A stretch of DNA of 64,000 nt. Source: an uncultured Lachnospiraceae bacterium (GTDB taxonomy: Bacteria > Bacillota > Clostridia > Lachnospirales > Lachnospiraceae). The number at the start of each line of letters is the position of its first letter. Position 1 is the first letter of the stretch. The stretch lies in assembly GCA_900314295.1 (NCBI GenBank), contig OMUU01000034.1:23335-87334 (forward strand), given 5' to 3'. Below are positions 1 to 64,000 of the stretch, in pieces. The notes under the pieces were generated by a model. That model saw nothing but the letters and a program-made list of their open reading frames with translations, was not told the origin of the DNA and made no database searches. The position numbers and the translations under genes were made by a program.

Positions 1-700
1 TCCCGACATTCTGCTCATTTACGGTTCCCTTTACCCGGTAATCTCCGGTTTTTATGATGGTGATATAAGAAGAATCCTGCGCATCCGAAGAAACCGATGT
101 GCCGTCATTGATGCTTTTAACAACGCCGTCCATCTGACTGGTCACCGTCGCGTTGTTGATGTTGTCCTGGAGCTTATGAATATCCTGCTGCTTGCTCTGG
201 ATCTCCAGCTGCTTCTGCTGCTGAGACAGCTGCTGCTCCTGAATCCGAATGGTATAATCCGCCTGATCGGCCGCAGCCGCCTTTGCCTTCTCTTTTGTCA
301 GCTGACTGATGGTCTGTCCCATGGAGGTATATTCATTATTCAGCCTTTGAAGATCAATATTCGCCTGATCGAGATCCTGCTGATATTTCGTTGTGTCGTA
401 CGTAAAAAGGGCGTCGCCCTTTTTCACCTCCTGTCCCACTGCGACCTTCAGGTCTTTCACCTCCGCGTCGGTGTTCTTATTCACAGACCAGGTCTCCTGG
501 GATTCTACAGTTCCCGCATAGCGGTTGTTCATACCGATGGCACCCGTGTCTGCCAGATTTGAGACTGTTTCCACATAAGCCACTTCCCCCGATTCGGAGT
601 CGTCATCATTTTTTCCCCCATGAAGACGCACACCTGTGAAAGCCACTGCCGCCGCGGCAGCAAGAATCAGTACCACAATGGCTGCCTTTTTCTTTTTCAT
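1..700 (-). CDS. HlyD/MacA-type efflux periplasmic adaptor (partial, runs off the left edge)
   Basis: The visible part holds an N-terminal Lys-rich stretch followed by one Ala/Val-rich membrane anchor or signal segment (about residues 2-22). An acidic linker, a short beta region containing EVKKGDALF (typical of the biotinyl-lipoyl-like fold), and a long Gln/Lys/Ala-rich coiled coil follow. The second lipoyl half begins near the window edge (DGVVKSINDGTS). This order is that of membrane-fusion adaptors that pair with MacB-type ABC exporters. The start ATG at 700 follows AAAGGAG at good spacing. The C-terminus and any partner transporter lie outside the window. Confidence 0.85.
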   Translation of the reverse strand, partial: MKKKKAAIVVLILAAAAAVAFTGVRLHGGKNDDDSESGEVAYVETVSNLADTGAIGMNNRYAGTVESQETWSVNKNTDAEVKDLKVAVGQEVKKGDALFTYDTTKYQQDLDQANIDLQRLNNEYTSMGQTISQLTKEKAKAAAADQADYTIRIQEQQLSQQQKQLEIQSKQQDIHKLQDNINNATVTSQMDGVVKSINDGTSVSSDAQDSSYITIIKTGDYRVKGTVNEQNVG

Positions 701-763
701 AAAACTCCTTTCTGCCTGCACAGACATTCTCTGAACTCTCATGAACAGATACCGTCTGCGCAC

Positions 764-895
764 TTAACATAAAAATATCGCAATACTCAGCTCCTCCATC
801 TCGAGAGCATGCGGCTCTCTCAATGTGGGGAATCCGTAATAAAGTCTCAAAATGCAGATCAAGACCATTGATCCTTCTGGCATCTTCCTCTTCAT
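764..895 (-). CDS. Possible 43-residue leader ORF upstream of the efflux adaptor
   Basis: The gap between the ABC permease gene and the adaptor contains an intact 43-codon frame that starts with MKRKMPEG and ends FLC. It has no clear ribosome binding site in front of the first ATG; internal ATGs at codons 5 and 10 have purine-rich sequence close upstream. A 6-bp stem with a 5-nt loop (GAGAGC/GCTCTC) lies inside the frame. It could be a regulatory upstream ORF for the adaptor operon or a chance frame. I do not recognise the peptide. Confidence 0.2.
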   Translation of the reverse strand: MKRKMPEGSMVLICILRLYYGFPTLREPHALEMEELSIAIFLC

Positions 896-948
896 TTTAT
901 CACAACAAATTGTCAGAATATAGCTCTCTTCGTAATTATATTGAGAAT

Positions 949-3204
949 TTAATTTGATATCCTGAAGTCTTTCAAAATATTTTTTGTCTCTCTACCCAGG
1001 CGAATATTTTCATCTCTCGTATCCTGTGTCCCAGCGTAGGTAATCATCAGATAACAATACCCACTTTCTGCGTACATCTGATTTCCACGAATCTGGTGAA
1101 CCCCTTTTAATATTTCCGCTATTTTCTCCGGATCGCTGACCACATAGGTTCCTTCTTCATTATCAATCTGAATCGATAGGATTTCGCTTTTTTTGTTTTC
1201 TCCACCTGTTCCCGTCGTTTCTCCTGATAATGTCGGAACGGATTTTTTCTCTTCATCCAGAACAATCTCATGATCACGCAGGAAATCCAGCGTCTTCGTG
1301 TATTCCGGATAGATGTACAGCGACTGGATCGAAATCTGGCTGTCCGGATCGGTAATCCCCATATTCCAGTCCTCGGGAGTGAATTCAAGAGAACCCAGCG
1401 GTGTTTCTTTTTCCATCGCCGATACATCCATGGCATCCATATCCCAGGACAGGCAGCGGAGCAGCTCATGGATTTCCTTTCCCGAAAGCTCCGGCGTTGT
1501 TCCCGGACCGTCCTCTACTTTCCAGGGCACAACCTTTACTTCCTGAACAGCAGAAGCCCTCAGATAATTTGCCGGATACGCCTGCTTCCTCCAGGCCGCG
1601 TCCTTTGAAAGCTCCCTCATTGCCTTTTGAATGGTTTTCTCCGGCAGACGGTACTGCCGGTACCGTACGCTTCCGTCCTTCATCCGGAACAATACGCTTA
1701 CACCCGGTTCAAAACTGTCCGTATCCTCATCCGAGAGATGCCGGATCCCCGCTTCTGCCAGAGCATAGATGGGCTGAAAATTATGGGTTTCGGAATTCTT
1801 CAGAACAGAAGAAATATTTTCTGTCTCGTAGGAATATTTTCCAACCTCGTTTATCCCGTCGTTATTGGTAAGCATGGCCATGGAGATAATCTCTTCCTGC
1901 CGCGGCAGCCAGGTATCATACCCAAACGGATTCAGGAGCAGTACACCGATGAATGCGGCGGTACCTCCCATCGTCACCAGAAGGGATATCCAGTGGCTCA
2001 CAGCATTCTTCAAATCTCTGCTGTAGATAAATTCGATAGCAGCATTTACGAGGAACGCACCAATCAGAGAAAAAAACATCCAGCTCACATTCCGGGCATC
2101 CGTATATCTTGAAAATACATAGCCCAGAAGAACACCTGCCGGAATGCTGACCATGATCTTGATCACAAGACCGAAGGTTTGATTCGTCAACGCACATTCT
2201 GCTGCCTCCGAAGGTCTTCTCTTATACAGAAACATTCCCGCAAGAAAAGCAAGTATGATATAAGCAGCCAATACCAGAGCAGCAAGCAGGCTGCTGCCTG
2301 CGAAACCGGGAGCAGGCATGCCTAAGATGGATTTCAACCACTTCTGTGGAAGAATCATTACAGAAAGCGGAGAGAGCAGCCACCCGATCCACCCTCCAAA
2401 ATCCGTAAGGGAACTGTAGGTTTCAAATCTCTCAAGAATGAGACTTCGGATCACTTCAAAACAGACCGGCCCGTATCCCAGGAAAAACAGGCTTACCAGA
2501 ATTCCGGTCAAAAGCCTTCCCGTGAGAACCATTGCCAGGACACAGATCCCGTAAACCGCCGTGAATGCCAGAAGATACAGCAGCACCGCCCTGCATACGG
2601 TTTTCAGCCCCGCGGCAGTCAAAAGTCCATACACTCCCCCGACGGCAAAATATGCCACCCATACGTTGATCAGCCACGGCACTGCCGCGCAGACCCATCC
2701 GGCGGCAAACTGCAGACGATACAGACGGCTGCGGGTAAATGCCAGCGTATGATAAAAATCTGTCCGCTCTCTGGAATCCAGATAATAGAATACGGTGCAT
2801 GCACAGAGAATAGCCGCAATCGGGATCGATACGATCGTCAGAACGTCTCTGCTTCCAAGAGCAGACAACAGGGTATCCATTCTCAGCGCGTGCAGAGCCT
2901 GCGTATAATTCTGTCCTTCCTCCACATAAAAATTGACGGCGTTCATCGACACAAAAAGGCGCACCGGATACAGGAGAAAGGCCACCACCATAATCAAAAC
3001 CGGAAGCCAGTAGGAGATACTGATCTCCCGGAAAAGGAAGCGGCGTCCGGAAATCATCGCTTGAAAACGGTTAGAGTCATTGCCCTTTCTTCCGGATGGG
3101 TTCCCGCGGCCTCTCTTCCGATATCTAAGATCCTTTTTCTCATCTTTTGTCCCGGATGAATTCTGTCCGTTTTTCTGACTAGCCCCGAATGCTGTGTGCG
3201 TCAT
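949..3204 (-). CDS. Multi-spanning ABC transporter permease of a YtrA-regulated operon
   Basis: This is a 751-residue membrane protein. A hydrophilic N-terminus of about 50 residues is followed by roughly a dozen hydrophobic segments, including an ABC-2-like region with FYHTLAFTRSRLYRLQ. The last 250-300 residues are a soluble extracytoplasmic or C-terminal domain. The ATG at 3204 is preferred over an upstream in-frame start because GGAGGTG stands 8 nt before it. It overlaps the end of the ABC ATPase gene by 26 nt, so the two are translationally coupled. The substrate is unknown; related Bacillota operons are often linked to envelope stress or antimicrobial peptide tolerance, but nothing here proves that. 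Confidence 0.8.
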   Translation of the reverse strand: MTHTAFGASQKNGQNSSGTKDEKKDLRYRKRGRGNPSGRKGNDSNRFQAMISGRRFLFREISISYWLPVLIMVVAFLLYPVRLFVSMNAVNFYVEEGQNYTQALHALRMDTLLSALGSRDVLTIVSIPIAAILCACTVFYYLDSRERTDFYHTLAFTRSRLYRLQFAAGWVCAAVPWLINVWVAYFAVGGVYGLLTAAGLKTVCRAVLLYLLAFTAVYGICVLAMVLTGRLLTGILVSLFFLGYGPVCFEVIRSLILERFETYSSLTDFGGWIGWLLSPLSVMILPQKWLKSILGMPAPGFAGSSLLAALVLAAYIILAFLAGMFLYKRRPSEAAECALTNQTFGLVIKIMVSIPAGVLLGYVFSRYTDARNVSWMFFSLIGAFLVNAAIEFIYSRDLKNAVSHWISLLVTMGGTAAFIGVLLLNPFGYDTWLPRQEEIISMAMLTNNDGINEVGKYSYETENISSVLKNSETHNFQPIYALAEAGIRHLSDEDTDSFEPGVSVLFRMKDGSVRYRQYRLPEKTIQKAMRELSKDAAWRKQAYPANYLRASAVQEVKVVPWKVEDGPGTTPELSGKEIHELLRCLSWDMDAMDVSAMEKETPLGSLEFTPEDWNMGITDPDSQISIQSLYIYPEYTKTLDFLRDHEIVLDEEKKSVPTLSGETTGTGGENKKSEILSIQIDNEEGTYVVSDPEKIAEILKGVHQIRGNQMYAESGYCYLMITYAGTQDTRDENIRLGRETKNILKDFRISN

Positions 3205-4081
3205 ATCCGGCCACCTCCGTTTCCGTAATGAAAATTTCCTCAAGAGTCAGCGGAAGGTTTTCCACAAAAACAGGATTCATCCGTTCAATCGGCTCCATGA
3301 CATCCTGATAGGTTCCCCTTGCAACAATCGTTAATATGGAGCCTCTCTTTTCACTCAGAATAATATCCAGCTTTGTCTTTAATTCCTCCTCCATCAACGG
3401 ATCCCGGAGAACCACCTGCACCTTCTGCATATTGAATTTCATGTCATCCAGCGCCCTGGAAAGAAGCAGGCCTCCCTTATGAAGCAGACCCACATGATCG
3501 CAAATATCCTCCAGCTCTCTCAGATTGTGCGAAGCAATCACCGGCACAAAATCCCGGTCAAGAATCTCCGCGGCAAGAAGTCCCTTCACAGCCTGACGGA
3601 TCACCGGATCAAGGCCGTCAAACGTCTCATCACAGAGCAGATACTTTGTGTTGGAGCAGATACCCAGGAAAAGCGAGAGCTGCTTTTTCATCCCCTTTGA
3701 AAATGTATGAACCCTTCGCCGTTCTTCAAGCCCGGCCTTTTTCAGAAAGTCCAGAAACCGTTTCTCGCGAAACTCCGGGTAAACAATCTCCCAGGTCTTC
3801 ATCATGGAAAGCGGTGTGGCGTTGACCGGGAAATATCCGACATCCGGAATGAAGCAGATCTTCGCCTTGCTCTCCGGATTGTCCCAAACCGGCATTCCGT
3901 CAATCAGGATCTCACCGCTATCCTGTTTCAGAACGCCTGCCGCCAGCCGGAGCAGCGTACTCTTCCCCGCTCCGTTCGTCCCGACCAGGCCGAAAACCTC
4001 GCCCTCGGAAATACTCGCGGTAATATCATGCAGCGCGGGAACATCCTGAAATTTTTTTGACACATTCTTCAGTTTAATCAT
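3179..4081 (-). CDS. ABC transporter ATP-binding protein
   Basis: This 300-residue protein has a Walker A motif GTNGAGKST, an ABC signature region that reads FSKGMKKQLSL, a Walker B region with LLCDETFDGLD, and a switch histidine (ASHN). It has the usual 70-residue C-terminal extension seen in YtrB/EcsA-like ATPases. The ATG at 4081 overlaps the GntR gene stop by 8 nt and has GGAGGGG upstream. It should energise the permease encoded directly downstream. Confidence 0.9.
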   Translation of the reverse strand: MIKLKNVSKKFQDVPALHDITASISEGEVFGLVGTNGAGKSTLLRLAAGVLKQDSGEILIDGMPVWDNPESKAKICFIPDVGYFPVNATPLSMMKTWEIVYPEFREKRFLDFLKKAGLEERRRVHTFSKGMKKQLSLFLGICSNTKYLLCDETFDGLDPVIRQAVKGLLAAEILDRDFVPVIASHNLRELEDICDHVGLLHKGGLLLSRALDDMKFNMQKVQVVLRDPLMEEELKTKLDIILSEKRGSILTIVARGTYQDVMEPIERMNPVFVENLPLTLEEIFITETEVAGYDAHSIRG

Positions 4082-4451
4082 GGTCGTCCCCTCCATAAAC
4101 CTCATCAATAAGCATCAAACAGCTCTGCCGGCTGACGCCGATCTCTTTTCCTTCCTTTAAAGACGCTTTCAGGCCTTCCTTCCAAAGGCTTCGTTTCTGC
4201 TCCGCCAGAGAAGAATAATTTCCGGAGACAAAATTTCCTCTTCCCTTTACCGTATAGATATACCCGTCCTTTTCCAGGGAAGCATATGCCTTCTGAATGG
4301 TGTTGGGATTGATGGACAATTCCTGTGCCATCTGCCGGACAGAAGGAATCTTCTCATCCGGCTGCAGAACCCCTTTAATAATCAGCATCTCATAGTATGA
4401 GATGATCTGCTCATAAATCGGGCGCCGGTCCTGATAATCAATCGAAACCAA
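4074..4451 (-). CDS. GntR-family regulator, YtrA subfamily
   Basis: This 125-residue regulator has an N-terminal winged helix (PIYEQIISYYEMLIIKG, then IPSVRQMAQELSINPNT) and only a short C-terminal helical dimerisation tail, which is the YtrA layout. It is the first gene of the regulator-ATPase-permease operon. A near-perfect inverted repeat covers the -10 box of its own promoter, so negative autoregulation is likely. The inducing signal is unknown. Confidence 0.9.
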   Translation of the reverse strand: MVSIDYQDRRPIYEQIISYYEMLIIKGVLQPDEKIPSVRQMAQELSINPNTIQKAYASLEKDGYIYTVKGRGNFVSGNYSSLAEQKRSLWKEGLKASLKEGKEIGVSRQSCLMLIDEVYGGDDHD

Positions 4452-4519
4452 ATTCTGACCTCCTTCCGCACTCTGTATATTCCCGCTGTCTTATCCGGAT
4501 CATTATAGAGCGGTGTGTA

Positions 4520-4533
4520 TATAGTGTACTATA
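4520..4533. promoter_or_regulatory. Operator-like inverted repeat (TATAGT-GT-ACTATA)
   Basis: Two 6-bp arms separated by 2 nt overlap the -10 box of the ytr-type promoter. An outer pair GTGTAT (4515-4520) and ATACAC (4541-4546) nests around it. Position and symmetry suit a dimeric GntR/YtrA binding site. Binding by the adjacent regulator is inferred. Confidence 0.65.
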
Positions 4534-4556
4534 TTGCATAATACACTCCCTGTCAA
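4528..4556 (-). promoter_or_regulatory. Sigma-A-type promoter of the YtrA/ABC operon
   Basis: On the minus strand TTGACA and TATAGT are separated by exactly 17 nt, about 75 nt before the regulator start codon. The -35 box lies immediately beyond the aspS terminator. Confidence 0.8.
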
Positions 4557-4557
4557 G

Positions 4558-4600
4558 AAAAAGCTTCCGTCCGGCGATATGTGCCGATCGAAAGCTTTTT
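4558..4600 (-). terminator. Rho-independent terminator of aspS
   Basis: Arms AAAAAGCTT and AAGCTTTTT enclose a further CGGC/GCCG stem and sit 8 nt after the aspS stop codon. The 3' arm ends in five T residues on the minus strand. Confidence 0.75.
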
Positions 4601-4607
4601 CAACCAA

Positions 4608-6398
4608 TTATTCTTCTTCCGGAACTTCCAGTCCCAGCTCATCCAGCTGCTTCGGATCCACTCTCGACGGAGCCTCCGTCATCAGATCCGACGCGTCCTT
4701 CACCTTCGGGAAGGCGATCACGTCACGAATGGTATCGGCCTCTGCCATAAGCATAACCAGACGGTCCAGTCCATAGGCCAGTCCCGCGTGCGGCGGCACT
4801 CCATATTTGAACGCCGTCAGCAGGAACTTGAAATTATCCCAAGCGCGTTCCTTCGTAAAGCCGAGCACCTCGAACATCTTTTCCTGAATATCATTCTGAT
4901 GAATCCGGACGGAGCCTCCGCCGATTTCATTTCCGTTCAGCGTGATATCATACGCTTTCGCGCGTACAGAACCCGGATCGGAATCAATCCTGCTCCAGTC
5001 TTCTTCCATCGGCATGGTGAAGGGATGATGCATCGCCATAAAGCGGTTCTCCTCATCCGACCACTCCAGAAGCGGGAATTCGACGATCCACAGGAACCGG
5101 AAGTCGTCCTTCCGCGTGAGTTCCAGCTCGTCCCTGAAATGAAGACGAAGCTGACCGAGCACGTTCCACACAATTTTGTTGCGGTCCGCCGCAAAAATCA
5201 GAAGATCGCCCTTTTCTCCGCGCATTGCCCCGATCAGCGATTTCTCCTGTTCTTCGGTCATGAATTTTGCAAAGGAAGATTTGACGGATCCATCCTCCTT
5301 CAGCTGAATATAGGCGAGACCGCCGGCGCCCATCCCTTTTGCCATTTCCACAAGCTTGTCGATCTGCTTGCGTCCCATATTGCCCTGCCCCTTCACGTTT
5401 ATGCCGCGCACGGAACCGTCCTTCAGGGAGAGAGCATTCCGGAATACCGGAAATTCAAAATCTTTTACAACCTCTGAAACATCTACCAGCTCCAGGCCGA
5501 ACCGGATATCCGGCTTGTCCGAACCGAAGCGGTTCATCGCCTCAATCCAGGGCATTCTCGGAATCGGCGTGGGAACATCGACATTGAGCGTTTTCTTGAA
5601 CAGATACTTCAGATATCTCTCATTGACGTCAATGACATCGTCCACATCCACGAAGGAGAGCTCCATATCGATCTGCGTAAACTCCGGCTGACGATCCGCG
5701 CGAAGATCCTCGTCACGGAAGCATCTTGCCAGCTGAATGTAACGGTCGTATCCCGAACACATCAGAAGCTGCTTGAACAGCTGCGGAGACTGCGGAAGCG
5801 CATAAAAGCTTCCGGGATGAATGCGGCTCGGAACGAGATAATCACGGGCGCCTTCCGGTGTGCTCTTGCCAAGCATCGGCGTCTCAATCTCCATAAAGCC
5901 TTCCTTATGGAAAAACTCACGGGTATAATATGCGACATCCGAACGGAGCTTCATGTTTCTCTGCAGATCCGGGCGCCGGAGATCAAGATACCGATGGGTC
6001 AGGCGGATCTCATCCTTCGTCTTGCTGTTTTCCTCAATCGGGAAAGGCGGTGTCTCCGACTCTGCCAGGATTCTCAGGTAATTCACCAGAACCTCCAGCG
6101 AGCCGGTCGCAAGTCTCTCATTGACTGCTCCCTCCCGTTTCCGGACTGTCCCCCGGACCGCGATCACAAATTCAGAGCGTAGCTTTGTTGCTTTCGCAAA
6201 GCACTCCTCCTCTGTCTCCTTACTGTCGAAAATCAGCTGCATGATACCGGAACGATCCCGAAGGTCCACGAAAATAATGCCGCCCTTATTGCGGCTCTTC
6301 TGCACCCATCCCATCAGAGTCACTTCGCTGCCGATCATTTCTGCAGTAACTTCAGCGGCCCTGCAAGTCCGTTTCATTCCTTTCATACTCTCCGCCAT
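4608..6398 (-). CDS. aspS: Aspartyl-tRNA synthetase
   Basis: This 596-residue class II synthetase charges tRNA-Asp in the cytoplasm. An N-terminal OB-fold domain (VTLMGWVQKSRNKGGIIFVD) is followed by motif 2 (FRDEDLRADRQPEFTQID), the bacterial GAD insertion domain, and motif 3 (GLAYGLDRLVMLM). Length and order match bacterial AspRS of the long type. The start at 6398 has AAGGAG 11 nt upstream. It lies about 150 nt downstream of hisS, a pairing common in Bacillota. No T-box leader was seen between the two genes. The sequence does not show whether it is discriminating or also charges tRNA-Asn. Confidence 0.96.
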   Translation of the reverse strand: MAESMKGMKRTCRAAEVTAEMIGSEVTLMGWVQKSRNKGGIIFVDLRDRSGIMQLIFDSKETEEECFAKATKLRSEFVIAVRGTVRKREGAVNERLATGSLEVLVNYLRILAESETPPFPIEENSKTKDEIRLTHRYLDLRRPDLQRNMKLRSDVAYYTREFFHKEGFMEIETPMLGKSTPEGARDYLVPSRIHPGSFYALPQSPQLFKQLLMCSGYDRYIQLARCFRDEDLRADRQPEFTQIDMELSFVDVDDVIDVNERYLKYLFKKTLNVDVPTPIPRMPWIEAMNRFGSDKPDIRFGLELVDVSEVVKDFEFPVFRNALSLKDGSVRGINVKGQGNMGRKQIDKLVEMAKGMGAGGLAYIQLKEDGSVKSSFAKFMTEEQEKSLIGAMRGEKGDLLIFAADRNKIVWNVLGQLRLHFRDELELTRKDDFRFLWIVEFPLLEWSDEENRFMAMHHPFTMPMEEDWSRIDSDPGSVRAKAYDITLNGNEIGGGSVRIHQNDIQEKMFEVLGFTKERAWDNFKFLLTAFKYGVPPHAGLAYGLDRLVMLMAEADTIRDVIAFPKVKDASDLMTEAPSRVDPKQLDELGLEVPEEE

Positions 6399-6547
6399 GG
6401 TGTATTGTCTCCTTATCCTCTATTATAACTGATTTATAACCATTATTGATCTGCCTGTCAAAAAGCCTTCTGTATCCAGATAGCGTCAATCGTAGACAGA
6501 AATTTCCAGAACCATCTGTCTTAGCATCACTGACTGTTAAAGGATAA

Positions 6548-7798
6548 TCATTCGGCAAAAACTTCTTCTATTTCCGTATATCCCTCTGCCGCAAGCTGCT
6601 CCTTCTGGAATTTTTTGTTTTTCTTCATGACCAGAAGATTCACGGTCTTACCCTCCGCTCTTTCCTGCATGGCCTTGCGGACGGTCTCCTGAATCTGCTC
6701 ACCGGAGCACTTCTTCTCGATGAGATACGCTTTCTTTGCAGCGGAGCCAGGAACCTTATATCCCCTTTCCAGAAGAAGCATAACAATTCTCTCAAACCCG
6801 ACGGAAAAGCCGACCGCAGGCACCGGCTGACCGATAAACTTTCCAACCATCTCGTCATATCTTCCGCCGCCGCCGACAGACCCGCCATATTCATCCATGG
6901 ATATCTCGAAGATCGGGCCCGTGTAATAGGACATGCCGCGCACAAGCGTCGGGTCGAACTTCATGCGGAACTCCGCAGTTTTAACCGCGTCAACGCTGTT
7001 CATGATCGTGATCAGGCCGTCTGCGTATTCCGGATCGAGGAATCCCGTCAGCTTCTCTTTTGCCATCTGCACACCCGCGGCATCCGGTGTGAGGATTCGG
7101 AACAGCTCCAGGTATTTATCGACAGATTCCCTGCCATATCCCGATTCCAGAAGTTCCTTTTCTACGCCATCCAGACCAATCTTGTCCATTTTATCGAGAA
7201 TGATAAACACCTCATCGTAGGACTCCTCCGGGAAGCCGCTGTACACCGCCATCGCCTTCAGGATGCGGCGGTCGTTGATGCGGATTGTGAAATTCCGGAA
7301 ATCCAGCTTGCCCAGCAATGTCGTCGTTGCCAGAATCAGCTCGATCTCCGCCAGGTTGGAGGCTTCTCCCAGGATGTCTATATCGCACTGTCTGAACTGG
7401 CGGAAGCGTCCTCTCTGCGGACGGTCTGCGCGGAAAACGTTTCCGGTCTGCAGGGCTTTAAACGGGCTCGGAAGCTCATTGGCATTGTTCGCATAAAAAC
7501 GTGACAGCGGAAGAGTCAGATCATACCGAAGGCCGCCGTCCACCAGATCCTGCTCGGATTTTGCCTCCGAAAGTTTAAGCTTTTCTCCTCTTTTCAGGAT
7601 CTTGAAGATCAGCTTTTCGTTTTCACCGCCCTGCTTGCTGTTCAGATTTTCTATATGTTCCACACAGGGAGTCTCAATCGGCGTAAATCCGAACTTTGAA
7701 TATGTCTCGTTGATCAATCCGATTACATAATTGCGGATCTCCATCTCCTGCGGGAGAATATCCTTCATTCCGGTAACGGGTTTCTTGGTAAGCTTCAT
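6548..7798 (-). CDS. hisS: Histidyl-tRNA synthetase
   Basis: This 416-residue class II synthetase carries the HisRS motifs: motif 2 region FRADRPQRGRFRQFRQCD, the histidine A loop region LVRGMSYYTGPIFE, and motif 3 AVGFSVGFERIVMLL. A C-terminal anticodon-binding domain follows. The ATG at 7798 is chosen because it forms an ATGA overlap with the upstream HD-GYP gene; an in-frame TTG 12 nt earlier sits too close to its Shine-Dalgarno sequence. Expression is therefore probably coupled to the upstream gene. Confidence 0.95.
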   Translation of the reverse strand: MKLTKKPVTGMKDILPQEMEIRNYVIGLINETYSKFGFTPIETPCVEHIENLNSKQGGENEKLIFKILKRGEKLKLSEAKSEQDLVDGGLRYDLTLPLSRFYANNANELPSPFKALQTGNVFRADRPQRGRFRQFRQCDIDILGEASNLAEIELILATTTLLGKLDFRNFTIRINDRRILKAMAVYSGFPEESYDEVFIILDKMDKIGLDGVEKELLESGYGRESVDKYLELFRILTPDAAGVQMAKEKLTGFLDPEYADGLITIMNSVDAVKTAEFRMKFDPTLVRGMSYYTGPIFEISMDEYGGSVGGGGRYDEMVGKFIGQPVPAVGFSVGFERIVMLLLERGYKVPGSAAKKAYLIEKKCSGEQIQETVRKAMQERAEGKTVNLLVMKKNKKFQKEQLAAEGYTEIEEVFAE

Positions 7799-8628
7799 AA
7801 TTTTTTCCAAACTCCTCTCACTTCCGGCCGTACCTCAGGCATAGATATGCTGCCATCCGGACTCCTGTGCAGAACCCGCTGGAATGCCAGAAAAACTTTC
7901 AGGTTATATTTTTCGACTTCTTCGATCATCATTTTCATGGCGTTTTCCGGTGAAAACGCGCTGCGGTAAGGACGATCCTGAATCAATGCACAGAATACAT
8001 CACAGACACGGAGAATGCAAGCCCCAAGCGGTATATTGGCGCCTTCCAGGCTCTCCGGGTAACCGCTTCCGTCCATATTCTCATGATGGTATAGGACATC
8101 CCTGCAGATCTCTTCCGAAAAACCGTGACGCTTCAGAATGTCATATCCCACCCTCGGATGCTGCCGGACGGAATTCATCTCCTCCACCAGCATGGTATTT
8201 TTGCCCTCTGTCGCGCTGGAAATCTGCGCCTTGCCAATATCGTGGAAAAATCCCGCGACGATCAGGTCGTTGCACGCCTCGTCCGAAAGCCCCAGTTCAC
8301 GGCCCACCTCATAGGCGAGGCTGCTGACATTTTCTCCGTGCTCCAGCTGCTCAGACATCTTGGCGCCGAACAGGTGCCTTGAATTGCGATAAGAAGAGCG
8401 GCCCCCCTTTAACTGTGCGTCATCCTTATGCCGGGTATATGCCTTCTGCTTCTCTTGCTTTTTCTGACCGGTGGACGTTTTCTTCTTTTTCCCTGAATTC
8501 TTTTTCTGCGCCTTCTCTCCGTTTTCCTTACTCTCTATGATCTGTATCTTCTGTTTTTTCTTCGGATGGTTCTCTTTGCTTTTTTTGCTTCCTGTCCATT
8601 CTTTGGACCTGCTGTCTTTTTTCTTCAT
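7795..8628 (-). CDS. HD-GYP domain phosphohydrolase with a lysine-rich N-terminal tail
   Basis: Residues 1-70 are extremely rich in Lys with Ser, Gln and Glu and are probably disordered. From about residue 85 there is an HD domain with the HD pair at 129-130 (FFHDIGK) and the GYP signature HHENMDGSGYP at 181-191. That signature is typical of c-di-GMP phosphodiesterases or related cyclic-dinucleotide phosphohydrolases. There is no receiver or PAS domain. The gene is sandwiched between hemZ and hisS and overlaps hisS by 4 nt. The basic tail could bind nucleic acid or acidic partners, but this is speculation. Confidence 0.85.
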   Translation of the reverse strand: MKKKDSRSKEWTGSKKSKENHPKKKQKIQIIESKENGEKAQKKNSGKKKKTSTGQKKQEKQKAYTRHKDDAQLKGGRSSYRNSRHLFGAKMSEQLEHGENVSSLAYEVGRELGLSDEACNDLIVAGFFHDIGKAQISSATEGKNTMLVEEMNSVRQHPRVGYDILKRHGFSEEICRDVLYHHENMDGSGYPESLEGANIPLGACILRVCDVFCALIQDRPYRSAFSPENAMKMMIEEVEKYNLKVFLAFQRVLHRSPDGSISMPEVRPEVRGVWKKL

Positions 8629-8637
8629 ACAATATCT

Positions 8638-10179
8638 TCAATGCCTCAGATACGAATCAATGCCGGTTTTCTTGCGCTGGCACATCTCCTCCACACGCTC
8701 CGTGTAGTTTTTCAGATCCTTTACATTCTCCGCCCGCTCGATCCGTCTCCCGTCTTCAAAGACAAACTTCGTGGATGCCCCCGAGCCCGCGGCCAGAATG
8801 CTCTGTTTTTCTTCCATGATCAGCACATTATAGATTCCCGCTTTCCCGGGTTTTGCATATCCGACGTTCTCGAAATTGCCCGCCATATTCTTATATCGGT
8901 ACAGATAATAGGGACTCATTCCCATCTCTTCCGCACAATTCTGTGTAAGGTCCATGATTTCCGCGGAATTCCGGAAGGAAATCGATTCATATTCTTCCTT
9001 AAAGAGATTCAGCCTGGTCGCGCGCTTCAGCGCGAGCGAATGAATGGTCAGGCTGTCGGGCTCCAGCTTCCGGATCTCATCCAGCGTGTGGCTCACTTCG
9101 TCGGCCCCCTCTCCGGGTAGCCCGACAATCAGATCCATGTTGATATTATCGAACCCCATTTTGCGGGCCAGGTGGAATTTCTCAATCGTCTCCTCCACCG
9201 TGTGGTTTCTGCCGATCAGATCCAGAGTCTTCTGGTTCATGGTCTGCGGATTGATGGAAATGCGGCTGACCGGATATTGACGCAGCACGCGCAGTTTTTC
9301 CTCTGTGATCGTATCCGGGCGTCCTGCCTCCACCGTGAATTCCGCAACATGATCCAGATCAAACTCGTGCTTCAAAACCGAGAGAAGCTCATTCAAACGA
9401 TCTGCCGAGACAGACGTCGGTGTCCCGCCGCCGATATAGACCGTATCCAGGGTGAAGTCCTTCATTTCCTCCGCGATAAAGGCAAGCTCCCGGTACATGG
9501 CATGAAAATACGGCTCCTCCATCTTCCGGCAGAGATCCAGCCGGTGCGAGCCGAACGAACAGTACAAACAGATGGTTGGACAGAAGGGAATGCCCACATA
9601 AAGACTATACCCCTTCTCCAGGTGCATGCGATCAAGGATTTCGCTTTCTCTGTGAATCACGGAAAGGGACAGACGGATCTTGCCATCTGACGTGAAATAT
9701 TGCTCTTTCATTTCACAACCGATCTCATCATCGGATCGGCCTTCCTCCAGCAGCTTCATCGCGATCTTAGTCGGACGAATCCCTGTAAGATCCCCCCAGG
9801 GGAGCGTCCTGCCGGTTGCCTCTGACAGATTCCTGTAGATAAGCTGCTTCAGCTCATTCTTCGTACGGGTTCTATCGTCCGGATCGGAGAGGATGCACAT
9901 CGCTGTGACCGGGCCGGCAACTCCAAGCTTTCTTCCATTCTCCAGAGCCTTCCGCTGTGCCTCGGAGCTGCTCCATTTCTCCTGCATAGAGCCAAAAGAA
10001 AAGGAGACATGCGCCCTGTCATACCTGACGACGAAATCCGCATCGAAATCTCCGGAAGGGCGTTCCTCGCCCGTATACCAGATTGCAATTTCTGACAATG
10101 GAAAAAAAGCCCGGATCAGATTGTAGACATCGTATTCATATTCCCTCTGGTTGAACTGAAGTGTAAATCTTGCAGGCAC
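8638..10179 (-). CDS. hemZ: HemZ-type coproporphyrinogen III oxidase-like radical SAM protein
   Basis: This 513-residue protein has a 190-residue N-terminal region containing LTGIRPTKIA, then a radical-SAM core whose Fe-S cysteines are C200, C204 and C207 (CPTICLYC). Motifs IGGGTPT and VEAGRPDT follow. The extended N-terminus distinguishes HemZ from HemN/HemW. HemZ is annotated as an oxygen-independent coproporphyrinogen dehydrogenase, but many anaerobes keep it without a full haem pathway, so the true substrate here is uncertain. The start codon is GTG with GAGGTGAAAAG just upstream. Confidence 0.85.
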   Translation of the reverse strand: MPARFTLQFNQREYEYDVYNLIRAFFPLSEIAIWYTGEERPSGDFDADFVVRYDRAHVSFSFGSMQEKWSSSEAQRKALENGRKLGVAGPVTAMCILSDPDDRTRTKNELKQLIYRNLSEATGRTLPWGDLTGIRPTKIAMKLLEEGRSDDEIGCEMKEQYFTSDGKIRLSLSVIHRESEILDRMHLEKGYSLYVGIPFCPTICLYCSFGSHRLDLCRKMEEPYFHAMYRELAFIAEEMKDFTLDTVYIGGGTPTSVSADRLNELLSVLKHEFDLDHVAEFTVEAGRPDTITEEKLRVLRQYPVSRISINPQTMNQKTLDLIGRNHTVEETIEKFHLARKMGFDNINMDLIVGLPGEGADEVSHTLDEIRKLEPDSLTIHSLALKRATRLNLFKEEYESISFRNSAEIMDLTQNCAEEMGMSPYYLYRYKNMAGNFENVGYAKPGKAGIYNVLIMEEKQSILAAGSGASTKFVFEDGRRIERAENVKDLKNYTERVEEMCQRKKTGIDSYLRH

Positions 10180-10198
10180 CTTTTCACCTCATTTCCTC

Positions 10199-10831
10199 TC
10201 ACCGGGCAAGCGGATTATATTTCCGCTCACGGGCAATTGTGGTAAACATCTCGTGTCCGGTATAGACCGCTGTGTCCGCCGGAATATCCTTTAGCAGACG
10301 GTGAATGCTGTCCTCCATGGCCCGCCCGCTTCCGGTCGGAAAATCCGTCCTTCCGTAAGACTCACAGAACAACGTATCCCCGCTGAACAGCGCCTTCTCC
10401 TCAGGAAAATAATAACAGCAGCTTCCGACAGTATGCCCCGGCGTATGATATACATGAATCTCAAAGCCGGCAAGCTGGAGAATATCCCCATCCTTTACAT
10501 AGTGATCGGCCTCAGCGGTGATTCCGGACGCCCAGGACGCCGAGAGATTCTTTGACGGATCCTCCAGGACCTCTCGCTCATGCTCCTCCGCGTAAACCGC
10601 TATTCCATATTTTTTGCGGAGCGCCTCACACGCTCCGATATGATCAAAATGGCCGTGCGTCAGAAGAATGGCCGTTGGCTTCCCTGCCATCCCGCCGATT
10701 TTCTGACAGATCCGATCCGGGCTGTCCGCCGGGTCTATCACCAGCAGTTCACCGGTTTCCTTGTTCTTTACAAGATATACATTGGTCCCGACCATGCCGA
10801 GGACCATGCTCTGAACTTCCATCTCAGACAT
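10199..10831 (-). CDS. Metallo-beta-lactamase-fold hydrolase (glyoxalase II-like)
   Basis: This 210-residue protein has the metal motif H59-x-H61-x-D63-H64 (THGHFDH), a later metal histidine in YHTPGHTVGSCC, the bridging aspartate in FSGDTLF, and a final histidine in YTGHEMFTT. These are the seven-ligand features of glyoxalase II/YcbL-type hydrolases. It sits between relA and hemZ on the same strand with short gaps. The substrate (S-lactoyl thiol or another thioester) cannot be told from sequence. Confidence 0.9.
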   Translation of the reverse strand: MSEMEVQSMVLGMVGTNVYLVKNKETGELLVIDPADSPDRICQKIGGMAGKPTAILLTHGHFDHIGACEALRKKYGIAVYAEEHEREVLEDPSKNLSASWASGITAEADHYVKDGDILQLAGFEIHVYHTPGHTVGSCCYYFPEEKALFSGDTLFCESYGRTDFPTGSGRAMEDSIHRLLKDIPADTAVYTGHEMFTTIARERKYNPLAR

Positions 10832-10842
10832 ATCTCAGCCCC

Positions 10843-13197
10843 CTATCCCTTCTGTCGCTCCACATCCAGGACACTCGGTATCTGCCGGAGCTTTTCGGTA
10901 AGATCCCGCAGATCATACGTGCTTCTCACATGAAAGGTCATATCAATCGTCGCCGTGCCCTGCTTGCTTGTCCTCACATTCATCGCCGATACGTCAATAT
11001 CCCGCTCGGTAAAGATCTTCGAGATATCCACCAGAAGCCCTGTCCGATTATTCGCATAGAGCACAATGCTGACGGAATAGGATTCCCCCTTGTTCTGCTC
11101 AGGCGCCCATTCCGCCTCAATCAGCCTGCTTCTCTCCGACTCCGGCAGATTCATGATATTAATGCAGTCTGTCCTGTGAATCGTAATTCCCCGGCCTCTG
11201 GTCACAAACCCGACGATCTCGTCTCCGGGAATCGGGCTGCAGCACTTGGAAAAACGAACGGCGACGTCGTGAATCCCCCGGACGGTAATCCCGCCCTTAT
11301 GCTTGAGGACCTCCGGGTCGTTCACGCCGGACTTGTCCTGCGCCTGTGCATTCGCAGCCGCAGCATCCAGAACATCCTGATCGGTCATCTGCATCTTGCG
11401 GTCCCGCTCCATGCACTCGACCAGTTTATTCATGACCTGGCCCTCTTTCAGGCCTCCGTGACCGATTGCCGCCAGCACGGAATCCCAGTCCTGAAAGCCA
11501 TATTTACGCATCACCTTATCGGTGTATGCCGGTTTCAGCAGATCACTGACCGTGCGGCCCTTTGAATGGCAATAATTCGTCAGGAGCTCCTTGCCGCGGA
11601 GAATGTTATCCTCTTTCTTCTCTTCCCGGAACCATTTATTGATCCGGTTTTTGGCCTGCGTGCTCTTCACGACCTTCAGCCAGTCCCGGCTCGGCCCCTT
11701 GGAGTTCTGCGAGGTAATGATTTCGACGCGATCTCCGTTATGTAGCTCGGTCTCGATCGGAACGAGCTTTCCGTTAACCCGGGCCCCTACCATCCGGTTT
11801 CCGACCGCCGAATGCACCGAATAGGCAAAATCAATCGTGCAGGATCCCGCCGGCAACGTCTTTACATCGCCCGCCGGCGAAAAGACATAGACATTCTCAT
11901 TGAAGAGATTCAGGTCACTCTTCAACAGGCTCATGAACTCCCTGTTATCCGAGAGGTCCTGCTGCCATTCCAGAATCTGGCGCAGCCAGTTCAGCTTCTC
12001 CTCCTCCTGCTCTGGTCCCGGTGTTTTTCCGTCCGAGGCTTCCTTATACTTCCAATGCGCAGCAATACCATATTCTGCCACCCGATGCATCTCAAACGTC
12101 CGGATCTGAATCTCAAACGGTGTTCCGTTCGGACCGATCAGCGTCGTATGAAGAGACTGATACATATTCGGCTTTGGCATGGCAATATAATCCTTGAAGC
12201 GTCCGGGAACCGGCGTATACATTTCATGAATCACACCGAGAGCCGCATAACAGTCCTTCACCGTTTCCACGATGATTCGGACCGCAAACAGATCATAGAT
12301 CTGATCCAGCGTCTTATGCTGATTGACCATCTTCTTGTAAATACTGAAGAAATGCTTGGCCCTTCCGTATATCTGCGCCTCGATTCCGGCATCCTCGATC
12401 TGCTCCCTTACCTCCTCGACAATTTCCTCGACAAAGGCCTCTCGCTCGGACTTTTTCTGATTGATCTGATGCACCAGATCATAGTATGCCTCCGGTTCCA
12501 GATATTTCAGGGAAAGATCATCCAGCTCATTCTTGATCTTGGCAAGACCGAGTCTCTGCGCGATCGGAGAATAAATATCGATCGTCTCCCTGGCTTTTTC
12601 CAGCTGCTTCTCCGGTCTCATATACTGCAGCGTCCGCATATTGTGCAGTCGATCCGCCAGCTTGACCATAATGACACGAATATCCTTTGCCATGGCCAGG
12701 AACATTTTGCGCAGATTCTCCGCCTGCTCCTCCACCTTGTCCGCGGAATAGCTCAGCTGTCCCAGCTTTGTCACGCCATCTACGATCAGCGCCACCTCGT
12801 CGCCGAACTGCTCGGCGACCTGTTCCTTGGTAAGCACGGTATCCTCGACAACATCATGAAGCAGTCCTGCCGCGATGGATTCCTTATCAAGCTCAAGGTC
12901 CGCCAGAATAATTCCGACGCAGAGCGGATGAATAATATATGGCTCTCCGGATTTTCTTTTCTGATCCTTATGAGCATCCGACGCGATCTTGTATGCCTTC
13001 TCAATCATGGAAAGATCCGTAGACGGATGATATTTTCTCACACTCCGGACCAGTTCCTCATAGAGCTTTTCCGGTGACGAAAAATCCTCCATCGTCTTAA
13101 GGCTGGCGTCAACCTCAGCCACGTCCTTCCTCAATTTCTCATCTTCCCTGCGCAGCTTTTCTCTATCGATCGGGTTTTGTTTCTGCGTGTTCTCCAT
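10843..13197 (-). CDS. relA: Bifunctional (p)ppGpp synthetase/hydrolase of the Rel/SpoT family
   Basis: This 784-residue protein has the full Rel order. The HD hydrolase domain has AAGLLHDVVEDT and is followed by the synthetase domain (YDLFAVRIIV and PNMYQSLHTT). A TGS domain (GSCTIDFAYSVHS), a conserved helical/zinc-finger-like region with KCCSPIPGDEIVGFV, and a C-terminal ACT domain complete it. The intact HD suggests that it both makes and degrades the alarmone. The ATG at 13197 has GGAG 8 nt upstream and is preferred over an in-frame start 57 nt earlier. The apt-relA neighbourhood is common in Bacillota. Confidence 0.95.
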   Translation of the reverse strand: MENTQKQNPIDREKLRREDEKLRKDVAEVDASLKTMEDFSSPEKLYEELVRSVRKYHPSTDLSMIEKAYKIASDAHKDQKRKSGEPYIIHPLCVGIILADLELDKESIAAGLLHDVVEDTVLTKEQVAEQFGDEVALIVDGVTKLGQLSYSADKVEEQAENLRKMFLAMAKDIRVIMVKLADRLHNMRTLQYMRPEKQLEKARETIDIYSPIAQRLGLAKIKNELDDLSLKYLEPEAYYDLVHQINQKKSEREAFVEEIVEEVREQIEDAGIEAQIYGRAKHFFSIYKKMVNQHKTLDQIYDLFAVRIIVETVKDCYAALGVIHEMYTPVPGRFKDYIAMPKPNMYQSLHTTLIGPNGTPFEIQIRTFEMHRVAEYGIAAHWKYKEASDGKTPGPEQEEEKLNWLRQILEWQQDLSDNREFMSLLKSDLNLFNENVYVFSPAGDVKTLPAGSCTIDFAYSVHSAVGNRMVGARVNGKLVPIETELHNGDRVEIITSQNSKGPSRDWLKVVKSTQAKNRINKWFREEKKEDNILRGKELLTNYCHSKGRTVSDLLKPAYTDKVMRKYGFQDWDSVLAAIGHGGLKEGQVMNKLVECMERDRKMQMTDQDVLDAAAANAQAQDKSGVNDPEVLKHKGGITVRGIHDVAVRFSKCCSPIPGDEIVGFVTRGRGITIHRTDCINIMNLPESERSRLIEAEWAPEQNKGESYSVSIVLYANNRTGLLVDISKIFTERDIDVSAMNVRTSKQGTATIDMTFHVRSTYDLRDLTEKLRQIPSVLDVERQKG

Positions 13198-13330
13198 ACG
13201 ATGTTCTCCAGACCCGGCATACCGGAAATACAGGATATCACGCGCTCCGCGCATATCATCCTGCTGACAAAGGTGCTCGCGAAATCGGATATTCTATAGG
13301 CAGTGCCACTTACTATACCTGCCCGGGAAA

Positions 13331-13855
13331 TTATTTTCCTTCATAAATAATAGCAGAATCGATGTCATACTTCGCCAGGCGCTCTCTTCCCTTCAGTCCT
13401 GCGAGCTCCATGACAAAGATCATCTTGACAACCTCGCCGCCAAGCCTCTCGACAAGGTGAGCAGCTGCCTCTATCGTTCCTCCTGTGGCAATCAGGTCAT
13501 CGACGAGCACAACCTTCTGGCCCGGCTTGATCGAATCCTTATGAATCTCAATCGTCGCCTGCCCATACTCAAGATCATATGTCTCTGAAATCGTCTCCCG
13601 CGGAAGCTTGCCCTTCTTACGGATAAGCACAAACGGCTTGTGAAGATTGTATGCGATCGGCATACCGAAGATAAAGCCTCTGGATTCGGTACCGGCGATT
13701 ACATCCACATCCAGTCCCTCCAGAAATTTCTGAAGCGTATCAATGGCGAGCTGCAGCCCTTCCGCATCGTCGAGGATGCTGGTGATATCTCTGAACATAA
13801 TACCCGGCTCCGGAAAATCCGGAATTGTAGTTACATAATCTTTTAATTCTTTCAT
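13331..13855 (-). CDS. apt: Adenine phosphoribosyltransferase
   Basis: This 174-residue enzyme salvages adenine with PRPP to give AMP. The PRPP-binding motif VVLVDDLIATGGT and the N-terminal motifs PGIMFRDIT and GTESRGFIFG are all present, and the length is standard. Its own promoter is predicted about 45 nt upstream. It precedes relA, so a purine-salvage and stringent-response gene are adjacent. Confidence 0.95.
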   Translation of the reverse strand: MKELKDYVTTIPDFPEPGIMFRDITSILDDAEGLQLAIDTLQKFLEGLDVDVIAGTESRGFIFGMPIAYNLHKPFVLIRKKGKLPRETISETYDLEYGQATIEIHKDSIKPGQKVVLVDDLIATGGTIEAAAHLVERLGGEVVKMIFVMELAGLKGRERLAKYDIDSAIIYEGK

Positions 13856-13901
13856 CCTGTTTTATCTCCTGTTTTTTCATCTGCGGGTGACCGTAAACCT
13901 C

Positions 13902-13930
13902 AGTATAGCATCAAATTTCCGTCCCCGCAA
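13902..13930 (-). promoter_or_regulatory. Promoter of apt
   Basis: Minus-strand boxes TTGCGG and TATACT are 17 nt apart, between recJ and apt. Transcription would start about 40 nt before the apt start codon. Confidence 0.6.
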
Positions 13931-13958
13931 TATTTTACCGGAAGCACGAATCGCTCCG

Positions 13959-15701
13959 TCACCGATAGGAAAGAATCCGAACCTGCAGACGATTTCTGCC
14001 CTGCCAGGTATCGATTTCCGGATAGTAGGTCACCGAGATTTCACGACCCGAGGTACGGCGGACAAACTCGTCAGCATCCCCGAAGAATACCGCGTCCATT
14101 CGGTGTCCGTTCCTGTCTGCAAGTATCATCTTACACACATTCCGATTTTTTCCAAATACTCTCGGCGACTGTATCCGCATACCGCTTTGTGCAAAAACGG
14201 GCCGCGTATTCCCTTTTCCGCAGGGCTCAAGCAGACGCATCTGATGAAGCAGATCCTCTCTTATATAGGAAACCGGCATGGCCACATCGATCACCGTCTT
14301 CGGCGTCAGCTCCTCAGGCGTAAGAGTACAGACCTCATTGATCCTTTTTCGGAATTCCTCTACCTTCTCCTCCAGAAGCGACACGCCTGCCGCCATGGGA
14401 TGCCCTCCAAACGTTGTGAAGACATCCCGAATCTTACAGAGCTCGTCATACATGGAATAACTCTCAATCGAACGTCCCGAGCCCTTAACCTCTTTTTTCC
14501 CGGTCAGGACAAAGGATGGCCTGTAATAATGCTCCCGCAGCCTTCCTGCAATAATACCGGCAAGACTCTGATGACACTCCGGCAGATATACGACAAGGAC
14601 CCTGTCCTTCTTCAGATCTGAGTTTTCCACCATGTCGAGCGCCTGCTCGAGTCCTTCCGCCGTCATGTCCTTCCGGCTGACATTCAGACTGACGAGATCA
14701 GCCGCCAGATCCCCCGCTTCCTTGGGGTCATCTGTCAGAAGCATCCGAAGAGCCCGCTCAGCGGTATCCAGCCTTCCGCTTGCGTTCAGGCATGGTCCGA
14801 GAACAAATCCGATGTGGTAGGTGCTGATCTCACTTTTTTCGATTCCGCACTGCTCCGCAAGCGCACAGAGTCCCGGATTTGTGGTCCGGTGCAGCCGCTT
14901 CAGGCCCTCGCGCACCAGAATCCGGTTTTCATCGATCAGATCCATCACGTCTCCGACGGTGGCGATTGCCGCGAATTCCAGAAGCTTTTCCTTTTCCCTC
15001 TCCCGGTCCGGAAGATCTGCGCGATCGTACATGTAACAAATCAGCTTAAATGCGACTCCTGCACCGCACAGGCCATCAAAGGGATACGAATCATCCGCGC
15101 GGTGCGGATTGATCACAGCTTCCGCCGGAGGAAGAAGATACTCCTTCTCTCCCTGTTCTGTCTCACGGAACGGGATGGCGTGATGGTCTGTGACTACCGC
15201 TCTCATTCCCAATTTCTGTGCCAGACGAATCTGCTCTGAGGCCGCGATGCCGTTATCACAGGTAACGATCAGATTGACCCCGTCGTCGTTCGCTTCCCGC
15301 ACCAGATTCTCATTCAAACCATATCCGTTTCGGATGCGGTCCGGGATCTTCACGGATACATCGGCCCCAAGCTTTCTGAAACCTTTGAGTAAAATGCACG
15401 ACGACATAATTCCGTCAATGTCATAATCCCCGATGATCCGAATCTTCTGTTTTCCACGAATTGCATCAAAAATGACACGGCTGCCCTTATCGATATCCTT
15501 CATCCTCGACGGATCATACAGATCAGAAAGCCCCCCGTCCAGATATTTTCTTATTTTATCATCTGTCGTTTCCGGATCGTCCTTTTCTGTGAACACGTCG
15601 CGGTTCCGGATCAGCCGCACAACAACCGGATCCAGATGAAGTCTTGCACCGATCCCGCCGAAATCCGCCCTTTTCGCGGCGACTACCCATCTCTCTTCCA
15701 T
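13959..15701 (-). CDS. recJ: Single-stranded-DNA-specific exonuclease RecJ
   Basis: This 580-residue DHH-family 5'-3' exonuclease has the metal motifs IGDYDIDGIMSS, TCDNGIAA and VTDHHAIP. A DHHA1 region follows with FGGHPMAAGVSL, and a C-terminal OB-type domain with HRMDAVFFGDADEF. It serves recombinational and mismatch repair. The start ATG at 15701 follows AAAGGAAACGTAAA. It lies between secDF and apt, a usual order in Clostridia. Confidence 0.95.
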   Translation of the reverse strand: MEERWVVAAKRADFGGIGARLHLDPVVVRLIRNRDVFTEKDDPETTDDKIRKYLDGGLSDLYDPSRMKDIDKGSRVIFDAIRGKQKIRIIGDYDIDGIMSSCILLKGFRKLGADVSVKIPDRIRNGYGLNENLVREANDDGVNLIVTCDNGIAASEQIRLAQKLGMRAVVTDHHAIPFRETEQGEKEYLLPPAEAVINPHRADDSYPFDGLCGAGVAFKLICYMYDRADLPDREREKEKLLEFAAIATVGDVMDLIDENRILVREGLKRLHRTTNPGLCALAEQCGIEKSEISTYHIGFVLGPCLNASGRLDTAERALRMLLTDDPKEAGDLAADLVSLNVSRKDMTAEGLEQALDMVENSDLKKDRVLVVYLPECHQSLAGIIAGRLREHYYRPSFVLTGKKEVKGSGRSIESYSMYDELCKIRDVFTTFGGHPMAAGVSLLEEKVEEFRKRINEVCTLTPEELTPKTVIDVAMPVSYIREDLLHQMRLLEPCGKGNTRPVFAQSGMRIQSPRVFGKNRNVCKMILADRNGHRMDAVFFGDADEFVRRTSGREISVTYYPEIDTWQGRNRLQVRILSYR

Positions 15702-15813
15702 TTTACGTTTCCTTTCGTTCCCATGCTATCTTGTCATTGTTCACGCACCATTCAAAAGGCATTACAGTACCTTTGTCCGAGCTTTACCGTTCACTGTTCG
15801 CGTATATATGGAA

Positions 15814-15838
15814 ACAGGCACCCGTCACGGGTGCCTGT
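15814..15838 (-). terminator. Terminator of secDF
   Basis: A perfect 11-bp stem (ACAGGCACCCG and its complement) with a 3-nt loop lies 7 nt after the secDF stop codon. The minus strand continues with TTTCCATATATA. Confidence 0.8.
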
Positions 15839-15844
15839 CATCAA

Positions 15845-18154
15845 TCATACCTTCCTGTTTCTTCCCTTTTTCGGCTTAACGCTTGAAAGTTCGCTTCTGT
15901 CCTTTTTTACATGCTTTCTGCTGCCTGTCCCGGGAGCCTTCGCGGAACCATCTGACGCCGCCTTTTTTCCCTCCGCGGCATGTGCTGTATTCCCCTGCGC
16001 GGATGGTGCAAGATCATTCCTGCCGTTCCGGGTCTTCATCATAAACCAGAGTGGACCGGTGATAAAGATAGAGGAATACGCACCGGCTACCAGACCGACG
16101 ATAATCGGAAGCGCAAACGAGCGCACGGAGCTGACGCCCATAATATACAGCACCACAATCGTGATGAGGGTCGTAATATTCGAATACAGGCTTCGTGTCA
16201 GCGTCTGTGTAATCGACGCGTTAACGATTTCCCGATAGCTGGTTCCTCTCATGATCGGAATATTCTCACGGACACGATCAAAGATGACGATTGTTGAGTT
16301 GATCGAATAACCGAGAATCGTGAGCATGACAGCGATGAAGGTACTTCCTACCGCAGCTCTTGTCCACACATAAAAGGCAACGACAACCAGAACATCATGG
16401 CACAGTGCAAGAACGGCACTGGACGCAAACCGGAAATCCCGGAAACGCACGAAGATATAGAAGAGCATGCAGATAACGGAAATAATAACCGCAAGTATCG
16501 CATTTCTCCTCATTTCTCCGGAGATCGTGGAGGAAATGTTCTCCGCTGTGATCTTCGACTCATCAATCGTACTGAAATTCTTAGCAAGCGAGTCATTCAG
16601 CTCCTGCCTTTTATCCGCGTCAAGCTCTGTCGTCTTGATCACGACCTGATTACTGCCGGAAATCTTCTGGAACTGAACATCGCTGTTGCCTGTCACCTTG
16701 GAAACAATGGGAGCCACCTCATTGTCAAGATCCGTCAGGCTCATATTCTTGCCGAAATCAACCGTTGTGGCAGTTCCGCCGATGAAATCCAGGCTGTAAT
16801 TCATCGCCCGCTTACCTTTTGCACTGTATGCAATCATTCCGACCGGCACAGAGATCATAAGGATCAGACCGATGGCCATTGTAATCGCTCTCTTCTCGAC
16901 GAAACGGAGATTTTTCTTGTGCGTCGTGGTGCCGTAAAAGCGCACATCCCGGACTCCGATACCGTAAAACGCATAGCTGAGCCATCTCGAAACCGCCAGA
17001 GCGGTGAACATGGACAGAATCGTTCCGATCGCCAGTGTCGTAGCGAATCCCCGGATCGTACCCGTTCCCATGATATAAAGTACTGCGGCAGCGATCAATG
17101 TGGTGATCTGCCCGTCAAAAATAGCGGAGAATGCCTTGTGAAAGCCTGCCTTCAGGGCCCGATAGAGGCTGACGCCGGTGGCAAGCTCCTCTCTCACTCG
17201 GATATAGATAATGACGTTTGCGTCCACGGCCATTCCGATTGTTAGAATCAGACCCGCGATACCGGGAAGCGTGAGTGTCAGATCGAAGGCATTCATGAAT
17301 CCAAGATCCAGGAATGTGAAGATGATAAGAGCCCATGCCGCAGCCACTCCGGACATACGGAAGATGACGATCATGAAAAGCGCCACAAGAAGAAGGCCAA
17401 TCGCACCGGCTGTGATGCTTGTCGTCAGTGCCTCCTGTCCCAGAGATGCGCCCACTACGTTTGAATAGATTTCCTTCAGTTCCAGGGACAGTGATCCGAT
17501 ACGAATGAAGGAAGCAAGCTTCTGTGCCTCCTCGAGAGAGGTCATTCCTGTGATCTGTGCTTTTCCGCCGCTGATCTCATTCTGCACCGTCGGCGAGCTG
17601 ACGGTCTGACCGTCATAGATAATGGAGATCCTCTTGCCGATGTTCGCCGCAGTTGCTTTCTGGAACTTCTCTGATCCGGCGCCTGTCATCGTCAGTTCAA
17701 CAAGGTACTCACGCGCGCCTGTGCTGGAGTTTGTCGTGGAAACGCCCTGTGCATCTGCGATATCCGTGCCCTCAAGTACGGTGTTCCCGCTCTCATCCTG
17801 AAATGTCAGGGAGCCCGGCGTTCCGAGTGCATCCAGAATCTCATTGGCGTTCGTAACGCCCGGGATCTCAACATTGATCCGGTTCAGTCCCTGCTGATAT
17901 ACGTTAGCCTCTGTGCTGTATGCGGTAACCCTCTGCTGAAGCTTATAGATGGTATCCGCCATGTCCTCCGCGGACGGATTGGCCTCCGTCGCTTCATACG
18001 TGATGCTGACGCCGCCGGAAAGATCCAGCCCGGTACGGATATTCTTCATTGCTCCCGTGTGATGGCTGCCCCAGCCGAAAATTACAGTATAGCCGAGAAG
18101 CACGGTAAGAACGGCAGTGATAAGCAGCACTGCTATGCTCTGTTTCTTTTTCAT
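15845..18154 (-). CDS. secDF: SecDF fusion: protein translocase accessory subunits
   Basis: SecD and SecF are fused in one 769-residue chain, which uses the proton gradient to help pull secreted proteins through SecYEG. The N-terminal membrane helix is followed by GLDLSGGVSITYEA, the P1 periplasmic domain, and the SecD transmembrane block with GMAVDANVIIYIRVREEL. The SecF half has YSLDFIGGTATTVDF and GYSINSTIVIFDRVREN. The C-terminus is a basic cytoplasmic tail rich in Lys, Arg and Ala. The ATG at 18154 has AGAGG 9 nt upstream and is better than a start 45 nt earlier. secDF next to the SCIFF pair is a frequent arrangement in Clostridia. Confidence 0.95.
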   Translation of the reverse strand: MKKKQSIAVLLITAVLTVLLGYTVIFGWGSHHTGAMKNIRTGLDLSGGVSITYEATEANPSAEDMADTIYKLQQRVTAYSTEANVYQQGLNRINVEIPGVTNANEILDALGTPGSLTFQDESGNTVLEGTDIADAQGVSTTNSSTGAREYLVELTMTGAGSEKFQKATAANIGKRISIIYDGQTVSSPTVQNEISGGKAQITGMTSLEEAQKLASFIRIGSLSLELKEIYSNVVGASLGQEALTTSITAGAIGLLLVALFMIVIFRMSGVAAAWALIIFTFLDLGFMNAFDLTLTLPGIAGLILTIGMAVDANVIIYIRVREELATGVSLYRALKAGFHKAFSAIFDGQITTLIAAAVLYIMGTGTIRGFATTLAIGTILSMFTALAVSRWLSYAFYGIGVRDVRFYGTTTHKKNLRFVEKRAITMAIGLILMISVPVGMIAYSAKGKRAMNYSLDFIGGTATTVDFGKNMSLTDLDNEVAPIVSKVTGNSDVQFQKISGSNQVVIKTTELDADKRQELNDSLAKNFSTIDESKITAENISSTISGEMRRNAILAVIISVICMLFYIFVRFRDFRFASSAVLALCHDVLVVVAFYVWTRAAVGSTFIAVMLTILGYSINSTIVIFDRVRENIPIMRGTSYREIVNASITQTLTRSLYSNITTLITIVVLYIMGVSSVRSFALPIIVGLVAGAYSSIFITGPLWFMMKTRNGRNDLAPSAQGNTAHAAEGKKAASDGSAKAPGTGSRKHVKKDRSELSSVKPKKGRNRKV

Positions 18155-18223
18155 CTTATTCAACCTCTTGTTACAAATTTTTGATACATAAACGGACATG
18201 CCCTCTCAAATGGGGCAACAGAA

Positions 18224-18320
18224 CGAGATAAAACACGCTGCGCGAGTTTTATCTCGCTATCGCGACGCTCGCCGCACACGAATACTTCGCATTCGGCTGC
18301 GGCTCACTGTTCGCGTAAAT
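18224..18320 (+). repeat. Dispersed two-hairpin intergenic element, copy A1
   Basis: Hairpin 1 has 11-bp perfect arms (CGAGATAAAAC at 18224-18234 and its complement at 18246-18256). Hairpin 2 pairs GCCGCA (18271-18276) with TGCGGC (18298-18303) around an inner CGAAT/ATTCG stem. It ends with TTCGCGTAAAT. Related copies lie at 26244, 31092 and 53703. It fills the gap between the SCIFF maturase and secDF. Confidence 0.8.
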
Positions 18321-18404
18321 AAATAAGTACGCAAAGGTACTCTCGTCCCACAATCCGCCATGCGGCGTACATGGCACTGACACGGATACGTGTCCTCACA
18401 GTAT

Positions 18405-19799
18405 TTACAGTGCTCCGTCAATCTTCATCTCGGTGTTGCCCTCGTCATCCGCAAGCGCCGCCTTGATCATCAGCGCACACTCCACTCTCTTCCGCTGAAG
18501 CTCACATCCGATCCGGTACACATCATTGATTCCGCCGGTGAAGTTGTAGGAATTCGCCGCACAACCGCCGGAGCAGTAGAACCTCGAAAAGCACGACGAG
18601 CACTCGGGCTTGGAATAGACATTCACCTTCTTGAATTCCTGTACGAGATCCGGGCGGGTGATTCCATCATCCACATTTCCCAGAATGAATTCCCGGTTTC
18701 CATCGAACTGATGGCAGGGATAGAGCTCGCCCCACGGGGAAACCGCCAGATACTCTCCGCCCGACCCACAGCCCGAAAGTCGCTTATACACGCAGGGTCC
18801 GCCGGAAAGATCAATCATGAAGTGGAAGAAATTGAAGCCTCTTCCTTCCTTCGCCCTCCGGATCATCTCCTTTGCGAGAATATCATACTGCTCGCAGATC
18901 TTCGGTATATCTTCCTCGCGAATCGCATAGTCCTCGGTCGGCGGAGCCACAACCGGCTCCATCGATATCTGCTTGAACCCCAGATCAGCAAGCGAAAGTA
19001 CGTCAGCGGCAAAATCCAGATTATAATGCGTAAAGGTTCCTCTCACGTAGTATTTGTCCTGATGTCTTCTCTCGGCCCATTCCCGGAACTTCGGGATGAT
19101 GAGATCATAGCTCCCCTTGCCGCCTCGGAAGGGGCGCATATAATCATGAACCGATTTTCTCCCGTCGACTGACATAACAACATTTCCCATCTCGCGGTCA
19201 CAGAAATCCATGATTTCATCATTGACAAGGACACCATTGGTCGTCAGCGTGAACCGGAACTTCTTATTGCACTCTTTCTCCCTCGATCTGCCATATGCCA
19301 CGAGATCCTTCACCACCTGCCAGTTCATAGTCGGTTCTCCGCCGAAGAAGTCCACCTCGAGGTTGTGCCGGTTCCCGGAATTGCGGATCAAAAAATCCAA
19401 CGCCTTGCGTCCGACCTCATATGACATCAGGCCCCGCTTTCCGTGGTATTCGCCCTCATCTGCAAAGCAGTAGCGGCAGGCCAGGTTACAGTCGTGCGCG
19501 ATCTGAAGGCACAGAGCCTTAACCACCGTCGGCCGTTCGGCAAAATGCTCAATAGCTCCCCTGTAGGAATCTTCTGAAAAAAGCATTCCCTGGCGCTTCA
19601 GCATATCGCATTCACTGATTGCCTCTGAAATGTCAGCCGTATCATAGCGGTCGGAAAGTTCCTCCTGAATCTCATCTGCGCTCTTTCCGTGATCCATCCC
19701 CTGAAGGACATCATAGGTAAGATCATCGATCACATGGACAGAACCGCTGTTCACATCCAGACAGATGTCGTAACCGTTGTTTTTATATAAATGAATCAA
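18405..19799 (-). CDS. SCIFF (six-cysteine ranthipeptide) radical-SAM maturase
   Basis: This 464-residue SPASM-type radical-SAM enzyme installs thioether cross-links in the SCIFF precursor. Residues 1-85 form a PqqD-like peptide-recognition domain (CLDVNSGSVHVIDDLTYD). The radical-SAM cluster cysteines are C104, C108 and C111 (CNLACRYC), with FFGGEPTMN after them. The C-terminal SPASM region has paired cysteines in SGCGSGGEYLAVSPWG, LYPCHQFDG, CSSCFSRFYCSGGC and IGCELQ, ligating auxiliary clusters. The precursor is encoded 104 nt upstream. No dedicated exporter or protease is adjacent, as is usual for SCIFF loci. Confidence 0.95.
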   Translation of the reverse strand: MIHLYKNNGYDICLDVNSGSVHVIDDLTYDVLQGMDHGKSADEIQEELSDRYDTADISEAISECDMLKRQGMLFSEDSYRGAIEHFAERPTVVKALCLQIAHDCNLACRYCFADEGEYHGKRGLMSYEVGRKALDFLIRNSGNRHNLEVDFFGGEPTMNWQVVKDLVAYGRSREKECNKKFRFTLTTNGVLVNDEIMDFCDREMGNVVMSVDGRKSVHDYMRPFRGGKGSYDLIIPKFREWAERRHQDKYYVRGTFTHYNLDFAADVLSLADLGFKQISMEPVVAPPTEDYAIREEDIPKICEQYDILAKEMIRRAKEGRGFNFFHFMIDLSGGPCVYKRLSGCGSGGEYLAVSPWGELYPCHQFDGNREFILGNVDDGITRPDLVQEFKKVNVYSKPECSSCFSRFYCSGGCAANSYNFTGGINDVYRIGCELQRKRVECALMIKAALADDEGNTEMKIDGAL

Positions 19800-19838
19800 A
19801 AAATCCTCTCCTAACTTTCATCTGGTCTTACAAGAAGA

Positions 19839-19872
19839 AGGTGTTCCCGCTCCGGCTGGAACAGGAACACCT
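19839..19872 (-). terminator. Intercistronic hairpin between the SCIFF peptide and maturase genes
   Basis: Perfect 9-bp arms AGGTGTTCC and GGAACACCT enclose a 16-nt loop and are followed on the minus strand by TCTTCTTGT. This weak T-rich tail suggests a leaky terminator or processing site that would give more peptide than maturase transcript. Confidence 0.6.
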
Positions 19873-19902
19873 CATGACTGTACTTGTTCAGTTATGCAGC
19901 TC

Positions 19903-20049
19903 TTACTTTGCTGCGTGCTCGCAGGTCTGATTGCCTACGGTGCAGGATGTCTTGCACGCGGACTGGCAGGATGTCTGGCACTCACCGCATCCGCCGTCCT
20001 TGACTGAGTTCTGAAGATTTCTTGTATTTAGTGTTTTAATATGTTTCAT
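19903..20049 (-). CDS. SCIFF precursor peptide (six cysteines in forty-five residues)
   Basis: This is a 48-residue ranthipeptide precursor. It begins MKHIKTLNTRNLQNS, the conserved leader, and has exactly six cysteines at 21, 24, 28, 32, 36 and 43 in a Thr/Ser-rich core. Known SCIFF peptides receive Cys-to-Thr gamma-thioether links; here T26, T34, T37 and T42 are candidate acceptors. A strong ribosome binding site (GAGGAGG) precedes the ATG. It is transcribed ahead of its maturase. SCIFF products have been linked to cell-density signalling in clostridia, but the role here is not shown. Confidence 0.95.
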   Translation of the reverse strand: MKHIKTLNTRNLQNSVKDGGCGECQTSCQSACKTSCTVGNQTCEHAAK

Positions 20050-20097
20050 ATTACGCCTCCTCGTTGTTCTCATACCCTTTTCTGGTAATTCCTACTG

Positions 20098-20126
20098 ATT
20101 ATACCATAGCGTATACGGTTTTAAAA
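20098..20126 (-). promoter_or_regulatory. Promoter of the SCIFF peptide
   Basis: A perfect TATAAT on the minus strand, preceded by TGG, lies about 50 nt before the start codon. The -35 region (TTTTAA at 17 nt) is weak, so activation or extended -10 use is possible. Confidence 0.55.
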
Positions 20127-20166
20127 GTTTTTTTTCATGCCGGCAACACTTCGCAAAAGGCGGGCG

Positions 20167-20221
20167 TTACTGTTCACTCACAACTATGTACGGCAAGGAT
20201 TTTACAGTCCTGTTGCCTTCG
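20167..20221 (+). repeat. Dispersed element B, copy 1
   Basis: This copy starts TTACTGTTCACTC and contains ACTATGTACGGCAAGGATT, then TTTACAGTCCTGTTGCC. The same run of more than 30 nt recurs inverted at the right edge of the window (from 63919), and a diverged copy lies at 20429. Confidence 0.7.
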
Positions 20222-20428
20222 AAATCGCAAAAGTCTCTTACGCGCGCTTCGCGTGCGACGAGTCCTTCTGCGTTTTCGAAGAGCTTTTTTGCTTTGATAC
20301 TGTATAGGCTTCCGTGTCACTTCGCTGCTTCGCAGTTTCCGCGCTACGGAACTCACGCTATATTGTATCACAAACCCTGCCGTTTCCGGTTCATCTTTTT
20401 TGCCCGTTGCAGCGCCCGAAGAAACAGG

Positions 20429-20494
20429 TGTTCACTCGCCACCATATACGGCAAAGATTTTACAGTCCTGTTGCTATTCGCAAACCGGCTGCAA
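20429..20494 (+). repeat. Dispersed element B, copy 2
   Basis: It shares GGCAAAGATTTTACAGTCC, then TGTTGC and ATTCGCAAACCGGCTG, with the copy at the right edge. It differs from copy 1 at a few positions. Confidence 0.65.
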
Positions 20495-20519
20495 CAAACA
20501 TGTATAAAGAAAACAACTC

Positions 20520-20548
20520 TTGATATGAAATATTTATTAAACTATAAT
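20520..20548 (+). promoter_or_regulatory. Promoter of the RlmI-like methyltransferase gene
   Basis: TTGATA and TATAAT are separated by 17 nt on the plus strand, about 140 nt before the start codon. Confidence 0.7.
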
Positions 20549-20690
20549 CAAGTATTACTGTAGGATTGCGCGAGTGCGAAGCCCCAAGCAATCCGCACGC
20601 ATATCGCATAATGCGGTAAGGCCAAAACGCCGCGTTAGCCAGACAAAGCCGGGGCCCTATATGGGCGTTTCCGGAGATGCAGGAGGAGCC

Positions 20691-21974
20691 ATGAGTGAAA
20701 TCAAGGAAGTTCAACAACTGGAAGATATTCTGAGTATGGAGGCTGATACTGAACCGGACCGGGATCTGGCAGAAGACGCTTCGATTACCCTGAAGAAGGG
20801 AGAAGGACGTACCCTGAAGAAAGGCGGTTTCTGGGTTTTTGACAATGAAATTGCCACCGTAACGGGAGATTTTTCAAATGGCGGCATCGTTTCCGTACGT
20901 GATTTTGACGGCTATTTTATGGGGTACGGCTTTATCAATACCCGGTCACGGATCCGGATCCGGATGCTGACGAGAGATAAGGACGAAAAGGTTACTCCCG
21001 CGCTTCTGAAGCGCAGAGTACAGGCGGCATGGAATTACCGAAAACAGGTGATTGATACCTCCAGCTGCCGGATCATCTTTGGAGATGCCGATGCTCTTCC
21101 CGGTATGACGATCGATAAATACGAGGACATTCTCGTTGTGGAATCTCTTGCGCTCGGCATCGACCGGCTCAAGGATCTTATCTTGAAGGCGCTGGTCGAT
21201 GTTCTTGCTGAAGATGGAATACAGATTCGCGGCATCTTTGAGCGCAGCGACGCCAGGGTGCGAGAAAAAGAGGGGCTCCCCAGAGTCAAAGGCTTCCTTT
21301 CCGCTCCCTTTGACACAGACGTCCGCATTACGGAGAACGGTATCCGCTACATCGTGGACGTTCGCGACGGCCAGAAGACCGGATTCTTTCTGGATCAGAA
21401 GCTGAACCGGAAGGCCATCTGGCCCATCTGCCGGAACGCCGAGGTTCTCGACTGCTTTACACACACCGGCTCCTTCGGACTGAACGCGGCGTCTGCCGGA
21501 GCAAAGCATGTCATTTCGGTTGACGCGTCGGATACGGCTATCGAGCAGGCTCGAAAAAACGCGGCGATCAACGGCCTGACCGACCGGGTTGATTATCAGG
21601 TTGCCGATGTCTTCGATCTCCTCCCGGAACTCGAAAAGCAGAACAGACAATTTGATGTTGTGATTCTGGATCCGCCCGCATTCACAAAATCAAGGAATTC
21701 CATCAAGGCTGCCGCAAAGGGCTACCGCGAAATCAACCTCCGGGGAATGCGCCTGGTAAAGGACGGCGGATTCCTTGCGACCTGTTCCTGCTCCCACTTC
21801 ATGGATCAGGAGCTCTTTGCCAGGACCATTGCCCAGGCGGCAAGAGACGCCCATGTCCGGCTTCGCCAGGTCGAGTTTCGCACCCAGGCTCCGGATCACC
21901 CGATCCTTTTTGCATCAGAAGACGACTCCTACTACCTGAAATTCTACATCTTCCAGGTTATCCGGGAATATTAA
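20691..21974 (+). CDS. Class I SAM-dependent rRNA methyltransferase, RlmI/YccW family
   Basis: This 427-residue protein has an N-terminal PUA-like RNA-binding domain (GGFWVFDNEIATV), a connecting domain with DALPGMTIDKYED and GIFERSDA, and a Rossmann methyltransferase domain. The SAM site is around LDCFTHTGSFGLNA and the catalytic-face motif is LDPPAFTKS. RlmI methylates C1962 of 23S rRNA in E. coli. An acidic 45-residue N-terminal extension is added here. The ATG at 20691 follows AGGAGGAGCC; upstream in-frame ATGs lack a good site. It is one of the few plus-strand genes in the window. Confidence 0.88.
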   Translation: MSEIKEVQQLEDILSMEADTEPDRDLAEDASITLKKGEGRTLKKGGFWVFDNEIATVTGDFSNGGIVSVRDFDGYFMGYGFINTRSRIRIRMLTRDKDEKVTPALLKRRVQAAWNYRKQVIDTSSCRIIFGDADALPGMTIDKYEDILVVESLALGIDRLKDLILKALVDVLAEDGIQIRGIFERSDARVREKEGLPRVKGFLSAPFDTDVRITENGIRYIVDVRDGQKTGFFLDQKLNRKAIWPICRNAEVLDCFTHTGSFGLNAASAGAKHVISVDASDTAIEQARKNAAINGLTDRVDYQVADVFDLLPELEKQNRQFDVVILDPPAFTKSRNSIKAAAKGYREINLRGMRLVKDGGFLATCSCSHFMDQELFARTIAQAARDAHVRLRQVEFRTQAPDHPILFASEDDSYYLKFYIFQVIREY

Positions 21975-22063
21975 GGCACGGAATCACCGGGGATCGACAT
22001 CGGACGGAACGCGGAGACCGGACACGTCCTGCTTTGTGCGCGCGCCCCTGTGCATCGAAAGAG

Positions 22064-22099
22064 GAGCTGTCCTGCAGATCACAGATCTCCGGACAGCTC
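22064..22099. terminator. Bidirectional hairpin between the methyltransferase gene and cbiO
   Basis: Perfect 9-bp arms GAGCTGTCC/GGACAGCTC are followed by TTCTTTC on the plus strand. It lies 90 nt after the plus-strand stop, and it overlaps the last codons and stop of the converging cbiO gene. Confidence 0.65.
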
Positions 22100-22885
22100 T
22101 TCTTTCGTATGCGTATGATGTTCGATTCCCTCCTCCACCAGCATCTCTTCCTCCTCTGACTTCGGATGAAGAACATGGCAGTGCCGGTGCGTGTGATAGA
22201 ACACCTGAAGTTCTTCAGCCTCATGCTCTTCGTTAAAAAAGATATGCCGGTCCGCCAGATGTTCCGCCAGTTCTTCATTGTGCGTTGCTATGATCATGGT
22301 TTTCCCCGCCTTTTTCAGCTTCAGAAGAAAAGCGATCAGCCACTCCTGTGTCGGACGGTCCAGACCGGCAAGCGGTTCATCCAGGACCAGAATCTCCGGA
22401 TTCATGGAAAGAATGCAGGCGATCGCTACCTTCTTTTTCTCCCCGCCGCTCAAATGATAGGGCGCCCGGTCTCTCAGCTTATCAATATCCAGAAGCCGGA
22501 TCACATCATCCACTCTCTGCTTTATCTGCTCCTCCTCCAGTCCCATCTGCAGCGGGCCGAACGCAATCTCTTCCTCCACATTCGAACAAAACAGCTGCAC
22601 ATCTGAGTTCTGAAATACAAAACCGATTTTCTGATGAAACCACTTTGCAAACTTGTTGTTTTTCAGACTCTCCTCGGAAATTTCTCTTCCCTCGAACAGA
22701 TAACTGCCCTCATTTGCAAAAACCAGGCCGTTGATCAGCTTCAGCAGCGTAGATTTCCCGCTTCCGTTTGCGCCCTCCAGAATGATGGTCTCACCCTTCC
22801 GGATCTCAAGATTGATGTAGCGCAGCGCAATGTGATCGTCATATGCATAGCAGATATCCTTCAGCTGCAATATTGTGTCACTCAT
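22079..22885 (-). CDS. cbiO: ECF transporter ATPase of CbiO/NikO type with a His-rich C-terminus
   Basis: This 268-residue ATPase has Walker A GANGSGKST (38-46), Q-loop FVFQNSDVQLF, signature LSGGEKKKVA, Walker B ILVLDEPLAGLD and switch His (THNEE). After about residue 220 it adds an acidic and histidine-rich tail containing FYHTHRHCHVLH and EGIEHHTHTKEE, which looks like a metal-binding appendage. It powers the nickel/cobalt importer encoded by the two upstream genes. It is the last gene of a five-gene operon that begins with a metal-responsive repressor. Confidence 0.92.
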   Translation of the reverse strand: MSDTILQLKDICYAYDDHIALRYINLEIRKGETIILEGANGSGKSTLLKLINGLVFANEGSYLFEGREISEESLKNNKFAKWFHQKIGFVFQNSDVQLFCSNVEEEIAFGPLQMGLEEEQIKQRVDDVIRLLDIDKLRDRAPYHLSGGEKKKVAIACILSMNPEILVLDEPLAGLDRPTQEWLIAFLLKLKKAGKTMIIATHNEELAEHLADRHIFFNEEHEAEELQVFYHTHRHCHVLHPKSEEEEMLVEEGIEHHTHTKEELSGDL

Positions 22886-22906
22886 TTCTTTACCCTTCTA
22901 TGTCAT

Positions 22907-23719
22907 TCATACTGCTTTCTCCAGAAAATAATACAGCAACGTCACTGCAGCCATCAGCACAACATACAAGATATCCTTCCTGGCGAACAGCTTTTTCTTC
23001 ATCGAGTAGTACTCTCCCTCGAATCCTCTGCACTGCATCGCCCCGTACATCTCCTCCGCCATCTCTCTCGAACGAAGAAAGACATTTCCGAGGACACCGG
23101 AAAGTGATGCGTTCTTGTCCCTGTTCCTTCCTACAGAACGCAGCTTCATTGCGGTCAGGATATTGACGCACATATCCCCGAGTATCACAATGTATTTCAG
23201 CGTAATATCAAACGTGAAGATAAAAACATTCGGCACATGAAACACTCTAAGTGCACCGGTCAGCCGATTCCAGGGAGTCGTGACCGACAGAAATGACAGG
23301 ATGCTGACCGAGAGAAAAACCTTCAGGGAAACCGTCAGCATCGTCGACGGCTGCCCGAGAAAAACAGCCGGCAACAGAATCAGCATACTCAGCAGAGCTG
23401 CGGCCAATGCGCTCCGCAGAATCCTCCCGAGATGTTTCGCGGGAAGAATGCAATACCTTGCCAGGCAAATCGCCAGCATACAGTACAGAAAGAAGGCATT
23501 TGTGCACAGCGCCGTCAGAACGATAACGTACAGAATACCGATCATTTTCACTGCCGGGCTTGCCCCCTCTGGCCGGATTTTTCCATCCTCTCTGGCACTG
23601 GACAAAACTCCCATAAGCTTCAATATGGTCTTTGTGATAAAATTTTCCCGGTCCTTCGGCGGATCGTAAGCATCATCGGCGATTAACCAGTCGGGAATTC
23701 CGTTTTCCGCAGTTGTCAT
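22907..23719 (-). CDS. cbiQ: ECF transporter transmembrane T component CbiQ/NikQ
   Basis: This 270-residue membrane protein has about five or six hydrophobic segments. Its cytoplasmic Ala-Arg-Gly-type coupling motifs are represented by LRSVGRNRD and MYGAMQCRGFEGEY, which contact the ATPase subunits in ECF transporters. The gene lies 21 nt upstream of cbiO and 90 nt downstream of cbiMN on the same strand. Confidence 0.9.
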   Translation of the reverse strand: MTTAENGIPDWLIADDAYDPPKDRENFITKTILKLMGVLSSAREDGKIRPEGASPAVKMIGILYVIVLTALCTNAFFLYCMLAICLARYCILPAKHLGRILRSALAAALLSMLILLPAVFLGQPSTMLTVSLKVFLSVSILSFLSVTTPWNRLTGALRVFHVPNVFIFTFDITLKYIVILGDMCVNILTAMKLRSVGRNRDKNASLSGVLGNVFLRSREMAEEMYGAMQCRGFEGEYYSMKKKLFARKDILYVVLMAAVTLLYYFLEKAV

Positions 23720-23809
23720 TTCATTGTATCCCTTTCAAAAGTATCATTACGGATTGCTCCACACTCCCTCTGCATTAAGGATCCGGCATACACACAGGGA
23801 GCGGCTTTC

Positions 23810-24859
23810 TTAGTTTCCTTTAACGGAAGTCTCTGAGATTTTCTGCTTTTGAAAATTCACTTTTTCTTTCATCGATGCCGCGATAATACGGAAAATGATG
23901 ATCAACAGAAGCACACCGATGACCGCAGAGAGAATATATCCTGCCACTTCCGGAAGCCCTGCGATCGAATAGTCCGGCAGCAGCGCATTCAGAGAAAACC
24001 CCTTTGTCATTCCTTCCGGCGTATAGCCAAGCGCCTTCCCTTTGCTGACTACTGACGCAATCTCATCGGCGCCCCATTCCCCCCAGGCGGTTCCTGTAGC
24101 GAGAAGACCCAGCGGCACAGCACAGACCAAAGCTACCAGAAGGATTACCAGAGGTTTTACCCCTGACTTCCCGGCTTCCTGTTCCCGGGATGCATCCGGA
24201 AGAATTCCCGGCGAGGTGCGAAGCACATAGGCGAGCACCGCAACGGTAAAAATCACCTCGACAACGCCGGCAATGGTCAGATGTCCGAGCATCATAGCCG
24301 GGATCGCAATAGAAAGTCCATACGGACAATAAAGCGCCTGGCCGGACGCCGTGTGAAAGAGGGCGGGCTGAATACCAAACTCGACAGCCGCACAAAATGC
24401 AGCGGCATTGATTCCGATATATCCTCCGACTCCGGCAGCAACCAGCCTTCCCTTGTCCGTCTTTGTTCTCTTGCGGATCAGGCTGTAAATGCCGTATCCG
24501 AGATATGGCAGAACAAACGCCATATTAAAACAGTTCGCCCCGAACGCCAGAATACCTCCGTCTCCGAAGAGCAATGCCTGAATCAGCAGCGCAATGGTCA
24601 CCGAGATGCAGGCGGCGTTTGGCCCGAGCAGCAGCGCAATCAGTGTTCCTCCCACTGCATGCCCCGTCGTTCCTCCGGGAAGCGGCACATTAAACATCAT
24701 CGCAACAAAGGAAAATGCGGCAGCCACCCCCATCAGAGGCATCTTTGATTTCGGTATTTCAACCTTGATTTTCTTCACCGCGTGTACCCACACCGGAATC
24801 ATCACTGCCGTCATCACCGCACAGGTCTGCGGGCTCAGATAATTTTCAGGAATATGCAT
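23810..24859 (-). CDS. ECF nickel/cobalt transporter, fused CbiM-CbiN (NikMN-like)
   Basis: The chain begins MHIPENYLSPQTC; the N-terminal Met-His-Ile carries the His2 metal ligand of the CbiM/NikM family. Seven to eight membrane segments include GGTTGHAVGGTL and LLFGDGGILAFGANCFNM. From about residue 240 there is a second part with two more membrane segments flanking an extracytoplasmic loop, corresponding to CbiN/NikN. This M-N fusion is more typical of nickel systems, but cobalt cannot be excluded. The ATG at 24859 is preferred because it places His at position 2 and has AAAGGTAGGG upstream. Confidence 0.9.
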   Translation of the reverse strand: MHIPENYLSPQTCAVMTAVMIPVWVHAVKKIKVEIPKSKMPLMGVAAAFSFVAMMFNVPLPGGTTGHAVGGTLIALLLGPNAACISVTIALLIQALLFGDGGILAFGANCFNMAFVLPYLGYGIYSLIRKRTKTDKGRLVAAGVGGYIGINAAAFCAAVEFGIQPALFHTASGQALYCPYGLSIAIPAMMLGHLTIAGVVEVIFTVAVLAYVLRTSPGILPDASREQEAGKSGVKPLVILLVALVCAVPLGLLATGTAWGEWGADEIASVVSKGKALGYTPEGMTKGFSLNALLPDYSIAGLPEVAGYILSAVIGVLLLIIIFRIIAASMKEKVNFQKQKISETSVKGN

Positions 24860-24910
24860 GAAACAAACCCTACCTTTCACTTTATATGTCCAGTCGCATC
24901 TGCTAGTCAC

Positions 24911-25010
24911 GTGCGCACATAAAAAGATGCCCGCACAGGTGGATGCGCGCGCCCATTGGCGCGCAAGGCCGACGAATGCCGACCTGTCTGGTCAATGCAT
25001 ATGATAGCGC
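24911..25010 (-). promoter_or_regulatory. Structured GC-rich leader before cbiMN (class unknown)
   Basis: On the minus strand ACAGGT and ACCTGT can close a loop that contains a perfect GCGCGCC/GGCGCGC hairpin with an AATG loop. The sequence then reaches CATCTTTTTATG. It could be a terminator/attenuator or a metal-responsive RNA. I see no B12 box, and the known NiCo riboswitch consensus is not evident. Confidence 0.4.
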
Positions 25011-25042
25011 GTTCACAGACAAAAAAGAAGCTGGGTAGGGGG

Positions 25043-25708
25043 TTATTTTTTCAGAAATTCCAGAACATTTTCAAAAGCACTCATGCAGGTGTCAATGATC
25101 TCCGCCAGATCGTAAGTACCGAAAGCCGCCGGGAAATTACTGGAAAACAGGATCTGTGCGGAAGGCGCGAACTCCTCGTCGCCGTTCCAGAACAGGAAAC
25201 GAATCGACAGTCCGTCCAGAAATTCAAGCTCCCACGCCCGGTCCGCCCCATGGATATGCTCCGCGCCGATATATTCCATAATATCTTCGAATTCATCGAG
25301 ATGAGTTCCAAACCGTTCTGCGAGCCTGCGCAAACAGCGCCTTTCAAACTGCCGGGCGTATACCTCACCGGATGGCAGTTCCCGAAATGCCATGAATTCT
25401 CCATTTTGCGGAAAAACCGTCGCATGAAGCAGGTATCTTCCGATCAGAACTCTGCCGGAAGGCAGCCCCTCGAAGCCGTAAGGGTCTACTCCGTCAGCCG
25501 GCTCGATCCTCAGCCCCGGGTGACTGACATAATATTCTTTTCCCATAAAGGAGATGCTGAAGCGCTCACAGATATAATCGAAAGGAAGTCCGAGCCTGTT
25601 TGCGATATGTGTCGGCTCCGTCGCTGCATATTTCGTCTGATAATGCGCGAAAAGCTCTTCCTCCGGGATCACCGACCCGTCTTCTGTGTCGAATGTATTC
25701 ATTTTCAT
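25043..25708 (-). CDS. DUF3786-like protein in the nickel/cobalt operon
   Basis: This is a 221-residue soluble protein with no signal peptide or membrane segment. It contains the patterns GSVIPEEELFAHYQTKYAA, YYVSHPGLRIEP, LIGRYLLHA, FGTHLDEFEDI and VRFLFWNGDEEF-like RFLFWNGDEEF. This fits the DUF3786 family found in corrinoid and metal-enzyme neighbourhoods of anaerobes. It begins 6 nt after the repressor gene and precedes the importer genes, so a role in metal handling or sensing is plausible but unproven. Confidence 0.65.
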   Translation of the reverse strand: MKMNTFDTEDGSVIPEEELFAHYQTKYAATEPTHIANRLGLPFDYICERFSISFMGKEYYVSHPGLRIEPADGVDPYGFEGLPSGRVLIGRYLLHATVFPQNGEFMAFRELPSGEVYARQFERRCLRRLAERFGTHLDEFEDIMEYIGAEHIHGADRAWELEFLDGLSIRFLFWNGDEEFAPSAQILFSSNFPAAFGTYDLAEIIDTCMSAFENVLEFLKK

Positions 25709-25714
25709 TTTCCC

Positions 25715-26080
25715 TCACTTAATAAACTGATCAATTGCCTTATTCAACTCCTCGATTTCCTTCATATCCCCGCTCTCAATAGCATCAACCATGCAATGCT
25801 CCAGATGATCCTTCAGGATCACCTTCCCCGTGCTGTTCAGTGCCGACTTTACCGCTGCGAGCTGAATCAGAACATCACTGCAGTCTCTGCCCTCTTCAAC
25901 CATTCTCTTCACCATGCTGAGGTGACCGATCGCCCTGGAAAGGCGGTTGACTACCGCCTTCGTATTATGATGTGTATGCGTGTGTGTATGCTCATGCGTG
26001 TGTGTGATTTCTGTTCCATCCTCCAGCACATGGGTATGCCGGACATTTGACAGAATCGTTTTCTCCTTCTGTTCCGCCAT
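25715..26080 (-). CDS. CsoR/RcnR-family metal-sensing repressor with a His-rich N-terminus
   Basis: This 121-residue protein has an N-terminal tail with about ten histidines (THTHEHTHTHTHHN) followed by the all-helical CsoR fold. The fold shows the x-y-z ligands as Cys in EEGRDC, then His and Cys in KDHLEHC, a C-H-C set shared by CsoR and nickel sensor InrS. The His tail and the linked cobalt/nickel importer favour Ni or Co as effector. The ATG at 26080 has AAGGAGGG upstream. It is the first gene of the operon and so probably represses it. Confidence 0.85.
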   Translation of the reverse strand: MAEQKEKTILSNVRHTHVLEDGTEITHTHEHTHTHTHHNTKAVVNRLSRAIGHLSMVKRMVEEGRDCSDVLIQLAAVKSALNSTGKVILKDHLEHCMVDAIESGDMKEIEELNKAIDQFIK

Positions 26081-26243
26081 TTTCCCTCCTTGAATCATTT
26101 TTCAAAGAAAAAAAGAGCCGACCGCGAAATCCTCTGGTTCCTGCGGCAGACCCGTTTTCTTCTTGTTACGCGTTTTCTTCCTTCCCATCGACGATTCCAT
26201 TTGACAACACAAAAACGTCTTCCGGTTTCCCTTCCGTTATTTC

Positions 26244-26292
26244 AGCACACGAATACTTCGCATTCGGCTGCGGCTCATTGTTCGTGTAATTA
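26244..26292 (+). repeat. Dispersed two-hairpin element, partial copy A2
   Basis: Only the second hairpin and tail remain: CACACGAATACTTCGCATTC, then GGCTGCGGCTCATTGTTCG. The AT-rich tail runs into, and supplies, the stop codon of the adjacent minus-strand gene. Confidence 0.65.
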
Positions 26293-26820
26293 AATCGTCA
26301 GGATGCTGCCAAGATCAATATCCTGGCACATCGTTCTGCGAAATTCCAGGTATTCTTCGTGATAGACCGCATTTCTTCTCGCTCTGACACGACGGATCAA
26401 TGTGATCGTCAACGCCCAGAACAGAAGAAACGTCCATACAAACAACACCATGAACGGGGTGATGATATCGACATAGCCGGTCGCCGCATTTCCCGCGGCA
26501 ATCGTTACCGCCGGAGTGGTGCTCTGCGTACTTCCGCCGACCGCACTGCTGTTCTCGGCTCCCGCAGGAGACGTATTCCCGGAAGATGATCCGGCCCCGG
26601 CTGATGCAGACGCCCCTGCGCCGGCGGTGCCGGAAACAGAGGATGCAGCCGGTGTTCGATTTTCCGAGGATGTCGCGGAATTCCGTACAACCGTTCTCGT
26701 TGTTCCTCCTCCCACCAGATCACGGCCTGCTGCAAATACACTCGTTGCGCATCCGAGCATGCTTAACGTAAGTGCAACAACGATTAATATTTTTGTAAAC
26801 CTATTTTTGGCCCCTCTCAT
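26290..26820 (-). CDS. Hypothetical secreted or membrane-anchored protein with an Ala/Ser/Gly linker
   Basis: This 176-residue protein has a signal sequence (Arg/Lys start, hydrophobic core, SVFA cleavage-type site near residue 30). A low-complexity region rich in Ala, Ser, Gly and Thr follows, then one membrane segment around residues 120-145 and a basic cytoplasmic tail with RRVRARRNAVYHEEYLEF. I do not recognise a family. The ATG at 26820 has GGGAG 7 nt upstream; an in-frame GTG 21 nt earlier is less likely. It is an isolated gene downstream of the flippase gene and its terminators. Confidence 0.6.
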   Translation of the reverse strand: MRGAKNRFTKILIVVALTLSMLGCATSVFAAGRDLVGGGTTRTVVRNSATSSENRTPAASSVSGTAGAGASASAGAGSSSGNTSPAGAENSSAVGGSTQSTTPAVTIAAGNAATGYVDIITPFMVLFVWTFLLFWALTITLIRRVRARRNAVYHEEYLEFRRTMCQDIDLGSILTI

Positions 26821-26907
26821 TACAATACTCCCTCTTTCCACAGTAAAACCAGTACTGAATCCCTTTTATTCTCTGGTTGTTTACGATTATATCACAGTTT
26901 TTACAGC

Positions 26908-26935
26908 AAAAAAAGCCTTTATTTCCAGGCTTTTT
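26908..26935. terminator. Bidirectional terminator-like hairpin
   Basis: Arms AAAAAAGCCT and AGGCTTTTT enclose an 8-nt loop, so runs of T follow on either strand. It lies between the flippase terminator and the hypothetical secreted protein and may insulate that gene. Confidence 0.65.
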
Positions 26936-27035
26936 ACTTTTACCGTCTTTCCTGTTACAGATAGTGTCCAATCCGGACAGATACCACTAGATCTTGTGTA
27001 ACAACGTGTAAAATTCATTAACAAGTATGTAACAA

Positions 27036-27064
27036 AATTCCCGGGCTGAATTCGCCCGGGAATT
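27036..27064 (-). terminator. Terminator of the MurJ/SpoVB-type gene
   Basis: A perfect 11-bp stem (AATTCCCGGGC and its complement, 7-nt loop) lies 37 nt after the stop codon and continues as TTGTTAC on the minus strand. Confidence 0.8.
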
Positions 27065-27100
27065 GGTTTATGTAATATTTTATTAATATCTTGCTGCTCT

Positions 27101-28732
27101 TCAGCGATAAATTCGAATCAGCCGAAGGAATTTTACAATTCTTCCTCCCATCGGGAAACGGTACATCTCTTCCTCCGTCGTCTTGGAAATTACGACATAG
27201 GAGACGAGATAAACTACGATTGCTACAAGAATCGCTATGAGAAGTCCGATAAATGGCCTTCTCGTGAGACGGAACAGCAGGCGATAGATAACCCATGCCA
27301 CTCCTCCCATGATCACAGAGGATGCCAGCGGTTCCAGATAAGTCTTCCGGATTTCATGCCTTGTCTGCAGATGCTTCTTCATGGAGAGGACGTTCAGGAA
27401 ACAGCACACCAGGGAAAAGACAATGTTTGACAGCATCACCGCGTATATATCCAGTCTCGGGCTGACGAAGAGCATAATGGCAAGAGATCCCAGGTTTACG
27501 ATGAGTGAAATTCCCGCATTGACAAGCGCCACATGCTGCTTGCCGATCGCCTGCAGTACGCCTCCCGTTACAATCGAAAAGGAATCCGTCACCACAAAAA
27601 CAGAGCCTGCGAAGAGCAGTTTTTCTGCCAGTTCACTTGCAGACGGGAAGAGCACCCCCATAATTGATTTCGCAAGAACCGTGAGTCCGACCATGCACGG
27701 AATGCAGATGAACATTGTCAGCCGGAGGGTCTGATTCACCTGTCGATTCAGCTCGTCGAACTGACCCAGCGCATACTTTCCGGAAACCTCCGGCATCATC
27801 GCCGATGTGCTTGCGGAAGCCATTGCAAGCGGAATGGAAACAAGGGGAACGTAATAATTGCTGTATTCCCCGTAAGCGGCAGATATGGAGTCCGCCGACA
27901 TTCCGTTGAATCCCTGAATGGCGGAATACAGATAACTGTCCGCATATGCGCTGCAGTTATAGATAAACGAGGTGAAGATGATCGGCGTGATCATCAAAAG
28001 CAGCATTTTCAGAATTTCCTGGTAGCTCTGTTCCTCCGACCGGCGATCGTGCGCCATTTTTCTCTGGAAATACCCTCTGTTTAACATATAGACAAAGATC
28101 ATAAACAGTAGTCCGATCACGACGCCCGCGCCGGTTCCGATCGTTCCACCCATGGCTCCGTATATGGCAGCCCTGGAACCGCCCTCCGGTGCAAGATTTC
28201 GAATCAGAATCCACGCCGCCAGAATACTGACGATCGCATTCATAATCTGCTCCAGAATCTGTGAAACAGAGGTCGGTGTCATGGTCCGATGCGCCTGAAA
28301 ATATCCTCTCAGCACACCCAGAATCGCCGACAGAAAGACCGTCGGCGCCAGCGCACGGAGGGCTGGAAGGGCATTCTGCTGGTTCTGCGGAAGCAGAATC
28401 GCACCGCCGAAAAAGCAGATCAGTGCTGTAATCCCTCCGACAATAACAGCATAGAGCATAGCTCCCTTGAAAACCTTGTGGGCTCCCCGATACTCCTTCC
28501 TGGCAAGCATTTCCGAAATGATCTTCGATGTTGCCATCGGTATGCTGTAAGAGGAAATCAGCAGAAGTATCGAATACAGATTGCTGGCATAGCCGTAATA
28601 TCCGAGCCCGACCGAACCCAGAATACTGCCGAGCGGTCTTCGATACAAAAGCCCGATGACACGTGAAATAATTGACGCGATCATCAGGACAGAGGCATTT
28701 TTAACAAGTGAATTTGAATTTTTCCCTGACAT
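27101..28732 (-). CDS. Polysaccharide/lipid II flippase, MurJ-SpoVB family of the MOP superfamily
   Basis: This is a 543-residue integral membrane protein with about 14 hydrophobic segments. It starts with LVKNASVLMIASIISRVIGL, the typical first helix of SpoVB/MurJ-like exporters. Motifs LGYYGYASNLYSILLL and SIPLAMASASTSAMMPEVS are characteristic. It likely flips lipid-linked peptidoglycan or polysaccharide precursors. A fully basic C-terminal end (GGRIVKFLRLIRIYR) follows the last helix. SpoVB itself acts in spore cortex formation, but the paralogues are hard to separate by eye. Confidence 0.88.
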   Translation of the reverse strand: MSGKNSNSLVKNASVLMIASIISRVIGLLYRRPLGSILGSVGLGYYGYASNLYSILLLISSYSIPMATSKIISEMLARKEYRGAHKVFKGAMLYAVIVGGITALICFFGGAILLPQNQQNALPALRALAPTVFLSAILGVLRGYFQAHRTMTPTSVSQILEQIMNAIVSILAAWILIRNLAPEGGSRAAIYGAMGGTIGTGAGVVIGLLFMIFVYMLNRGYFQRKMAHDRRSEEQSYQEILKMLLLMITPIIFTSFIYNCSAYADSYLYSAIQGFNGMSADSISAAYGEYSNYYVPLVSIPLAMASASTSAMMPEVSGKYALGQFDELNRQVNQTLRLTMFICIPCMVGLTVLAKSIMGVLFPSASELAEKLLFAGSVFVVTDSFSIVTGGVLQAIGKQHVALVNAGISLIVNLGSLAIMLFVSPRLDIYAVMLSNIVFSLVCCFLNVLSMKKHLQTRHEIRKTYLEPLASSVIMGGVAWVIYRLLFRLTRRPFIGLLIAILVAIVVYLVSYVVISKTTEEEMYRFPMGGRIVKFLRLIRIYR

Positions 28733-28789
28733 GATATCCGTACTCCTGGTTGTATTTCCGGATTCCGGTCTCAGCCGATCCGTTTCCCA

Positions 28790-29473
28790 TCAGGTCCCGG
28801 CAACATTCTCAATCTGCCAGTCGATGGGCTCTATTCCATTCTCTTCAAGGTACCGGTTGGTCTTCGAAAAAGGCCTGCTTCCAAAAAATCCCCGGTACGC
28901 CGACAAAGGGCTCGGGTGCGGAGACTTCAACACAAGATGCTTCGGATTATAAATCATCTCCGCCTTTCGCTGCGCCGGCCTGCCCCACAGGATAAACACC
29001 ATCGGCCTGTCCTGATCAGCGAGAACACGGATCGCCGCATCCGTAAACTCCTCCCACCCGATGTTCCGGTGCGAATTTGCCTGGTGAGCCCGAACAGTCA
29101 GAACCGTGTTGAGCATCATCACGCCCTGTTTCGCCCACTTAACCAGATACCCGTTGTCCGGGATATAGCAGCCGAGATCGTCGTGAAGCTCCTGGTAGAT
29201 GTTCACCAGCGACGGCGGAATCTCGATCCCCGGCTTCACGGAAAACGAAAGCCCGTGTGCCTGCCCCGGCTCATGATACGGGTCCTGTCCCAGAATCACG
29301 ACCTTCACCTGATCCAGTGGCGTAAAATGGAATGCATTGAAAATATCCTCTGCAGGAGGATAAATCGTTCTCGTCCGGTACTCCTGATTTACCGTCCGAA
29401 ACAATTTTCTATAATATGGCTTGGAAAATTCCGGCTTCATGGCAATTTCCCAGCTTCCGCTAAGCCCTGGCAT
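28790..29473 (-). CDS. ung: Uracil-DNA glycosylase, family 1
   Basis: This 227-residue enzyme removes uracil from DNA. It shows the water-activating loop GQDPYHEPGQAHGLSFSV and the Leu-intercalation loop HPSPLSAYRGFFGSRPFS, along with VFILWGRPAQ. The length is normal. The start ATG at 29473 follows AAGGAAGGATATAA. It is transcribed before the flippase gene, 57 nt away, and after hisF. Confidence 0.96.
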   Translation of the reverse strand: MPGLSGSWEIAMKPEFSKPYYRKLFRTVNQEYRTRTIYPPAEDIFNAFHFTPLDQVKVVILGQDPYHEPGQAHGLSFSVKPGIEIPPSLVNIYQELHDDLGCYIPDNGYLVKWAKQGVMMLNTVLTVRAHQANSHRNIGWEEFTDAAIRVLADQDRPMVFILWGRPAQRKAEMIYNPKHLVLKSPHPSPLSAYRGFFGSRPFSKTNRYLEENGIEPIDWQIENVAGT

Positions 29474-29494
29474 TTATATCCTTCCTTTCGATAC

Positions 29495-29576
29495 GTGTAT
29501 AGAATACTCAGAAATATGTACGGATCCGTCTGTCCCGGCATATGCTAAGCCCGGTAGAACCGCCTGTTCTATACAC
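29495..29576. repeat. 82-bp element bounded by 10-bp inverted repeats
   Basis: GTGTATAGAA (29495-29504) and TTCTATACAC (29567-29576) are perfect complements flanking a 62-nt interior between hisF and ung. It could be a long hairpin, a regulator site pair or a very small MITE-like insertion. No clear target duplication was seen. Confidence 0.45.
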
Positions 29577-29595
29577 AAAGCACTGACACTCGCCA

Positions 29596-30360
29596 TCAGG
29601 CAAGTCTCACGGGTACTCCGCGCTCCTGCAAATACTTTTTGACCTGACGAATTTCAAGCTCCCGATAGTGAAACAGGGATGCGGCGAGCGCAGCATCTGC
29701 GCCGCCCACCGTCAGCGCCTCGTAGAAATCATCCAGAGTCCCTGCGCCGCCAGAAGCAATGACGGGAATCCCGACTTCCCGGGAAATTGCTCCGGTAAGG
29801 TCCAGGTCATAGCCGGCCTTCGTGCCGTCACAGTCCATGCTTGTGAGCAGGATTTCTCCGGCGCCCCGCCGTTCTGCTTCCGCGGCCCATTCCACGGCAT
29901 CCAGTCCCACATCAACCCTTCCACCGTGCTTGTAAACCGTCCATCCATCTCCGTCAGACCTTTTTCTCGCGTCTATCGCTACGACGACGCACTGGCTTCC
30001 GAACTTCATGGCCGCCTCGCTGATCAGATCAGGGTTTTCAATTGCAGAAGAATTGATGGAGATTTTGTCCGCGCCCTCCCGAAGAAGCGCCTTGAAATCC
30101 TCCACCGTTCGAATGCCTCCGCCAACCGTAAATGGAATAAAAACATTTTCCGCGACCTTTCGCACCATATCCACCACGGTATTTCTGTGATCACTGGAAG
30201 CGGTAATATCCAGAAATACAACCTCGTCCGCTCCCTCTCTGTCATATGCCTTCGCTACCTCCACCGGGTCACCGGCATCCCTGAGATTTACAAAGTTCAC
30301 GCCTTTGACAACCCGCCCGTTCTTGATATCCAGGCAGGGAATGATTCGTTTGGTAAACAT
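29596..30360 (-). CDS. hisF: Imidazole glycerol phosphate synthase, cyclase subunit
   Basis: This 254-residue TIM barrel starts [20 protein letters not shown], with the catalytic Asp in CLDIKNGR and the second in [10 protein letters not shown]. Phosphate-binding loops [11 protein letters not shown] and [10 protein letters not shown] are present. It joins PRFAR with ammonia supplied by HisH to give IGP and AICAR. The start at 30360 follows AGGAGG; the frame is open upstream through hisH, but that extension is not coding. It lies 26 nt after hisH. Confidence 0.95.
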
Positions 30361-30386
30361 AGGACGATTCCTCCTGTGAAAATCGA

Positions 30387-31004
30387 TTAGGAAAGCTCTG
30401 CAAAATTCCTGAGAATCGCAAGGCCGGTATCCGAGCTTTTCTCCGGATGGAACTGCGTGGCAAACACATTTCCCTTCTCTACAGATGCGTGTATCGTCAC
30501 GCCGTACTCTGTGGTTGCCGTAACAATGCCTTCGTCCGCAGCCTTCAGGTAATAGGAGTGTACAAAATAAACATAGGACTGTTCCGGGATTCCGCGAAAC
30601 AGTCTGCCGGATCCGTTCTGCCGGATCAGATGAATCGAATTCCATCCCATGTGGGGGATTTTCAGATTCTCCCTCTCCGGAATTCGAAGAATCCTTCCCT
30701 TCAGAATTCCGAGTCCCTTCACCCCCGGCGACTCCTCGCTCTCTTCAAAGAGAAGCTGAAGACCGACACAGATTCCTAGAAACGGCTTGCCGCCGGAAGC
30801 AATTTCGCGAATGACCGGAACAAGACCGAACCTCTCCAGATTCTGCATACAGTCTCCAAAGTTCCCGACTCCCGGAAGTACCACCTTGTCCGCCTTCTGA
30901 AGCACTTCGGCATCTCTGGTCACCGTTACGTCCTCGCCGAGCGAGACGAACGCCTTCTCCACACTCCTGATATTTCCTGCATCATAATCAATTATCGCTA
31001 TCAT
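30387..31004 (-). CDS. hisH: Imidazole glycerol phosphate synthase, glutamine amidotransferase subunit
   Basis: This 205-residue class I amidotransferase has the nucleophile Cys in [10 protein letters not shown] and the His-Glu pair in [10 protein letters not shown]. The [10 protein letters not shown] region is typical of HisH. It feeds ammonia to HisF encoded just downstream. No other histidine biosynthesis gene is visible nearby, so this pair is separated from a his operon or specialised. Confidence 0.94.
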
Positions 31005-31091
31005 TCCTTGAATTCTCCATTCTCAGATGCTATGATGTTCTAATCTGTCTGCCGCAAGCAGGCCCTCACTGCCCCCGTGGCAACGCAGTCT

Positions 31092-31186
31092 CTTTTTACG
31101 CGAACCGTGAGCCGCAGCAAAATGCGAATCGTGTGCGGCGAGCGTCGCGATAGCGAGATAACACTCGCGCAGCGTGTTTTATCTCG
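31092..31186 (-). repeat. Dispersed two-hairpin element, copy A3 (inverted)
   Basis: Read on the minus strand it has CGAGATAAAAC with a one-mismatch partner arm (GTGTTATCTCG), then GCCGCA/TGCGGC closing the second hairpin and a TTCGCGTAAAAA tail. The inner stem of hairpin 2 has decayed. It fills the gap between divergently oriented hisH and the EamA gene. Confidence 0.75.
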
Positions 31187-31260
31187 TCCAGAACAATGTA
31201 CATCGTAACTTATTTTTTTCATGAATACAAGTTTTTTACATGAATACAAGAGGTTTTCCT

Positions 31261-32241
31261 ATGTCACCAAACACTACGTCAACCAATACGCAAACCCCAC
31301 GGAGCCGCTCTCAGGACTCTCTGAAAATCCGCCATTCCCTGCTGCTTCTTCTGGCAGCACTCATCTGGGGAACTACCTTTGTGGCGCAGAGCATCGCCGT
31401 GCGGAGCATCTCGCCCTTTACCTACAATGTCTGCAGATTCTATGTGGGCGCCCTGGTACTCCTTCCGGTTGCGATTCTCGTTGGAAGAAAAGACCCTCTG
31501 GCTCCGAATTACGCCGATCTCCCGATTCCGGACATGCGTCCGAAGGATGCCCGGATTAGGGATGTACGGACCAGTGGTATTCTATGCGGCATTCTTCTTT
31601 TCCTCGCCGGAGGTCTGCAGCAGGCGGGAATCGAATATACCACTGCCGGCAAGAGCGGGTTCATCACTGCCCTTTATATCATCCTGGTACCGATCTTCGG
31701 TCTCTTTCTGCACAAGAAATGTCCGCCGCTGGTCTGGGTATCCGTAGCTCTTGCTGTTATCGGGTTCTATCTGCTCAGTGTAAAGGAAGGATTTACGGTT
31801 AATCGAGGGGATATCCTGACGCTCGCCTCTTCCTGCATGTTCGCCATGCACATCCTGACGGTGGATCACTTTATCCCGCGGGTAAACGGCATCCAGCTCT
31901 CCTGTATTCAATTTATCGTGGCCGGCACCCTGTCGCTGTTTCCGGCCTTCCTTCTGGAAACGCCCTCCGTTTCCTCCATTATCTCCTGCATCTGGCCCAT
32001 TCTCTATGCGGGAATTCTTTCCTCCGGTGTCGCCTACACCCTCCAGATTGTAGGACAGCGCGGCCTGAATCCGACGCTTGCCTCCCTTCTGATGAGCCTG
32101 GAATCAGTCATTTCCGCCATATCCGGCTGGATCGTCCTCGGCGACTCCATGTCGTCAAAGGAGCTTTTCGGATGCGCACTCGTATTCACCGGAGTCATTC
32201 TAGCACAGCTGCCTTCCATCCGAATTCGGAAACGGAAGTAA
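31261..32241 (+). CDS. EamA/DMT-superfamily drug/metabolite transporter
   Basis: This 326-residue membrane protein has about ten hydrophobic helices arranged as two EamA repeats. It opens with LLLLLAALIWGTTFVAQ, then TAGKSGFITALYIILVPIF closes the first repeat, and AYTLQIVGQRGLNPTLASL lies in the second. A hydrophilic 25-residue N-terminal tail rich in Ser/Thr precedes it. The ATG at 31261 follows AGAGG. The substrate is unknown. It is divergent from hisH and converges on yerC. Confidence 0.88.
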   Translation: MSPNTTSTNTQTPRSRSQDSLKIRHSLLLLLAALIWGTTFVAQSIAVRSISPFTYNVCRFYVGALVLLPVAILVGRKDPLAPNYADLPIPDMRPKDARIRDVRTSGILCGILLFLAGGLQQAGIEYTTAGKSGFITALYIILVPIFGLFLHKKCPPLVWVSVALAVIGFYLLSVKEGFTVNRGDILTLASSCMFAMHILTVDHFIPRVNGIQLSCIQFIVAGTLSLFPAFLLETPSVSSIISCIWPILYAGILSSGVAYTLQIVGQRGLNPTLASLLMSLESVISAISGWIVLGDSMSSKELFGCALVFTGVILAQLPSIRIRKRK

Positions 32242-32249
32242 AAAAACAA

Positions 32250-32291
32250 TACCGGGTACCGATCTCCCTTTTCAGGGATCGATACCCGGTA
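32250..32291. terminator. Bidirectional terminator between the EamA gene and yerC
   Basis: Arms TACCGGGTACCGATC and GATCGATACCCGGTA form a 15-bp stem with one mismatch; A-rich sequence precedes and T-rich sequence follows. It lies between two converging genes. Confidence 0.8.
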
Positions 32292-32322
32292 CTTCTTTGT
32301 ACACACACGTCCATGCAATCCG

Positions 32323-32637
32323 CTAATTCTCTTCCGCGTCCTCCGGCTTCTCCAGACCCATTCTCTTCAGAACCATCTCATACCCGTCGCTCCCATAGAT
32401 CAGTGCGCGGTTTACACGGCTGATCGTCGCTGTCGAAGCGCCGGTCTTTTTGGATATATCAAGATAGGTCTTCTTCTCTCGCAGCATTTTCGCAACTTCA
32501 AAGCGCTGTGAGAGAGAAAGGATCTCATTGATTGTGCACGCATCCTCAAAGAAGGTGTAACATTCGTCTAGTGTACGCAGCGTCAGAATCGCCTGGAACA
32601 GCTGATCCACCTCTTCCGTATGAATATCTTTGCTCAT
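32323..32637 (-). CDS. YerC/YecD family TrpR-like DNA-binding protein
   Basis: This 104-residue helical protein matches the YerC family: LFQAILTLRTLDECYTFFED, then EILSLSQRFEVAKML and the helix-turn-helix with KKTGASTATISRVNRAL. These are TrpR-fold regulators of uncertain target in Bacillota. The ATG at 32637 has AGAGGAA in front; an upstream in-frame TTG is less likely. A 7-bp inverted repeat lies in its own leader. Confidence 0.88.
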   Translation of the reverse strand: MSKDIHTEEVDQLFQAILTLRTLDECYTFFEDACTINEILSLSQRFEVAKMLREKKTYLDISKKTGASTATISRVNRALIYGSDGYEMVLKRMGLEKPEDAEEN

Positions 32638-32686
32638 TTCCTCTGCTCCCAAAATTATTATGAAACTACAACTCCGATGTCGTCTC

Positions 32687-32712
32687 TGTCACTTCACAAT
32701 TTTACAGTGACA
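32687..32712. promoter_or_regulatory. Inverted repeat TGTCACT-N12-AGTGACA in the yerC leader
   Basis: Two perfect 7-bp arms lie between the yerC promoter and start codon, and a further GTGAC half-site follows at once. It could be an operator for the TrpR-like product or a short leader hairpin. Confidence 0.45.
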
Positions 32713-32729
32713 AAGTGACCGCTTAGACC

Positions 32730-32758
32730 ATGTTACCACTTTAATGTATCACAGTCAA
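32730..32758 (-). promoter_or_regulatory. Promoter of yerC
   Basis: Minus-strand TTGACT and TAACAT are 17 nt apart, about 95 nt before the start codon. Confidence 0.65.
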
Positions 32759-32865
32759 GAACCCCTCGCGTCCCGAAGCTTGTAAATCCGGAAGCAGGTA
32801 GCTTATACAGTTTGTGGCACAAAGTATTGTATGAGTGTTTACAGAACCGTTACCTGAGCATTCAC

Positions 32866-33792
32866 TCACTCCTCTTTCGAAAAATAAAGATCTGCCGCCT
32901 GAATGTCGCGATCCATCTGCTCCTTCAGCTCGTCGATGTCCGCAAATTTTTCCTCCGGCCTGCGGAAGGACAAAAGCTCAACTCTCGCCGTCTGGCCGTA
33001 CAGATCCAGACTGCAGTCAAACAGATAGGTTTCCAGGCCGACTGCCGTTCCCCCGACAGTCGGCTTCATTCCGATATTTGAAATCCCCGGATACCATCGA
33101 CCCGCCACATGAGTTCTGGAATAATACACCCCCCACGGAGGCGTCATCTTGACCGGTTCCGGAATCTGATTGATTGTGGGAAATCCGAGGGTATGTCCCA
33201 GATGTCTGCCATGAACGATCTCACCCGTAATGAAATATGGCTGCCCCATCAACTCGGCAATTTTCTCCATGTGCCCCAGCGCGAGTTCCTCCCGGATGTA
33301 ACTGCTGCTGATCTCCTTGCCCTGGTATCTTTCCTTTGAAAGAACCTCGACCAGAAACCCGTACTTCTCTCCCATCTGCTTCATCACTTCAGAATTTCCC
33401 GCCCGGTCTTTCCCGAAATGAAAGTCTGTCCCCATGACAACCGCAGACACATGAAGTCTTTCCAGCAGAATTTCGCGGACAAAATCCTCCGGCTCCATGG
33501 CGCGGATTTTTTCGGTAAATCTGCATTCAAACAGAAGGTCCACATCCAGTTCTCTGAGGACCTCTTTTCGCTCCTCATTGGTCATCAGCATCTTCGGGCG
33601 GCGTGCCCCCATACATACCTGAGGCGAAACCTGAAAGGTAAAAACAGCTGTCCTCCAGCCGTGTTCTCGCGCAATTTCCTTCACCCGGGCGATCAGCTTC
33701 CTGTGACCCTTATGCACTCCGTCAAATTTTCCCAATGTTACGACACAAGGATCCGTACCGTTATATTCATCAAGCTCCTGTATGTATTCCAA
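32866..33792 (-). CDS. ribF: Bifunctional riboflavin kinase/FMN adenylyltransferase
   Basis: This 308-residue enzyme makes FMN and then FAD. The N-terminal nucleotidyltransferase domain has VVTLGKFDGVHKGH and SSYIREELALG. The C-terminal kinase domain starts at FITGEIVHGRHLGHTLGFPT. The start is TTG at 33792 with GAGGAG 8 nt upstream. It is the last gene of the nusA-infB operon, 12 nt after truB, the usual Bacillota order. Confidence 0.95.
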   Translation of the reverse strand: MEYIQELDEYNGTDPCVVTLGKFDGVHKGHRKLIARVKEIAREHGWRTAVFTFQVSPQVCMGARRPKMLMTNEERKEVLRELDVDLLFECRFTEKIRAMEPEDFVREILLERLHVSAVVMGTDFHFGKDRAGNSEVMKQMGEKYGFLVEVLSKERYQGKEISSSYIREELALGHMEKIAELMGQPYFITGEIVHGRHLGHTLGFPTINQIPEPVKMTPPWGVYYSRTHVAGRWYPGISNIGMKPTVGGTAVGLETYLFDCSLDLYGQTARVELLSFRRPEEKFADIDELKEQMDRDIQAADLYFSKEE

Positions 33793-33804
33793 CGCTGAAT
33801 CTCC

Positions 33805-34740
33805 TCATATAGTCTCTCTGCCTTCGTCGTCCGGATCAAAAAACATTCTGACCGGCTTCAATACCCCGCCCGGCGCATCCGATTCATAGATTCCGACAAA
33901 GACACCTGACGAGTCAAAAAGCTTCACCTGCCACTTTTTTGTTTCGAAATGTTCGATGCTCTTTCCGACCGGATACCCACCACTTGGGATCCGGTTTCCG
34001 TTATGCGCGAGGCGGTCCGCCTCCGAAAAAATACGAACTTCGGGCAAATCGAACAAACGATGGACCGGAATCAGGATATCACACAGCCTTCCTTCTCCCA
34101 CCATACGTTCGATCTCAGACAAGCGGAGAGAATCCTCGATGCCGAATGCTCCCACGCGGGTACGCCTGAGGGCTTCCATACATCCTCCACACCCGAGCTT
34201 TTCACCAATATCATGGCAGAGCGTCCGAATATACGTGCCCTTTGAACAGGTGACACGAATCACCACTCTCGGAATCCGGCAGGACAGCAGCCGGATTTCA
34301 TAGAAGTGAACCGGGCGCGCCTTCCTCTCCACCGTTTTTCCCTCTCGCGCAAGCTCATACAGCTTTTTACCGTTTACCTTCAACGCAGAATACATCGGAG
34401 GGACCTGCATCTGTATGCCCTCGAAGGATTTCAGGCACTCTTCCAGATCCGCCTCCCCGCATGTCACCTCGCGCTCGGACAGAACCGTCCCGCTGATATC
34501 CTGCGTGTCTGTATCCTTTCCGAGCAGAAGCACTGCCTCATATGTCTTCGTCTCCTCGGTCAAAAATTCGACCAGACCGGTCGCCTTTCCCACACACACC
34601 GGGAGAACACCCTCTGCGTCCGGATCCAGCGTGCCTGTGTGTCCGATTTTTCTCTGATGCAGGATTCCTCTGAGCTTCGCAACGACATCAAAGGAGGTAT
34701 AGGCTTTCTCCTTGTATACGTTAATGACTCCGTTTTTCAT
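33805..34740 (-). CDS. truB: tRNA pseudouridine(55) synthase
   Basis: This 311-residue enzyme converts U55 of the T-loop to pseudouridine. It has the catalytic region KIGHTGTLDPDAEGVLPVC with the nucleophile Asp, then YEAVLLLGKDTDTQD and VTCSKGTYIRTLCHDIG. A C-terminal PUA-like domain completes it. The start follows GGGAGAAAG. It lies 43 nt downstream of nrnA in the translation operon. Confidence 0.96.
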   Translation of the reverse strand: MKNGVINVYKEKAYTSFDVVAKLRGILHQRKIGHTGTLDPDAEGVLPVCVGKATGLVEFLTEETKTYEAVLLLGKDTDTQDISGTVLSEREVTCGEADLEECLKSFEGIQMQVPPMYSALKVNGKKLYELAREGKTVERKARPVHFYEIRLLSCRIPRVVIRVTCSKGTYIRTLCHDIGEKLGCGGCMEALRRTRVGAFGIEDSLRLSEIERMVGEGRLCDILIPVHRLFDLPEVRIFSEADRLAHNGNRIPSGGYPVGKSIEHFETKKWQVKLFDSSGVFVGIYESDAPGGVLKPVRMFFDPDDEGRETI

Positions 34741-34783
34741 CTTTCTCCCTGTTATGGCTTTCCCGGTGTCCCAGCCTAATCAA

Positions 34784-35734
34784 TCAGACGAGTTCTTTTT
34801 CCAGATATAAGGTAAGATTGTTGACGACGTCGTAACAGGATCCCTGCATCGTAACGCCGGCCGCGCGCGCGTGTCCGCCGCCTCCGTACATCTGTGCAAC
34901 GACGCTCACATCCACCTTGTCAACGGAGCGCAGGGAAACCTTCCATGTTCCGGTTTCCAGCTCGTACATAAAGATGGAGACCTCTACTCCCGCCGTATTT
35001 CTCATCTGGCTTACGATACCGTCCATATCCGCCGGCGTCGCATTGTAGAACTCCATATCTCTCCGTCGAATACAGGAGACGATCAGTTTGCCGTCAAACA
35101 TCAGAAAGCTTTCCAGCAGTGCCCTGCCGAGAAGCTGATTCTGAATAAAGGTCTTCTGATAATAGGTGCTGTCCACAATTCTGCTGAACGGAATGCCTTT
35201 CTCCATCAGAGACGCCGCGATCTGCATCGTCCGGGGCGAAGTACAGGAATACTGGAACACTCCCGTGTCGTGAACAATCCCCATGTACAGCGCTTCCGCA
35301 CACTTTTCTCCTATTTTGTCGGGTTCCAGAAAATTCCAGACGACCTCACAGGTGGAGCTGAGATCCGGATAATTAAACAGCCAGGTATAATGATCCCGGT
35401 TTGTTTTGTGGTGATCCAGACAAAGAATACGATCCGCGGTCTCAAGCAGCGATCCGGCCACGCCAATCCTGTCATGACTGCTGATATCCAGAAGAATCAG
35501 CAGATCATAATGCGTTGCGGAGCACACCTGTTTTGCCTTGTCCAGATCCTCGATCATATAGAAGGAATCCCGGGGTTTCTCCAGGTATACCTCTGCGTTG
35601 ATCTCCGGAAAATTGTCCCGAAGATACCGATACATACCCATGCACGATCCGACACAGTCGCCATCAGGGTTGACGTGCCCCGCGATTGCGACCGTTTTTA
35701 CATCCCTTAAAAATTCATCAATTTTCCTCTGCAT
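34784..35734 (-). CDS. nrnA: DHH-family oligoribonuclease / pAp phosphatase
   Basis: This 316-residue protein has the DHH phosphoesterase motifs AGHVNPDGDCVGS, LLDISSHDRIG, LCLDHHKTN and VHDTGVFQYS. The C-terminal DHHA1 motif is GGGGHARAAGVTM. NrnA degrades short RNA and dephosphorylates pAp. The ATG at 35734 follows GAGGAAAGC and overlaps the end of rbfA by 17 nt, so translation is coupled. Confidence 0.93.
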   Translation of the reverse strand: MQRKIDEFLRDVKTVAIAGHVNPDGDCVGSCMGMYRYLRDNFPEINAEVYLEKPRDSFYMIEDLDKAKQVCSATHYDLLILLDISSHDRIGVAGSLLETADRILCLDHHKTNRDHYTWLFNYPDLSSTCEVVWNFLEPDKIGEKCAEALYMGIVHDTGVFQYSCTSPRTMQIAASLMEKGIPFSRIVDSTYYQKTFIQNQLLGRALLESFLMFDGKLIVSCIRRRDMEFYNATPADMDGIVSQMRNTAGVEVSIFMYELETGTWKVSLRSVDKVDVSVVAQMYGGGGHARAAGVTMQGSCYDVVNNLTLYLEKELV

Positions 35735-36101
35735 GCTTTCCTCTTCGATCCTGTTCCATGACCTCATCAATCCGTTTGGACATCTGAACGCCATATTCAA
35801 TAGATTCGTCGAGCTTGAAATGAAGTTCGGGCGTATTTCTCAAGTTCAGATTCACGGCGAGCATGTGGCGGATGAACCCGGAGGAGCTTTTCAGCCCTTC
35901 CATGGTATCCTCCTTCGCCTTCTCGTCACCGAGAACGCTGATCATTACCTTACAGGTCTTCAGATCTGTCGCAACGATTGCCTCCGTAACGGAAACAACC
36001 GGCGCGATCCGCGGATCCTTCACCTCATTGCGGATGATATTGCTCAGCTCTTCCTTTACCGATTCGTTAATTCTAATATTCTTGACACTGTTTTTTCTCA
36101 A
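35718..36101 (-). CDS. rbfA: Ribosome-binding factor A
   Basis: This 127-residue KH-type protein acts in 30S maturation. It carries [20 protein letters not shown] and a [18 protein letters not shown] stretch, with normal length. The TTG start overlaps the infB stop (TTGA). A short acidic/basic tail ends the protein. Confidence 0.94.
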
Positions 36102-39100
36102 CGCGGCACCTCAACCATTGCATATGCCTCAACCTGGTCTCCTTCATTGACCTCATTGAAGCCGTCAAATACCAGACCGCACTCGTAGCCGGCCTTGACC
36201 TCCTTGACATCATCCTTGAAGCGTTTCAGGCTTCCGAGGTCTCCCTCGAAGATCTGCTTGCCGCCACGGCTGATGCGAACCTTGCAGCCTCTCTGTACCA
36301 CTCCGTCCAGAACATAGCTTCCCGCGATGGTTCCCACTCCGGACGCCTTGAAGAGCTGACGTACCTCGGCATGACCGATGACCTTTTCCTCATAAATCGG
36401 CTCCAGCATTCCCTTCATGGCAGCTTCTATATCATCAATTGCCTGATAGATTACCTTGTACAGGCGAACGTCAACCTTTTCCTGATCCGCCAACGCCTTG
36501 GCATTCGCGTCCGGACGAACGTTGAATCCGATCACAATCGCATTGGATGCCGCGGCAAGCGTGACATCAGACTCATTGATCGCGCCGACGCCCGCATGGA
36601 TGATCTTTACGATAACCTCATCATTGGAAAGCTTGAGCAGCGACTGGCGGATTGCCTCCACCGATCCCTGTACATCTGCCTTGATGACGAGCTCCAGCTC
36701 CTTGACCGAGCCGTCCTGGATCTGACTGAACAGATCATCCAGAGACATTCTGGACTTGGTCTCTTCCAGAAGCTGATTCTTGTGCTCTGCCGTAAAGGTG
36801 GCTGCAAAATTCTTCGCCTCTTTATCGGTTTCCATGGCTACCAGAGTTTCCCCTGCATCCGGAACGCCGTCAAGTCCCTGTACCTCTACCGGAGTGGACG
36901 GACCCGCCGTTTTCACCCGCTTGCCGTTCTCATCCGTCATGGCGCGAACCTTTCCGGAGCTTGCGCCGCAAGCAATGTAATCGCCGACATGAAGGGTTCC
37001 CTTCTGAACAAGGAGGTTTGCAACAGGTCCCTTGCCTTTATCCAGCTTTGCCTCCAGGACAAGTCCTCTCGCGAGACGGTCCGGATTTGCCTTCAGCTCC
37101 ATGATGTCCGCCGTAAGCAGAATCGTCTCCAGAAGATCGTCAAGTCCTTTTCCAGTCTTTGCGGAAACCTCAACCATCTCCGTCTGACCGCCCCAGTCGC
37201 TTGCAATCAGCCCGTACTCTGTGAGCTCCTGCTTTACACGATCTACATTTGCGCCCGGCTTGTCGATCTTGTTTATCGCGACGATAATTTCTACACCGGC
37301 AGCCTTCGCGTGATTGATGGCCTCGATGGTCTGCGGCATAACGCCGTCATCCGCCGCTACGACAAGAACAGCGATATCGGTAGACTGCGCCCCGCGAAGC
37401 CGCATCGCCGTGAAGGCCTCATGACCCGGCGTATCCAGGAAAGTGATTTTCTTATTATTGATATTGACCACATATGCGCCGATGTTCTGTGTGATTCCTC
37501 CTGCTTCCTTGGAGGTTACATGCGCATGACGGATCGCGTCGAGAAGCGATGTCTTACCGTGATCGACATGACCCATTACACAGACTACCGGAGGACGGGA
37601 AACCATCTTGCTTTCATCTTCTTCATCCTCCTTGAGCATCTCGGCAATCACATCGACCTTTTCTTCCGGCTCACAGAGAATATCGTATGTCATCGCAATC
37701 TCTTCTGCCTTATCGTAATCGACCTCCTGATTTACGGTGTACATCTCACCCTTCATGAAGAGATCCTTTACGATAACCGAAGGCTGCATTTTCATCTTCT
37801 CCGCAAGCTCGCGGATGGTAACCTTCTCCGGAATCTTGATTTCTGTCACCTTTTCTTCTTTCTTGTCCTCTTTCTTATGCACCGGTCTCTGCAGCGCCTT
37901 TGGAATCAGATGCCGGTTGTTGCGCCCGCTGCCTCTGTCGCTGGTATACTTGTTCCCGCGAAGATCGCTCTTGTTCTTATCCTTATCCTTATTGTGACCT
38001 GCACCATCTCTCGACGGCTTCTTCAGCCCCATATCCATTGCCGCGCCCTGACCGGCCTTGTGATCGCCATGCTGGCCTCTGGAATGGCTCTGGAAGCGAT
38101 TTCCTTCATCCGCATCCTTGCCTCCGAATCCCGGACGGCCGCCTCCGAATCCCGGACGGTTTCCACCAAAGCCCGGACGGCCTGCCCCGAATCCCGGTCG
38201 ACTGTTGCGGTCCCCAAACGGTTTTCTTCCCTGTCCGTTTCCATTTCGATCGCCAAAACTTCTGCCCTGACCACTTCCATTCCGGTCGCCGTAGCTTCTG
38301 CCCTGACCATTGCCGTTCCGATCGCCGTAGCTTCTGCCCTGGCCGTTTCCGTTCCGGTCGCCGTAGCTTCTGCCCTGGCCGTTTCCGTTCCGGTCGCCGT
38401 AGCTTCTGCCCTGGCCGTTTCCGTTCCGGTCGCCGTAGCTTCTGCCCTGGCCGTTTCCGTTCCGGTCGCCGTAGCTTCTGCCCTGACCGCTTCCGTTCCG
38501 GTCGCCGTAGCTTCTGCCCTGGCCGTTTCCATTCCGGTCGCCGTAGCTTCTGCCCTGACCGCTTCCGTTCCGGTCGCCGTAGTTTCTGCCCTGGCTGCTT
38601 CCGTTCGAACGGCCTGTGGTCTCGCCCGCGGAGGCAGACGCTGCTCCGGCTGATGCTTTGTTCTGGGATGCCGCCTCTTTTTCTGCTGTTTCAACGGCAG
38701 ATGTCTCCGTCCGAGCTTCCGCGCTCTTTCCTTCCACGGTCTTTGTCTCCGGTGCTTTGTCCGAGGAAGAGGTCTGTGTGGGAGCCGTCGCAGCAGACAT
38801 ATCTGTCTTCACCACTTCCTTCTGATCCGCCTTTTCTGCGGATGTCACGGCTGCGGATGTCACTGCTGCAGAAGTCTCCTCCGCAGCGATTGCCTTTGCC
38901 TCCTCCGTCACAGCCATGTTTTTAGCCGTGTTCTTCTTCGTTTCAGGCGCTGCTGCCTTCGGCGCTTCCTCAGTCCGGATCACCGGATGCGGTCTCGGAA
39001 CCTTCACGATCGGTGTCCCCGCAGACGCACGGTTGCCGACTGGCCGTCCTCCGCGACTGCTTTCCTGAACAACACCGCGTCGGGATCCCTCCACACGTCC

Positions 39101-39364
39101 CGGAGCTGTATCGGATCTGCCCGCTTTTTCTCTTGTCTTTTTCTTTTTGTCCTTTTCCATGACCTGATGGAAGTTCTTTCCCTCTTTACTGGAGGCGTTC
39201 TGCGGGTGAAAAACAGCGATCAGACGCTTCTTCTTTTTTACCGGTTTGACTTCCTTTGATTCCTTCGCAGCGCTGTCTTCCCTGGAAGCCTTAGAGTCTT
39301 CCGTCTTCGCTGCCTTATCTATCTGGTTATTTACGATCTTTCCTTCATTTTCGTTATTATTCAA
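36098..39364 (-). CDS. infB: Translation initiation factor IF-2 with an expanded repeat-rich N-terminus
   Basis: This is a 1088-residue IF2. From about residue 490 it is conventional: an IF2-N domain ([20 protein letters not shown]), G domain with [17 protein letters not shown] and NKIDKPG, then domains II to IV ending in [18 protein letters not shown]. The first 490 residues are low complexity: Ala/Glu/Thr/Lys-rich, then ten units of about 12 residues ([12 protein letters not shown]) at 262-381, then four RPGFG repeats. The start is TTG with GAGGT upstream. Most bacterial IF2 proteins are 700-900 residues, so this N-terminus is long. Confidence 0.95.
38222..38581 (-). repeat. In-frame 36-bp tandem repeat, ten units, inside infB
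   Basis: Ten near-identical 36-nt units encode YGDRNG(N/S)GQGRS, the last with a leading Phe and a terminal Lys. Asn/Ser changes at one position are the main variation. The high identity suggests recent expansion and possible copy-number variation between strains. Confidence 0.95.
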
Positions 39365-39406
39365 TGTATCGATTACCTCTTTATTTAAAACCTGATCAAT
39401 TTGTGA

Positions 39407-39703
39407 TTACTGCTGTTCGTTCTCCGGCTCCAGCTGAGCTCGGATTTCCCGCGCAAGATTCGCGTCTGTGATTACAACCGAAGAGCGGTCCCCTTTTCCG
39501 ATCAGGGCCCCGAGCTCCGATTTCGGAAGAAATACCGCAAAGGGAATGCTCCGATAATCTGCCATGTTGCGGAATTTTTTCTTTGTGTTGGCAGATGCAT
39601 CCTCCGACACAATCACCAGCTCCGCACTTCCGGATCGGATCGCCTGCTCCGCAGCGAATTCCCCGGCGGCTACTTTTCCGGCTTTCATGGAGATACTGAT
39701 CAT
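39407..39703 (-). CDS. L7Ae/L30e-family K-turn RNA-binding protein (YlxQ)
   Basis: This 98-residue protein has the ribosomal L7Ae fold pattern: AAGEFAAEQAIRSGSAELVI, then EDASANTKKKFRNMADYRS and GALIGKGDRSSVVITDANLA. It lies between rnpM and infB, the fixed place of ylxQ in Bacillota. The ATG at 39703 follows AAAGG. It probably binds kink-turn RNA; its exact role is not established. Confidence 0.9.
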   Translation of the reverse strand: MISISMKAGKVAAGEFAAEQAIRSGSAELVIVSEDASANTKKKFRNMADYRSIPFAVFLPKSELGALIGKGDRSSVVITDANLAREIRAQLEPENEQQ

Positions 39704-39716
39704 AAATCGTGCCTTT

Positions 39717-39992
39717 CTACTGTCCAATCCGTTTCATCTCCTCCTCCAGCCTGTCATATACCTCGTCAGGAATGCTGCATCCCAGGGATCTCTCAATGCC
39801 CCGGTTTTTTCTTGCCTTCGCCAGACATCCGGGATCTGCACAGATATAAGCCCCTCTTCCGTTCTGACGCCCCGTCGGATCCAGATGAATCTCGCCCTCC
39901 GGCGTTTTCAGCACGCGTATCAGTTCTTTTTTCATTTTTTTTGAACGGCATCCGACACAGGTACGCATCGGTATTTTACGGGTTGTATTCAA
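39717..39992 (-). CDS. rnpM: YlxR / RNase P modulator RnpM
   Basis: This 91-residue protein has the family signature PMRTCVGCRSKKMKKELIRV and a GRQNGRGAYICADPGCL motif. YlxR was recently described as a modulator that binds RNase P RNA in Bacillus. The start is TTG with GGGAGG upstream. It sits between nusA and ylxQ. Confidence 0.92.
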   Translation of the reverse strand: MNTTRKIPMRTCVGCRSKKMKKELIRVLKTPEGEIHLDPTGRQNGRGAYICADPGCLAKARKNRGIERSLGCSIPDEVYDRLEEEMKRIGQ

Positions 39993-40012
39993 TGAGCGCC
40001 TCCCTTACGAAA

Positions 40013-41311
40013 TTATGCCTCAGGTTCGCTGTCTGCCTCCGGCTCCGCAGCATCTTCCGGAGCTTCTTCTCCAGCTTCGCTCACATGCTCCGGCTCTGTG
40101 GTTTCATCTTCCGCATCCCCGGTCTCCGGTTTATCTGTATCTTCTGTATCTTCGCCGCTTGTTTCATGAGCAGTCGGATCCGACGATTCTGCGGAATCCT
40201 CCTCGGACTCCTCCTCGTCATATTCATACTCCTCGTCGTCCTCATCATCTTCCGCGTATTCGTCAAAGAGTCCTTCTTCACGCGCCTGGGTCTCGCTCTT
40301 GATATCAATCTTGAACTGCGTCAGATGCGCCGCGAGGCGAGCATTCTGTCCCTCCTTGCCAATGGCCAGGGAAAGCTGATAATCCGGAACAATGACAAGC
40401 GCCTGCTTCTCATCCGGATCCGCAAGCACGGAGATAACCTTCGCCGGTGAAAGCGCATTCTCAATCAGATATGCCTGATTCTCGTCCCAGTTGATGATAT
40501 CGATCTTCTCTCCGTCCAATTCATCCACGATAGCGTTGACACGAGATCCGTTTACACCGACACATGCTCCGACTGCGTCCACGTTCGGCTCATTGCTGTA
40601 AACGGCAATCTTCGTACGCGATCCGGCTTCCCTTGCGATCGCCTTGATCTCGATCACACCGTCGCGGATTTCCGCGACCTCCTCCTCAAACAGCCGTTTT
40701 ACCAGCTCCGGATGCGTACGGGATACGAGAATCTTCGGACCCTTGGGGGTGTCCCTGACTTCAAGCACATAAACCTTGACTCTTTCTGTCGGCTTGAACT
40801 TTTCTCCCTTAACCATCTCCTTGGCCTTCAGGATTGCATCAACCTTTCCGAGATTGATACTGACATCCCGTCCGATATATCGCTGAACGACACCTGTGAC
40901 AACCTCATGCTCCTTCTCGAAGTATTCGTTGTACAGGGACTTTCTCTCCTCCTCGCGGATTTTCTGAAGAATGACATTCTTCGCATTCATCGTTGCAATT
41001 CGCCCGAAGCTCTTCGACTGAATCTCAACATTTACCGTGTCGCCGATCTGTGCCCTGGAATCTATCTTGAAGGCATCCTGCTGTCCGATCTCCGTCACCG
41101 GGTCCTCCACATGCTCAACCACCGTCTTTGCAGACAAAATGTGGTAATCACAGGTCTCCGGATCAATGGTGACTGTCACATTATCGGTTCGGTCATACTG
41201 ATTCTTGTAGGCCTGCAGAAGTGACTGCTGAATGGCTTCCAGAAGAGTATCCTTGCTGATCCCCTTTTCCTTTTCGAGAGTATTCAGAGCTTCCAGTAAC
41301 TCACTGTTCAT
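40013..41311 (-). CDS. nusA: Transcription termination/antitermination factor NusA
   Basis: This 432-residue protein has the RNA-polymerase-binding N-terminal domain (SKDTLLEAIQQSLLQAYKNQ), an S1 domain (EVVTGVVQRYIGRDVSINLG) and two KH domains (VGACVGVNGSRVNAIVDEL and LAIGKEGQNARLAAHLT). The final 95 residues are extremely acidic (Glu/Asp/Ser/Thr), a variable tail in place of the E. coli AR repeats. The gene follows rimP by 44 nt. Confidence 0.96.
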   Translation of the reverse strand: MNSELLEALNTLEKEKGISKDTLLEAIQQSLLQAYKNQYDRTDNVTVTIDPETCDYHILSAKTVVEHVEDPVTEIGQQDAFKIDSRAQIGDTVNVEIQSKSFGRIATMNAKNVILQKIREEERKSLYNEYFEKEHEVVTGVVQRYIGRDVSINLGKVDAILKAKEMVKGEKFKPTERVKVYVLEVRDTPKGPKILVSRTHPELVKRLFEEEVAEIRDGVIEIKAIAREAGSRTKIAVYSNEPNVDAVGACVGVNGSRVNAIVDELDGEKIDIINWDENQAYLIENALSPAKVISVLADPDEKQALVIVPDYQLSLAIGKEGQNARLAAHLTQFKIDIKSETQAREEGLFDEYAEDDEDDEEYEYDEEESEEDSAESSDPTAHETSGEDTEDTDKPETGDAEDETTEPEHVSEAGEEAPEDAAEPEADSEPEA

Positions 41312-41355
41312 TTTTTCATTATCCTCCTGGTCTTAAACCAACTAATCTGCTTCTG

Positions 41356-41829
41356 TTAAAAATCAAACGCCATGCGAATCAGGGCGATCTCCTTCTTGTG
41401 AAAGGTCATCGGCTGTTCCGTTTCTTCTTCCACGATACTCACCGTATCTTTGTCATAGGCGGTAAGTATCCCGGTAAATTCCTTTGCGTGATCAATGAGC
41501 TTAAATGTATGGATCTCAATTCGCTGCCCCATCGCGCGCTGATAGTCTCTTTCCTTCTTCAGCGGCCTTCCAAGCCCCGGAGAGCTGACCTCCAGAATAT
41601 ACGAGTCTTCGATAAAATCCTGCTCGTCCAGCTTCTCGCCGAATACGCGGCTGATCTCTTCGCAGTCATTCACTGTGATTCCGCCATCCTTATCCGCATA
41701 TGCTCTCAGATACCAGCATCCGGCTTCTCGGACGTATTCCAGATCCACAAATTCGTAGTGCATCTCTTCCAGAATCGGAATCAGAATCGCTTCTGCCTTC
41801 TGCTCGATCGCTTCCGTCTTACTGCTCAC
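41356..41829 (-). CDS. rimP: Ribosome maturation factor RimP
   Basis: This 157-residue protein contains the RimP features FVDLEYVREAGCWYLRAYAD, then GGITVNDCEEISR and SSPGLGRPLKKERDY. It promotes 30S assembly. The start is GTG at 41829 behind AGGAG; the frame runs further upstream, but that part overlaps the leader hairpin. It is the first gene of the nine-gene translation operon. Confidence 0.94.
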   Translation of the reverse strand: MSSKTEAIEQKAEAILIPILEEMHYEFVDLEYVREAGCWYLRAYADKDGGITVNDCEEISRVFGEKLDEQDFIEDSYILEVSSPGLGRPLKKERDYQRAMGQRIEIHTFKLIDHAKEFTGILTAYDKDTVSIVEEETEQPMTFHKKEIALIRMAFDF

Positions 41830-41851
41830 GCAATCTCTCCTTTCACAAAAT

Positions 41852-41878
41852 AGGAGTGGGCTCTGCTCGCCCACTCCT
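41852..41878 (-). terminator. Leader hairpin (attenuator candidate) upstream of rimP
   Basis: A perfect 10-bp stem (AGGAGTGGGC and its complement, 7-nt loop) is followed by ATTTTG on the minus strand and lies between the promoter and rimP, with the 3' arm 22 nt before the start codon. A terminator here would make NusA-dependent autoregulation possible. Confidence 0.65.
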
Positions 41879-41903
41879 ACCATAGTCAACTATTAACAAA
41901 AAC

Positions 41904-41932
41904 AAAATACCACGAAAAGCGCATAAATGCAA
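41904..41932 (-). promoter_or_regulatory. Promoter of the rimP-nusA-infB operon
   Basis: Minus-strand TTGCAT and TATTTT are 17 nt apart and about 25 nt upstream of the leader hairpin. Confidence 0.6.
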
Positions 41933-41973
41933 GCGTTTCCGAACATTCTCCCTGTCTTCGCGGCCGATGCGTG

Positions 41974-44325
41974 CTACTGTTCACGCATCGGATCAGGTAA
42001 GGATTTTACCGCAGTCCTCTTCCTTGGCCTCGCCGACTCTGCCACATTCTCCTTTTTCCCGCCGGTCGTATGTTCAAAGGCCTCCGTAAACCGGAAAACC
42101 GATACCCCGAGCGGCGGCACCTTTATCTTGATAGAATCCTTTCGCTCGTCCTGCTCCACAGCACGGCTGAGCTTTACCCTCGGATTGGTTACACCGCTGC
42201 CGCCAAATGTCCCGTCGTCGCTGTTGAAAATTTCCTTGTACTTTCCCGGATAAGGTACTCCGACCATGAAATTGTCATACATAACGTTCGAGAAATTTGC
42301 GACAACCAGGAGGGTGTCTTTCTTATTCTCGGTCTTCCTTAGGAATACCAGAAGATTTCTCTCCCAGTCGAGGTTGCTGATCCACTCGAAGCCGTCCGCA
42401 TCCTCGTCAAGCCGGTACAGGGCAGGCTGCTCTCTGTAGAACTTCAGCAGCGCTCTGCTGAAATTCCGCATATTCTTCTGCTCTTCATTCTCCAGCTCGC
42501 CCCACGCGACGCCCTCCGACGCGCTCTTCCTCGATTTCTGACCAAAATCCTGCCCCTGGCAGATCAGCTTCTTGCCCGGATGCATCATCAGGTACGCAAA
42601 CGTCAGACGAAGGTTCGCCAGCTTCAGAGAATCATCCTTTCCCGGCATCATGCGAAGAAGGGATCTTCCATTCTCCAGAACATTGTGCGACAGGGCAAGC
42701 ATGAATTTTTCCGTATACATGTAAACCATGCTGAACGTAAGGTCATCCTGGTGAGATCCGCGGAAGAGAGGATCCAGCTGGATATACTTCAGATAATCGT
42801 CCATGCAGCCATTGTTCCACTTCAGGCTGAATCCGAGTCCTTCCTCCCTGGTGTTTCCCGTTACTGCCGGATAACCGGTCGTCTCCTCTGCAATCGTAAT
42901 CGCTCCGTGCCCGTTTGCCCGAATGTCGTTATTGAGATTCCGGAGAAACTCGATGTCCTCCAGGTTCTCATTGCCTCCGTACATATTGGCGATCCATTCC
43001 CCGTCGCGTCTCCCGTAGTTCAGATAGAGCATAGCAGACAGCTCCGGAAGCCGCAGCCCATCCGCGTGATATTCCGAAATCCAGAACATCGCGCTCGATT
43101 TCATGAAACTCTCGACCTCACCTCGCCCATAGTTGAAAATCAGGGCATTGTTGGAAGGGCATACTCCCTTCTTCGGGTCCATATGCTCATACAGGCAGGT
43201 CCCGTCAAAGGAAGCAAGACCGTCGTTCCCCCTTGCAAAATATCCCGGCACCCAGTCCAGAATCACACCGATTCCGTTCTGATGCAGCGTATCTACCAGA
43301 TATTTGAAATCTGCAGGCGTTCCGTACCGGCTGGTCGGAGCAAAAAATCCACTCGTGACATATCCCATGGTCTCATCGTCCGGGTACTCCATGACCGGCA
43401 TGAATTCCACGTGCGTGTAGCCCATATCCTTCAGATAACCGGCGAGATCCTCTGCGATATCCCGGTACAAGGCAGGCGCTTCTTCAACAATCTCCTCCCG
43501 CTCCTCTTCCTCTGGTTCTCCACTCTCCGGCTTCTTCCACGTTCCGATGTTGCATTCATAAACCGCCAGGGGCGAGCGCGACGGATCAAATGCCTCGCGC
43601 TCTGCCATCCACCTGCTGTCGTTCCAGTCATAACCGGTATCGGTGATCACCGACGCTGCCTCCGGAAGCTGCTGGCACCTGAATGCGAACGGATCTGCCT
43701 TCAGGTAGACAAGCCCCGCCTTCGCCTTGATCTCATATTTGTAAAAGCTTCCTGCCTTGATTCCCGGAACAAACAGCTCGAAAATTCCGCTCTCCAGGCG
43801 ATTCATCTGAAGCCTTCGTCCATCCCACTGGTTAAAGTCACCGACAACAGATACACGAAGCGCATTGGGTGCCCAAACCGCGAAATAAACGCCCTCTGTG
43901 CCATTAATATTCATCAGATGCGCACCCATTTTCTCCGGTGCCCTGTCCCAGATGCCCTCCCGGAACCGAATCTCCTCTTTCTCTGTGATCTGACACGGGA
44001 AGGCATACGGGTCCTTATATTCTGAAACGGTCCCGTCCTCGTGCAGAATCACAAATGTGTAATCCGGAATTCTCTTTCGATCCAGCATGACCGCAAAATA
44101 TCCCGCTTCGTCCTCCAGAACCATCGGAACGACATCCCCGGAAGCCATCTTCACGCTGACATTTTCCTCACCCGGAAAGAACGCTCGGATCAGGATGCCC
44201 CCCGGCACTACCTTCGGTCCCAGAACCTTCCTCGGGGAATCCTCCTCCGCGTACACTACAGCTTCGATCTCTGCCCAATCCATCAGGTCATAGATTCTGC
44301 TTTCCATACTTTCTTTCATGCTCAT
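41974..44325 (-). CDS. GlgB-like GH13 protein lacking catalytic residues (probable pseudoenzyme)
   Basis: This 783-residue protein aligns end to end with glycogen branching enzymes: N1 domain (about 25-110), CBM48 (133-225, VGDFNQWDGR), a GH13 barrel and a C-terminal beta domain (HPGKKLICQGQDFGQ). The nucleophile site, normally DGxRxDAV, reads DGLRLPEL with Pro427 in place of Asp. The transition-state Asp of SHDE is Asn548 (SHNVLENG), and the barrel His of DWVPxHF is Tyr362. The acid/base motif AEETT (480-481) remains. An acidic insertion lies near residue 270. The ATG at 44325 follows AGGAGG. No other glycogen gene is nearby. It is probably a carbohydrate-binding or regulatory protein rather than an active transferase. 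Confidence 0.85.
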   Translation of the reverse strand: MSMKESMESRIYDLMDWAEIEAVVYAEEDSPRKVLGPKVVPGGILIRAFFPGEENVSVKMASGDVVPMVLEDEAGYFAVMLDRKRIPDYTFVILHEDGTVSEYKDPYAFPCQITEKEEIRFREGIWDRAPEKMGAHLMNINGTEGVYFAVWAPNALRVSVVGDFNQWDGRRLQMNRLESGIFELFVPGIKAGSFYKYEIKAKAGLVYLKADPFAFRCQQLPEAASVITDTGYDWNDSRWMAEREAFDPSRSPLAVYECNIGTWKKPESGEPEEEEREEIVEEAPALYRDIAEDLAGYLKDMGYTHVEFMPVMEYPDDETMGYVTSGFFAPTSRYGTPADFKYLVDTLHQNGIGVILDWVPGYFARGNDGLASFDGTCLYEHMDPKKGVCPSNNALIFNYGRGEVESFMKSSAMFWISEYHADGLRLPELSAMLYLNYGRRDGEWIANMYGGNENLEDIEFLRNLNNDIRANGHGAITIAEETTGYPAVTGNTREEGLGFSLKWNNGCMDDYLKYIQLDPLFRGSHQDDLTFSMVYMYTEKFMLALSHNVLENGRSLLRMMPGKDDSLKLANLRLTFAYLMMHPGKKLICQGQDFGQKSRKSASEGVAWGELENEEQKNMRNFSRALLKFYREQPALYRLDEDADGFEWISNLDWERNLLVFLRKTENKKDTLLVVANFSNVMYDNFMVGVPYPGKYKEIFNSDDGTFGGSGVTNPRVKLSRAVEQDERKDSIKIKVPPLGVSVFRFTEAFEHTTGGKKENVAESARPRKRTAVKSLPDPMREQ
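41977..42023 (+). repeat. Diverged element B copy overlapping the 3' end of the GlgB-like gene
   Basis: TACTGTTCACGC, then AAGGATTTTACCGCAGTCCT, resembles copy 1 at 20167. If homologous, the repeat supplies the last 15 or so codons of the GlgB-like gene. Confidence 0.4.
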
Positions 44326-44380
44326 CTGGTATCCTCCTGAAAAAAAAAGCTTTCCCCCATCCTGCAAACGAGATAAAACA

Positions 44381-44420
44381 GGAACCAAAGCACTGTCCCT
44401 TCTGACAGAACTTTGGTTCC
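44381..44420 (-). terminator. Terminator of ftsH
   Basis: A 10-bp perfect stem GGAACCAAAG/CTTTGGTTCC encloses a second CTGTC/GACAG stem and is followed by TGTTTTATC on the minus strand. It starts 14 nt after the ftsH stop. Confidence 0.75.
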
Positions 44421-44421
44421 C

Positions 44422-44451
44422 ATTATACATCATTTTATTCCGATGTCGCAA
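44422..44451 (-). promoter_or_regulatory. Promoter of the GlgB-like gene, overlapping the ftsH stop codon
   Basis: TTGCGA and TATAAT are 18 nt apart on the minus strand. The predicted start of transcription falls inside the 5' arm of the ftsH terminator, so transcripts from this promoter would lose part of that stem. Confidence 0.5.
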
Positions 44452-46324
44452 CCGAGCTGCTGCTTCCTGCGGCGCTCTGATTTTGATCTGGTATGAGCTC
44501 CGGCTTCTTCTCGAGAATCTCCATAAACTCCTCACCGGTAATTGTCTCCCGCTCATAGAGATACTTGGCAAGCTCATGAAGCTTTGGCATATTGGCGGAA
44601 AGCAGTGCTTTGGCCTTGCTGTACGCGTCATGCACGATCTTTACAACCATCTGGTCGATCTTGCCCGATGTAGCTTCCGAACAGGCAAGGGAAGTATCCC
44701 CGCCCAAGTACTGATTTGTCACGGTTTCCATTGCAACCATTCCAAATTCATCGCTCATGCCGAACCGCGTCACCATGGCCCTCGCAAGCTTCGTCGCCTG
44801 TTCGATATCATTCGACGCTCCCGTTGTCACAGAATGGAAGATCAGTTCCTCCGCGACACGTCCGCCGGTAAGTGTGGCGATCCGGTTCACGATCTCCTCC
44901 TTGCTCATCAGGTTGTGCTCTCCCTCGTCCACCTGAAGAGTGTATCCGAGAGCTCCCGAAGTTCTGGGAATAATCGTGATCTTTGTGACAGGCGCGGAAT
45001 GGCTTTGCAGAGCGGCTACAAGAGCGTGACCGGTCTCATGATAGGAGACAATCAGCTTTTCCTTCGTCGTCAGTACCTTGTTCTTCTTCTGGTATCCGGC
45101 AATTACGGTCTCAACGCTCTCCATCAGATCGTTCTGGGTGACAAACTTTCTTCCGTCACGAACCGCCCGGAGAGCCGCCTCATTGATCATATTAGCCAGC
45201 TCGGCTCCACTTGCACCGGAAGCGGTGCGCGCCACCGCATTAAAGTCTACATTATCGGAAATCCGGATGTCCTTTGCATGAAGCCTGAGAATTTCCTCTC
45301 TTCCCTTCAGATCCGGAAGCTCTACCGGAATTCTCCGGTCAAAACGGCCCGGACGCGTCAGAGCCGGATCCAGGGAATCCGGACGGTTGGTCGCCGCAAG
45401 GATAATGACACCCTTTCGTCCGTCAAATCCATCCATCTCCGCAAGCAGCTGGTTCAATGTCTGTTCACGCTCGTCGTTGCCGGAGAAGCCTCCGCCGTCA
45501 CGTTTCTTTCCGATGGTATCAATCTCATCGATAAATACGATACACGGTGCTTTATCATTGGCCTGCTTAAAAAGATCACGGACCTTCGCCGCGCCCATTC
45601 CGACGAACATCTCTACAAATTCGGAACCCGAAATAGAGAAGAACGGAACATTCGCCTCGCCGGCGACGGCCTTCGCAAGGAGCGTCTTACCGGTTCCGGG
45701 AGGGCCTACCAGGAGAGCGCCCTTCGGCATCTTTGCGCCGATCTCGGTATATTTCTGCGGATTATGCAGGAAGTCCACGATCTCCTGCAACAGCTCCTTC
45801 GCCTCATCCTCACCGGCCACATCCTTGAACTTGATGCCCGTCTCGGACTGGATATATACCTTGGCGTTGCTCTTTCCAAAGCTCATGGCATCGCCCATGC
45901 CTCCGCCCATCCGCTTCGTCATGGAGGTCATCAGCCATCTTCCAAGGAAATAGAAAATCACAAGCGGCAGAACCCAGCTGAGAATAAAGCTTAATACCGG
46001 CGACATCTGCTGTTGAATCGGGCTCTCAAAATCCTTGATTCCCGCTGAGAGCAGACGGTCTACCAGCTTATAATCATCCATCATGCCGGTGCGGTACATA
46101 TTGCCCGATTCATCCTTGAACGTGATTTCGTTGTCGGAAGAGTTCACCTCTACCTGGCTCACCTTCCCGTCCCCGAGCATCTCAATGAAGTTGCCGTATG
46201 TAGTATCCTGCACCTTGGCACTGTTGATCTGCGGGATCAGAAGGAAATTGAGAAGGAGCAGAACCAGCAGCACGATTGCATAATAAAACGCGATCGGCTT
46301 CCTATCGTTTTTTACCTCTTTCAA
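44435..46324 (-). CDS. ftsH: ATP-dependent zinc metalloprotease FtsH
   Basis: This 629-residue membrane protease has two N-terminal membrane segments flanking an extracytoplasmic domain. An AAA module follows with Walker A GPPGTGKT, Walker [12 protein letters not shown], and the second region of homology [20 protein letters not shown]. The zinc site is HETGH, with the third ligand in the [12 protein letters not shown] region. It degrades membrane and regulatory proteins. A good promoter lies about 105 nt upstream of the start codon, and the C-terminus is Ser-rich. Confidence 0.97.
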
Positions 46325-46430
46325 ACCTTTTCACCTCCGATTCATAACTGATATCATATATGTCGGATCGTCCGCCCTTCTCCCCATTCTTTAGCAGCCG
46401 AGCTCCGTGGTGGCTAATCCGATATAGTTC

Positions 46431-46459
46431 AGTATCCTACACCGGCGGTCTCCTGTCAA
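46431..46459 (-). promoter_or_regulatory. Promoter of ftsH
   Basis: Minus-strand TTGACA and GATACT are 17 nt apart in the gap between greA and ftsH. Confidence 0.7.
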
Positions 46460-46514
46460 CCGCACTCAGATATATTTTATACAATTTTTATGATGTCGCT
46501 ACCCGCCGGAAACA

Positions 46515-47018
46515 TCAGAATCTGCGAATGGTATCCGTCTCCTCTTCCCCGACATTGTCGATGGCCACGATGGTGACATCGTACTCGATGGTATCGCTGA
46601 CCTTAACGTGGCAGACGTCGCCGACCCTGTGACGCATAATCGCCTTTCCGAGGGGCGACTCCGGTGTGATACGTCCCTGCATGGAATCTGCCCGCACGGA
46701 GGTCACAAGCTTGTACGTCTCGGTCTCCTCCTCGTCGTCAAACTGCAGCGTGACCTTCTTGTTCAGCCCGACCTCGTCGCTTTTGGAACGGTCCTCGATC
46801 ACAATCGCCGTCTCGATCATCTTCTCCAGGTAATGGATCCGGCTGTTGTTCTCCCGATTGGCCTTTCTTGCAGCATAGTACTCGAAATTCTCGCTGAGGT
46901 CTCCCTGCGCTCTCGCCTCCTGCACCTCCTTCAGGATTCTGGGCCGTTCCACCAGGGTCCGATGATCAATCTCCGCCTGCATCTTGTCGATATCGCTCTG
47001 TGTCAGTCTGTCATGCAT
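46515..47018 (-). CDS. greA: Transcription elongation factor GreA
   Basis: This 167-residue factor has an N-terminal coiled coil with the acidic tip ARAQGDLSENFEYYAARKA and a C-terminal FKBP-like domain (GRITPESPLGKAIMRHRVGD). It rescues back-tracked RNA polymerase by stimulating transcript cleavage. It is slightly longer than typical GreA. It lies between the aminopeptidase gene and ftsH on the same strand. Confidence 0.93.
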   Translation of the reverse strand: MHDRLTQSDIDKMQAEIDHRTLVERPRILKEVQEARAQGDLSENFEYYAARKANRENNSRIHYLEKMIETAIVIEDRSKSDEVGLNKKVTLQFDDEEETETYKLVTSVRADSMQGRITPESPLGKAIMRHRVGDVCHVKVSDTIEYDVTIVAIDNVGEEETDTIRRF

Positions 47019-47101
47019 GATTTCTTACCTTCTTTTCGTTTGATCTGTTTCGATCTTTTTCTGTCCCGGGAGAAGATATCTCCTCCCGGACCCGGACTCC
47101 C

Positions 47102-48481
47102 TTATTTCAGGAATGCGCGGTAAGCGTTATACGCCTCGTAAATATCCGCCTTACTTGTGATCTCCCAGGGCGCATGCATATTGAGTACGGCGACACCGAA
47201 ATCAATAACCTCCATACCCAGATTTGCAAGAATATAAGCGATCGTTCCGCCGCCGCCCGCATCTACCTTTCCAAGCTCTGATGTCTGGTAGATAATATCA
47301 TTCTCCTCCATCAGTTTTCTCAGAAAAGCAATGTATTCTGCATTGGCATCGTTGGAGCCGCTCTTACCGCGGGAACCGGTGTATTTGTTGAAAACCGGTC
47401 CTCTTCCGAGATATGCGCAGTTATTCTTGTCCATCACATCCGGATAGTCCGGATCAAATCCGGCGCTTACATCCGATGAGAGAACCTTTGTCTTCGTCAG
47501 CAGGCGGCGGAGAGCCAGCTCGCTGTAGCAGCCCTGCAGATTCATCACCTCCGCAAGGGTATTCTCATAAAAACGGGACTGGGTGCCGGTTGCCCCGACA
47601 GAGCCGATCTCCTCCTTGTCCGTCAGAAGGCAGACGCTTGTGAACTCCGGATTCTTCTCATCCATGATCGCGCGGAAGGAAGGATATGCGCACACCTTGT
47701 CATCCTGACCGTATCCCATGATCATGCTGCGGTCCAGACCATAATCCCTTGCCTGTCCTGCCGGAACCACCTCGATTTCAGCCGAGACGAAGTCATCCTC
47801 CTCCATATCGTACTTTTCCTTCAGCAGCTTCAGGATATTTGCCTTTACGGCAAACTTTTCGTCCTCATCCGCGGAAGACAGCGGTCTGCTGCCGACCAGG
47901 ATATTCAGGTTCTCACCCTCGACAACCTCAGCGGCATTCTTTGTCATCTGCTTACCCGCGAGATGAATCAGAAGATCGCTGACTCCGAAAACCGGATCGT
48001 CCGCATCCTCGCCGATACATACACTCACGACAGAGCCGTCCTTTTTCGCAACCACTCCGTGAAGAGCCATCGGAAGCGCGGTCCACTGGTACTTCTTGAT
48101 TCCGCCGTAATAATGGGTGTCGAGCATTGCCAGGTCGGTATCCTCATACAGCGGATGCTGCTTCAGATCCAGTCTTGGTGAGTCAATATGCGCGCCGAGA
48201 AGACGCAGTCCCTCTGTCATCGGTTTCTGTCCGATGCGGAAAATCAGCAGAGACTTTTTCATCATGTCCGTATATACTACTTCTCCAGGCTTTAAAGCTC
48301 TGCCCTCGGCGCAAGCCTCTTCCAGGGATTTCGCTCCGGCCTTTTTCAGCTCTTCCTCCATGCCTGCGACATTTTCTCTCTCTGTTTTATGTCCGGAAAG
48401 GAATCGTCTGTATTCCTCGCAGAAAGCATTCAGCTTCTGCTCATCGTCCTTTTCCCAGATTGTAAGTTTTTTTTCTTTCAT
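47102..48481 (-). CDS. M18-family zinc aminopeptidase
   Basis: This 459-residue cytoplasmic peptidase matches the M18 family (aspartyl aminopeptidase, yeast Ape1-like). It has LLGAHIDSPRLDLKQHPL with the first metal His, TDKEEIGSVGATGTQS with the catalytic Glu pair, and DVSAGFDPDYPDVMDK. The C-terminal metal His lies in VLNMHAPWEITSKADIYEAY. The preferred N-terminal residue is not shown by sequence. Confidence 0.92.
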   Translation of the reverse strand: MKEKKLTIWEKDDEQKLNAFCEEYRRFLSGHKTERENVAGMEEELKKAGAKSLEEACAEGRALKPGEVVYTDMMKKSLLIFRIGQKPMTEGLRLLGAHIDSPRLDLKQHPLYEDTDLAMLDTHYYGGIKKYQWTALPMALHGVVAKKDGSVVSVCIGEDADDPVFGVSDLLIHLAGKQMTKNAAEVVEGENLNILVGSRPLSSADEDEKFAVKANILKLLKEKYDMEEDDFVSAEIEVVPAGQARDYGLDRSMIMGYGQDDKVCAYPSFRAIMDEKNPEFTSVCLLTDKEEIGSVGATGTQSRFYENTLAEVMNLQGCYSELALRRLLTKTKVLSSDVSAGFDPDYPDVMDKNNCAYLGRGPVFNKYTGSRGKSGSNDANAEYIAFLRKLMEENDIIYQTSELGKVDAGGGGTIAYILANLGMEVIDFGVAVLNMHAPWEITSKADIYEAYNAYRAFLK

Positions 48482-48546
48482 TGCTGTTCTCCTTTTCGTT
48501 CAATACACCGATCATAACACAAAATCTGAAATTTGGAACCGGCAAA

Positions 48547-48642
48547 GTGCAAAGTCAGCACACATACCTAAATGACTAACTATGAAAATCCGGACGTGCA
48601 TTTCGACCTCTGTGCAAAGTCAGCGCACATACATAAATGACT
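48547..48642. repeat. Direct repeat: two 31-nt copies with a 65-nt period
   Basis: GTGCAAAGTCAGCACACATA followed by CCTAAATGACT (48547-48577) recurs at 48612-48642 with two differences. Each copy has AGTCA/TGACT ends when read in reverse. It lies in the gap upstream of the aminopeptidase gene. Function is unknown. Confidence 0.7.
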
Positions 48643-48657
48643 GCGGACCGAGCATGT

Positions 48658-50673
48658 TTATTTTTCCTCCTTTACGAAGCGTTCCGGCAGGATCGTCACC
48701 TTTGCATTTCCCGTAAGTCCATCCCGCTCACGGTAATCGAATACCACGGGAACCGGTTTGTCCCCAGGCGCCTTCAGGAACCGATTTTCCGGAGCCGCAA
48801 AGCCGCTGACAATCAGCGTTTCCGGAAGAAAAACATCCCCGTGAAGCATCCGCCGGTCTGGTTTTTCACCCATCTTTTCCCTGCAGCATCTGTGAAAAAG
48901 ATCACGGTAGGGGGTGAGATCGCGCGCCCACTCCGGTCGGCTCCGGCTGTTCTCCCTCAAATACAGGTCCAGAACCAGAAGTTCCCGGTACAATTCCTCA
49001 TGTTCCGGATCATAAGCCCTAGCGAAGCCGCGAAGCGCCTCAAACCGCTCCGGTCGGGACAGGTTGATCTCCGTGAGATGATGCATGCTATAATAGTCTG
49101 CCAGACTGCTGTACAAATGAAAAGGACTTCCGTCCCGTTCCGTAAGCACACGCATGGTACAGCTAAACTGCCAGCTGTTGTAATACACCTCGACCATTTC
49201 TTCGATTTCCTTCAGTCGCAGGACGTCATCGTAGCTCAGCCATTTCGTCCGGATCACCTCGTACGGCGCCCTCTTATGACATACGATGCCGAATTTTTCA
49301 GCATCTCTATAGAGGGCGGATCCCTTCAGCAATTTTAAAAATCCCATCTGGAGCTGCTGCGGCTGCATCCGGTAAACCTCATCAAACGACCGGCCAAAGC
49401 TCTCCAGATTTTCTTCCGGAAGTCCCGCGATCAGATCCAGGTGCTGGTGAATATTGCCTGCCGCATGAATTTCCGATACGATCTGCCGCAGGTGATCGAT
49501 CTTCTGCGGACGGCGAATCGCGCAGAGCGTCGCCGGATTTGTGGACTGCACGCCGATCTCCAGCTGCACAAGCCCCGGTCTCATGCGCGAAAGCAGCCGG
49601 ATTTCGTCCTCCGTCAGAAGTTCCGCCTCGATTTCAAAATGGAAATTTGTGATTCCATTGTCATGCTCCAGGATATATTGCCAGATCGCCGTCGCGTGTG
49701 CGTGATCACAATTAAATGTCCGATCCACAAACTTAACCTGCGGAACTCCCGCGTCCAGAAAGAATTGAAGCTCCCGCTTTACCTGTTCAAGGCTTCGGAA
49801 GCGGACCTTGTTCCCAATCGACGACAGGCAGTAGCTGCATTGGAAGGGACAGCCGCGGCTGCTCTCATAATAAATGATCCTGTGATCAAACGCGCGAAGA
49901 ACCTCCTCGCCGGAAGGCTCGACGTCTCTGTAAAAAAAAGGGATCTCATCGAGATCCGGCATCTCCGAGGGGACGTTTCTATGGATTTCCCGCGTTTCTT
50001 CCTTCGAGACCGCGTTTTTCGCTGAAACATCCTTCCTGCCTGAACCATCCTTCCTGTCACTGCGGTATACGATTCCCCCGATCCCGCTGAATTCCGGCTC
50101 CGATCCGCTTCTTTCTGCCGACTCATAGGCGCTTACCAACCTCGTGAAGGTGATTTCTCCTTCTCCAACCATGACACCCCTGAGGTCCGGAAAATTCCGC
50201 AGTACCTGCGCCGCATCATAGCTGACCTCCGGACCGCCGAGCCAGAACTCCGCCCTCGGAAGTATCTGATGGAGATCGGCGAGCAGAGATCCAATATACG
50301 CCATATTCCACACATAGCAGGAAAATGCGATCACATCCGGATGCCTGCGGTAGAGATCCGCAAGGACACGGTCCGGCTGCTGGTTGATCGTATATTCCGC
50401 CAGTTCTATAACCGTCTCCGCACCTTTCTCTCCGAGCATCGCCCTGATTTTCGAGCGACATGATCCCGCATACGCCCCCTGGAGTCCCATGTCACTCGAA
50501 TCTGCCGGCGCCCTGTATCCTTCCCGCTCACTCGAATCTGCTAATGCCCTTTGCCCTTCTCTGTCACAGATCCCCAAGGATTTTCGTCTCTTTTCGGCAA
50601 ACGCCTTCAGGTCACGAATGGCGAGATTCGAATGTATGAATTTCGCATTGACCGCCACAAGTATTATTTTCAC
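48658..50673 (-). CDS. B12-binding-domain radical SAM protein (DUF4080-type C-terminus)
   Basis: This 671-residue protein has an N-terminal cobalamin-binding-like Rossmann domain (YTINQQPDRVLADLYRRHPD, then FWLGGPEVSYDA), a radical-SAM core with cluster CPFQCSYC in YESSRGCPFQCSYCL, and a long C-terminal region ending in KVTILPERFV, as in DUF4080 proteins. Between residues 35 and 70 a short repeated segment (REG-RALADSSE / REGYRAPADSSD) is a local insertion. The substrate is unknown; the family contains methyltransferases and other C-C/C-S forming enzymes. Confidence 0.85.
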   Translation of the reverse strand: MKIILVAVNAKFIHSNLAIRDLKAFAEKRRKSLGICDREGQRALADSSEREGYRAPADSSDMGLQGAYAGSCRSKIRAMLGEKGAETVIELAEYTINQQPDRVLADLYRRHPDVIAFSCYVWNMAYIGSLLADLHQILPRAEFWLGGPEVSYDAAQVLRNFPDLRGVMVGEGEITFTRLVSAYESAERSGSEPEFSGIGGIVYRSDRKDGSGRKDVSAKNAVSKEETREIHRNVPSEMPDLDEIPFFYRDVEPSGEEVLRAFDHRIIYYESSRGCPFQCSYCLSSIGNKVRFRSLEQVKRELQFFLDAGVPQVKFVDRTFNCDHAHATAIWQYILEHDNGITNFHFEIEAELLTEDEIRLLSRMRPGLVQLEIGVQSTNPATLCAIRRPQKIDHLRQIVSEIHAAGNIHQHLDLIAGLPEENLESFGRSFDEVYRMQPQQLQMGFLKLLKGSALYRDAEKFGIVCHKRAPYEVIRTKWLSYDDVLRLKEIEEMVEVYYNSWQFSCTMRVLTERDGSPFHLYSSLADYYSMHHLTEINLSRPERFEALRGFARAYDPEHEELYRELLVLDLYLRENSRSRPEWARDLTPYRDLFHRCCREKMGEKPDRRMLHGDVFLPETLIVSGFAAPENRFLKAPGDKPVPVVFDYRERDGLTGNAKVTILPERFVKEEK

Positions 50674-50698
50674 ATGTTCTCCTCTCTCTCACCGCGGA

Positions 50699-50719
50699 AA
50701 AGCACGGATTTCTCCGTGC
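50699..50719 (-). terminator. Terminator of the alpha/beta hydrolase gene
   Basis: GCACGG and CCGTGC pair around a 6-nt loop, followed on the minus strand by TTTTCC, 44 nt after the stop and just before the radical-SAM gene. Confidence 0.7.
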
Positions 50720-50762
50720 CCTCCCAAATGGCCCGATCATTGTCTCGTCGTGCGCCAATCCT

Positions 50763-51530
50763 TTACGCTCGGAATAACTTTCCGTCCCGCACCACCGCAA
50801 GATTTCCCACATTCAGATTCTTCCGGTACAGGTCCTCATCCTCTGCCATAAAAGTCATTTCCATCCCAAATGCATCCTCGAGCAGAACCGACACCGGGAC
50901 GCCCACATTTTCCGGAAGCTCCTCACATCCGTAGTCAGCTTCCGAAATCCGAAGCACGCGGAAAATCTTCTCACTGTGAGTCAGATATTCACACGTTCTT
51001 TCCATGATCATCTGCATGTTCTTCAAATCCGTCCTCACATCGCCCGTTTCGAGAGAATGATTCGCACCCTCCGTGATATGCAAGGGGATCATCTTTTCCC
51101 GGCATCCCCGCTGCACAACTTCGGTATCGACCCAGGGATCGCATGTGCCATGGAAGGCGATTCCGGAGCCCTTCTCCATAAACGCAAAGGTTTCGGCGAC
51201 AGGTGTGTAATAGACATGGCGCGCCTTCAGACCGTGATCCCCTGCGTAGGACGCCGCGACTGCGGTCCCGATGCTTTTGGACAGGAACACCAGCTCATCC
51301 GCTCTGTCCCATTCTATGCCCTTAAGTGTTTCCTCGGCCTGATTTCTCGCGTCTTCAAAGACACGATGCATCTTCTCTTCGTTTCCGATCAGATTCTTTT
51401 TCCCGGAAAGATCACGAAATGGCGCCTTCACGATCTCCATTCCCAGATTTTTCGCGATTCTGGAAGAATAATAGAGCAACGGTTTGTCACAATGATATCC
51501 GATTCCCGGAAAGATTACTGCCAGTTTCAT
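50763..51530 (-). CDS. Alpha/beta-hydrolase-fold protein with an added C-terminal domain
   Basis: The first 180 residues look like a small dienelactone-hydrolase/KANL3-type hydrolase: MKLAVIFPGIGYH, nucleophile elbow LSKSIGTAVA, acid in FHGTCDPWVD and His in TEGANHSLE. The last 70 residues (RVLRISEADYGCEELPE and MTFMAEDEDLYRKNLNVG) form an extra module that I do not recognise. The ATG at 51530 follows AGGAGGAAGAA. The substrate is unknown. It lies after the NCS2 permease terminator. Confidence 0.7.
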   Translation of the reverse strand: MKLAVIFPGIGYHCDKPLLYYSSRIAKNLGMEIVKAPFRDLSGKKNLIGNEEKMHRVFEDARNQAEETLKGIEWDRADELVFLSKSIGTAVAASYAGDHGLKARHVYYTPVAETFAFMEKGSGIAFHGTCDPWVDTEVVQRGCREKMIPLHITEGANHSLETGDVRTDLKNMQMIMERTCEYLTHSEKIFRVLRISEADYGCEELPENVGVPVSVLLEDAFGMEMTFMAEDEDLYRKNLNVGNLAVVRDGKLFRA

Positions 51531-51542
51531 TTCTTCCTCCTG

Positions 51543-51580
51543 AAAAAGCTGCCGCGCCGGATTTGCCAACGTGACAGCTT
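51543..51580 (-). terminator. Terminator of the NCS2 permease gene
   Basis: AAGCTG and CAGCTTTTT form the ends of a stem-loop on the minus strand 30 nt after the permease stop codon, ending in a T run. Confidence 0.6.
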
Positions 51581-51609
51581 CTTTCCTGTAAATTTATGTT
51601 CAACTAAAA

Positions 51610-53019
51610 TCAAAAGAGTTTTTCATTCTTGTCGTACTCGTATTTCTTTTCCTGTTCTTCTTCCTCTTCCTCCGGACTCTTTCCCCTGTGCATCAGCAGA
51701 TTCACGAGAATACCAACGATAAGCGCCGTGGCGATGCTTGTGATCTGCACATACTTCAGGTCCAGTGTCAATCCGCCGATTCCGAGTACCAGGATCGCAC
51801 TGACCACATAAAGGTTGCGGTTGTCATTCAGATCTACGGTCTGGATCATACGGAGACCGCTGACCGCGATGAAGCCATAGAGCGCGATGCAGATACCGCC
51901 GATGACACATACCGGAATCGTATTGACAAAGGCTACAAACGGAGAGAAAAACGAAAGTACAATTGCCATGCACGATGTAAGGATAATTGTCGAAATCGAA
52001 GCATCGCCGGAAATCGCGACGCATCCGATGGCCTCTCCATAACTGGTGTTCGGGCATCCGCCGAAGAAGGAACCGACAATGGTTCCCAGTCCGTCGCCCA
52101 TCAGCGTCCGGTGAAGACCCGGGTTCCGGATCAGGTCTCTGCGAATGACCGATCCCAGATTTTCGTGGTCCGCGATATGCTCGGCGAATACAACGAGTGC
52201 CACCGGTCCGAACAGCAGAAGGACCTGAAGCACGCCGACGATTCCATTCATGGCGTCTGCACCGTTCTGAAAAATTCCAAGAAACGTAAAAGCCGGTATG
52301 CTGAAAAAGCTGCTGACAGAAAGCGTACGGAAATTATTGACGAGAGCCGAATAATCGACAATCTTCAGATACTCGATGCCGCTCACATAACCGATCAAAG
52401 TGAAGATCGATGCCAGAACATAGCCCACCAGGATTCCGATGATAAACGGAATCATGCGGACAGATCTGCCGCCCCGGACAGATACCACAATCGTTGTAAA
52501 AAAGGCACACAGCCCACAGAGGATTGCGATCAGGTTGTATTCTCCCGACGCGCTGCTCTGCAGGTTACTCACCGCGGAACCGCAAAGCGACAATCCGATC
52601 AGTGCAACGGTAGGTCCTATGATCACCGGAGGCATCAGGCGGTCCACCCATCCGGTTCCGACCTTCGCGATAATCAGTGCAATTACCACGTACACCAGCC
52701 CCGCAAAAACGGCGCCGAGAAAGATTCCGAGATATCCGAAGGTACAGGCCCCGATCAGCGGGTTGATAAAGGCAAAGGAGCTTCCCAGAAAGATCGGGCT
52801 CTTCTTCTGCGTGCAAAGTACATAGATCAATGTGCCCACACCGGCTCCGAACAATGCCGCAGGCTGACTCATCACAACCTCTGTTGCCCCCTTTGTCCCA
52901 AGGTTGACAAGCGTCGGAACCAGAAGTGTCGCTGCGATGATAGCGAGCAGCTGCTGAAACGCATAGATCACATTCTTTCGAAACGGCGGTTTCTCCTCAA
53001 CATCATAAACCAGCTTCAT
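51610..53019 (-). CDS. NCS2-family nucleobase permease (uracil/xanthine type)
   Basis: This 469-residue protein has about 14 hydrophobic segments, starting after a short cytoplasmic tail. Motifs include QQLLAIIAATLLVPTLVN, the substrate-site region FAEHIADHENLG and GDGLGTIVGSFFGGCPNTSY. These are the hallmarks of UraA/PyrP-type proton symporters, and uracil is the most likely substrate. The C-terminal tail is strongly acidic then Lys/Tyr-rich. No pyrimidine or purine riboswitch was seen in the short leader. Confidence 0.9.
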   Translation of the reverse strand: MKLVYDVEEKPPFRKNVIYAFQQLLAIIAATLLVPTLVNLGTKGATEVVMSQPAALFGAGVGTLIYVLCTQKKSPIFLGSSFAFINPLIGACTFGYLGIFLGAVFAGLVYVVIALIIAKVGTGWVDRLMPPVIIGPTVALIGLSLCGSAVSNLQSSASGEYNLIAILCGLCAFFTTIVVSVRGGRSVRMIPFIIGILVGYVLASIFTLIGYVSGIEYLKIVDYSALVNNFRTLSVSSFFSIPAFTFLGIFQNGADAMNGIVGVLQVLLLFGPVALVVFAEHIADHENLGSVIRRDLIRNPGLHRTLMGDGLGTIVGSFFGGCPNTSYGEAIGCVAISGDASISTIILTSCMAIVLSFFSPFVAFVNTIPVCVIGGICIALYGFIAVSGLRMIQTVDLNDNRNLYVVSAILVLGIGGLTLDLKYVQITSIATALIVGILVNLLMHRGKSPEEEEEEQEKKYEYDKNEKLF

Positions 53020-53083
53020 GTGTTACCCTCCTCATTTGTTTCACTCTGATACGCAATTTGCGGTGCTGTCATAGAGCGACTTT

Positions 53084-53614
53084 TTACTTTTTCTTCTTCC
53101 GCGAGAACTCTTTCCGGTCTTTTCGGTTCTTCTCCACCTGCTCTTTCATGAAAGCAAGGCACTCCTCCGCGCTGCCGCGCTCAAAAGAGTCCTTCTTCAA
53201 TCCCAGAGACATATCGTGACTGAGCTGAAGCACAATCATATGCTTCGTCACAATCACACCCTCGACACCAGCAAGTGGGATGGAATTTCTCGTATTGCTG
53301 ACGATGGTGCGGATCTCATGATCGATTTCCACCCGCATAAACGGGTCACTCACATGGTACGTCCGGACGATGTTCTCCTTCTCGCGGCTGACCGCCTGCC
53401 GTTCTCTCACAAGAAACATCAGAAAGCCAAAGATACCGGTCACTCCAGGCACCATCCAGACCGCGTTCCCCGTCACAGCCGCAGCTCCGGCAAACACCAG
53501 GAACATCGCCAGTAGCGCCAGTAGCGGAACCCTGTATTTCCGGAGCCACCACGCGCCCATAGATTCCTCCACTTCCTTCGGCCCATATTGGTATTTGTTT
53601 ACAAAATGCTTCAA
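53084..53614 (-). CDS. YcxB-like membrane protein
   Basis: This 176-residue protein has two adjacent hydrophobic helices (residues about 29-68). A cytoplasmic PH-like domain follows with HEIRTIVSNTRNSIPLAGVE and VIVTKHMIVLQL, as in YcxB-type proteins. The tail is highly basic (KDRKEFSRKKKK). Function is unknown. It lies upstream of the permease gene on the same strand with a 64-nt gap. Confidence 0.65.
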   Translation of the reverse strand: MKHFVNKYQYGPKEVEESMGAWWLRKYRVPLLALLAMFLVFAGAAAVTGNAVWMVPGVTGIFGFLMFLVRERQAVSREKENIVRTYHVSDPFMRVEIDHEIRTIVSNTRNSIPLAGVEGVIVTKHMIVLQLSHDMSLGLKKDSFERGSAEECLAFMKEQVEKNRKDRKEFSRKKKK

Positions 53615-53702
53615 GGGTTAACCTCATCTCTACTTGGAATTACAATTGTCCATGCACTCACTAATCAGATATAATACCATTTTGGATTCCATATGTACAG
53701 CA

Positions 53703-53803
53703 CGAGATAAAACAAGCTGCGTGAGTTTTCTCTCGCTATCGCGAAGCTCGCTGCACACGAATCCTTCGCATTCGGCTGCAGCTCACCGTTCGCGTAAAAA
53801 AAA
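53703..53803 (+). repeat. Dispersed two-hairpin element, copy A4
   Basis: CGAGATAAAAC starts hairpin 1, whose partner arm is partly decayed. Hairpin 2 is closed by GCTGCA (53750-53755) and TGCAGC (53777-53782), a paired C-to-T and G-to-A change relative to copies A1 and A3. The tail is TTCGCGTAAAAAAAA and merges with the tRNA terminator. Confidence 0.8.
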
Positions 53804-53849
53804 GCTGCCGCACGAAAAAATGCATCTCTGCATCTTCCCATGCGGCAGC
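53796..53849 (-). terminator. Terminator of tRNA-Ala
   Basis: GCTGCCGCA and TGCGGCAGC form a perfect 9-bp stem around a long loop, followed by eight T residues on the minus strand. Confidence 0.85.
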
Positions 53850-53857
53850 CTCCTGTC

Positions 53858-53930
53858 TGGAGCATATGAGATTCGAACTCACGACCTCCACAATGCGAAT
53901 GTGGCGCGCTCCCAACTGCGCTAATGCCCC
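53858..53930 (-). tRNA. tRNA-Ala (anticodon CGC)
   Basis: The 73-nt cloverleaf has acceptor GGGGCAT/ATGCTCC containing the G3-U70 pair that identifies alanine tRNA. The D stem is GCGC, the anticodon stem CCACA/TGTGG carries loop TTCGCAT, and the T arm is GTGAG-TTCGAAT-CTCAT. CGC (53895-53897 on the plus strand) reads GCG codons. The discriminator is A, and CCA is not encoded. Confidence 0.95.
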
Positions 53931-53950
53931 TCTTTCAAGAACCAGTGTCT

Positions 53951-53979
53951 ATATTAAACCTTCATCCCATAATTTTCAA
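53951..53979 (-). promoter_or_regulatory. Promoter of tRNA-Ala
   Basis: Minus-strand TTGAAA and TAATAT are 17 nt apart, ending 20 nt before the tRNA. Confidence 0.7.
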
Positions 53980-54006
53980 GTGAATTTTTGGAATTTGCGG
54001 CAAAAT

Positions 54007-54681
54007 TCACTGGATATTGCTCTGAATATTCTCCATCTGCCGCTCAATGTGCCGCCGCATATATTTCTCTGCGGACTCCTTGTCTTTGTCCTTAAGGCTT
54101 CTCCAAAGTTCATCGTGCTCCCGGATCAGCGTATTCCGGTTGCTTTCGTCCTTCAGATATTCGACACGGTAACGGTACATCTGCTCCCGGAGATTGCTGA
54201 TGAGCTGAACCAGTCTCCGGTTGCCGGTCGCCTCATAGATGATGGCATGAAACTCCTCATCGGCCCGCGCAAGCTCCGTAACTCCGGCCTTCCCCAGAAT
54301 TTTTTCAAAGTTGCGGCTCGCCTCATACAGACGATCCAGACCCTCGGGCGTGATCCGCTCCAGGGCCAGATCAACCGCCATTTCTTCGAGCCCAAGACGA
54401 ACCTCCAGAACATCTCGAAGATCCTTCTCCGTGATTTTGGCCACCTGCGCGCCTCTTCTCGGAATATTGTATACCAGGCCTTCCAGCTCCAGCATCCGGA
54501 TCGCCTCCCGAATCGGTGTTCGGCTGACTCCGAGCCGGTTGGCAAGCTGAATCTCCATCAGCCTCTCTCCGGGTTTCAGTTCTCCCCGGAGAATTCCCTT
54601 TCGAAGCGTCTGAAAAACGACATCCCGGAGAGGCATCCCCTCGTATTCACTCATCGTCTGTACCAGTTTATCTGTTGTCAT
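54007..54681 (-). CDS. GntR-family regulator with FCD domain (FadR type)
   Basis: This 224-residue protein has an N-terminal winged helix (LANRLGVSRTPIREAIRMLE) and an all-helical FCD domain. The FCD metal ligands are represented by DEEFH, REHDELW and RRHIERQ. Such regulators usually sense small carboxylates or sugar acids. The start overlaps the ispE stop (ATGA), so it is co-expressed with ispE, which gives no direct clue to its effector. Confidence 0.9.
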   Translation of the reverse strand: MTTDKLVQTMSEYEGMPLRDVVFQTLRKGILRGELKPGERLMEIQLANRLGVSRTPIREAIRMLELEGLVYNIPRRGAQVAKITEKDLRDVLEVRLGLEEMAVDLALERITPEGLDRLYEASRNFEKILGKAGVTELARADEEFHAIIYEATGNRRLVQLISNLREQMYRYRVEYLKDESNRNTLIREHDELWRSLKDKDKESAEKYMRRHIERQMENIQSNIQ

Positions 54682-55562
54682 CCATTGTCCTCCTGCATGC
54701 CGCCTGCTGCCGGATAGGGCCTTGTCAGGAATACATCCTTCGCCAATCCGTTCTCTTCCAGTTCGCTGTATGCCTGACGGGCATCTTCTTCCCTCCGGAA
54801 GATCCCGTATACGGTCGGTCCGCTCCCGCTCATTCTTGCGCCTTCCGCCCCGTTTTTTTTCATAATATGTATCAGTTCCGCAACAGCCGGATGACGCGGA
54901 ATCGTAACAAGTTCCAGAACATTCCCCATCCGGCAGACAATTCCGTCAAGATCGCCTTCCCGAATCGCACGGACCTGCCCGTCCACATCCGGATGCGAAT
55001 ATCCGTTCAACCGATCCAGGTCATGGTACACCTGTCCCGTCGGAACGCTGTCCTCCGGTTTCGCAAGTACAAGATAGCAGTCCGGTATGGGCGGCAGCTT
55101 CGTGAGAACCTCTCCGATTCCCTCAGAAAGCGCCGTTCCTCCGATGATGCAGTATGGAATATCTGCACCGAGCTTCACCGCTCTGCGGCAGAGTTCCTCC
55201 TCCGACAGGCCGAGTCCGAACAGCTCGTTGATTCCCTTCATCGTACAGGCTGCGTCTGCGCTTCCTCCCGCAAGTCCCGCGGCGGATGGGATTCTTTTTT
55301 TCAGAAGAATGCTGACGCCGCGTCTGATTTGAAATTCCTGCATCAAAAGCTCTGCTGCCTTCCATACCAGATTTCTGCTGTCTGTCGGGACTCCTGCTGC
55401 ATCGCATGTGAGCGCAATTCCTTCGGATTCCTTTTCTTGCAGAATCAGTGTATCACAGATATCCACCGTCTGCATTACCATCCGCACTAGGTGATAGCCG
55501 TCCGACCGCCTCCCGACGACGTCCAGGCTCAGGTTAATTTTAGCTCTTGCTTTTAATTCCAT
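54678..55562 (-). CDS. ispE: 4-diphosphocytidyl-2-C-methyl-D-erythritol kinase
   Basis: This 294-residue GHMP kinase of the MEP isoprenoid pathway has an N-terminal AKINLSLDVVGRRSDGYH, the ATP loop PSAAGLAGGSADAACT, and C-terminal GARMSGSGPTVYGIF. The ATG at 55562 follows GGAG; the longer open frame upstream overlaps intergenic repeat-like sequence. It is coupled to a downstream FadR-type regulator. Confidence 0.95.
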   Translation of the reverse strand: MELKARAKINLSLDVVGRRSDGYHLVRMVMQTVDICDTLILQEKESEGIALTCDAAGVPTDSRNLVWKAAELLMQEFQIRRGVSILLKKRIPSAAGLAGGSADAACTMKGINELFGLGLSEEELCRRAVKLGADIPYCIIGGTALSEGIGEVLTKLPPIPDCYLVLAKPEDSVPTGQVYHDLDRLNGYSHPDVDGQVRAIREGDLDGIVCRMGNVLELVTIPRHPAVAELIHIMKKNGAEGARMSGSGPTVYGIFRREEDARQAYSELEENGLAKDVFLTRPYPAAGGMQEDNG

Positions 55563-55701
55563 AACCGCTCCATCCTTTGTATCCATTTTCCAGCAAACAC
55601 TCATACGATACTTTATGTTGTGAACTGTATAAGCTACGGATTGCTCCGTGCTTCGCACTTCGGCAAGCCGTCCTTCATTATACCTGTTGCTCCGAAATTG
55701 C

Positions 55702-55730
55702 TTGCAGGAACACGCCTTCAATTTTATAAT
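55702..55730 (+). promoter_or_regulatory. Promoter of the plsC-type gene
   Basis: TTGCAG and TATAAT are 17 nt apart on the plus strand, 57 nt before the start codon, in the gap divergent from ispE. Confidence 0.7.
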
Positions 55731-55786
55731 CAAAAGCGCATGGTATTCAAACCATCAGCATAAAAACATTTAGCGGGGGTATTCTT

Positions 55787-56527
55787 ATGCTTCGTTCACT
55801 AGTATCTATCGTATTTGCTGTTCTGTATCTGATTCTGACACTTCCCGTTCTCGGGATCATCGCTCTTATTCACAGGAAGAATCCCGAGAAGGCCGGACAG
55901 ATTTCTCAGTCCATGGTCAGCTGGGCCTTTCGCGTTCTCTGTGTACTGGCAGGCATACGCATCACCGCCATCGGACAGGAAAATATTCCGGATGATCGGG
56001 GCGCCGTTTTCGTCGGCAATCACCGCAGCATCTACGATGTCATCATGACCTACCCGTTTATGAAAACCATGGGCGGCTATATCGCAAAGGACTCCATCGA
56101 AAAAGTCCCGATTCTGAATATCTGGATGCGCTACATCTACTGCTTCTTCCTGAACCGTACCGATCTGAAGCAGGGCATGCAGGTAATCCTCGATGCAATC
56201 GCCCAGGTCAGATCCGGAAAGTTTGTCTTCATCTTCCCGGAGGGCACTCGAAATAAGGCAGAGGCTGACACGCCTCTTCTCGAATTCCACGAAGGCAGTT
56301 TCCGTGTAGCCACAAAAACCGGCGCACCAATCATACCGGTATCGATCTGCAACTCCATCAACATCTTTGAACGGCATTTTCCGTGGTTAAAAGCCACCCA
56401 TGTCATCATCGAATTCGGAACACCGATCGATCCCGCCTCTCTCTCGCGCGAGGAGAAGAAGCACGTCGGTGAATACACCCGAATGGTCATGACGCAGACC
56501 ATTGAACGAAACAGCAGCCTTCTATAA
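55787..56527 (+). CDS. plsC: 1-acyl-sn-glycerol-3-phosphate acyltransferase
   Basis: This 246-residue PlsC-family protein has one N-terminal membrane helix. The catalytic motif is NHRSIYD (NHx4D type) and the acceptor motif is FPEGTRNKAE, followed by IIPVSICNS. It adds the second acyl chain in phosphatidic acid synthesis. A GGGGG stretch precedes the ATG. It is divergent from ispE. Confidence 0.93.
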   Translation: MLRSLVSIVFAVLYLILTLPVLGIIALIHRKNPEKAGQISQSMVSWAFRVLCVLAGIRITAIGQENIPDDRGAVFVGNHRSIYDVIMTYPFMKTMGGYIAKDSIEKVPILNIWMRYIYCFFLNRTDLKQGMQVILDAIAQVRSGKFVFIFPEGTRNKAEADTPLLEFHEGSFRVATKTGAPIIPVSICNSINIFERHFPWLKATHVIIEFGTPIDPASLSREEKKHVGEYTRMVMTQTIERNSSLL

Positions 56528-56548
56528 GCGAACCAATCTTGGTTACTC

Positions 56549-56642
56549 ATAGTTTCCTGATCCGAGACACTCATATTTATATAGTTTTCCGATCTGAGGC
56601 ACTCATATATATAGTTTCCTGATCTGAAACACTCATATTTAT
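56549..56642. repeat. Three tandem imperfect 30-32 bp repeats
   Basis: Units start at 56549, 56581 and 56611, each of the form ATAGTTTCCTGATC, then GAAACACTCATATTTAT. In the third unit GTTTC and GAAAC can pair around 7 nt. They lie between the plsC stop and a bidirectional terminator. Confidence 0.8.
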
Positions 56643-56676
56643 TTCCTTATCACGCTAAAGATACCTTATTCACGGC

Positions 56677-56724
56677 AAAAAGTCCATGGAGTTCTTTATC
56701 AGCAAGAATCCCATGGACTTTTTT
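56677..56724. terminator. Bidirectional terminator between plsC and the GDPD-like gene
   Basis: AAAAAGTCCATGG and CCATGGACTTTTT form a perfect 13-bp stem, with T runs on both strands. Confidence 0.85.
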
Positions 56725-56746
56725 ATCTCCGGAACGGCCACCGTTC

Positions 56747-57577
56747 TTATGGCTCAATATCCTCAAACACAACGGTTGAACCGTCTGTCTTCACCAGCTC
56801 ATAGTCCTCCAACGAACGGACGGTGCGATCCATCCTCGGAACCCGGTATACGAGTCGGCAAAGCCAGATACTCGGGTTGTTCCTGGAATCAATATTGGTG
56901 GAGATATAGTCCGGCGCCGTCAGGAAATTCATCAGCAGACAGCTCGTAAGGATGTCCAGCAGGAGATTCATGAAAGACGAGCCGCTTCTGTGATTGAAAT
57001 CCGAAATCTGTCCGCGAATATATTCGCTGCGCTGTTTCCGATACCACCTCAGAACTCTCACATCCATCGATTCAATGGCAAATACGCCCTCGTAGGCATC
57101 TACAACCTCACATACCTGATCCGATATCGCATTAAAGTTGTCGTCCTCTGTATGGATATTCAGAATGACCGGAACCCGGCCGTCAATCTCCTGAAGAGCC
57201 TCCTCCAGTGTCGGAATTTCCTCCTCCGAATCTCCCAGCTTCAGCTCTTTCAGCTCGTCAAGAACGCTGTTCTCCACGGATCCCTCTATGCCTGTCATCC
57301 GTTCCAGTCTTGTGTCCGCGAAAACGACCGGCACTCCGTCTCTGGTCAACCGGACATCGAGATCCAAGCCGTACCCGTGGTCGATGGCAGCTCGGATAGC
57401 CGCCATGCTGTTCTCCGGGATCTTGCCGTCCGCGCCCCGGAATCCTCTTCTGGCATAGTCATAGCGACGGATCTCACTGATATCCGGCTTGTTCCAGATT
57501 CTCGGTTTCACCGCAAACGTCCAGGCGGCAACTGCGCCGATGCAGACACCTGCCACCTTCTTAAATGTCTTTCCCAT
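56747..57577 (-). CDS. Membrane-anchored GDPD-like protein lacking catalytic histidines
   Basis: This 276-residue protein has an N-terminal membrane anchor (residues about 7-23) and a GDPD TIM-barrel signature: RRGFRGADGKIPENSMAAI, then DLDVRLTRDG and VVFADTRLERMTG. Active GDPDs read HRG at the first site and HD at the second; here they are Arg43-Arg-Gly and Ala87-Asp. The usual ExK metal/substrate pair reads Asn140-Ile-His142. The fold seems kept but the chemistry lost or changed. The ATG at 57577 follows GGAGG. The C-terminal region includes a hydrophobic segment near residues 205-220. Confidence 0.8.
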   Translation of the reverse strand: MGKTFKKVAGVCIGAVAAWTFAVKPRIWNKPDISEIRRYDYARRGFRGADGKIPENSMAAIRAAIDHGYGLDLDVRLTRDGVPVVFADTRLERMTGIEGSVENSVLDELKELKLGDSEEEIPTLEEALQEIDGRVPVILNIHTEDDNFNAISDQVCEVVDAYEGVFAIESMDVRVLRWYRKQRSEYIRGQISDFNHRSGSSFMNLLLDILTSCLLMNFLTAPDYISTNIDSRNNPSIWLCRLVYRVPRMDRTVRSLEDYELVKTDGSTVVFEDIEP

Positions 57578-57743
57578 AACATCACCCTCCACACTTTCCA
57601 TATCCGCTTTCTTCCGGCATCACCGGTTTTTAAATTCGCTATTTACTTGTTTAGTATAGCACAGGCACATCTAAAATCAAAGAAATACTGGCTGTTAAAA
57701 GTTTTGACCGTTAAAAGTTTTATTGAATTTTTTCTAATTTCTA

Positions 57744-57772
57744 TTGACAAAGCGCATGGCATGCAGTATTAT
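57744..57772 (+). promoter_or_regulatory. Promoter of tRNA-Arg
   Basis: TTGACA and TATTAT are 17 nt apart (an overlapping TATAAT also occurs), 27 nt before the tRNA. Confidence 0.75.
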
Positions 57773-57799
57773 AATCATCGCTGGTTGAAAAACAGCCGT

Positions 57800-57873
57800 G
57801 TGTGATTAGCTCAGCTGGATAGAGCGTTTGGCTACGGACCAAAAGGCCGGGGGTTCGAATCCTCTATCACACG
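57800..57873 (+). tRNA. tRNA-Arg (anticodon ACG)
   Basis: The 74-nt cloverleaf has acceptor GTGTGAT/ATCACAC, D stem GCTC/GAGC, anticodon stem TTTGG/CCAAA with loop CTACGGA (ACG at 57834-57836), and a T arm with TTCGAAT. The discriminator is G, and CCA is not encoded. A34 should be edited to inosine to read CGU/CGC/CGA. Confidence 0.95.
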
Positions 57874-57880
57874 CTAAGAG

Positions 57881-57918
57881 AAAAAGAGTTTCCGAGTTCG
57901 GAAGCTCTTTTCTTTTTT
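57881..57918 (+). terminator. Terminator of tRNA-Arg
   Basis: AAGAGTTTCCGA pairs with CGGAAGCTCTT around a short loop, followed by TTTCTTTTTT. Confidence 0.8.
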
Positions 57919-57963
57919 ATAACGTCTCGCGCATTCTCAATTTCTAATACCCCATACACGGAA

Positions 57964-57997
57964 AAAGAGCCTCCTCCCCGATGGAAGGCCGGCTCTT
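57964..57997 (-). terminator. Terminator of the FHA-ATPase-GTPase operon
   Basis: AAGAGCC and GGCTCTT pair on the minus strand, followed by TTTCC, 60 nt after the CobW-like gene. Confidence 0.7.
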
Positions 57998-58057
57998 ACA
58001 AGGCATCATTCATAACTTCTCTATTTCAAAGATTCCTCTCATATTCAAAGAATCCTC

Positions 58058-59134
58058 TCATACATCATAGTATGTGACGCTTCTGGTTTCTCCGAAAGCT
58101 TCTCCCACCTCTTTACGGTTCAGACGCTCTCCCACGATGATCATCACCTCTTTCCGGAAGGACGTCGGCTTGATCTCCGTGTTCTCCGCAGTCGCGTTTA
58201 CCTCATACCACCCTTCTTCCTCTTTCCGTTCTTCTGCCCTCACGGAATCACATGCTTTCAAAGATTCCCCGGTTGCTTCCGCCTCCTCCGCTTCAGCCTC
58301 CTCCGGTGCATGGAAAAATCCCTTGACGCGGATGACTTTTCCATATTTATTCTCCTCTGTGAGCAGCGCATGCACGATTGCGCGAACCTCTGAGGCGGGT
58401 CGCGAAATATGATAATAAAAAAGCGTCTGAAAGCTACCATCTTCCGCGGCAGAAAGCTTTCTCATATCTCCGCTTCGGTAACCCGCCTTCAGAATCTTCT
58501 CCCATTCATCCTCTGTGAGCCGATCCCAGTCAGCAATCAGGATGTCTTCTTTCTGGAAGTTTCTGCTCAGTCTGTATCTTTCCGCTCCCTCCTTCAGAAC
58601 AGCCAGAATCCGGGCGCAGAGATCCCCTGACGACTTTGCGGAGGGAAATCCGGGCAGTTCCTGCGCCCTGGACACGATGAGAAGGCCGGCATTTGCGGCT
58701 TCCGAGGCAAACAGATACTTCCAGGTATCATCTTTTTGATCCGGCATATGTGCATCCACCATGCAGAGGATATTGCCGAGCGCGTACCATCTGTCGATCG
58801 GGCTGTCGTTCAGAATGTTAAAAAAATCATCGGTATCGAAAACTCCCGACGGCTCCACAATTACTCTGTCATAGCCCAGCATTCCCATGGAAATCAGCTT
58901 CGTCCGGAAACGTCTGCGGTAGCAGTCCCAGTCTCCGGCCGTCACCATTTCCACATCACATTTCTCTCCCAGAGCCTCCGTCAGGAGAGCCCGGTCCACA
59001 CTGATTGCCCCATAGTCATTCGCCAGAATACACACACGCTTCCCCTCGCGAAGGAATCTCTCCACATACCGGATGATAAACGTTGTCTTTCCCGACCCGA
59101 GAAGCCCCGTAATTAAATCAATTTTTACCTGCAT
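58058..59134 (-). CDS. Atypical CobW/G3E-family P-loop GTPase
   Basis: This 358-residue protein begins like CobW/UreG-type metallochaperones: Walker A GLLGSGKTT (10-18), NDYGAISVD (39-47), VEPSGVFD (93-100) and MVDAH. The Cys-rich CxCC metal motif expected near residue 67-71 reads GDWDC, and the guanine-specificity NKxD reads SRAQ (155-158). A C-terminal CobW_C-like domain is interrupted by a Glu/Ala-rich stretch. The start overlaps the upstream stop (TGATG). Family members deliver Zn, Co or Fe to enzymes; this one lacks key residues, so nucleotide and metal use are uncertain. Confidence 0.75.
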   Translation of the reverse strand: MQVKIDLITGLLGSGKTTFIIRYVERFLREGKRVCILANDYGAISVDRALLTEALGEKCDVEMVTAGDWDCYRRRFRTKLISMGMLGYDRVIVEPSGVFDTDDFFNILNDSPIDRWYALGNILCMVDAHMPDQKDDTWKYLFASEAANAGLLIVSRAQELPGFPSAKSSGDLCARILAVLKEGAERYRLSRNFQKEDILIADWDRLTEDEWEKILKAGYRSGDMRKLSAAEDGSFQTLFYYHISRPASEVRAIVHALLTEENKYGKVIRVKGFFHAPEEAEAEEAEATGESLKACDSVRAEERKEEEGWYEVNATAENTEIKPTSFRKEVMIIVGERLNRKEVGEAFGETRSVTYYDV

Positions 59135-60216
59135 CAGCTGTTCTCCTCAAGAGCGAGCGCAAGCCGATAGAAGACCGGATCCTCCAGAGCCTTTTCCCAA
59201 CTCGTATACGGAGATATGATTCCGAAAACCTTGTCTCGGAGAATTCTGGTATCGTCCGACTGATATTCATTCGCGACGATCATACACTGACATTTCGGAA
59301 GAAGCTCACTGTTTTTCAAGAGCTTCTGCATTTTACGATTTGCAAGCACATTTGCCTCGGTCAGCAGAACCAGAGCCTTCAGCTTATTGAGCCGCTCTGT
59401 CATCTCCAGGCTGAGATTCGTTCCGATGTCAAGCACAATAAAATCGAAATCCTGTTTTTCCTCAAGCGTCCGGATCAGAACATCGAATTCGTTCAGTCCT
59501 ATATGCATCGTCCCGAGTGACTTTTCAAACGGAAGCAGATACGAAACCACATCCGTCTTTATATTCTGCAAAATGGTCCAGTAGGTATCCTCATCCGGAT
59601 GGATCAGTTTTTCCGCCAGCTCGGGAGAAGCGTAATTCTCCCCCGGCAGGTATACGGACAAGCTCTGCGTGTCGTCACATCCGATCAAGAGCACCTTCTG
59701 ATCCAGCATTTTCAGTTTTCTGGCAAGCGCCACGCACACCAGGCTCTTGCCGCACCCTCCAATCGGCGAGTAAACAGCCACCACCTTGGTCTGCTTCGGA
59801 GCAGAAGCCTCCTCTTCTGAAGATAAGGCAGGATCCGCGACTTCTGTGGCCCACAAAGCCATATCTATCTTTTCAAAAATCTCTTCTCCCGGCATATATT
59901 CCACAAGAACGGTCACATTATCCGGGTACGTCTTTTTCATCTCAACTTCTGGTACAAGCAGATATATCTTTCTGATCGAATGCCCTGCAAACTGACTGCC
60001 ATCTCCATAGGAAGCCTCGTCGATCAGCATCAGATCCGGATCCTGTTCCGTGGAGAAATACGCATCCACATATCCCGGATCTGTGATAACCTGAACCTCC
60101 GCATTCACAGAATATCGCCTGATGATGTCCTCCTCATATTGCTTCAGAAAACCGGAGGCGGTGTCAATTATGATCAGCTGCGGTTTTTTACCTTCCATAC
60201 TCTCTGTCGTCCTCAC
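59134..60216 (-). CDS. CpaE/MinD-like ATPase with an N-terminal receiver-like domain
   Basis: Residues 10-125 resemble a response-receiver fold (QLIIIDTASGF, then PDLMLIDEASYG). After a linker, a SIMIBI-class ATPase domain begins at KVVAVYSPIGGCGKS, a Walker A of the MinD type but lacking its signature Lys before GG (153-158 is GGCGKS). FDFIVLDIGTNLS is the Walker B region. This domain order matches CpaE/TadZ proteins that localise pilus machinery, but no tad genes are present here. The start is GTG overlapping the FHA gene stop (GTGA); an ATG 18 nt later is an alternative. Confidence 0.75.
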   Translation of the reverse strand: MRTTESMEGKKPQLIIIDTASGFLKQYEEDIIRRYSVNAEVQVITDPGYVDAYFSTEQDPDLMLIDEASYGDGSQFAGHSIRKIYLLVPEVEMKKTYPDNVTVLVEYMPGEEIFEKIDMALWATEVADPALSSEEEASAPKQTKVVAVYSPIGGCGKSLVCVALARKLKMLDQKVLLIGCDDTQSLSVYLPGENYASPELAEKLIHPDEDTYWTILQNIKTDVVSYLLPFEKSLGTMHIGLNEFDVLIRTLEEKQDFDFIVLDIGTNLSLEMTERLNKLKALVLLTEANVLANRKMQKLLKNSELLPKCQCMIVANEYQSDDTRILRDKVFGIISPYTSWEKALEDPVFYRLALALEENS

Positions 60217-61040
60217 TCTACATTAAACGTATAATCCGCAAAACGGATCACGGTACCCTCTCCGATCGGAATCTCCGTATTGGGAGCAATCTTCTGATCG
60301 TTGATAAACGTCCCGTTTTCACTGTTCATGTCACTGACATAATAATTGATGCCATTCCATCCGATGATCGCATGAACTGGGCTCACCGTGTCTACATCCG
60401 TAATCAGTCCGTCCGCCTCGCCCGGGTCCGTGCCAATGCGGAACTTTTCCTGTCTGATGATAAACGTGAGCGGATGCGGGGTATTAATGCTTTTCAACGT
60501 GAGACTCTCATTGTCGAGTTCCGCCGGAGATCTCTGATTCAACGCTGCCGAAAGGCTCTTCCAGTCACCGAAGTTCTGCTGTTTCTGGTATGCAATCTGT
60601 CTGCACACAAACGCACCTCCGTCCCGGTCAGATACCAGATCTTCAATAAGAGCGTACAGCCGCTTTACATAAATGCCGCTCTGTCTGGATTCCTCAGGGA
60701 TCATCGCCGGAAGGCAAAGCAGATACACCTGATCCTCATCATCCAGATAAATACTGTCCGTGTCCCAGATGACATTTTCAAGAGAAATTTCCTCATGCTC
60801 TGTCAGAGCGCTCACTCTCTGCAGAAGCGCTTGTGCGATCCGTGTCACCTCGTTGAGATCCATATCCTGCGTGGCGTCTTCCAGCGTCCGGTATCGATCC
60901 GGGAAAAACGCCAGCTTGATTCTTTCATTATAATGAATCCAGAAGCATGGGAATAATCCGTATTCCGCACCCTGTTCATTGACAAAGGCAAGCGCCTTCG
61001 TATCGAGCAGTTCTTCTGAATTGATCAAAAAATCCCTCAT
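60213..61040 (-). CDS. FHA-domain protein (DUF6382-like N-terminus)
   Basis: In this 275-residue protein residues 1-175 form a helical/beta region resembling DUF6382 (INSEELLDTKALAFVNEQ, then YGLFPCFWIHYNERI and SLENVIWDTDSIYLDD). Residues 200-275 are an FHA domain: FRIGTDPGEADGLI, VSPVHAIIGW, YYVSDMNSENGTFIN and VIRFADYTF, with the phosphothreonine-binding Arg/Ser/His/Asn positions largely kept. It is the first gene of a tightly overlapped three-gene operon. No Ser/Thr kinase is encoded in the window. Confidence 0.8.
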   Translation of the reverse strand: MRDFLINSEELLDTKALAFVNEQGAEYGLFPCFWIHYNERIKLAFFPDRYRTLEDATQDMDLNEVTRIAQALLQRVSALTEHEEISLENVIWDTDSIYLDDEDQVYLLCLPAMIPEESRQSGIYVKRLYALIEDLVSDRDGGAFVCRQIAYQKQQNFGDWKSLSAALNQRSPAELDNESLTLKSINTPHPLTFIIRQEKFRIGTDPGEADGLITDVDTVSPVHAIIGWNGINYYVSDMNSENGTFINDQKIAPNTEIPIGEGTVIRFADYTFNVE

Positions 61041-61209
61041 ACTACATCCTCTGTCTGTAAGATTTCAGCTGCTTTCCGCCCCTCCTCAGATGACAGCCAG
61101 AGTCATTGTACCGCAGTTCACAGAATTATACAACCTTCAGCGAAAACGCTCCGAAAACGGATCCGGAAGCACACGAATCCATGCGCTTCCTGTATTACGC
61201 CTTCCATTT

Positions 61210-62466
61210 TCAGATCGTCCCTATGATCCGCCTCAGATCTTCAACCGGAAGCTGCCCCGGCGCAGAGGCACCGCCCACGGTTCCAAAGGTCATCGCCGAT
61301 CCTGTCAGCTTACCGCTTACCCGGCTGATCCTGCCCAGATCTCCCATTGCCATTGTTACGAGCGGACACGGCACCTGACGATTCTTCTCCTCGGTCATGC
61401 TCATGAGGCGGAGCACATCCTTTGGCTTCTTTGGCATGACCGCCACCTTCAGGATATCCGCTCCGGTTCTCTCCAACTTGTCAAAGATAAGGTCCAGCTC
61501 CGGTTTCTTCGGTGTTTTGCAAAAATTATGCCAGGATGCGATCACCGGCATTCCCAGTTCATGTACCCGTGAGACCAGGAGTTCCACATTGATCTCCGGA
61601 TCCAGTCCCTCGATATCGACCAACGAAACCTCAGGTCGTCCCGCAGCGTATAGAATCATAGACTGGTATTTTTCCGCCGTCAGCATGCCCTTTCCGCCCT
61701 CTCTCTTCGAACGAATGGTAAACAGAATCGGAATATCCCCGAAAATATCCTGGAGTGACATCAGCACCTCTGTTACCTTTTCCAGATCATCGAGATCCTG
61801 GAAATAATCTGCGCGCCACTCCACAAGATCCGGCTTCTCCGCATCTATCTTCCGCGCCTGCGTCTCGATCTCCTCCTTGCTTTCCCCGGTAACGGAAACG
61901 CAGATTTTCGGAAGTCCCTCTCCAAGAATCACACCGTTTTTCAGGGAAACCGGTTTCTTTGCCGTCTTTGCAGGCTTCTTCGCGTTTGTCCGCTTTTCAC
62001 GGTGCCACTCATAGAGCGACCGTTGCGGCTTTTCTTGTTCCTTCTCCGCGCTGTCGCGTGTCTTCACACCTTCTCCAGGTCCGGCACTGTTTTCCCCGGG
62101 CTCTGTACGATCTGTCTGCTTCTCCTCGTCAACGTGTTCTGCTGTCTCTTCATCCTCAGCCTTCCTGGAGATTGTATCTTCCGCAGAGTCTTTCACCACT
62201 TCCGATTGTACCCGGTTTTCCCCCTGCTGATCACCGTCGGCCAAATTTCCTCGCAGCGGATTCACCTCGACCAGATTCTCCTGCGCCGGATTTGTCTCGG
62301 CCAGATTCTCCTGCACCGGATTCGTCTCGGTCGGATTCTCCTGCACCGTATCCGCCTCTGCCTGTTTTTTCTTTTCTATGGAGTCTGTCGAGTCTGCCGA
62401 AATCTCCAGCGCCTTGCTCTTTCTTCCCGGGAAACCATTTCTTTTTCTTCGTCTTGCAAACCACAT
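61210..62466 (-). CDS. aroD: Type I 3-dehydroquinate dehydratase with a long disordered N-terminal extension
   Basis: From about residue 172 this is a complete AroD barrel: GLPKICVSVTGES, LVEWRADYF, the catalytic His313 in VIASWHNF and Schiff-base Lys340 in ILKVAVMPK. It makes 3-dehydroshikimate. The first 170 residues are foreign to the family: a basic start (FARRRKRNGFPGRKSK), four 10-residue repeats (QENLAETNPA type, 41-80), an acidic region, and a Lys/Ala-rich linker. Usual AroD proteins are about 250 residues. The start at 62466 follows AAAGGGG. It lies just after ftsZ and away from other aro genes. Confidence 0.92.
   Translation of the reverse strand: MWFARRRKRNGFPGRKSKALEISADSTDSIEKKKQAEADTVQENPTETNPVQENLAETNPAQENLVEVNPLRGNLADGDQQGENRVQSEVVKDSAEDTISRKAEDEETAEHVDEEKQTDRTEPGENSAGPGEGVKTRDSAEKEQEKPQRSLYEWHREKRTNAKKPAKTAKKPVSLKNGVILGEGLPKICVSVTGESKEEIETQARKIDAEKPDLVEWRADYFQDLDDLEKVTEVLMSLQDIFGDIPILFTIRSKREGGKGMLTAEKYQSMILYAAGRPEVSLVDIEGLDPEINVELLVSRVHELGMPVIASWHNFCKTPKKPELDLIFDKLERTGADILKVAVMPKKPKDVLRLMSMTEEKNRQVPCPLVTMAMGDLGRISRVSGKLTGSAMTFGTVGGASAPGQLPVEDLRRIIGTI
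62227..62346 (-). repeat. 30-bp tandem repeat in the aroD extension
   Basis: Four imperfect units encode VQENPTETNP, VQENLAETNP, AQENLVEVNP and a decayed LRGNLADGDQ. The DNA unit is rich in CGGATTCTCCTGC. Confidence 0.85.
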
Positions 62467-62501
62467 AACCCTAACCCCTTTCTATACGTAACAGTCTAAA
62501 A

Positions 62502-62524
62502 CAGCCCGGAAAAATTCCGGGCTG
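62502..62524 (-). terminator. Terminator of ftsZ
   Basis: CAGCCCGGAA and TTCCGGGCTG close a 3-nt loop, followed by TTTTAG on the minus strand, 30 nt after the ftsZ stop. Confidence 0.8.
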
Positions 62525-62553
62525 CAACAATCACTCATGATTCAATTGATTTA

Positions 62554-63741
62554 TCAGTGCTTCTGAAGGAAATCGGGAATCTGAATATCCTTCTTTGGTG
62601 TCTTCGGAGCTGTCGGTCTGGAAGTAGACGGTGCAACCGTCTGCTTCGGAATCGTAAAGCTCGGCATCGAATAAGAAGGTGCCTTTGCCGCAGATCCGCT
62701 TCTCCGATTCTGCGAGGATCCAAGAATCGTCGGCTCTGTCTTCTCAATCTTCTCTGCCTCTGCATCCTTTACATTCGCCACTCTGGCAGATGCGTCATCC
62801 AATCCGGTCGCGATCACCGTAATCTTGCACGCATCCGGCGTGGAATCGTCATACATTGCGCCAAAGATGATATTTGCCTCATCGCCGGCAAGGTTCTGTA
62901 CATAGCTTGCCGCGTCATTCGCATCCATCAGACTGATATCACCGGAGATATTGATGATGACATTCGACGCGCCCTCAATCGTTGTCTCCAGCAGCGGCGA
63001 CTGAACCGCCTCCTGAACAGCCTCAAGCGCCTTGTCGTCGCCCTTGGACGCACCGATTCCGATGTGGGCCATACCCTTGTCCTTCATTACGGTCTGCACA
63101 TCTGCGAAATCGAGGTTGATCAGCGCAGGTACATTGATCAAATCTGTGATACCCTGAACCGCCTCCTGAAGAACCTCATCCGCTTTCTTCAGTGCCTCCG
63201 GCATGGTGGTACGTCGGTCTACGATCTCCAGAAGCTTATCATTCGGAATAACGATGAGCGTATCTACATTCTGCTTCAGTCTGTCGATTCCGGAGAGAGC
63301 ATTTGTCATTCTCTGCTTTGCCTCAAAACGGAAAGGCTTCGTTACAACGCCGACGGTCAGGCAGCCCGCTTCCTTTGCGAGACCCGCTACCACAGGGGCC
63401 GCACCGGTACCGGTTCCGCCGCCCATACCACAGGTGACAAATACCATGTCCGCGCCCTCCACGAGCTTTTTGATCTCGTCCGCGCTCTCTTCCGCGGCCT
63501 TCTGGCCAACCTCAGGCTTTGCTCCTGCTCCGAGTCCCTTCGTGACCTTCTCACCGATCTGCAGAACGGTCGGTGCCTTGCAGAGCGTCAGAGCCTGCTT
63601 ATCTGTATTGATTCCAACGAATTCCACCCCTCCGATGGACTCGTCTACCATTCTATTCACGGCGTTGTTGCCGGCACCTCCGACACCAATTACCACAATC
63701 TTCGCTGATGACTCAGCCTCGTTCGTCATAATCTCTAACAA
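62554..63741 (-). CDS. ftsZ: Cell division protein FtsZ
   Basis: This 395-residue tubulin homologue has [16 protein letters not shown], the GTP signature [11 protein letters not shown], the synergy-loop region VDLIN-like [16 protein letters not shown], and a C-terminal conserved peptide [10 protein letters not shown] after a Ser/Thr/Pro-rich linker. It polymerises at midcell into the Z ring. The TTG at 63741 is taken as the start because AGGAGG lies 7 nt upstream; the internal ATG at codon 5 has no site of its own. Confidence 0.96.
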
Positions 63742-63842
63742 AATGCTTCCTCCTTTATCTGACCAAAGGCCCGTTTTGTGAACCTCAGTCAATTATTTAT
63801 CTTCCCTCATTCCTTATAATCAAAGAAAATAACACACTTCCT

Positions 63843-63871
63843 ATAATATAATCTCCGTTGGAAATATTCAA
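63843..63871 (-). promoter_or_regulatory. Promoter of ftsZ
   Basis: Minus-strand TTGAAT and TATTAT are 17 nt apart, about 100 nt before the start codon. Confidence 0.7.
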
Positions 63872-63918
63872 CACTTTTTCAAAAAATCATAAACCGCATA
63901 ACCTCTCAATGTTACCGT

Positions 63919-64000
63919 TCTCGCAACACGAAAACGGCTAAGATTTTACAGCCAGTTTGCGAATGGCAACAGGACTGTAAAATCCTTGCCGTACATAGTT
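63919..64000 (-). repeat. Dispersed element B, copy 3 (runs to the window edge)
   Basis: On the minus strand it begins AACTATGTACGGCAAGGATT, identical to copy 1 over more than 30 nt. GATTTTACAG and CTGTAAAATC (63942-63984) form a 10-bp inverted repeat within it. It may continue beyond the window. Confidence 0.75.

Follow-up and report, generated by a model that had tools for sequence, protein, structure and literature searches.

A conserved and recurrent bacterial branching-enzyme pseudoenzyme encoded beside ftsH

Computational analysis of a 64,000-nucleotide stretch of DNA from an uncultured Lachnospiraceae bacterium (hereafter the window, meaning the whole stretch) revealed a homologue of the branching enzyme GlgB that has lost catalytic residues of GH13 enzymes, possesses orthologues linked to ftsH, is held by purifying selection, is accompanied by intact GlgB in the same genome and recurs among relatives of its host. 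An earlier, sequence-only reading of the window had described a branching-enzyme homologue with its nucleophile replaced by proline. That finding is real and stronger than reported, in that the protein represents a conserved, recurrent bacterial branching-enzyme pseudoenzyme; its recurrence, its linkage to ftsH and the conserved acid beside the nucleophile position had escaped the earlier reading. We favor the explanation, at a rough probability of 0.55, that it acts as a non-catalytic glucan-binding partner of intact GlgB, by analogy with the plant protein ISA2.

The gene is read from 44325 to 41974 as one open frame of 783 amino acids, in agreement with the limits given earlier, and occupies the minus strand, which the earlier description had omitted; all features located below lie on this strand. 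An AGGAGG ribosome-binding site (44333..44338) is located 7 bp ahead of the start codon. Pfam assigns an N-terminal domain, GlgB_N (PF22019, residues 17-107, 44005..44277), a CBM48 domain (PF02922, residues 132-214, 43684..43932) and a C-terminal all-beta domain of the alpha-amylase C-terminal type (PF02806, residues 648-746, 42088..42384). The GH13 (beta/alpha)8 barrel spans approximately residues 251-640 (42406..43575, limits approximate), as delimited by PDB alignment, a structure model and fold matches. The surrounding genes form a housekeeping block with the transcription order M18 aminopeptidase, greA, ftsH (44435..46324), the degenerate glgB homologue, rimP (41356..41889), nusA (40013..41311), a 106-codon open frame and infB. 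A strong RNA hairpin (44377..44424, -28.8 kcal/mol, z -6.7), possibly a terminator or processing site of ftsH, lies between ftsH and the homologue. The homologue had also been credited with a promoter of its own; a promoter-like TTGCGA-18-TATAAT element is indeed present (44422..44451), and it argues for such a promoter only weakly, as it overlaps the end of ftsH and is directly followed by the hairpin.

Judged by its sequence, the protein belongs by descent to the GlgB or GH13_9 line. It exceeds the cut-offs of two NCBIfam GlgB models (NF008967, 722 bits against 577; TIGR01515, 673 bits against 464) and falls two bits short of a third (NF003811, 739 bits against 741), and the domain order GlgB_N, CBM48, barrel and C-terminal domain is the GlgB-type architecture. 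The GlgX model gave 70 bits against a cut-off of 641, compared with 670-740 bits for the GlgB models, which speaks against an isoamylase/GlgX descent. The best solved relatives in the PDB are branching enzymes, and alignment with that of Cyanothece (best E 4e-183) placed the nucleophile Asp opposite P427 (codon 43045..43047), the barrel His opposite Y362 (43240..43242) and the stabilising Asp opposite N548 (42682..42684). Only the acid/base Glu, E480 (42886..42888), is retained from the catalytic Asp-Glu-Asp and barrel His set. The three substitutions and their numbering in the sequence-only reading were thus exact, and comparison with branching-enzyme structures, a check it had proposed, yielded no Asp at the nucleophile position. 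The DGLR and MLYL motifs flanking P427 align without a gap, so the residue change at 427/428 is not an alignment slip, and the absence of the nucleophile from 11 more orthologues of the same genus renders a sequencing error or an alignment slip very unlikely. These substitutions strongly imply that the protein is inactive as an enzyme; together with the purifying selection on its gene described below, they make it a GH13 pseudoenzyme.

A predicted structure model of the protein, of modest quality (pLDDT 66, pTM 0.68, from a 24-row alignment) and too weak a guide to the geometry of the pocket, was compared with known folds, and the 50 matches listed are branching enzymes, with 5gqu first (TM 0.71/0.74, but rmsd 10 A). 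The four-domain branching enzymes match the model only with large rmsd. The short Pfam match to the barrel (residues 296-360 only) was considered as a sign of degeneracy and rejected, since the match of the intact copy L117 is similarly short.

An orthologue is present in 12 of the 16 genomes of the genus, and the nucleophile is absent from all 12, being replaced by P in five, N in five, G in one and S in one. Extending the comparison gave a clade of 15 degenerate proteins in three genera, with L022, L247 and L266 coming from the two genera other than that of the window genome. No member has an interrupted frame over the sequence covered; the orthologues with lost catalytic residues that the earlier reading had called for therefore exist, with open frames and under purifying selection, and the frame decay in close relatives that it had weighed against its own proposal did not appear. 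Downstream, rimP follows in eight members (L001, L005, L011, L012, L013, L026, L247 and L266) and is absent within the stretch covered in L006, L007, L009, L010, L014 and L022, L008 being cut. No orthologue was found in the remaining four genomes of the genus (G001, G003, G008 and G013). G008 is a counter-case to retention: rimP and nusA come straight after ftsH, about 340 bp separating the matches, which indicates that the gene is dispensable at least in this genome. The GlgB matches from G001, G003 and G013 are intact-type ones; the ftsH match of G013 (68%) has other neighbours and a matching ftsH was not shown in G001 and G003, and gene loss in these three genomes is not proven.

The gene lies just downstream of ftsH in 13 of the 15 clade members, where the FtsH match ends 40-460 bp before it, and the contigs of the other two (L005 and L026) end before that point. 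Such constancy would suit a regulator linked to FtsH, namely an adaptor, substrate or membrane tether of this protease that couples glycogen state to proteolysis. We consider this role improbable, and several observations speak against it. In a 58-row tree, 13 copies of the ftsH clade grouped together (100/100), with L117, an intact copy located directly after ftsH, and L118 as the nearest intact rows, the fork with L117 being weak (85/13). A 168-row tree, obtained by a short search without bootstrap, recovered the 15 members as one clade (SH-aLRT 100) and placed degenerate L178 and intact L280, both absent from the smaller tree, as its sister (96), followed by L117 and L118 (support 0). L280 has no ftsH within the stretch covered, and the upstream sequence of L178 is cut. 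As intact L117, near the clade base albeit weakly placed, also adjoins ftsH, the linkage may predate inactivation, and it is possible from these trees that an active ancestor already stood beside ftsH and was inactivated in place. The adjacency was for this reason set aside as proof of an FtsH function. Moreover, six of the eight degenerate copies outside the clade have covered upstream sequence devoid of ftsH (L178 and L274 end at the contig), the hairpin separates the two genes in the window, and open-licence literature on FtsH, glycogen and branching enzyme offered nothing relevant among the matches listed.

The sequence-only reading had argued from the intact frame that the gene is under selection, and substitution rates bear this out. 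Six orthologue pairs gave dN/dS values of 0.048-0.093 (Nei-Gojobori) at dS 0.5-1.8; with members shared among three of them, the pairs lack independence, and in five dS is near or above 1, which makes those five ratios rough. The L012/L013 pair, with dS 0.50, gave 0.066, and the P0001/L036 pair (0.035 at dS 2.7) was left out as saturated. The separate domains gave 0.03-0.11 in the four pairs where the ratio was computable. In the same genome pairs dN/dS was 0.010-0.055 for intact GlgB and 0.015-0.070 for FtsH, and the degenerate protein was less conserved than both in six of six, indicating a protein kept for some function under looser constraint than the enzyme.

The distribution of the changes was assessed at those positions that reach 95% invariance or more among the 144 intact full-length copies; of these positions, 130 are kept (90% or more) and 29 lost (34% or less) in the clade, positions in between being left out of the test. 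Losses are concentrated in the barrel (26 lost and 75 kept, versus 3 lost and 55 kept elsewhere; Fisher p 0.001), where most cluster at the catalytic motifs. The segment of residues 116-250, the CBM48 region, kept 32 invariant positions and lost three (127, 130 and 220, all outside the Pfam match); the C-terminal domain (the bin from 641 onwards) kept 13 and lost none, and no invariant position was lost from the N-terminal domain. Cleft residues lost in the clade include W320, Q323 and H552, and residues conserved within the clade itself include F328, A364, G366, G484 and N651-D653. A redundant copy, left unneeded by a second GlgB and drifting to loss, would be compatible with the presence of intact copies in these genomes, the lower conservation in all six pairs and the missing gene at the syntenic place in G008. 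Such decay is nevertheless very hard to reconcile with the low dN/dS at these dS values, the open frames throughout the clade and the non-random placing of the losses around the catalytic motifs, and we give it hardly any credence.

Trees and alignment columns further indicate that the catalytic site was lost more than once among the relatives. A profile derived from degenerate proteins found a match in 380 of 397 genomes drawn from the family, and 13 of the 150 full-length copies examined, which were the top-scoring ones among the matches listed, depart from the four catalytic positions. Given how the profile was made and how the copies were picked, this proportion is not a population frequency. 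In a control set of 52 copies taken from other families in the order, mostly the single match of their genome, all 52 keep every position (13/150 versus 0/52, p 0.02, in a draw that is non-random). Copies were counted as degenerate upon any departure at the nucleophile, acid/base, stabiliser or barrel His, whereas intact copies have, by construction, all four positions as expected. Of the 144 intact full-length copies, 138 belong to the family and 6 lie outside it; 3 of the genomes that supplied these 6 recur in the 52-copy control. Duplicates carrying two ids (L034-L036, L116, L119, L132 and L001) and the distant L003 were removed before the counts, and the column counts in addition exclude L002.

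With other genus members included, the total amounts to 23 degenerate proteins in 23 genomes, eight of them outside the ftsH clade. They form six groups on the 168-row tree; parsimony needs six changes, five of them forced by supported branches, and the groups of L178, L283 and L281 join their neighbours with weak support. The nucleophile Asp is absent from 21 of the 23, the barrel His from 21, the stabilising Asp from 15 and the acid/base Glu from two. The nucleophile Asp persists in L220 and L281 and is replaced by Glu in L233, suggesting that these three may retain some activity.

The residue directly after the nucleophile position underwent a change that is new in this analysis. Position 428, E428 in the window protein (codon 43042..43044), holds Asp or Glu in 20 of the 23 degenerate copies (15/15 in the ftsH clade and 5/8 of the others), whereas 142 of the 144 intact full-length copies have Ala there and none has an acid. 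The acid occurs in four of the six groups, in one of these in only one of its two members. Among the other 186 non-acidic invariant positions there is none at which at least half of the members acquired an acid in more than two groups. The equivalent residue of cyclodextrin glycosyltransferase, Ala230, lines acceptor subsite +1. Substitution A230V in that enzyme is named as a change of reaction specificity in PMC8587830. The acid at 428 may block subsite +1, take the place of the nucleophile in partnering Arg425 or create a new ligand site; of all the observations, its convergence is the one least accounted for.

One explanation of the acid is a repurposed active site, in which E/D428 and the retained E480, D357 and R/K425 make up either a new ligand site or a catalytic centre of altered type, as in a maltodextrin sensor or an enzyme of another sugar reaction. 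We regard this as unlikely, though less so than the FtsH-linked role. The acid itself and the retention of E480 in 21 of the 23 copies fit such a site; positions 362 (Y/G/C/S/F) and 548 (N/S/D/Q/R) vary freely among the ftsH-clade orthologues, unlike those of a new catalytic centre, and the acid is missing from two of the six clades and from one of the two members of a third. It is a correspondingly speculative thought that a carboxylate evolved repeatedly beside the retained acid/base Glu and thereby converted the old pocket, several times over, to one and the same new site for ligand binding or catalysis. If true, these proteins would constitute a new functional class, glucan sensors or enzymes of altered chemistry, and not passive scaffolds.

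The non-catalytic partner that we favor presupposes an active enzyme in the same cell. A search for a second, intact glgB, proposed with the sequence-only reading, found two further GlgB-type genes in the genome of the window, L002 (45% identical) and L003 (36%), both with canonical catalytic motifs. A companion GlgB with canonical motifs exists in all 23 genomes with a degenerate copy, including one that is split and one that is cut: all four motifs lie in one frame in 21 of the 23, the G014 companion is interrupted by the contig end after the first motif, and the G015 companion has its four motifs in two frames of one contig. The latter is read as a frameshift or an assembly error, and ftsH of the G015 assembly is also split. 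In addition, glycogen synthase scored above its family cut-off in 14 of the 16 same-genus genomes.

Under the favored explanation, the gene would derive from an active full-length GlgB that had all four domains (N-terminal, CBM48, barrel and C-terminal) and belonged to a family in which many genomes possess a second GlgB. As that other copy took care of branching, the nucleophile, the barrel His and in many cases the stabilising Asp would have disappeared from the pocket, with purifying selection preserving the fold and the other domains. The product, expected to be inactive in vitro, would bind chains of glycogen or maltodextrin, leave them uncut and act with intact GlgB, by forming a complex or by presenting or occupying chains, thereby shaping or localising branching. 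This elaborates the glucan-binding scaffold or regulator suggested earlier, which is likewise a proposal drawn from the sequence. Branching enzymes in general possess numerous sites for glucan binding away from the active site, twelve of them in the E. coli enzyme (PMC10254366; also the review PMC6243121). With so many sites outside the active site, a copy devoid of catalysis could still bind glycogen. A pure scaffold does not explain the retention of E480 or the acid gained at 428.

Two more specific forms of the partnership were considered. L002 has CBM48, barrel and C-terminal domains, and its GlgB_N match lies below the cut-off and overlaps CBM48, indicating that it has no separate N-terminal domain. 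A degenerate copy supplying this missing domain in trans would fit the genome of the window and not G131 or G024, whose degenerate copies fall outside the ftsH clade; since the intact copies of these genomes themselves carry an N-terminal domain, the idea cannot be general. Charge complementarity between an acidic pseudoenzyme and a basic tail on intact GlgB was dropped, as net charge is similar in degenerate and intact full-length copies.

Searches of open-licence literature retrieved, among the titles listed, no relevant paper on inactive branching-enzyme paralogues and no recurrent bacterial GlgB pseudoenzyme with a convergent new acid. GH13 pseudoenzymes as a kind are already known, ISA2 and 4F2hc being examples. 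The find has a practical side: some proteins that score above curated cut-offs and are annotated as GlgB have no nucleophile, which would mislead metabolic reconstruction. The case also recalls the "dead" starch enzymes of plants, which are themselves unexplained: in its passages on the subject, the ISA2 paper (PMC12510319) states that why the non-catalytic isoamylase stays selected is not understood. A bacterial counterpart at the branching step, with five forced changes, intact sisters and a relative lacking the gene, makes this question a comparative and experimental one.

Compared with GlgB of GH13 subfamily 9 (Cyanothece, 5gqu; E. coli, 1m7x), the window protein shares the four-domain architecture, the fold, the sequence along about 730 residues and the acid/base Glu, and differs in the replaced nucleophile Asp, barrel His and stabilising Asp and in the cleft residues lost in its clade. 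FdBE2 of Faecalibacterium (21jh, 21kg), another branching-enzyme type protein whose structure has been solved, shows 33% identity across the model and is unlike the window protein in being deposited, according to the entry titles, as a branching enzyme with a maltohexaose complex. Inactive isoforms are marked in a table of archaeal glycogen gene sets in a review (PMC11046441), whose relevant passages contain no bacterial GlgB case. The 4F2hc/SLC3A2 ectodomain, in the passages of PMC8537225, likewise kept a GH13 barrel after loss of the catalytic triad, but is an animal transporter subunit in an unrelated context. The closest parallel is ISA2, which, as far as the passages of PMC12510319 describe it, has an altered nucleophile in every sequence examined, evolves at an elevated rate, possesses an extra N-terminal beta-sandwich and forms complexes with ISA1. 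Both are non-catalytic GH13 paralogues beside an active one, with the nucleophile lost and the rate elevated, and the extra N-terminal domain relative to the active partner is matched by the ftsH clade versus L002, though not in every genome with a degenerate copy. ISA2 belongs to the GH13_11 debranching lineage and has a demonstrated ISA1 complex, whereas the present case concerns a bacterial branching-enzyme line with several origins and a putative partner; ISA2 is an analogue of the window protein and not a relative by descent.

The synonymous distance (dS) of the intact branching-enzyme gene of the window genome (L002) was calculated against the copies of G002 (L287) and G004 (L288), giving 0.08 and 0.52, respectively. 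For both FtsH and the degenerate GlgB homologue glgB* (41974..44325, minus strand), by contrast, dS between the window genome and either G002 or G004 was 0.6-1.0. This contrast suggests that the intact gene was exchanged recently.

In the intact GlgB proteins from 13 genomes of the ftsH clade (L002, L287-L295, L297, L299 and L310), the core GAH motif is preceded by about 75-185 residues, with start codons uncertain, and this stretch is in most cases both Lys/Ala-rich and histone-like. It comprises 32-58 residues in L298, L300, L301, L303, L305, L388 and L389. A long stretch is nevertheless also present in the same-genus genome G008, which lacks glgB* (L296, 105 residues), and in L304, which lies outside the ftsH clade (94 residues). 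L310 (G015:C47) is otherwise canonical and is split between two frames on a single contig, reflecting either a frameshift or an assembly error; the ftsH of the same genome (L157) is likewise spread over two frames. A third, divergent GlgB-type gene of the window genome with intact motifs (L003, on C140) lies downstream of a gene whose sequence suggests an MgtE-like transporter.

FtsH-type matches numbered three apiece in 13 of 16 same-genus genomes, and further FtsH comparison used only the match in the glgB* gene block. The gap between ftsH (44435..46324, minus strand) and glgB* contains a very stable minus-strand hairpin (44377-44424, -28.8 kcal/mol, z -6.7) overlapping a promoter-like site, for which terminator, processing site and attenuator are candidate roles. 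The minus-strand gene at 48658-50673, whose product had no NCBIfam family at cut-off among the matches listed (25 of 31), encodes by Pfam a B12-binding radical SAM protein with DUF4080.
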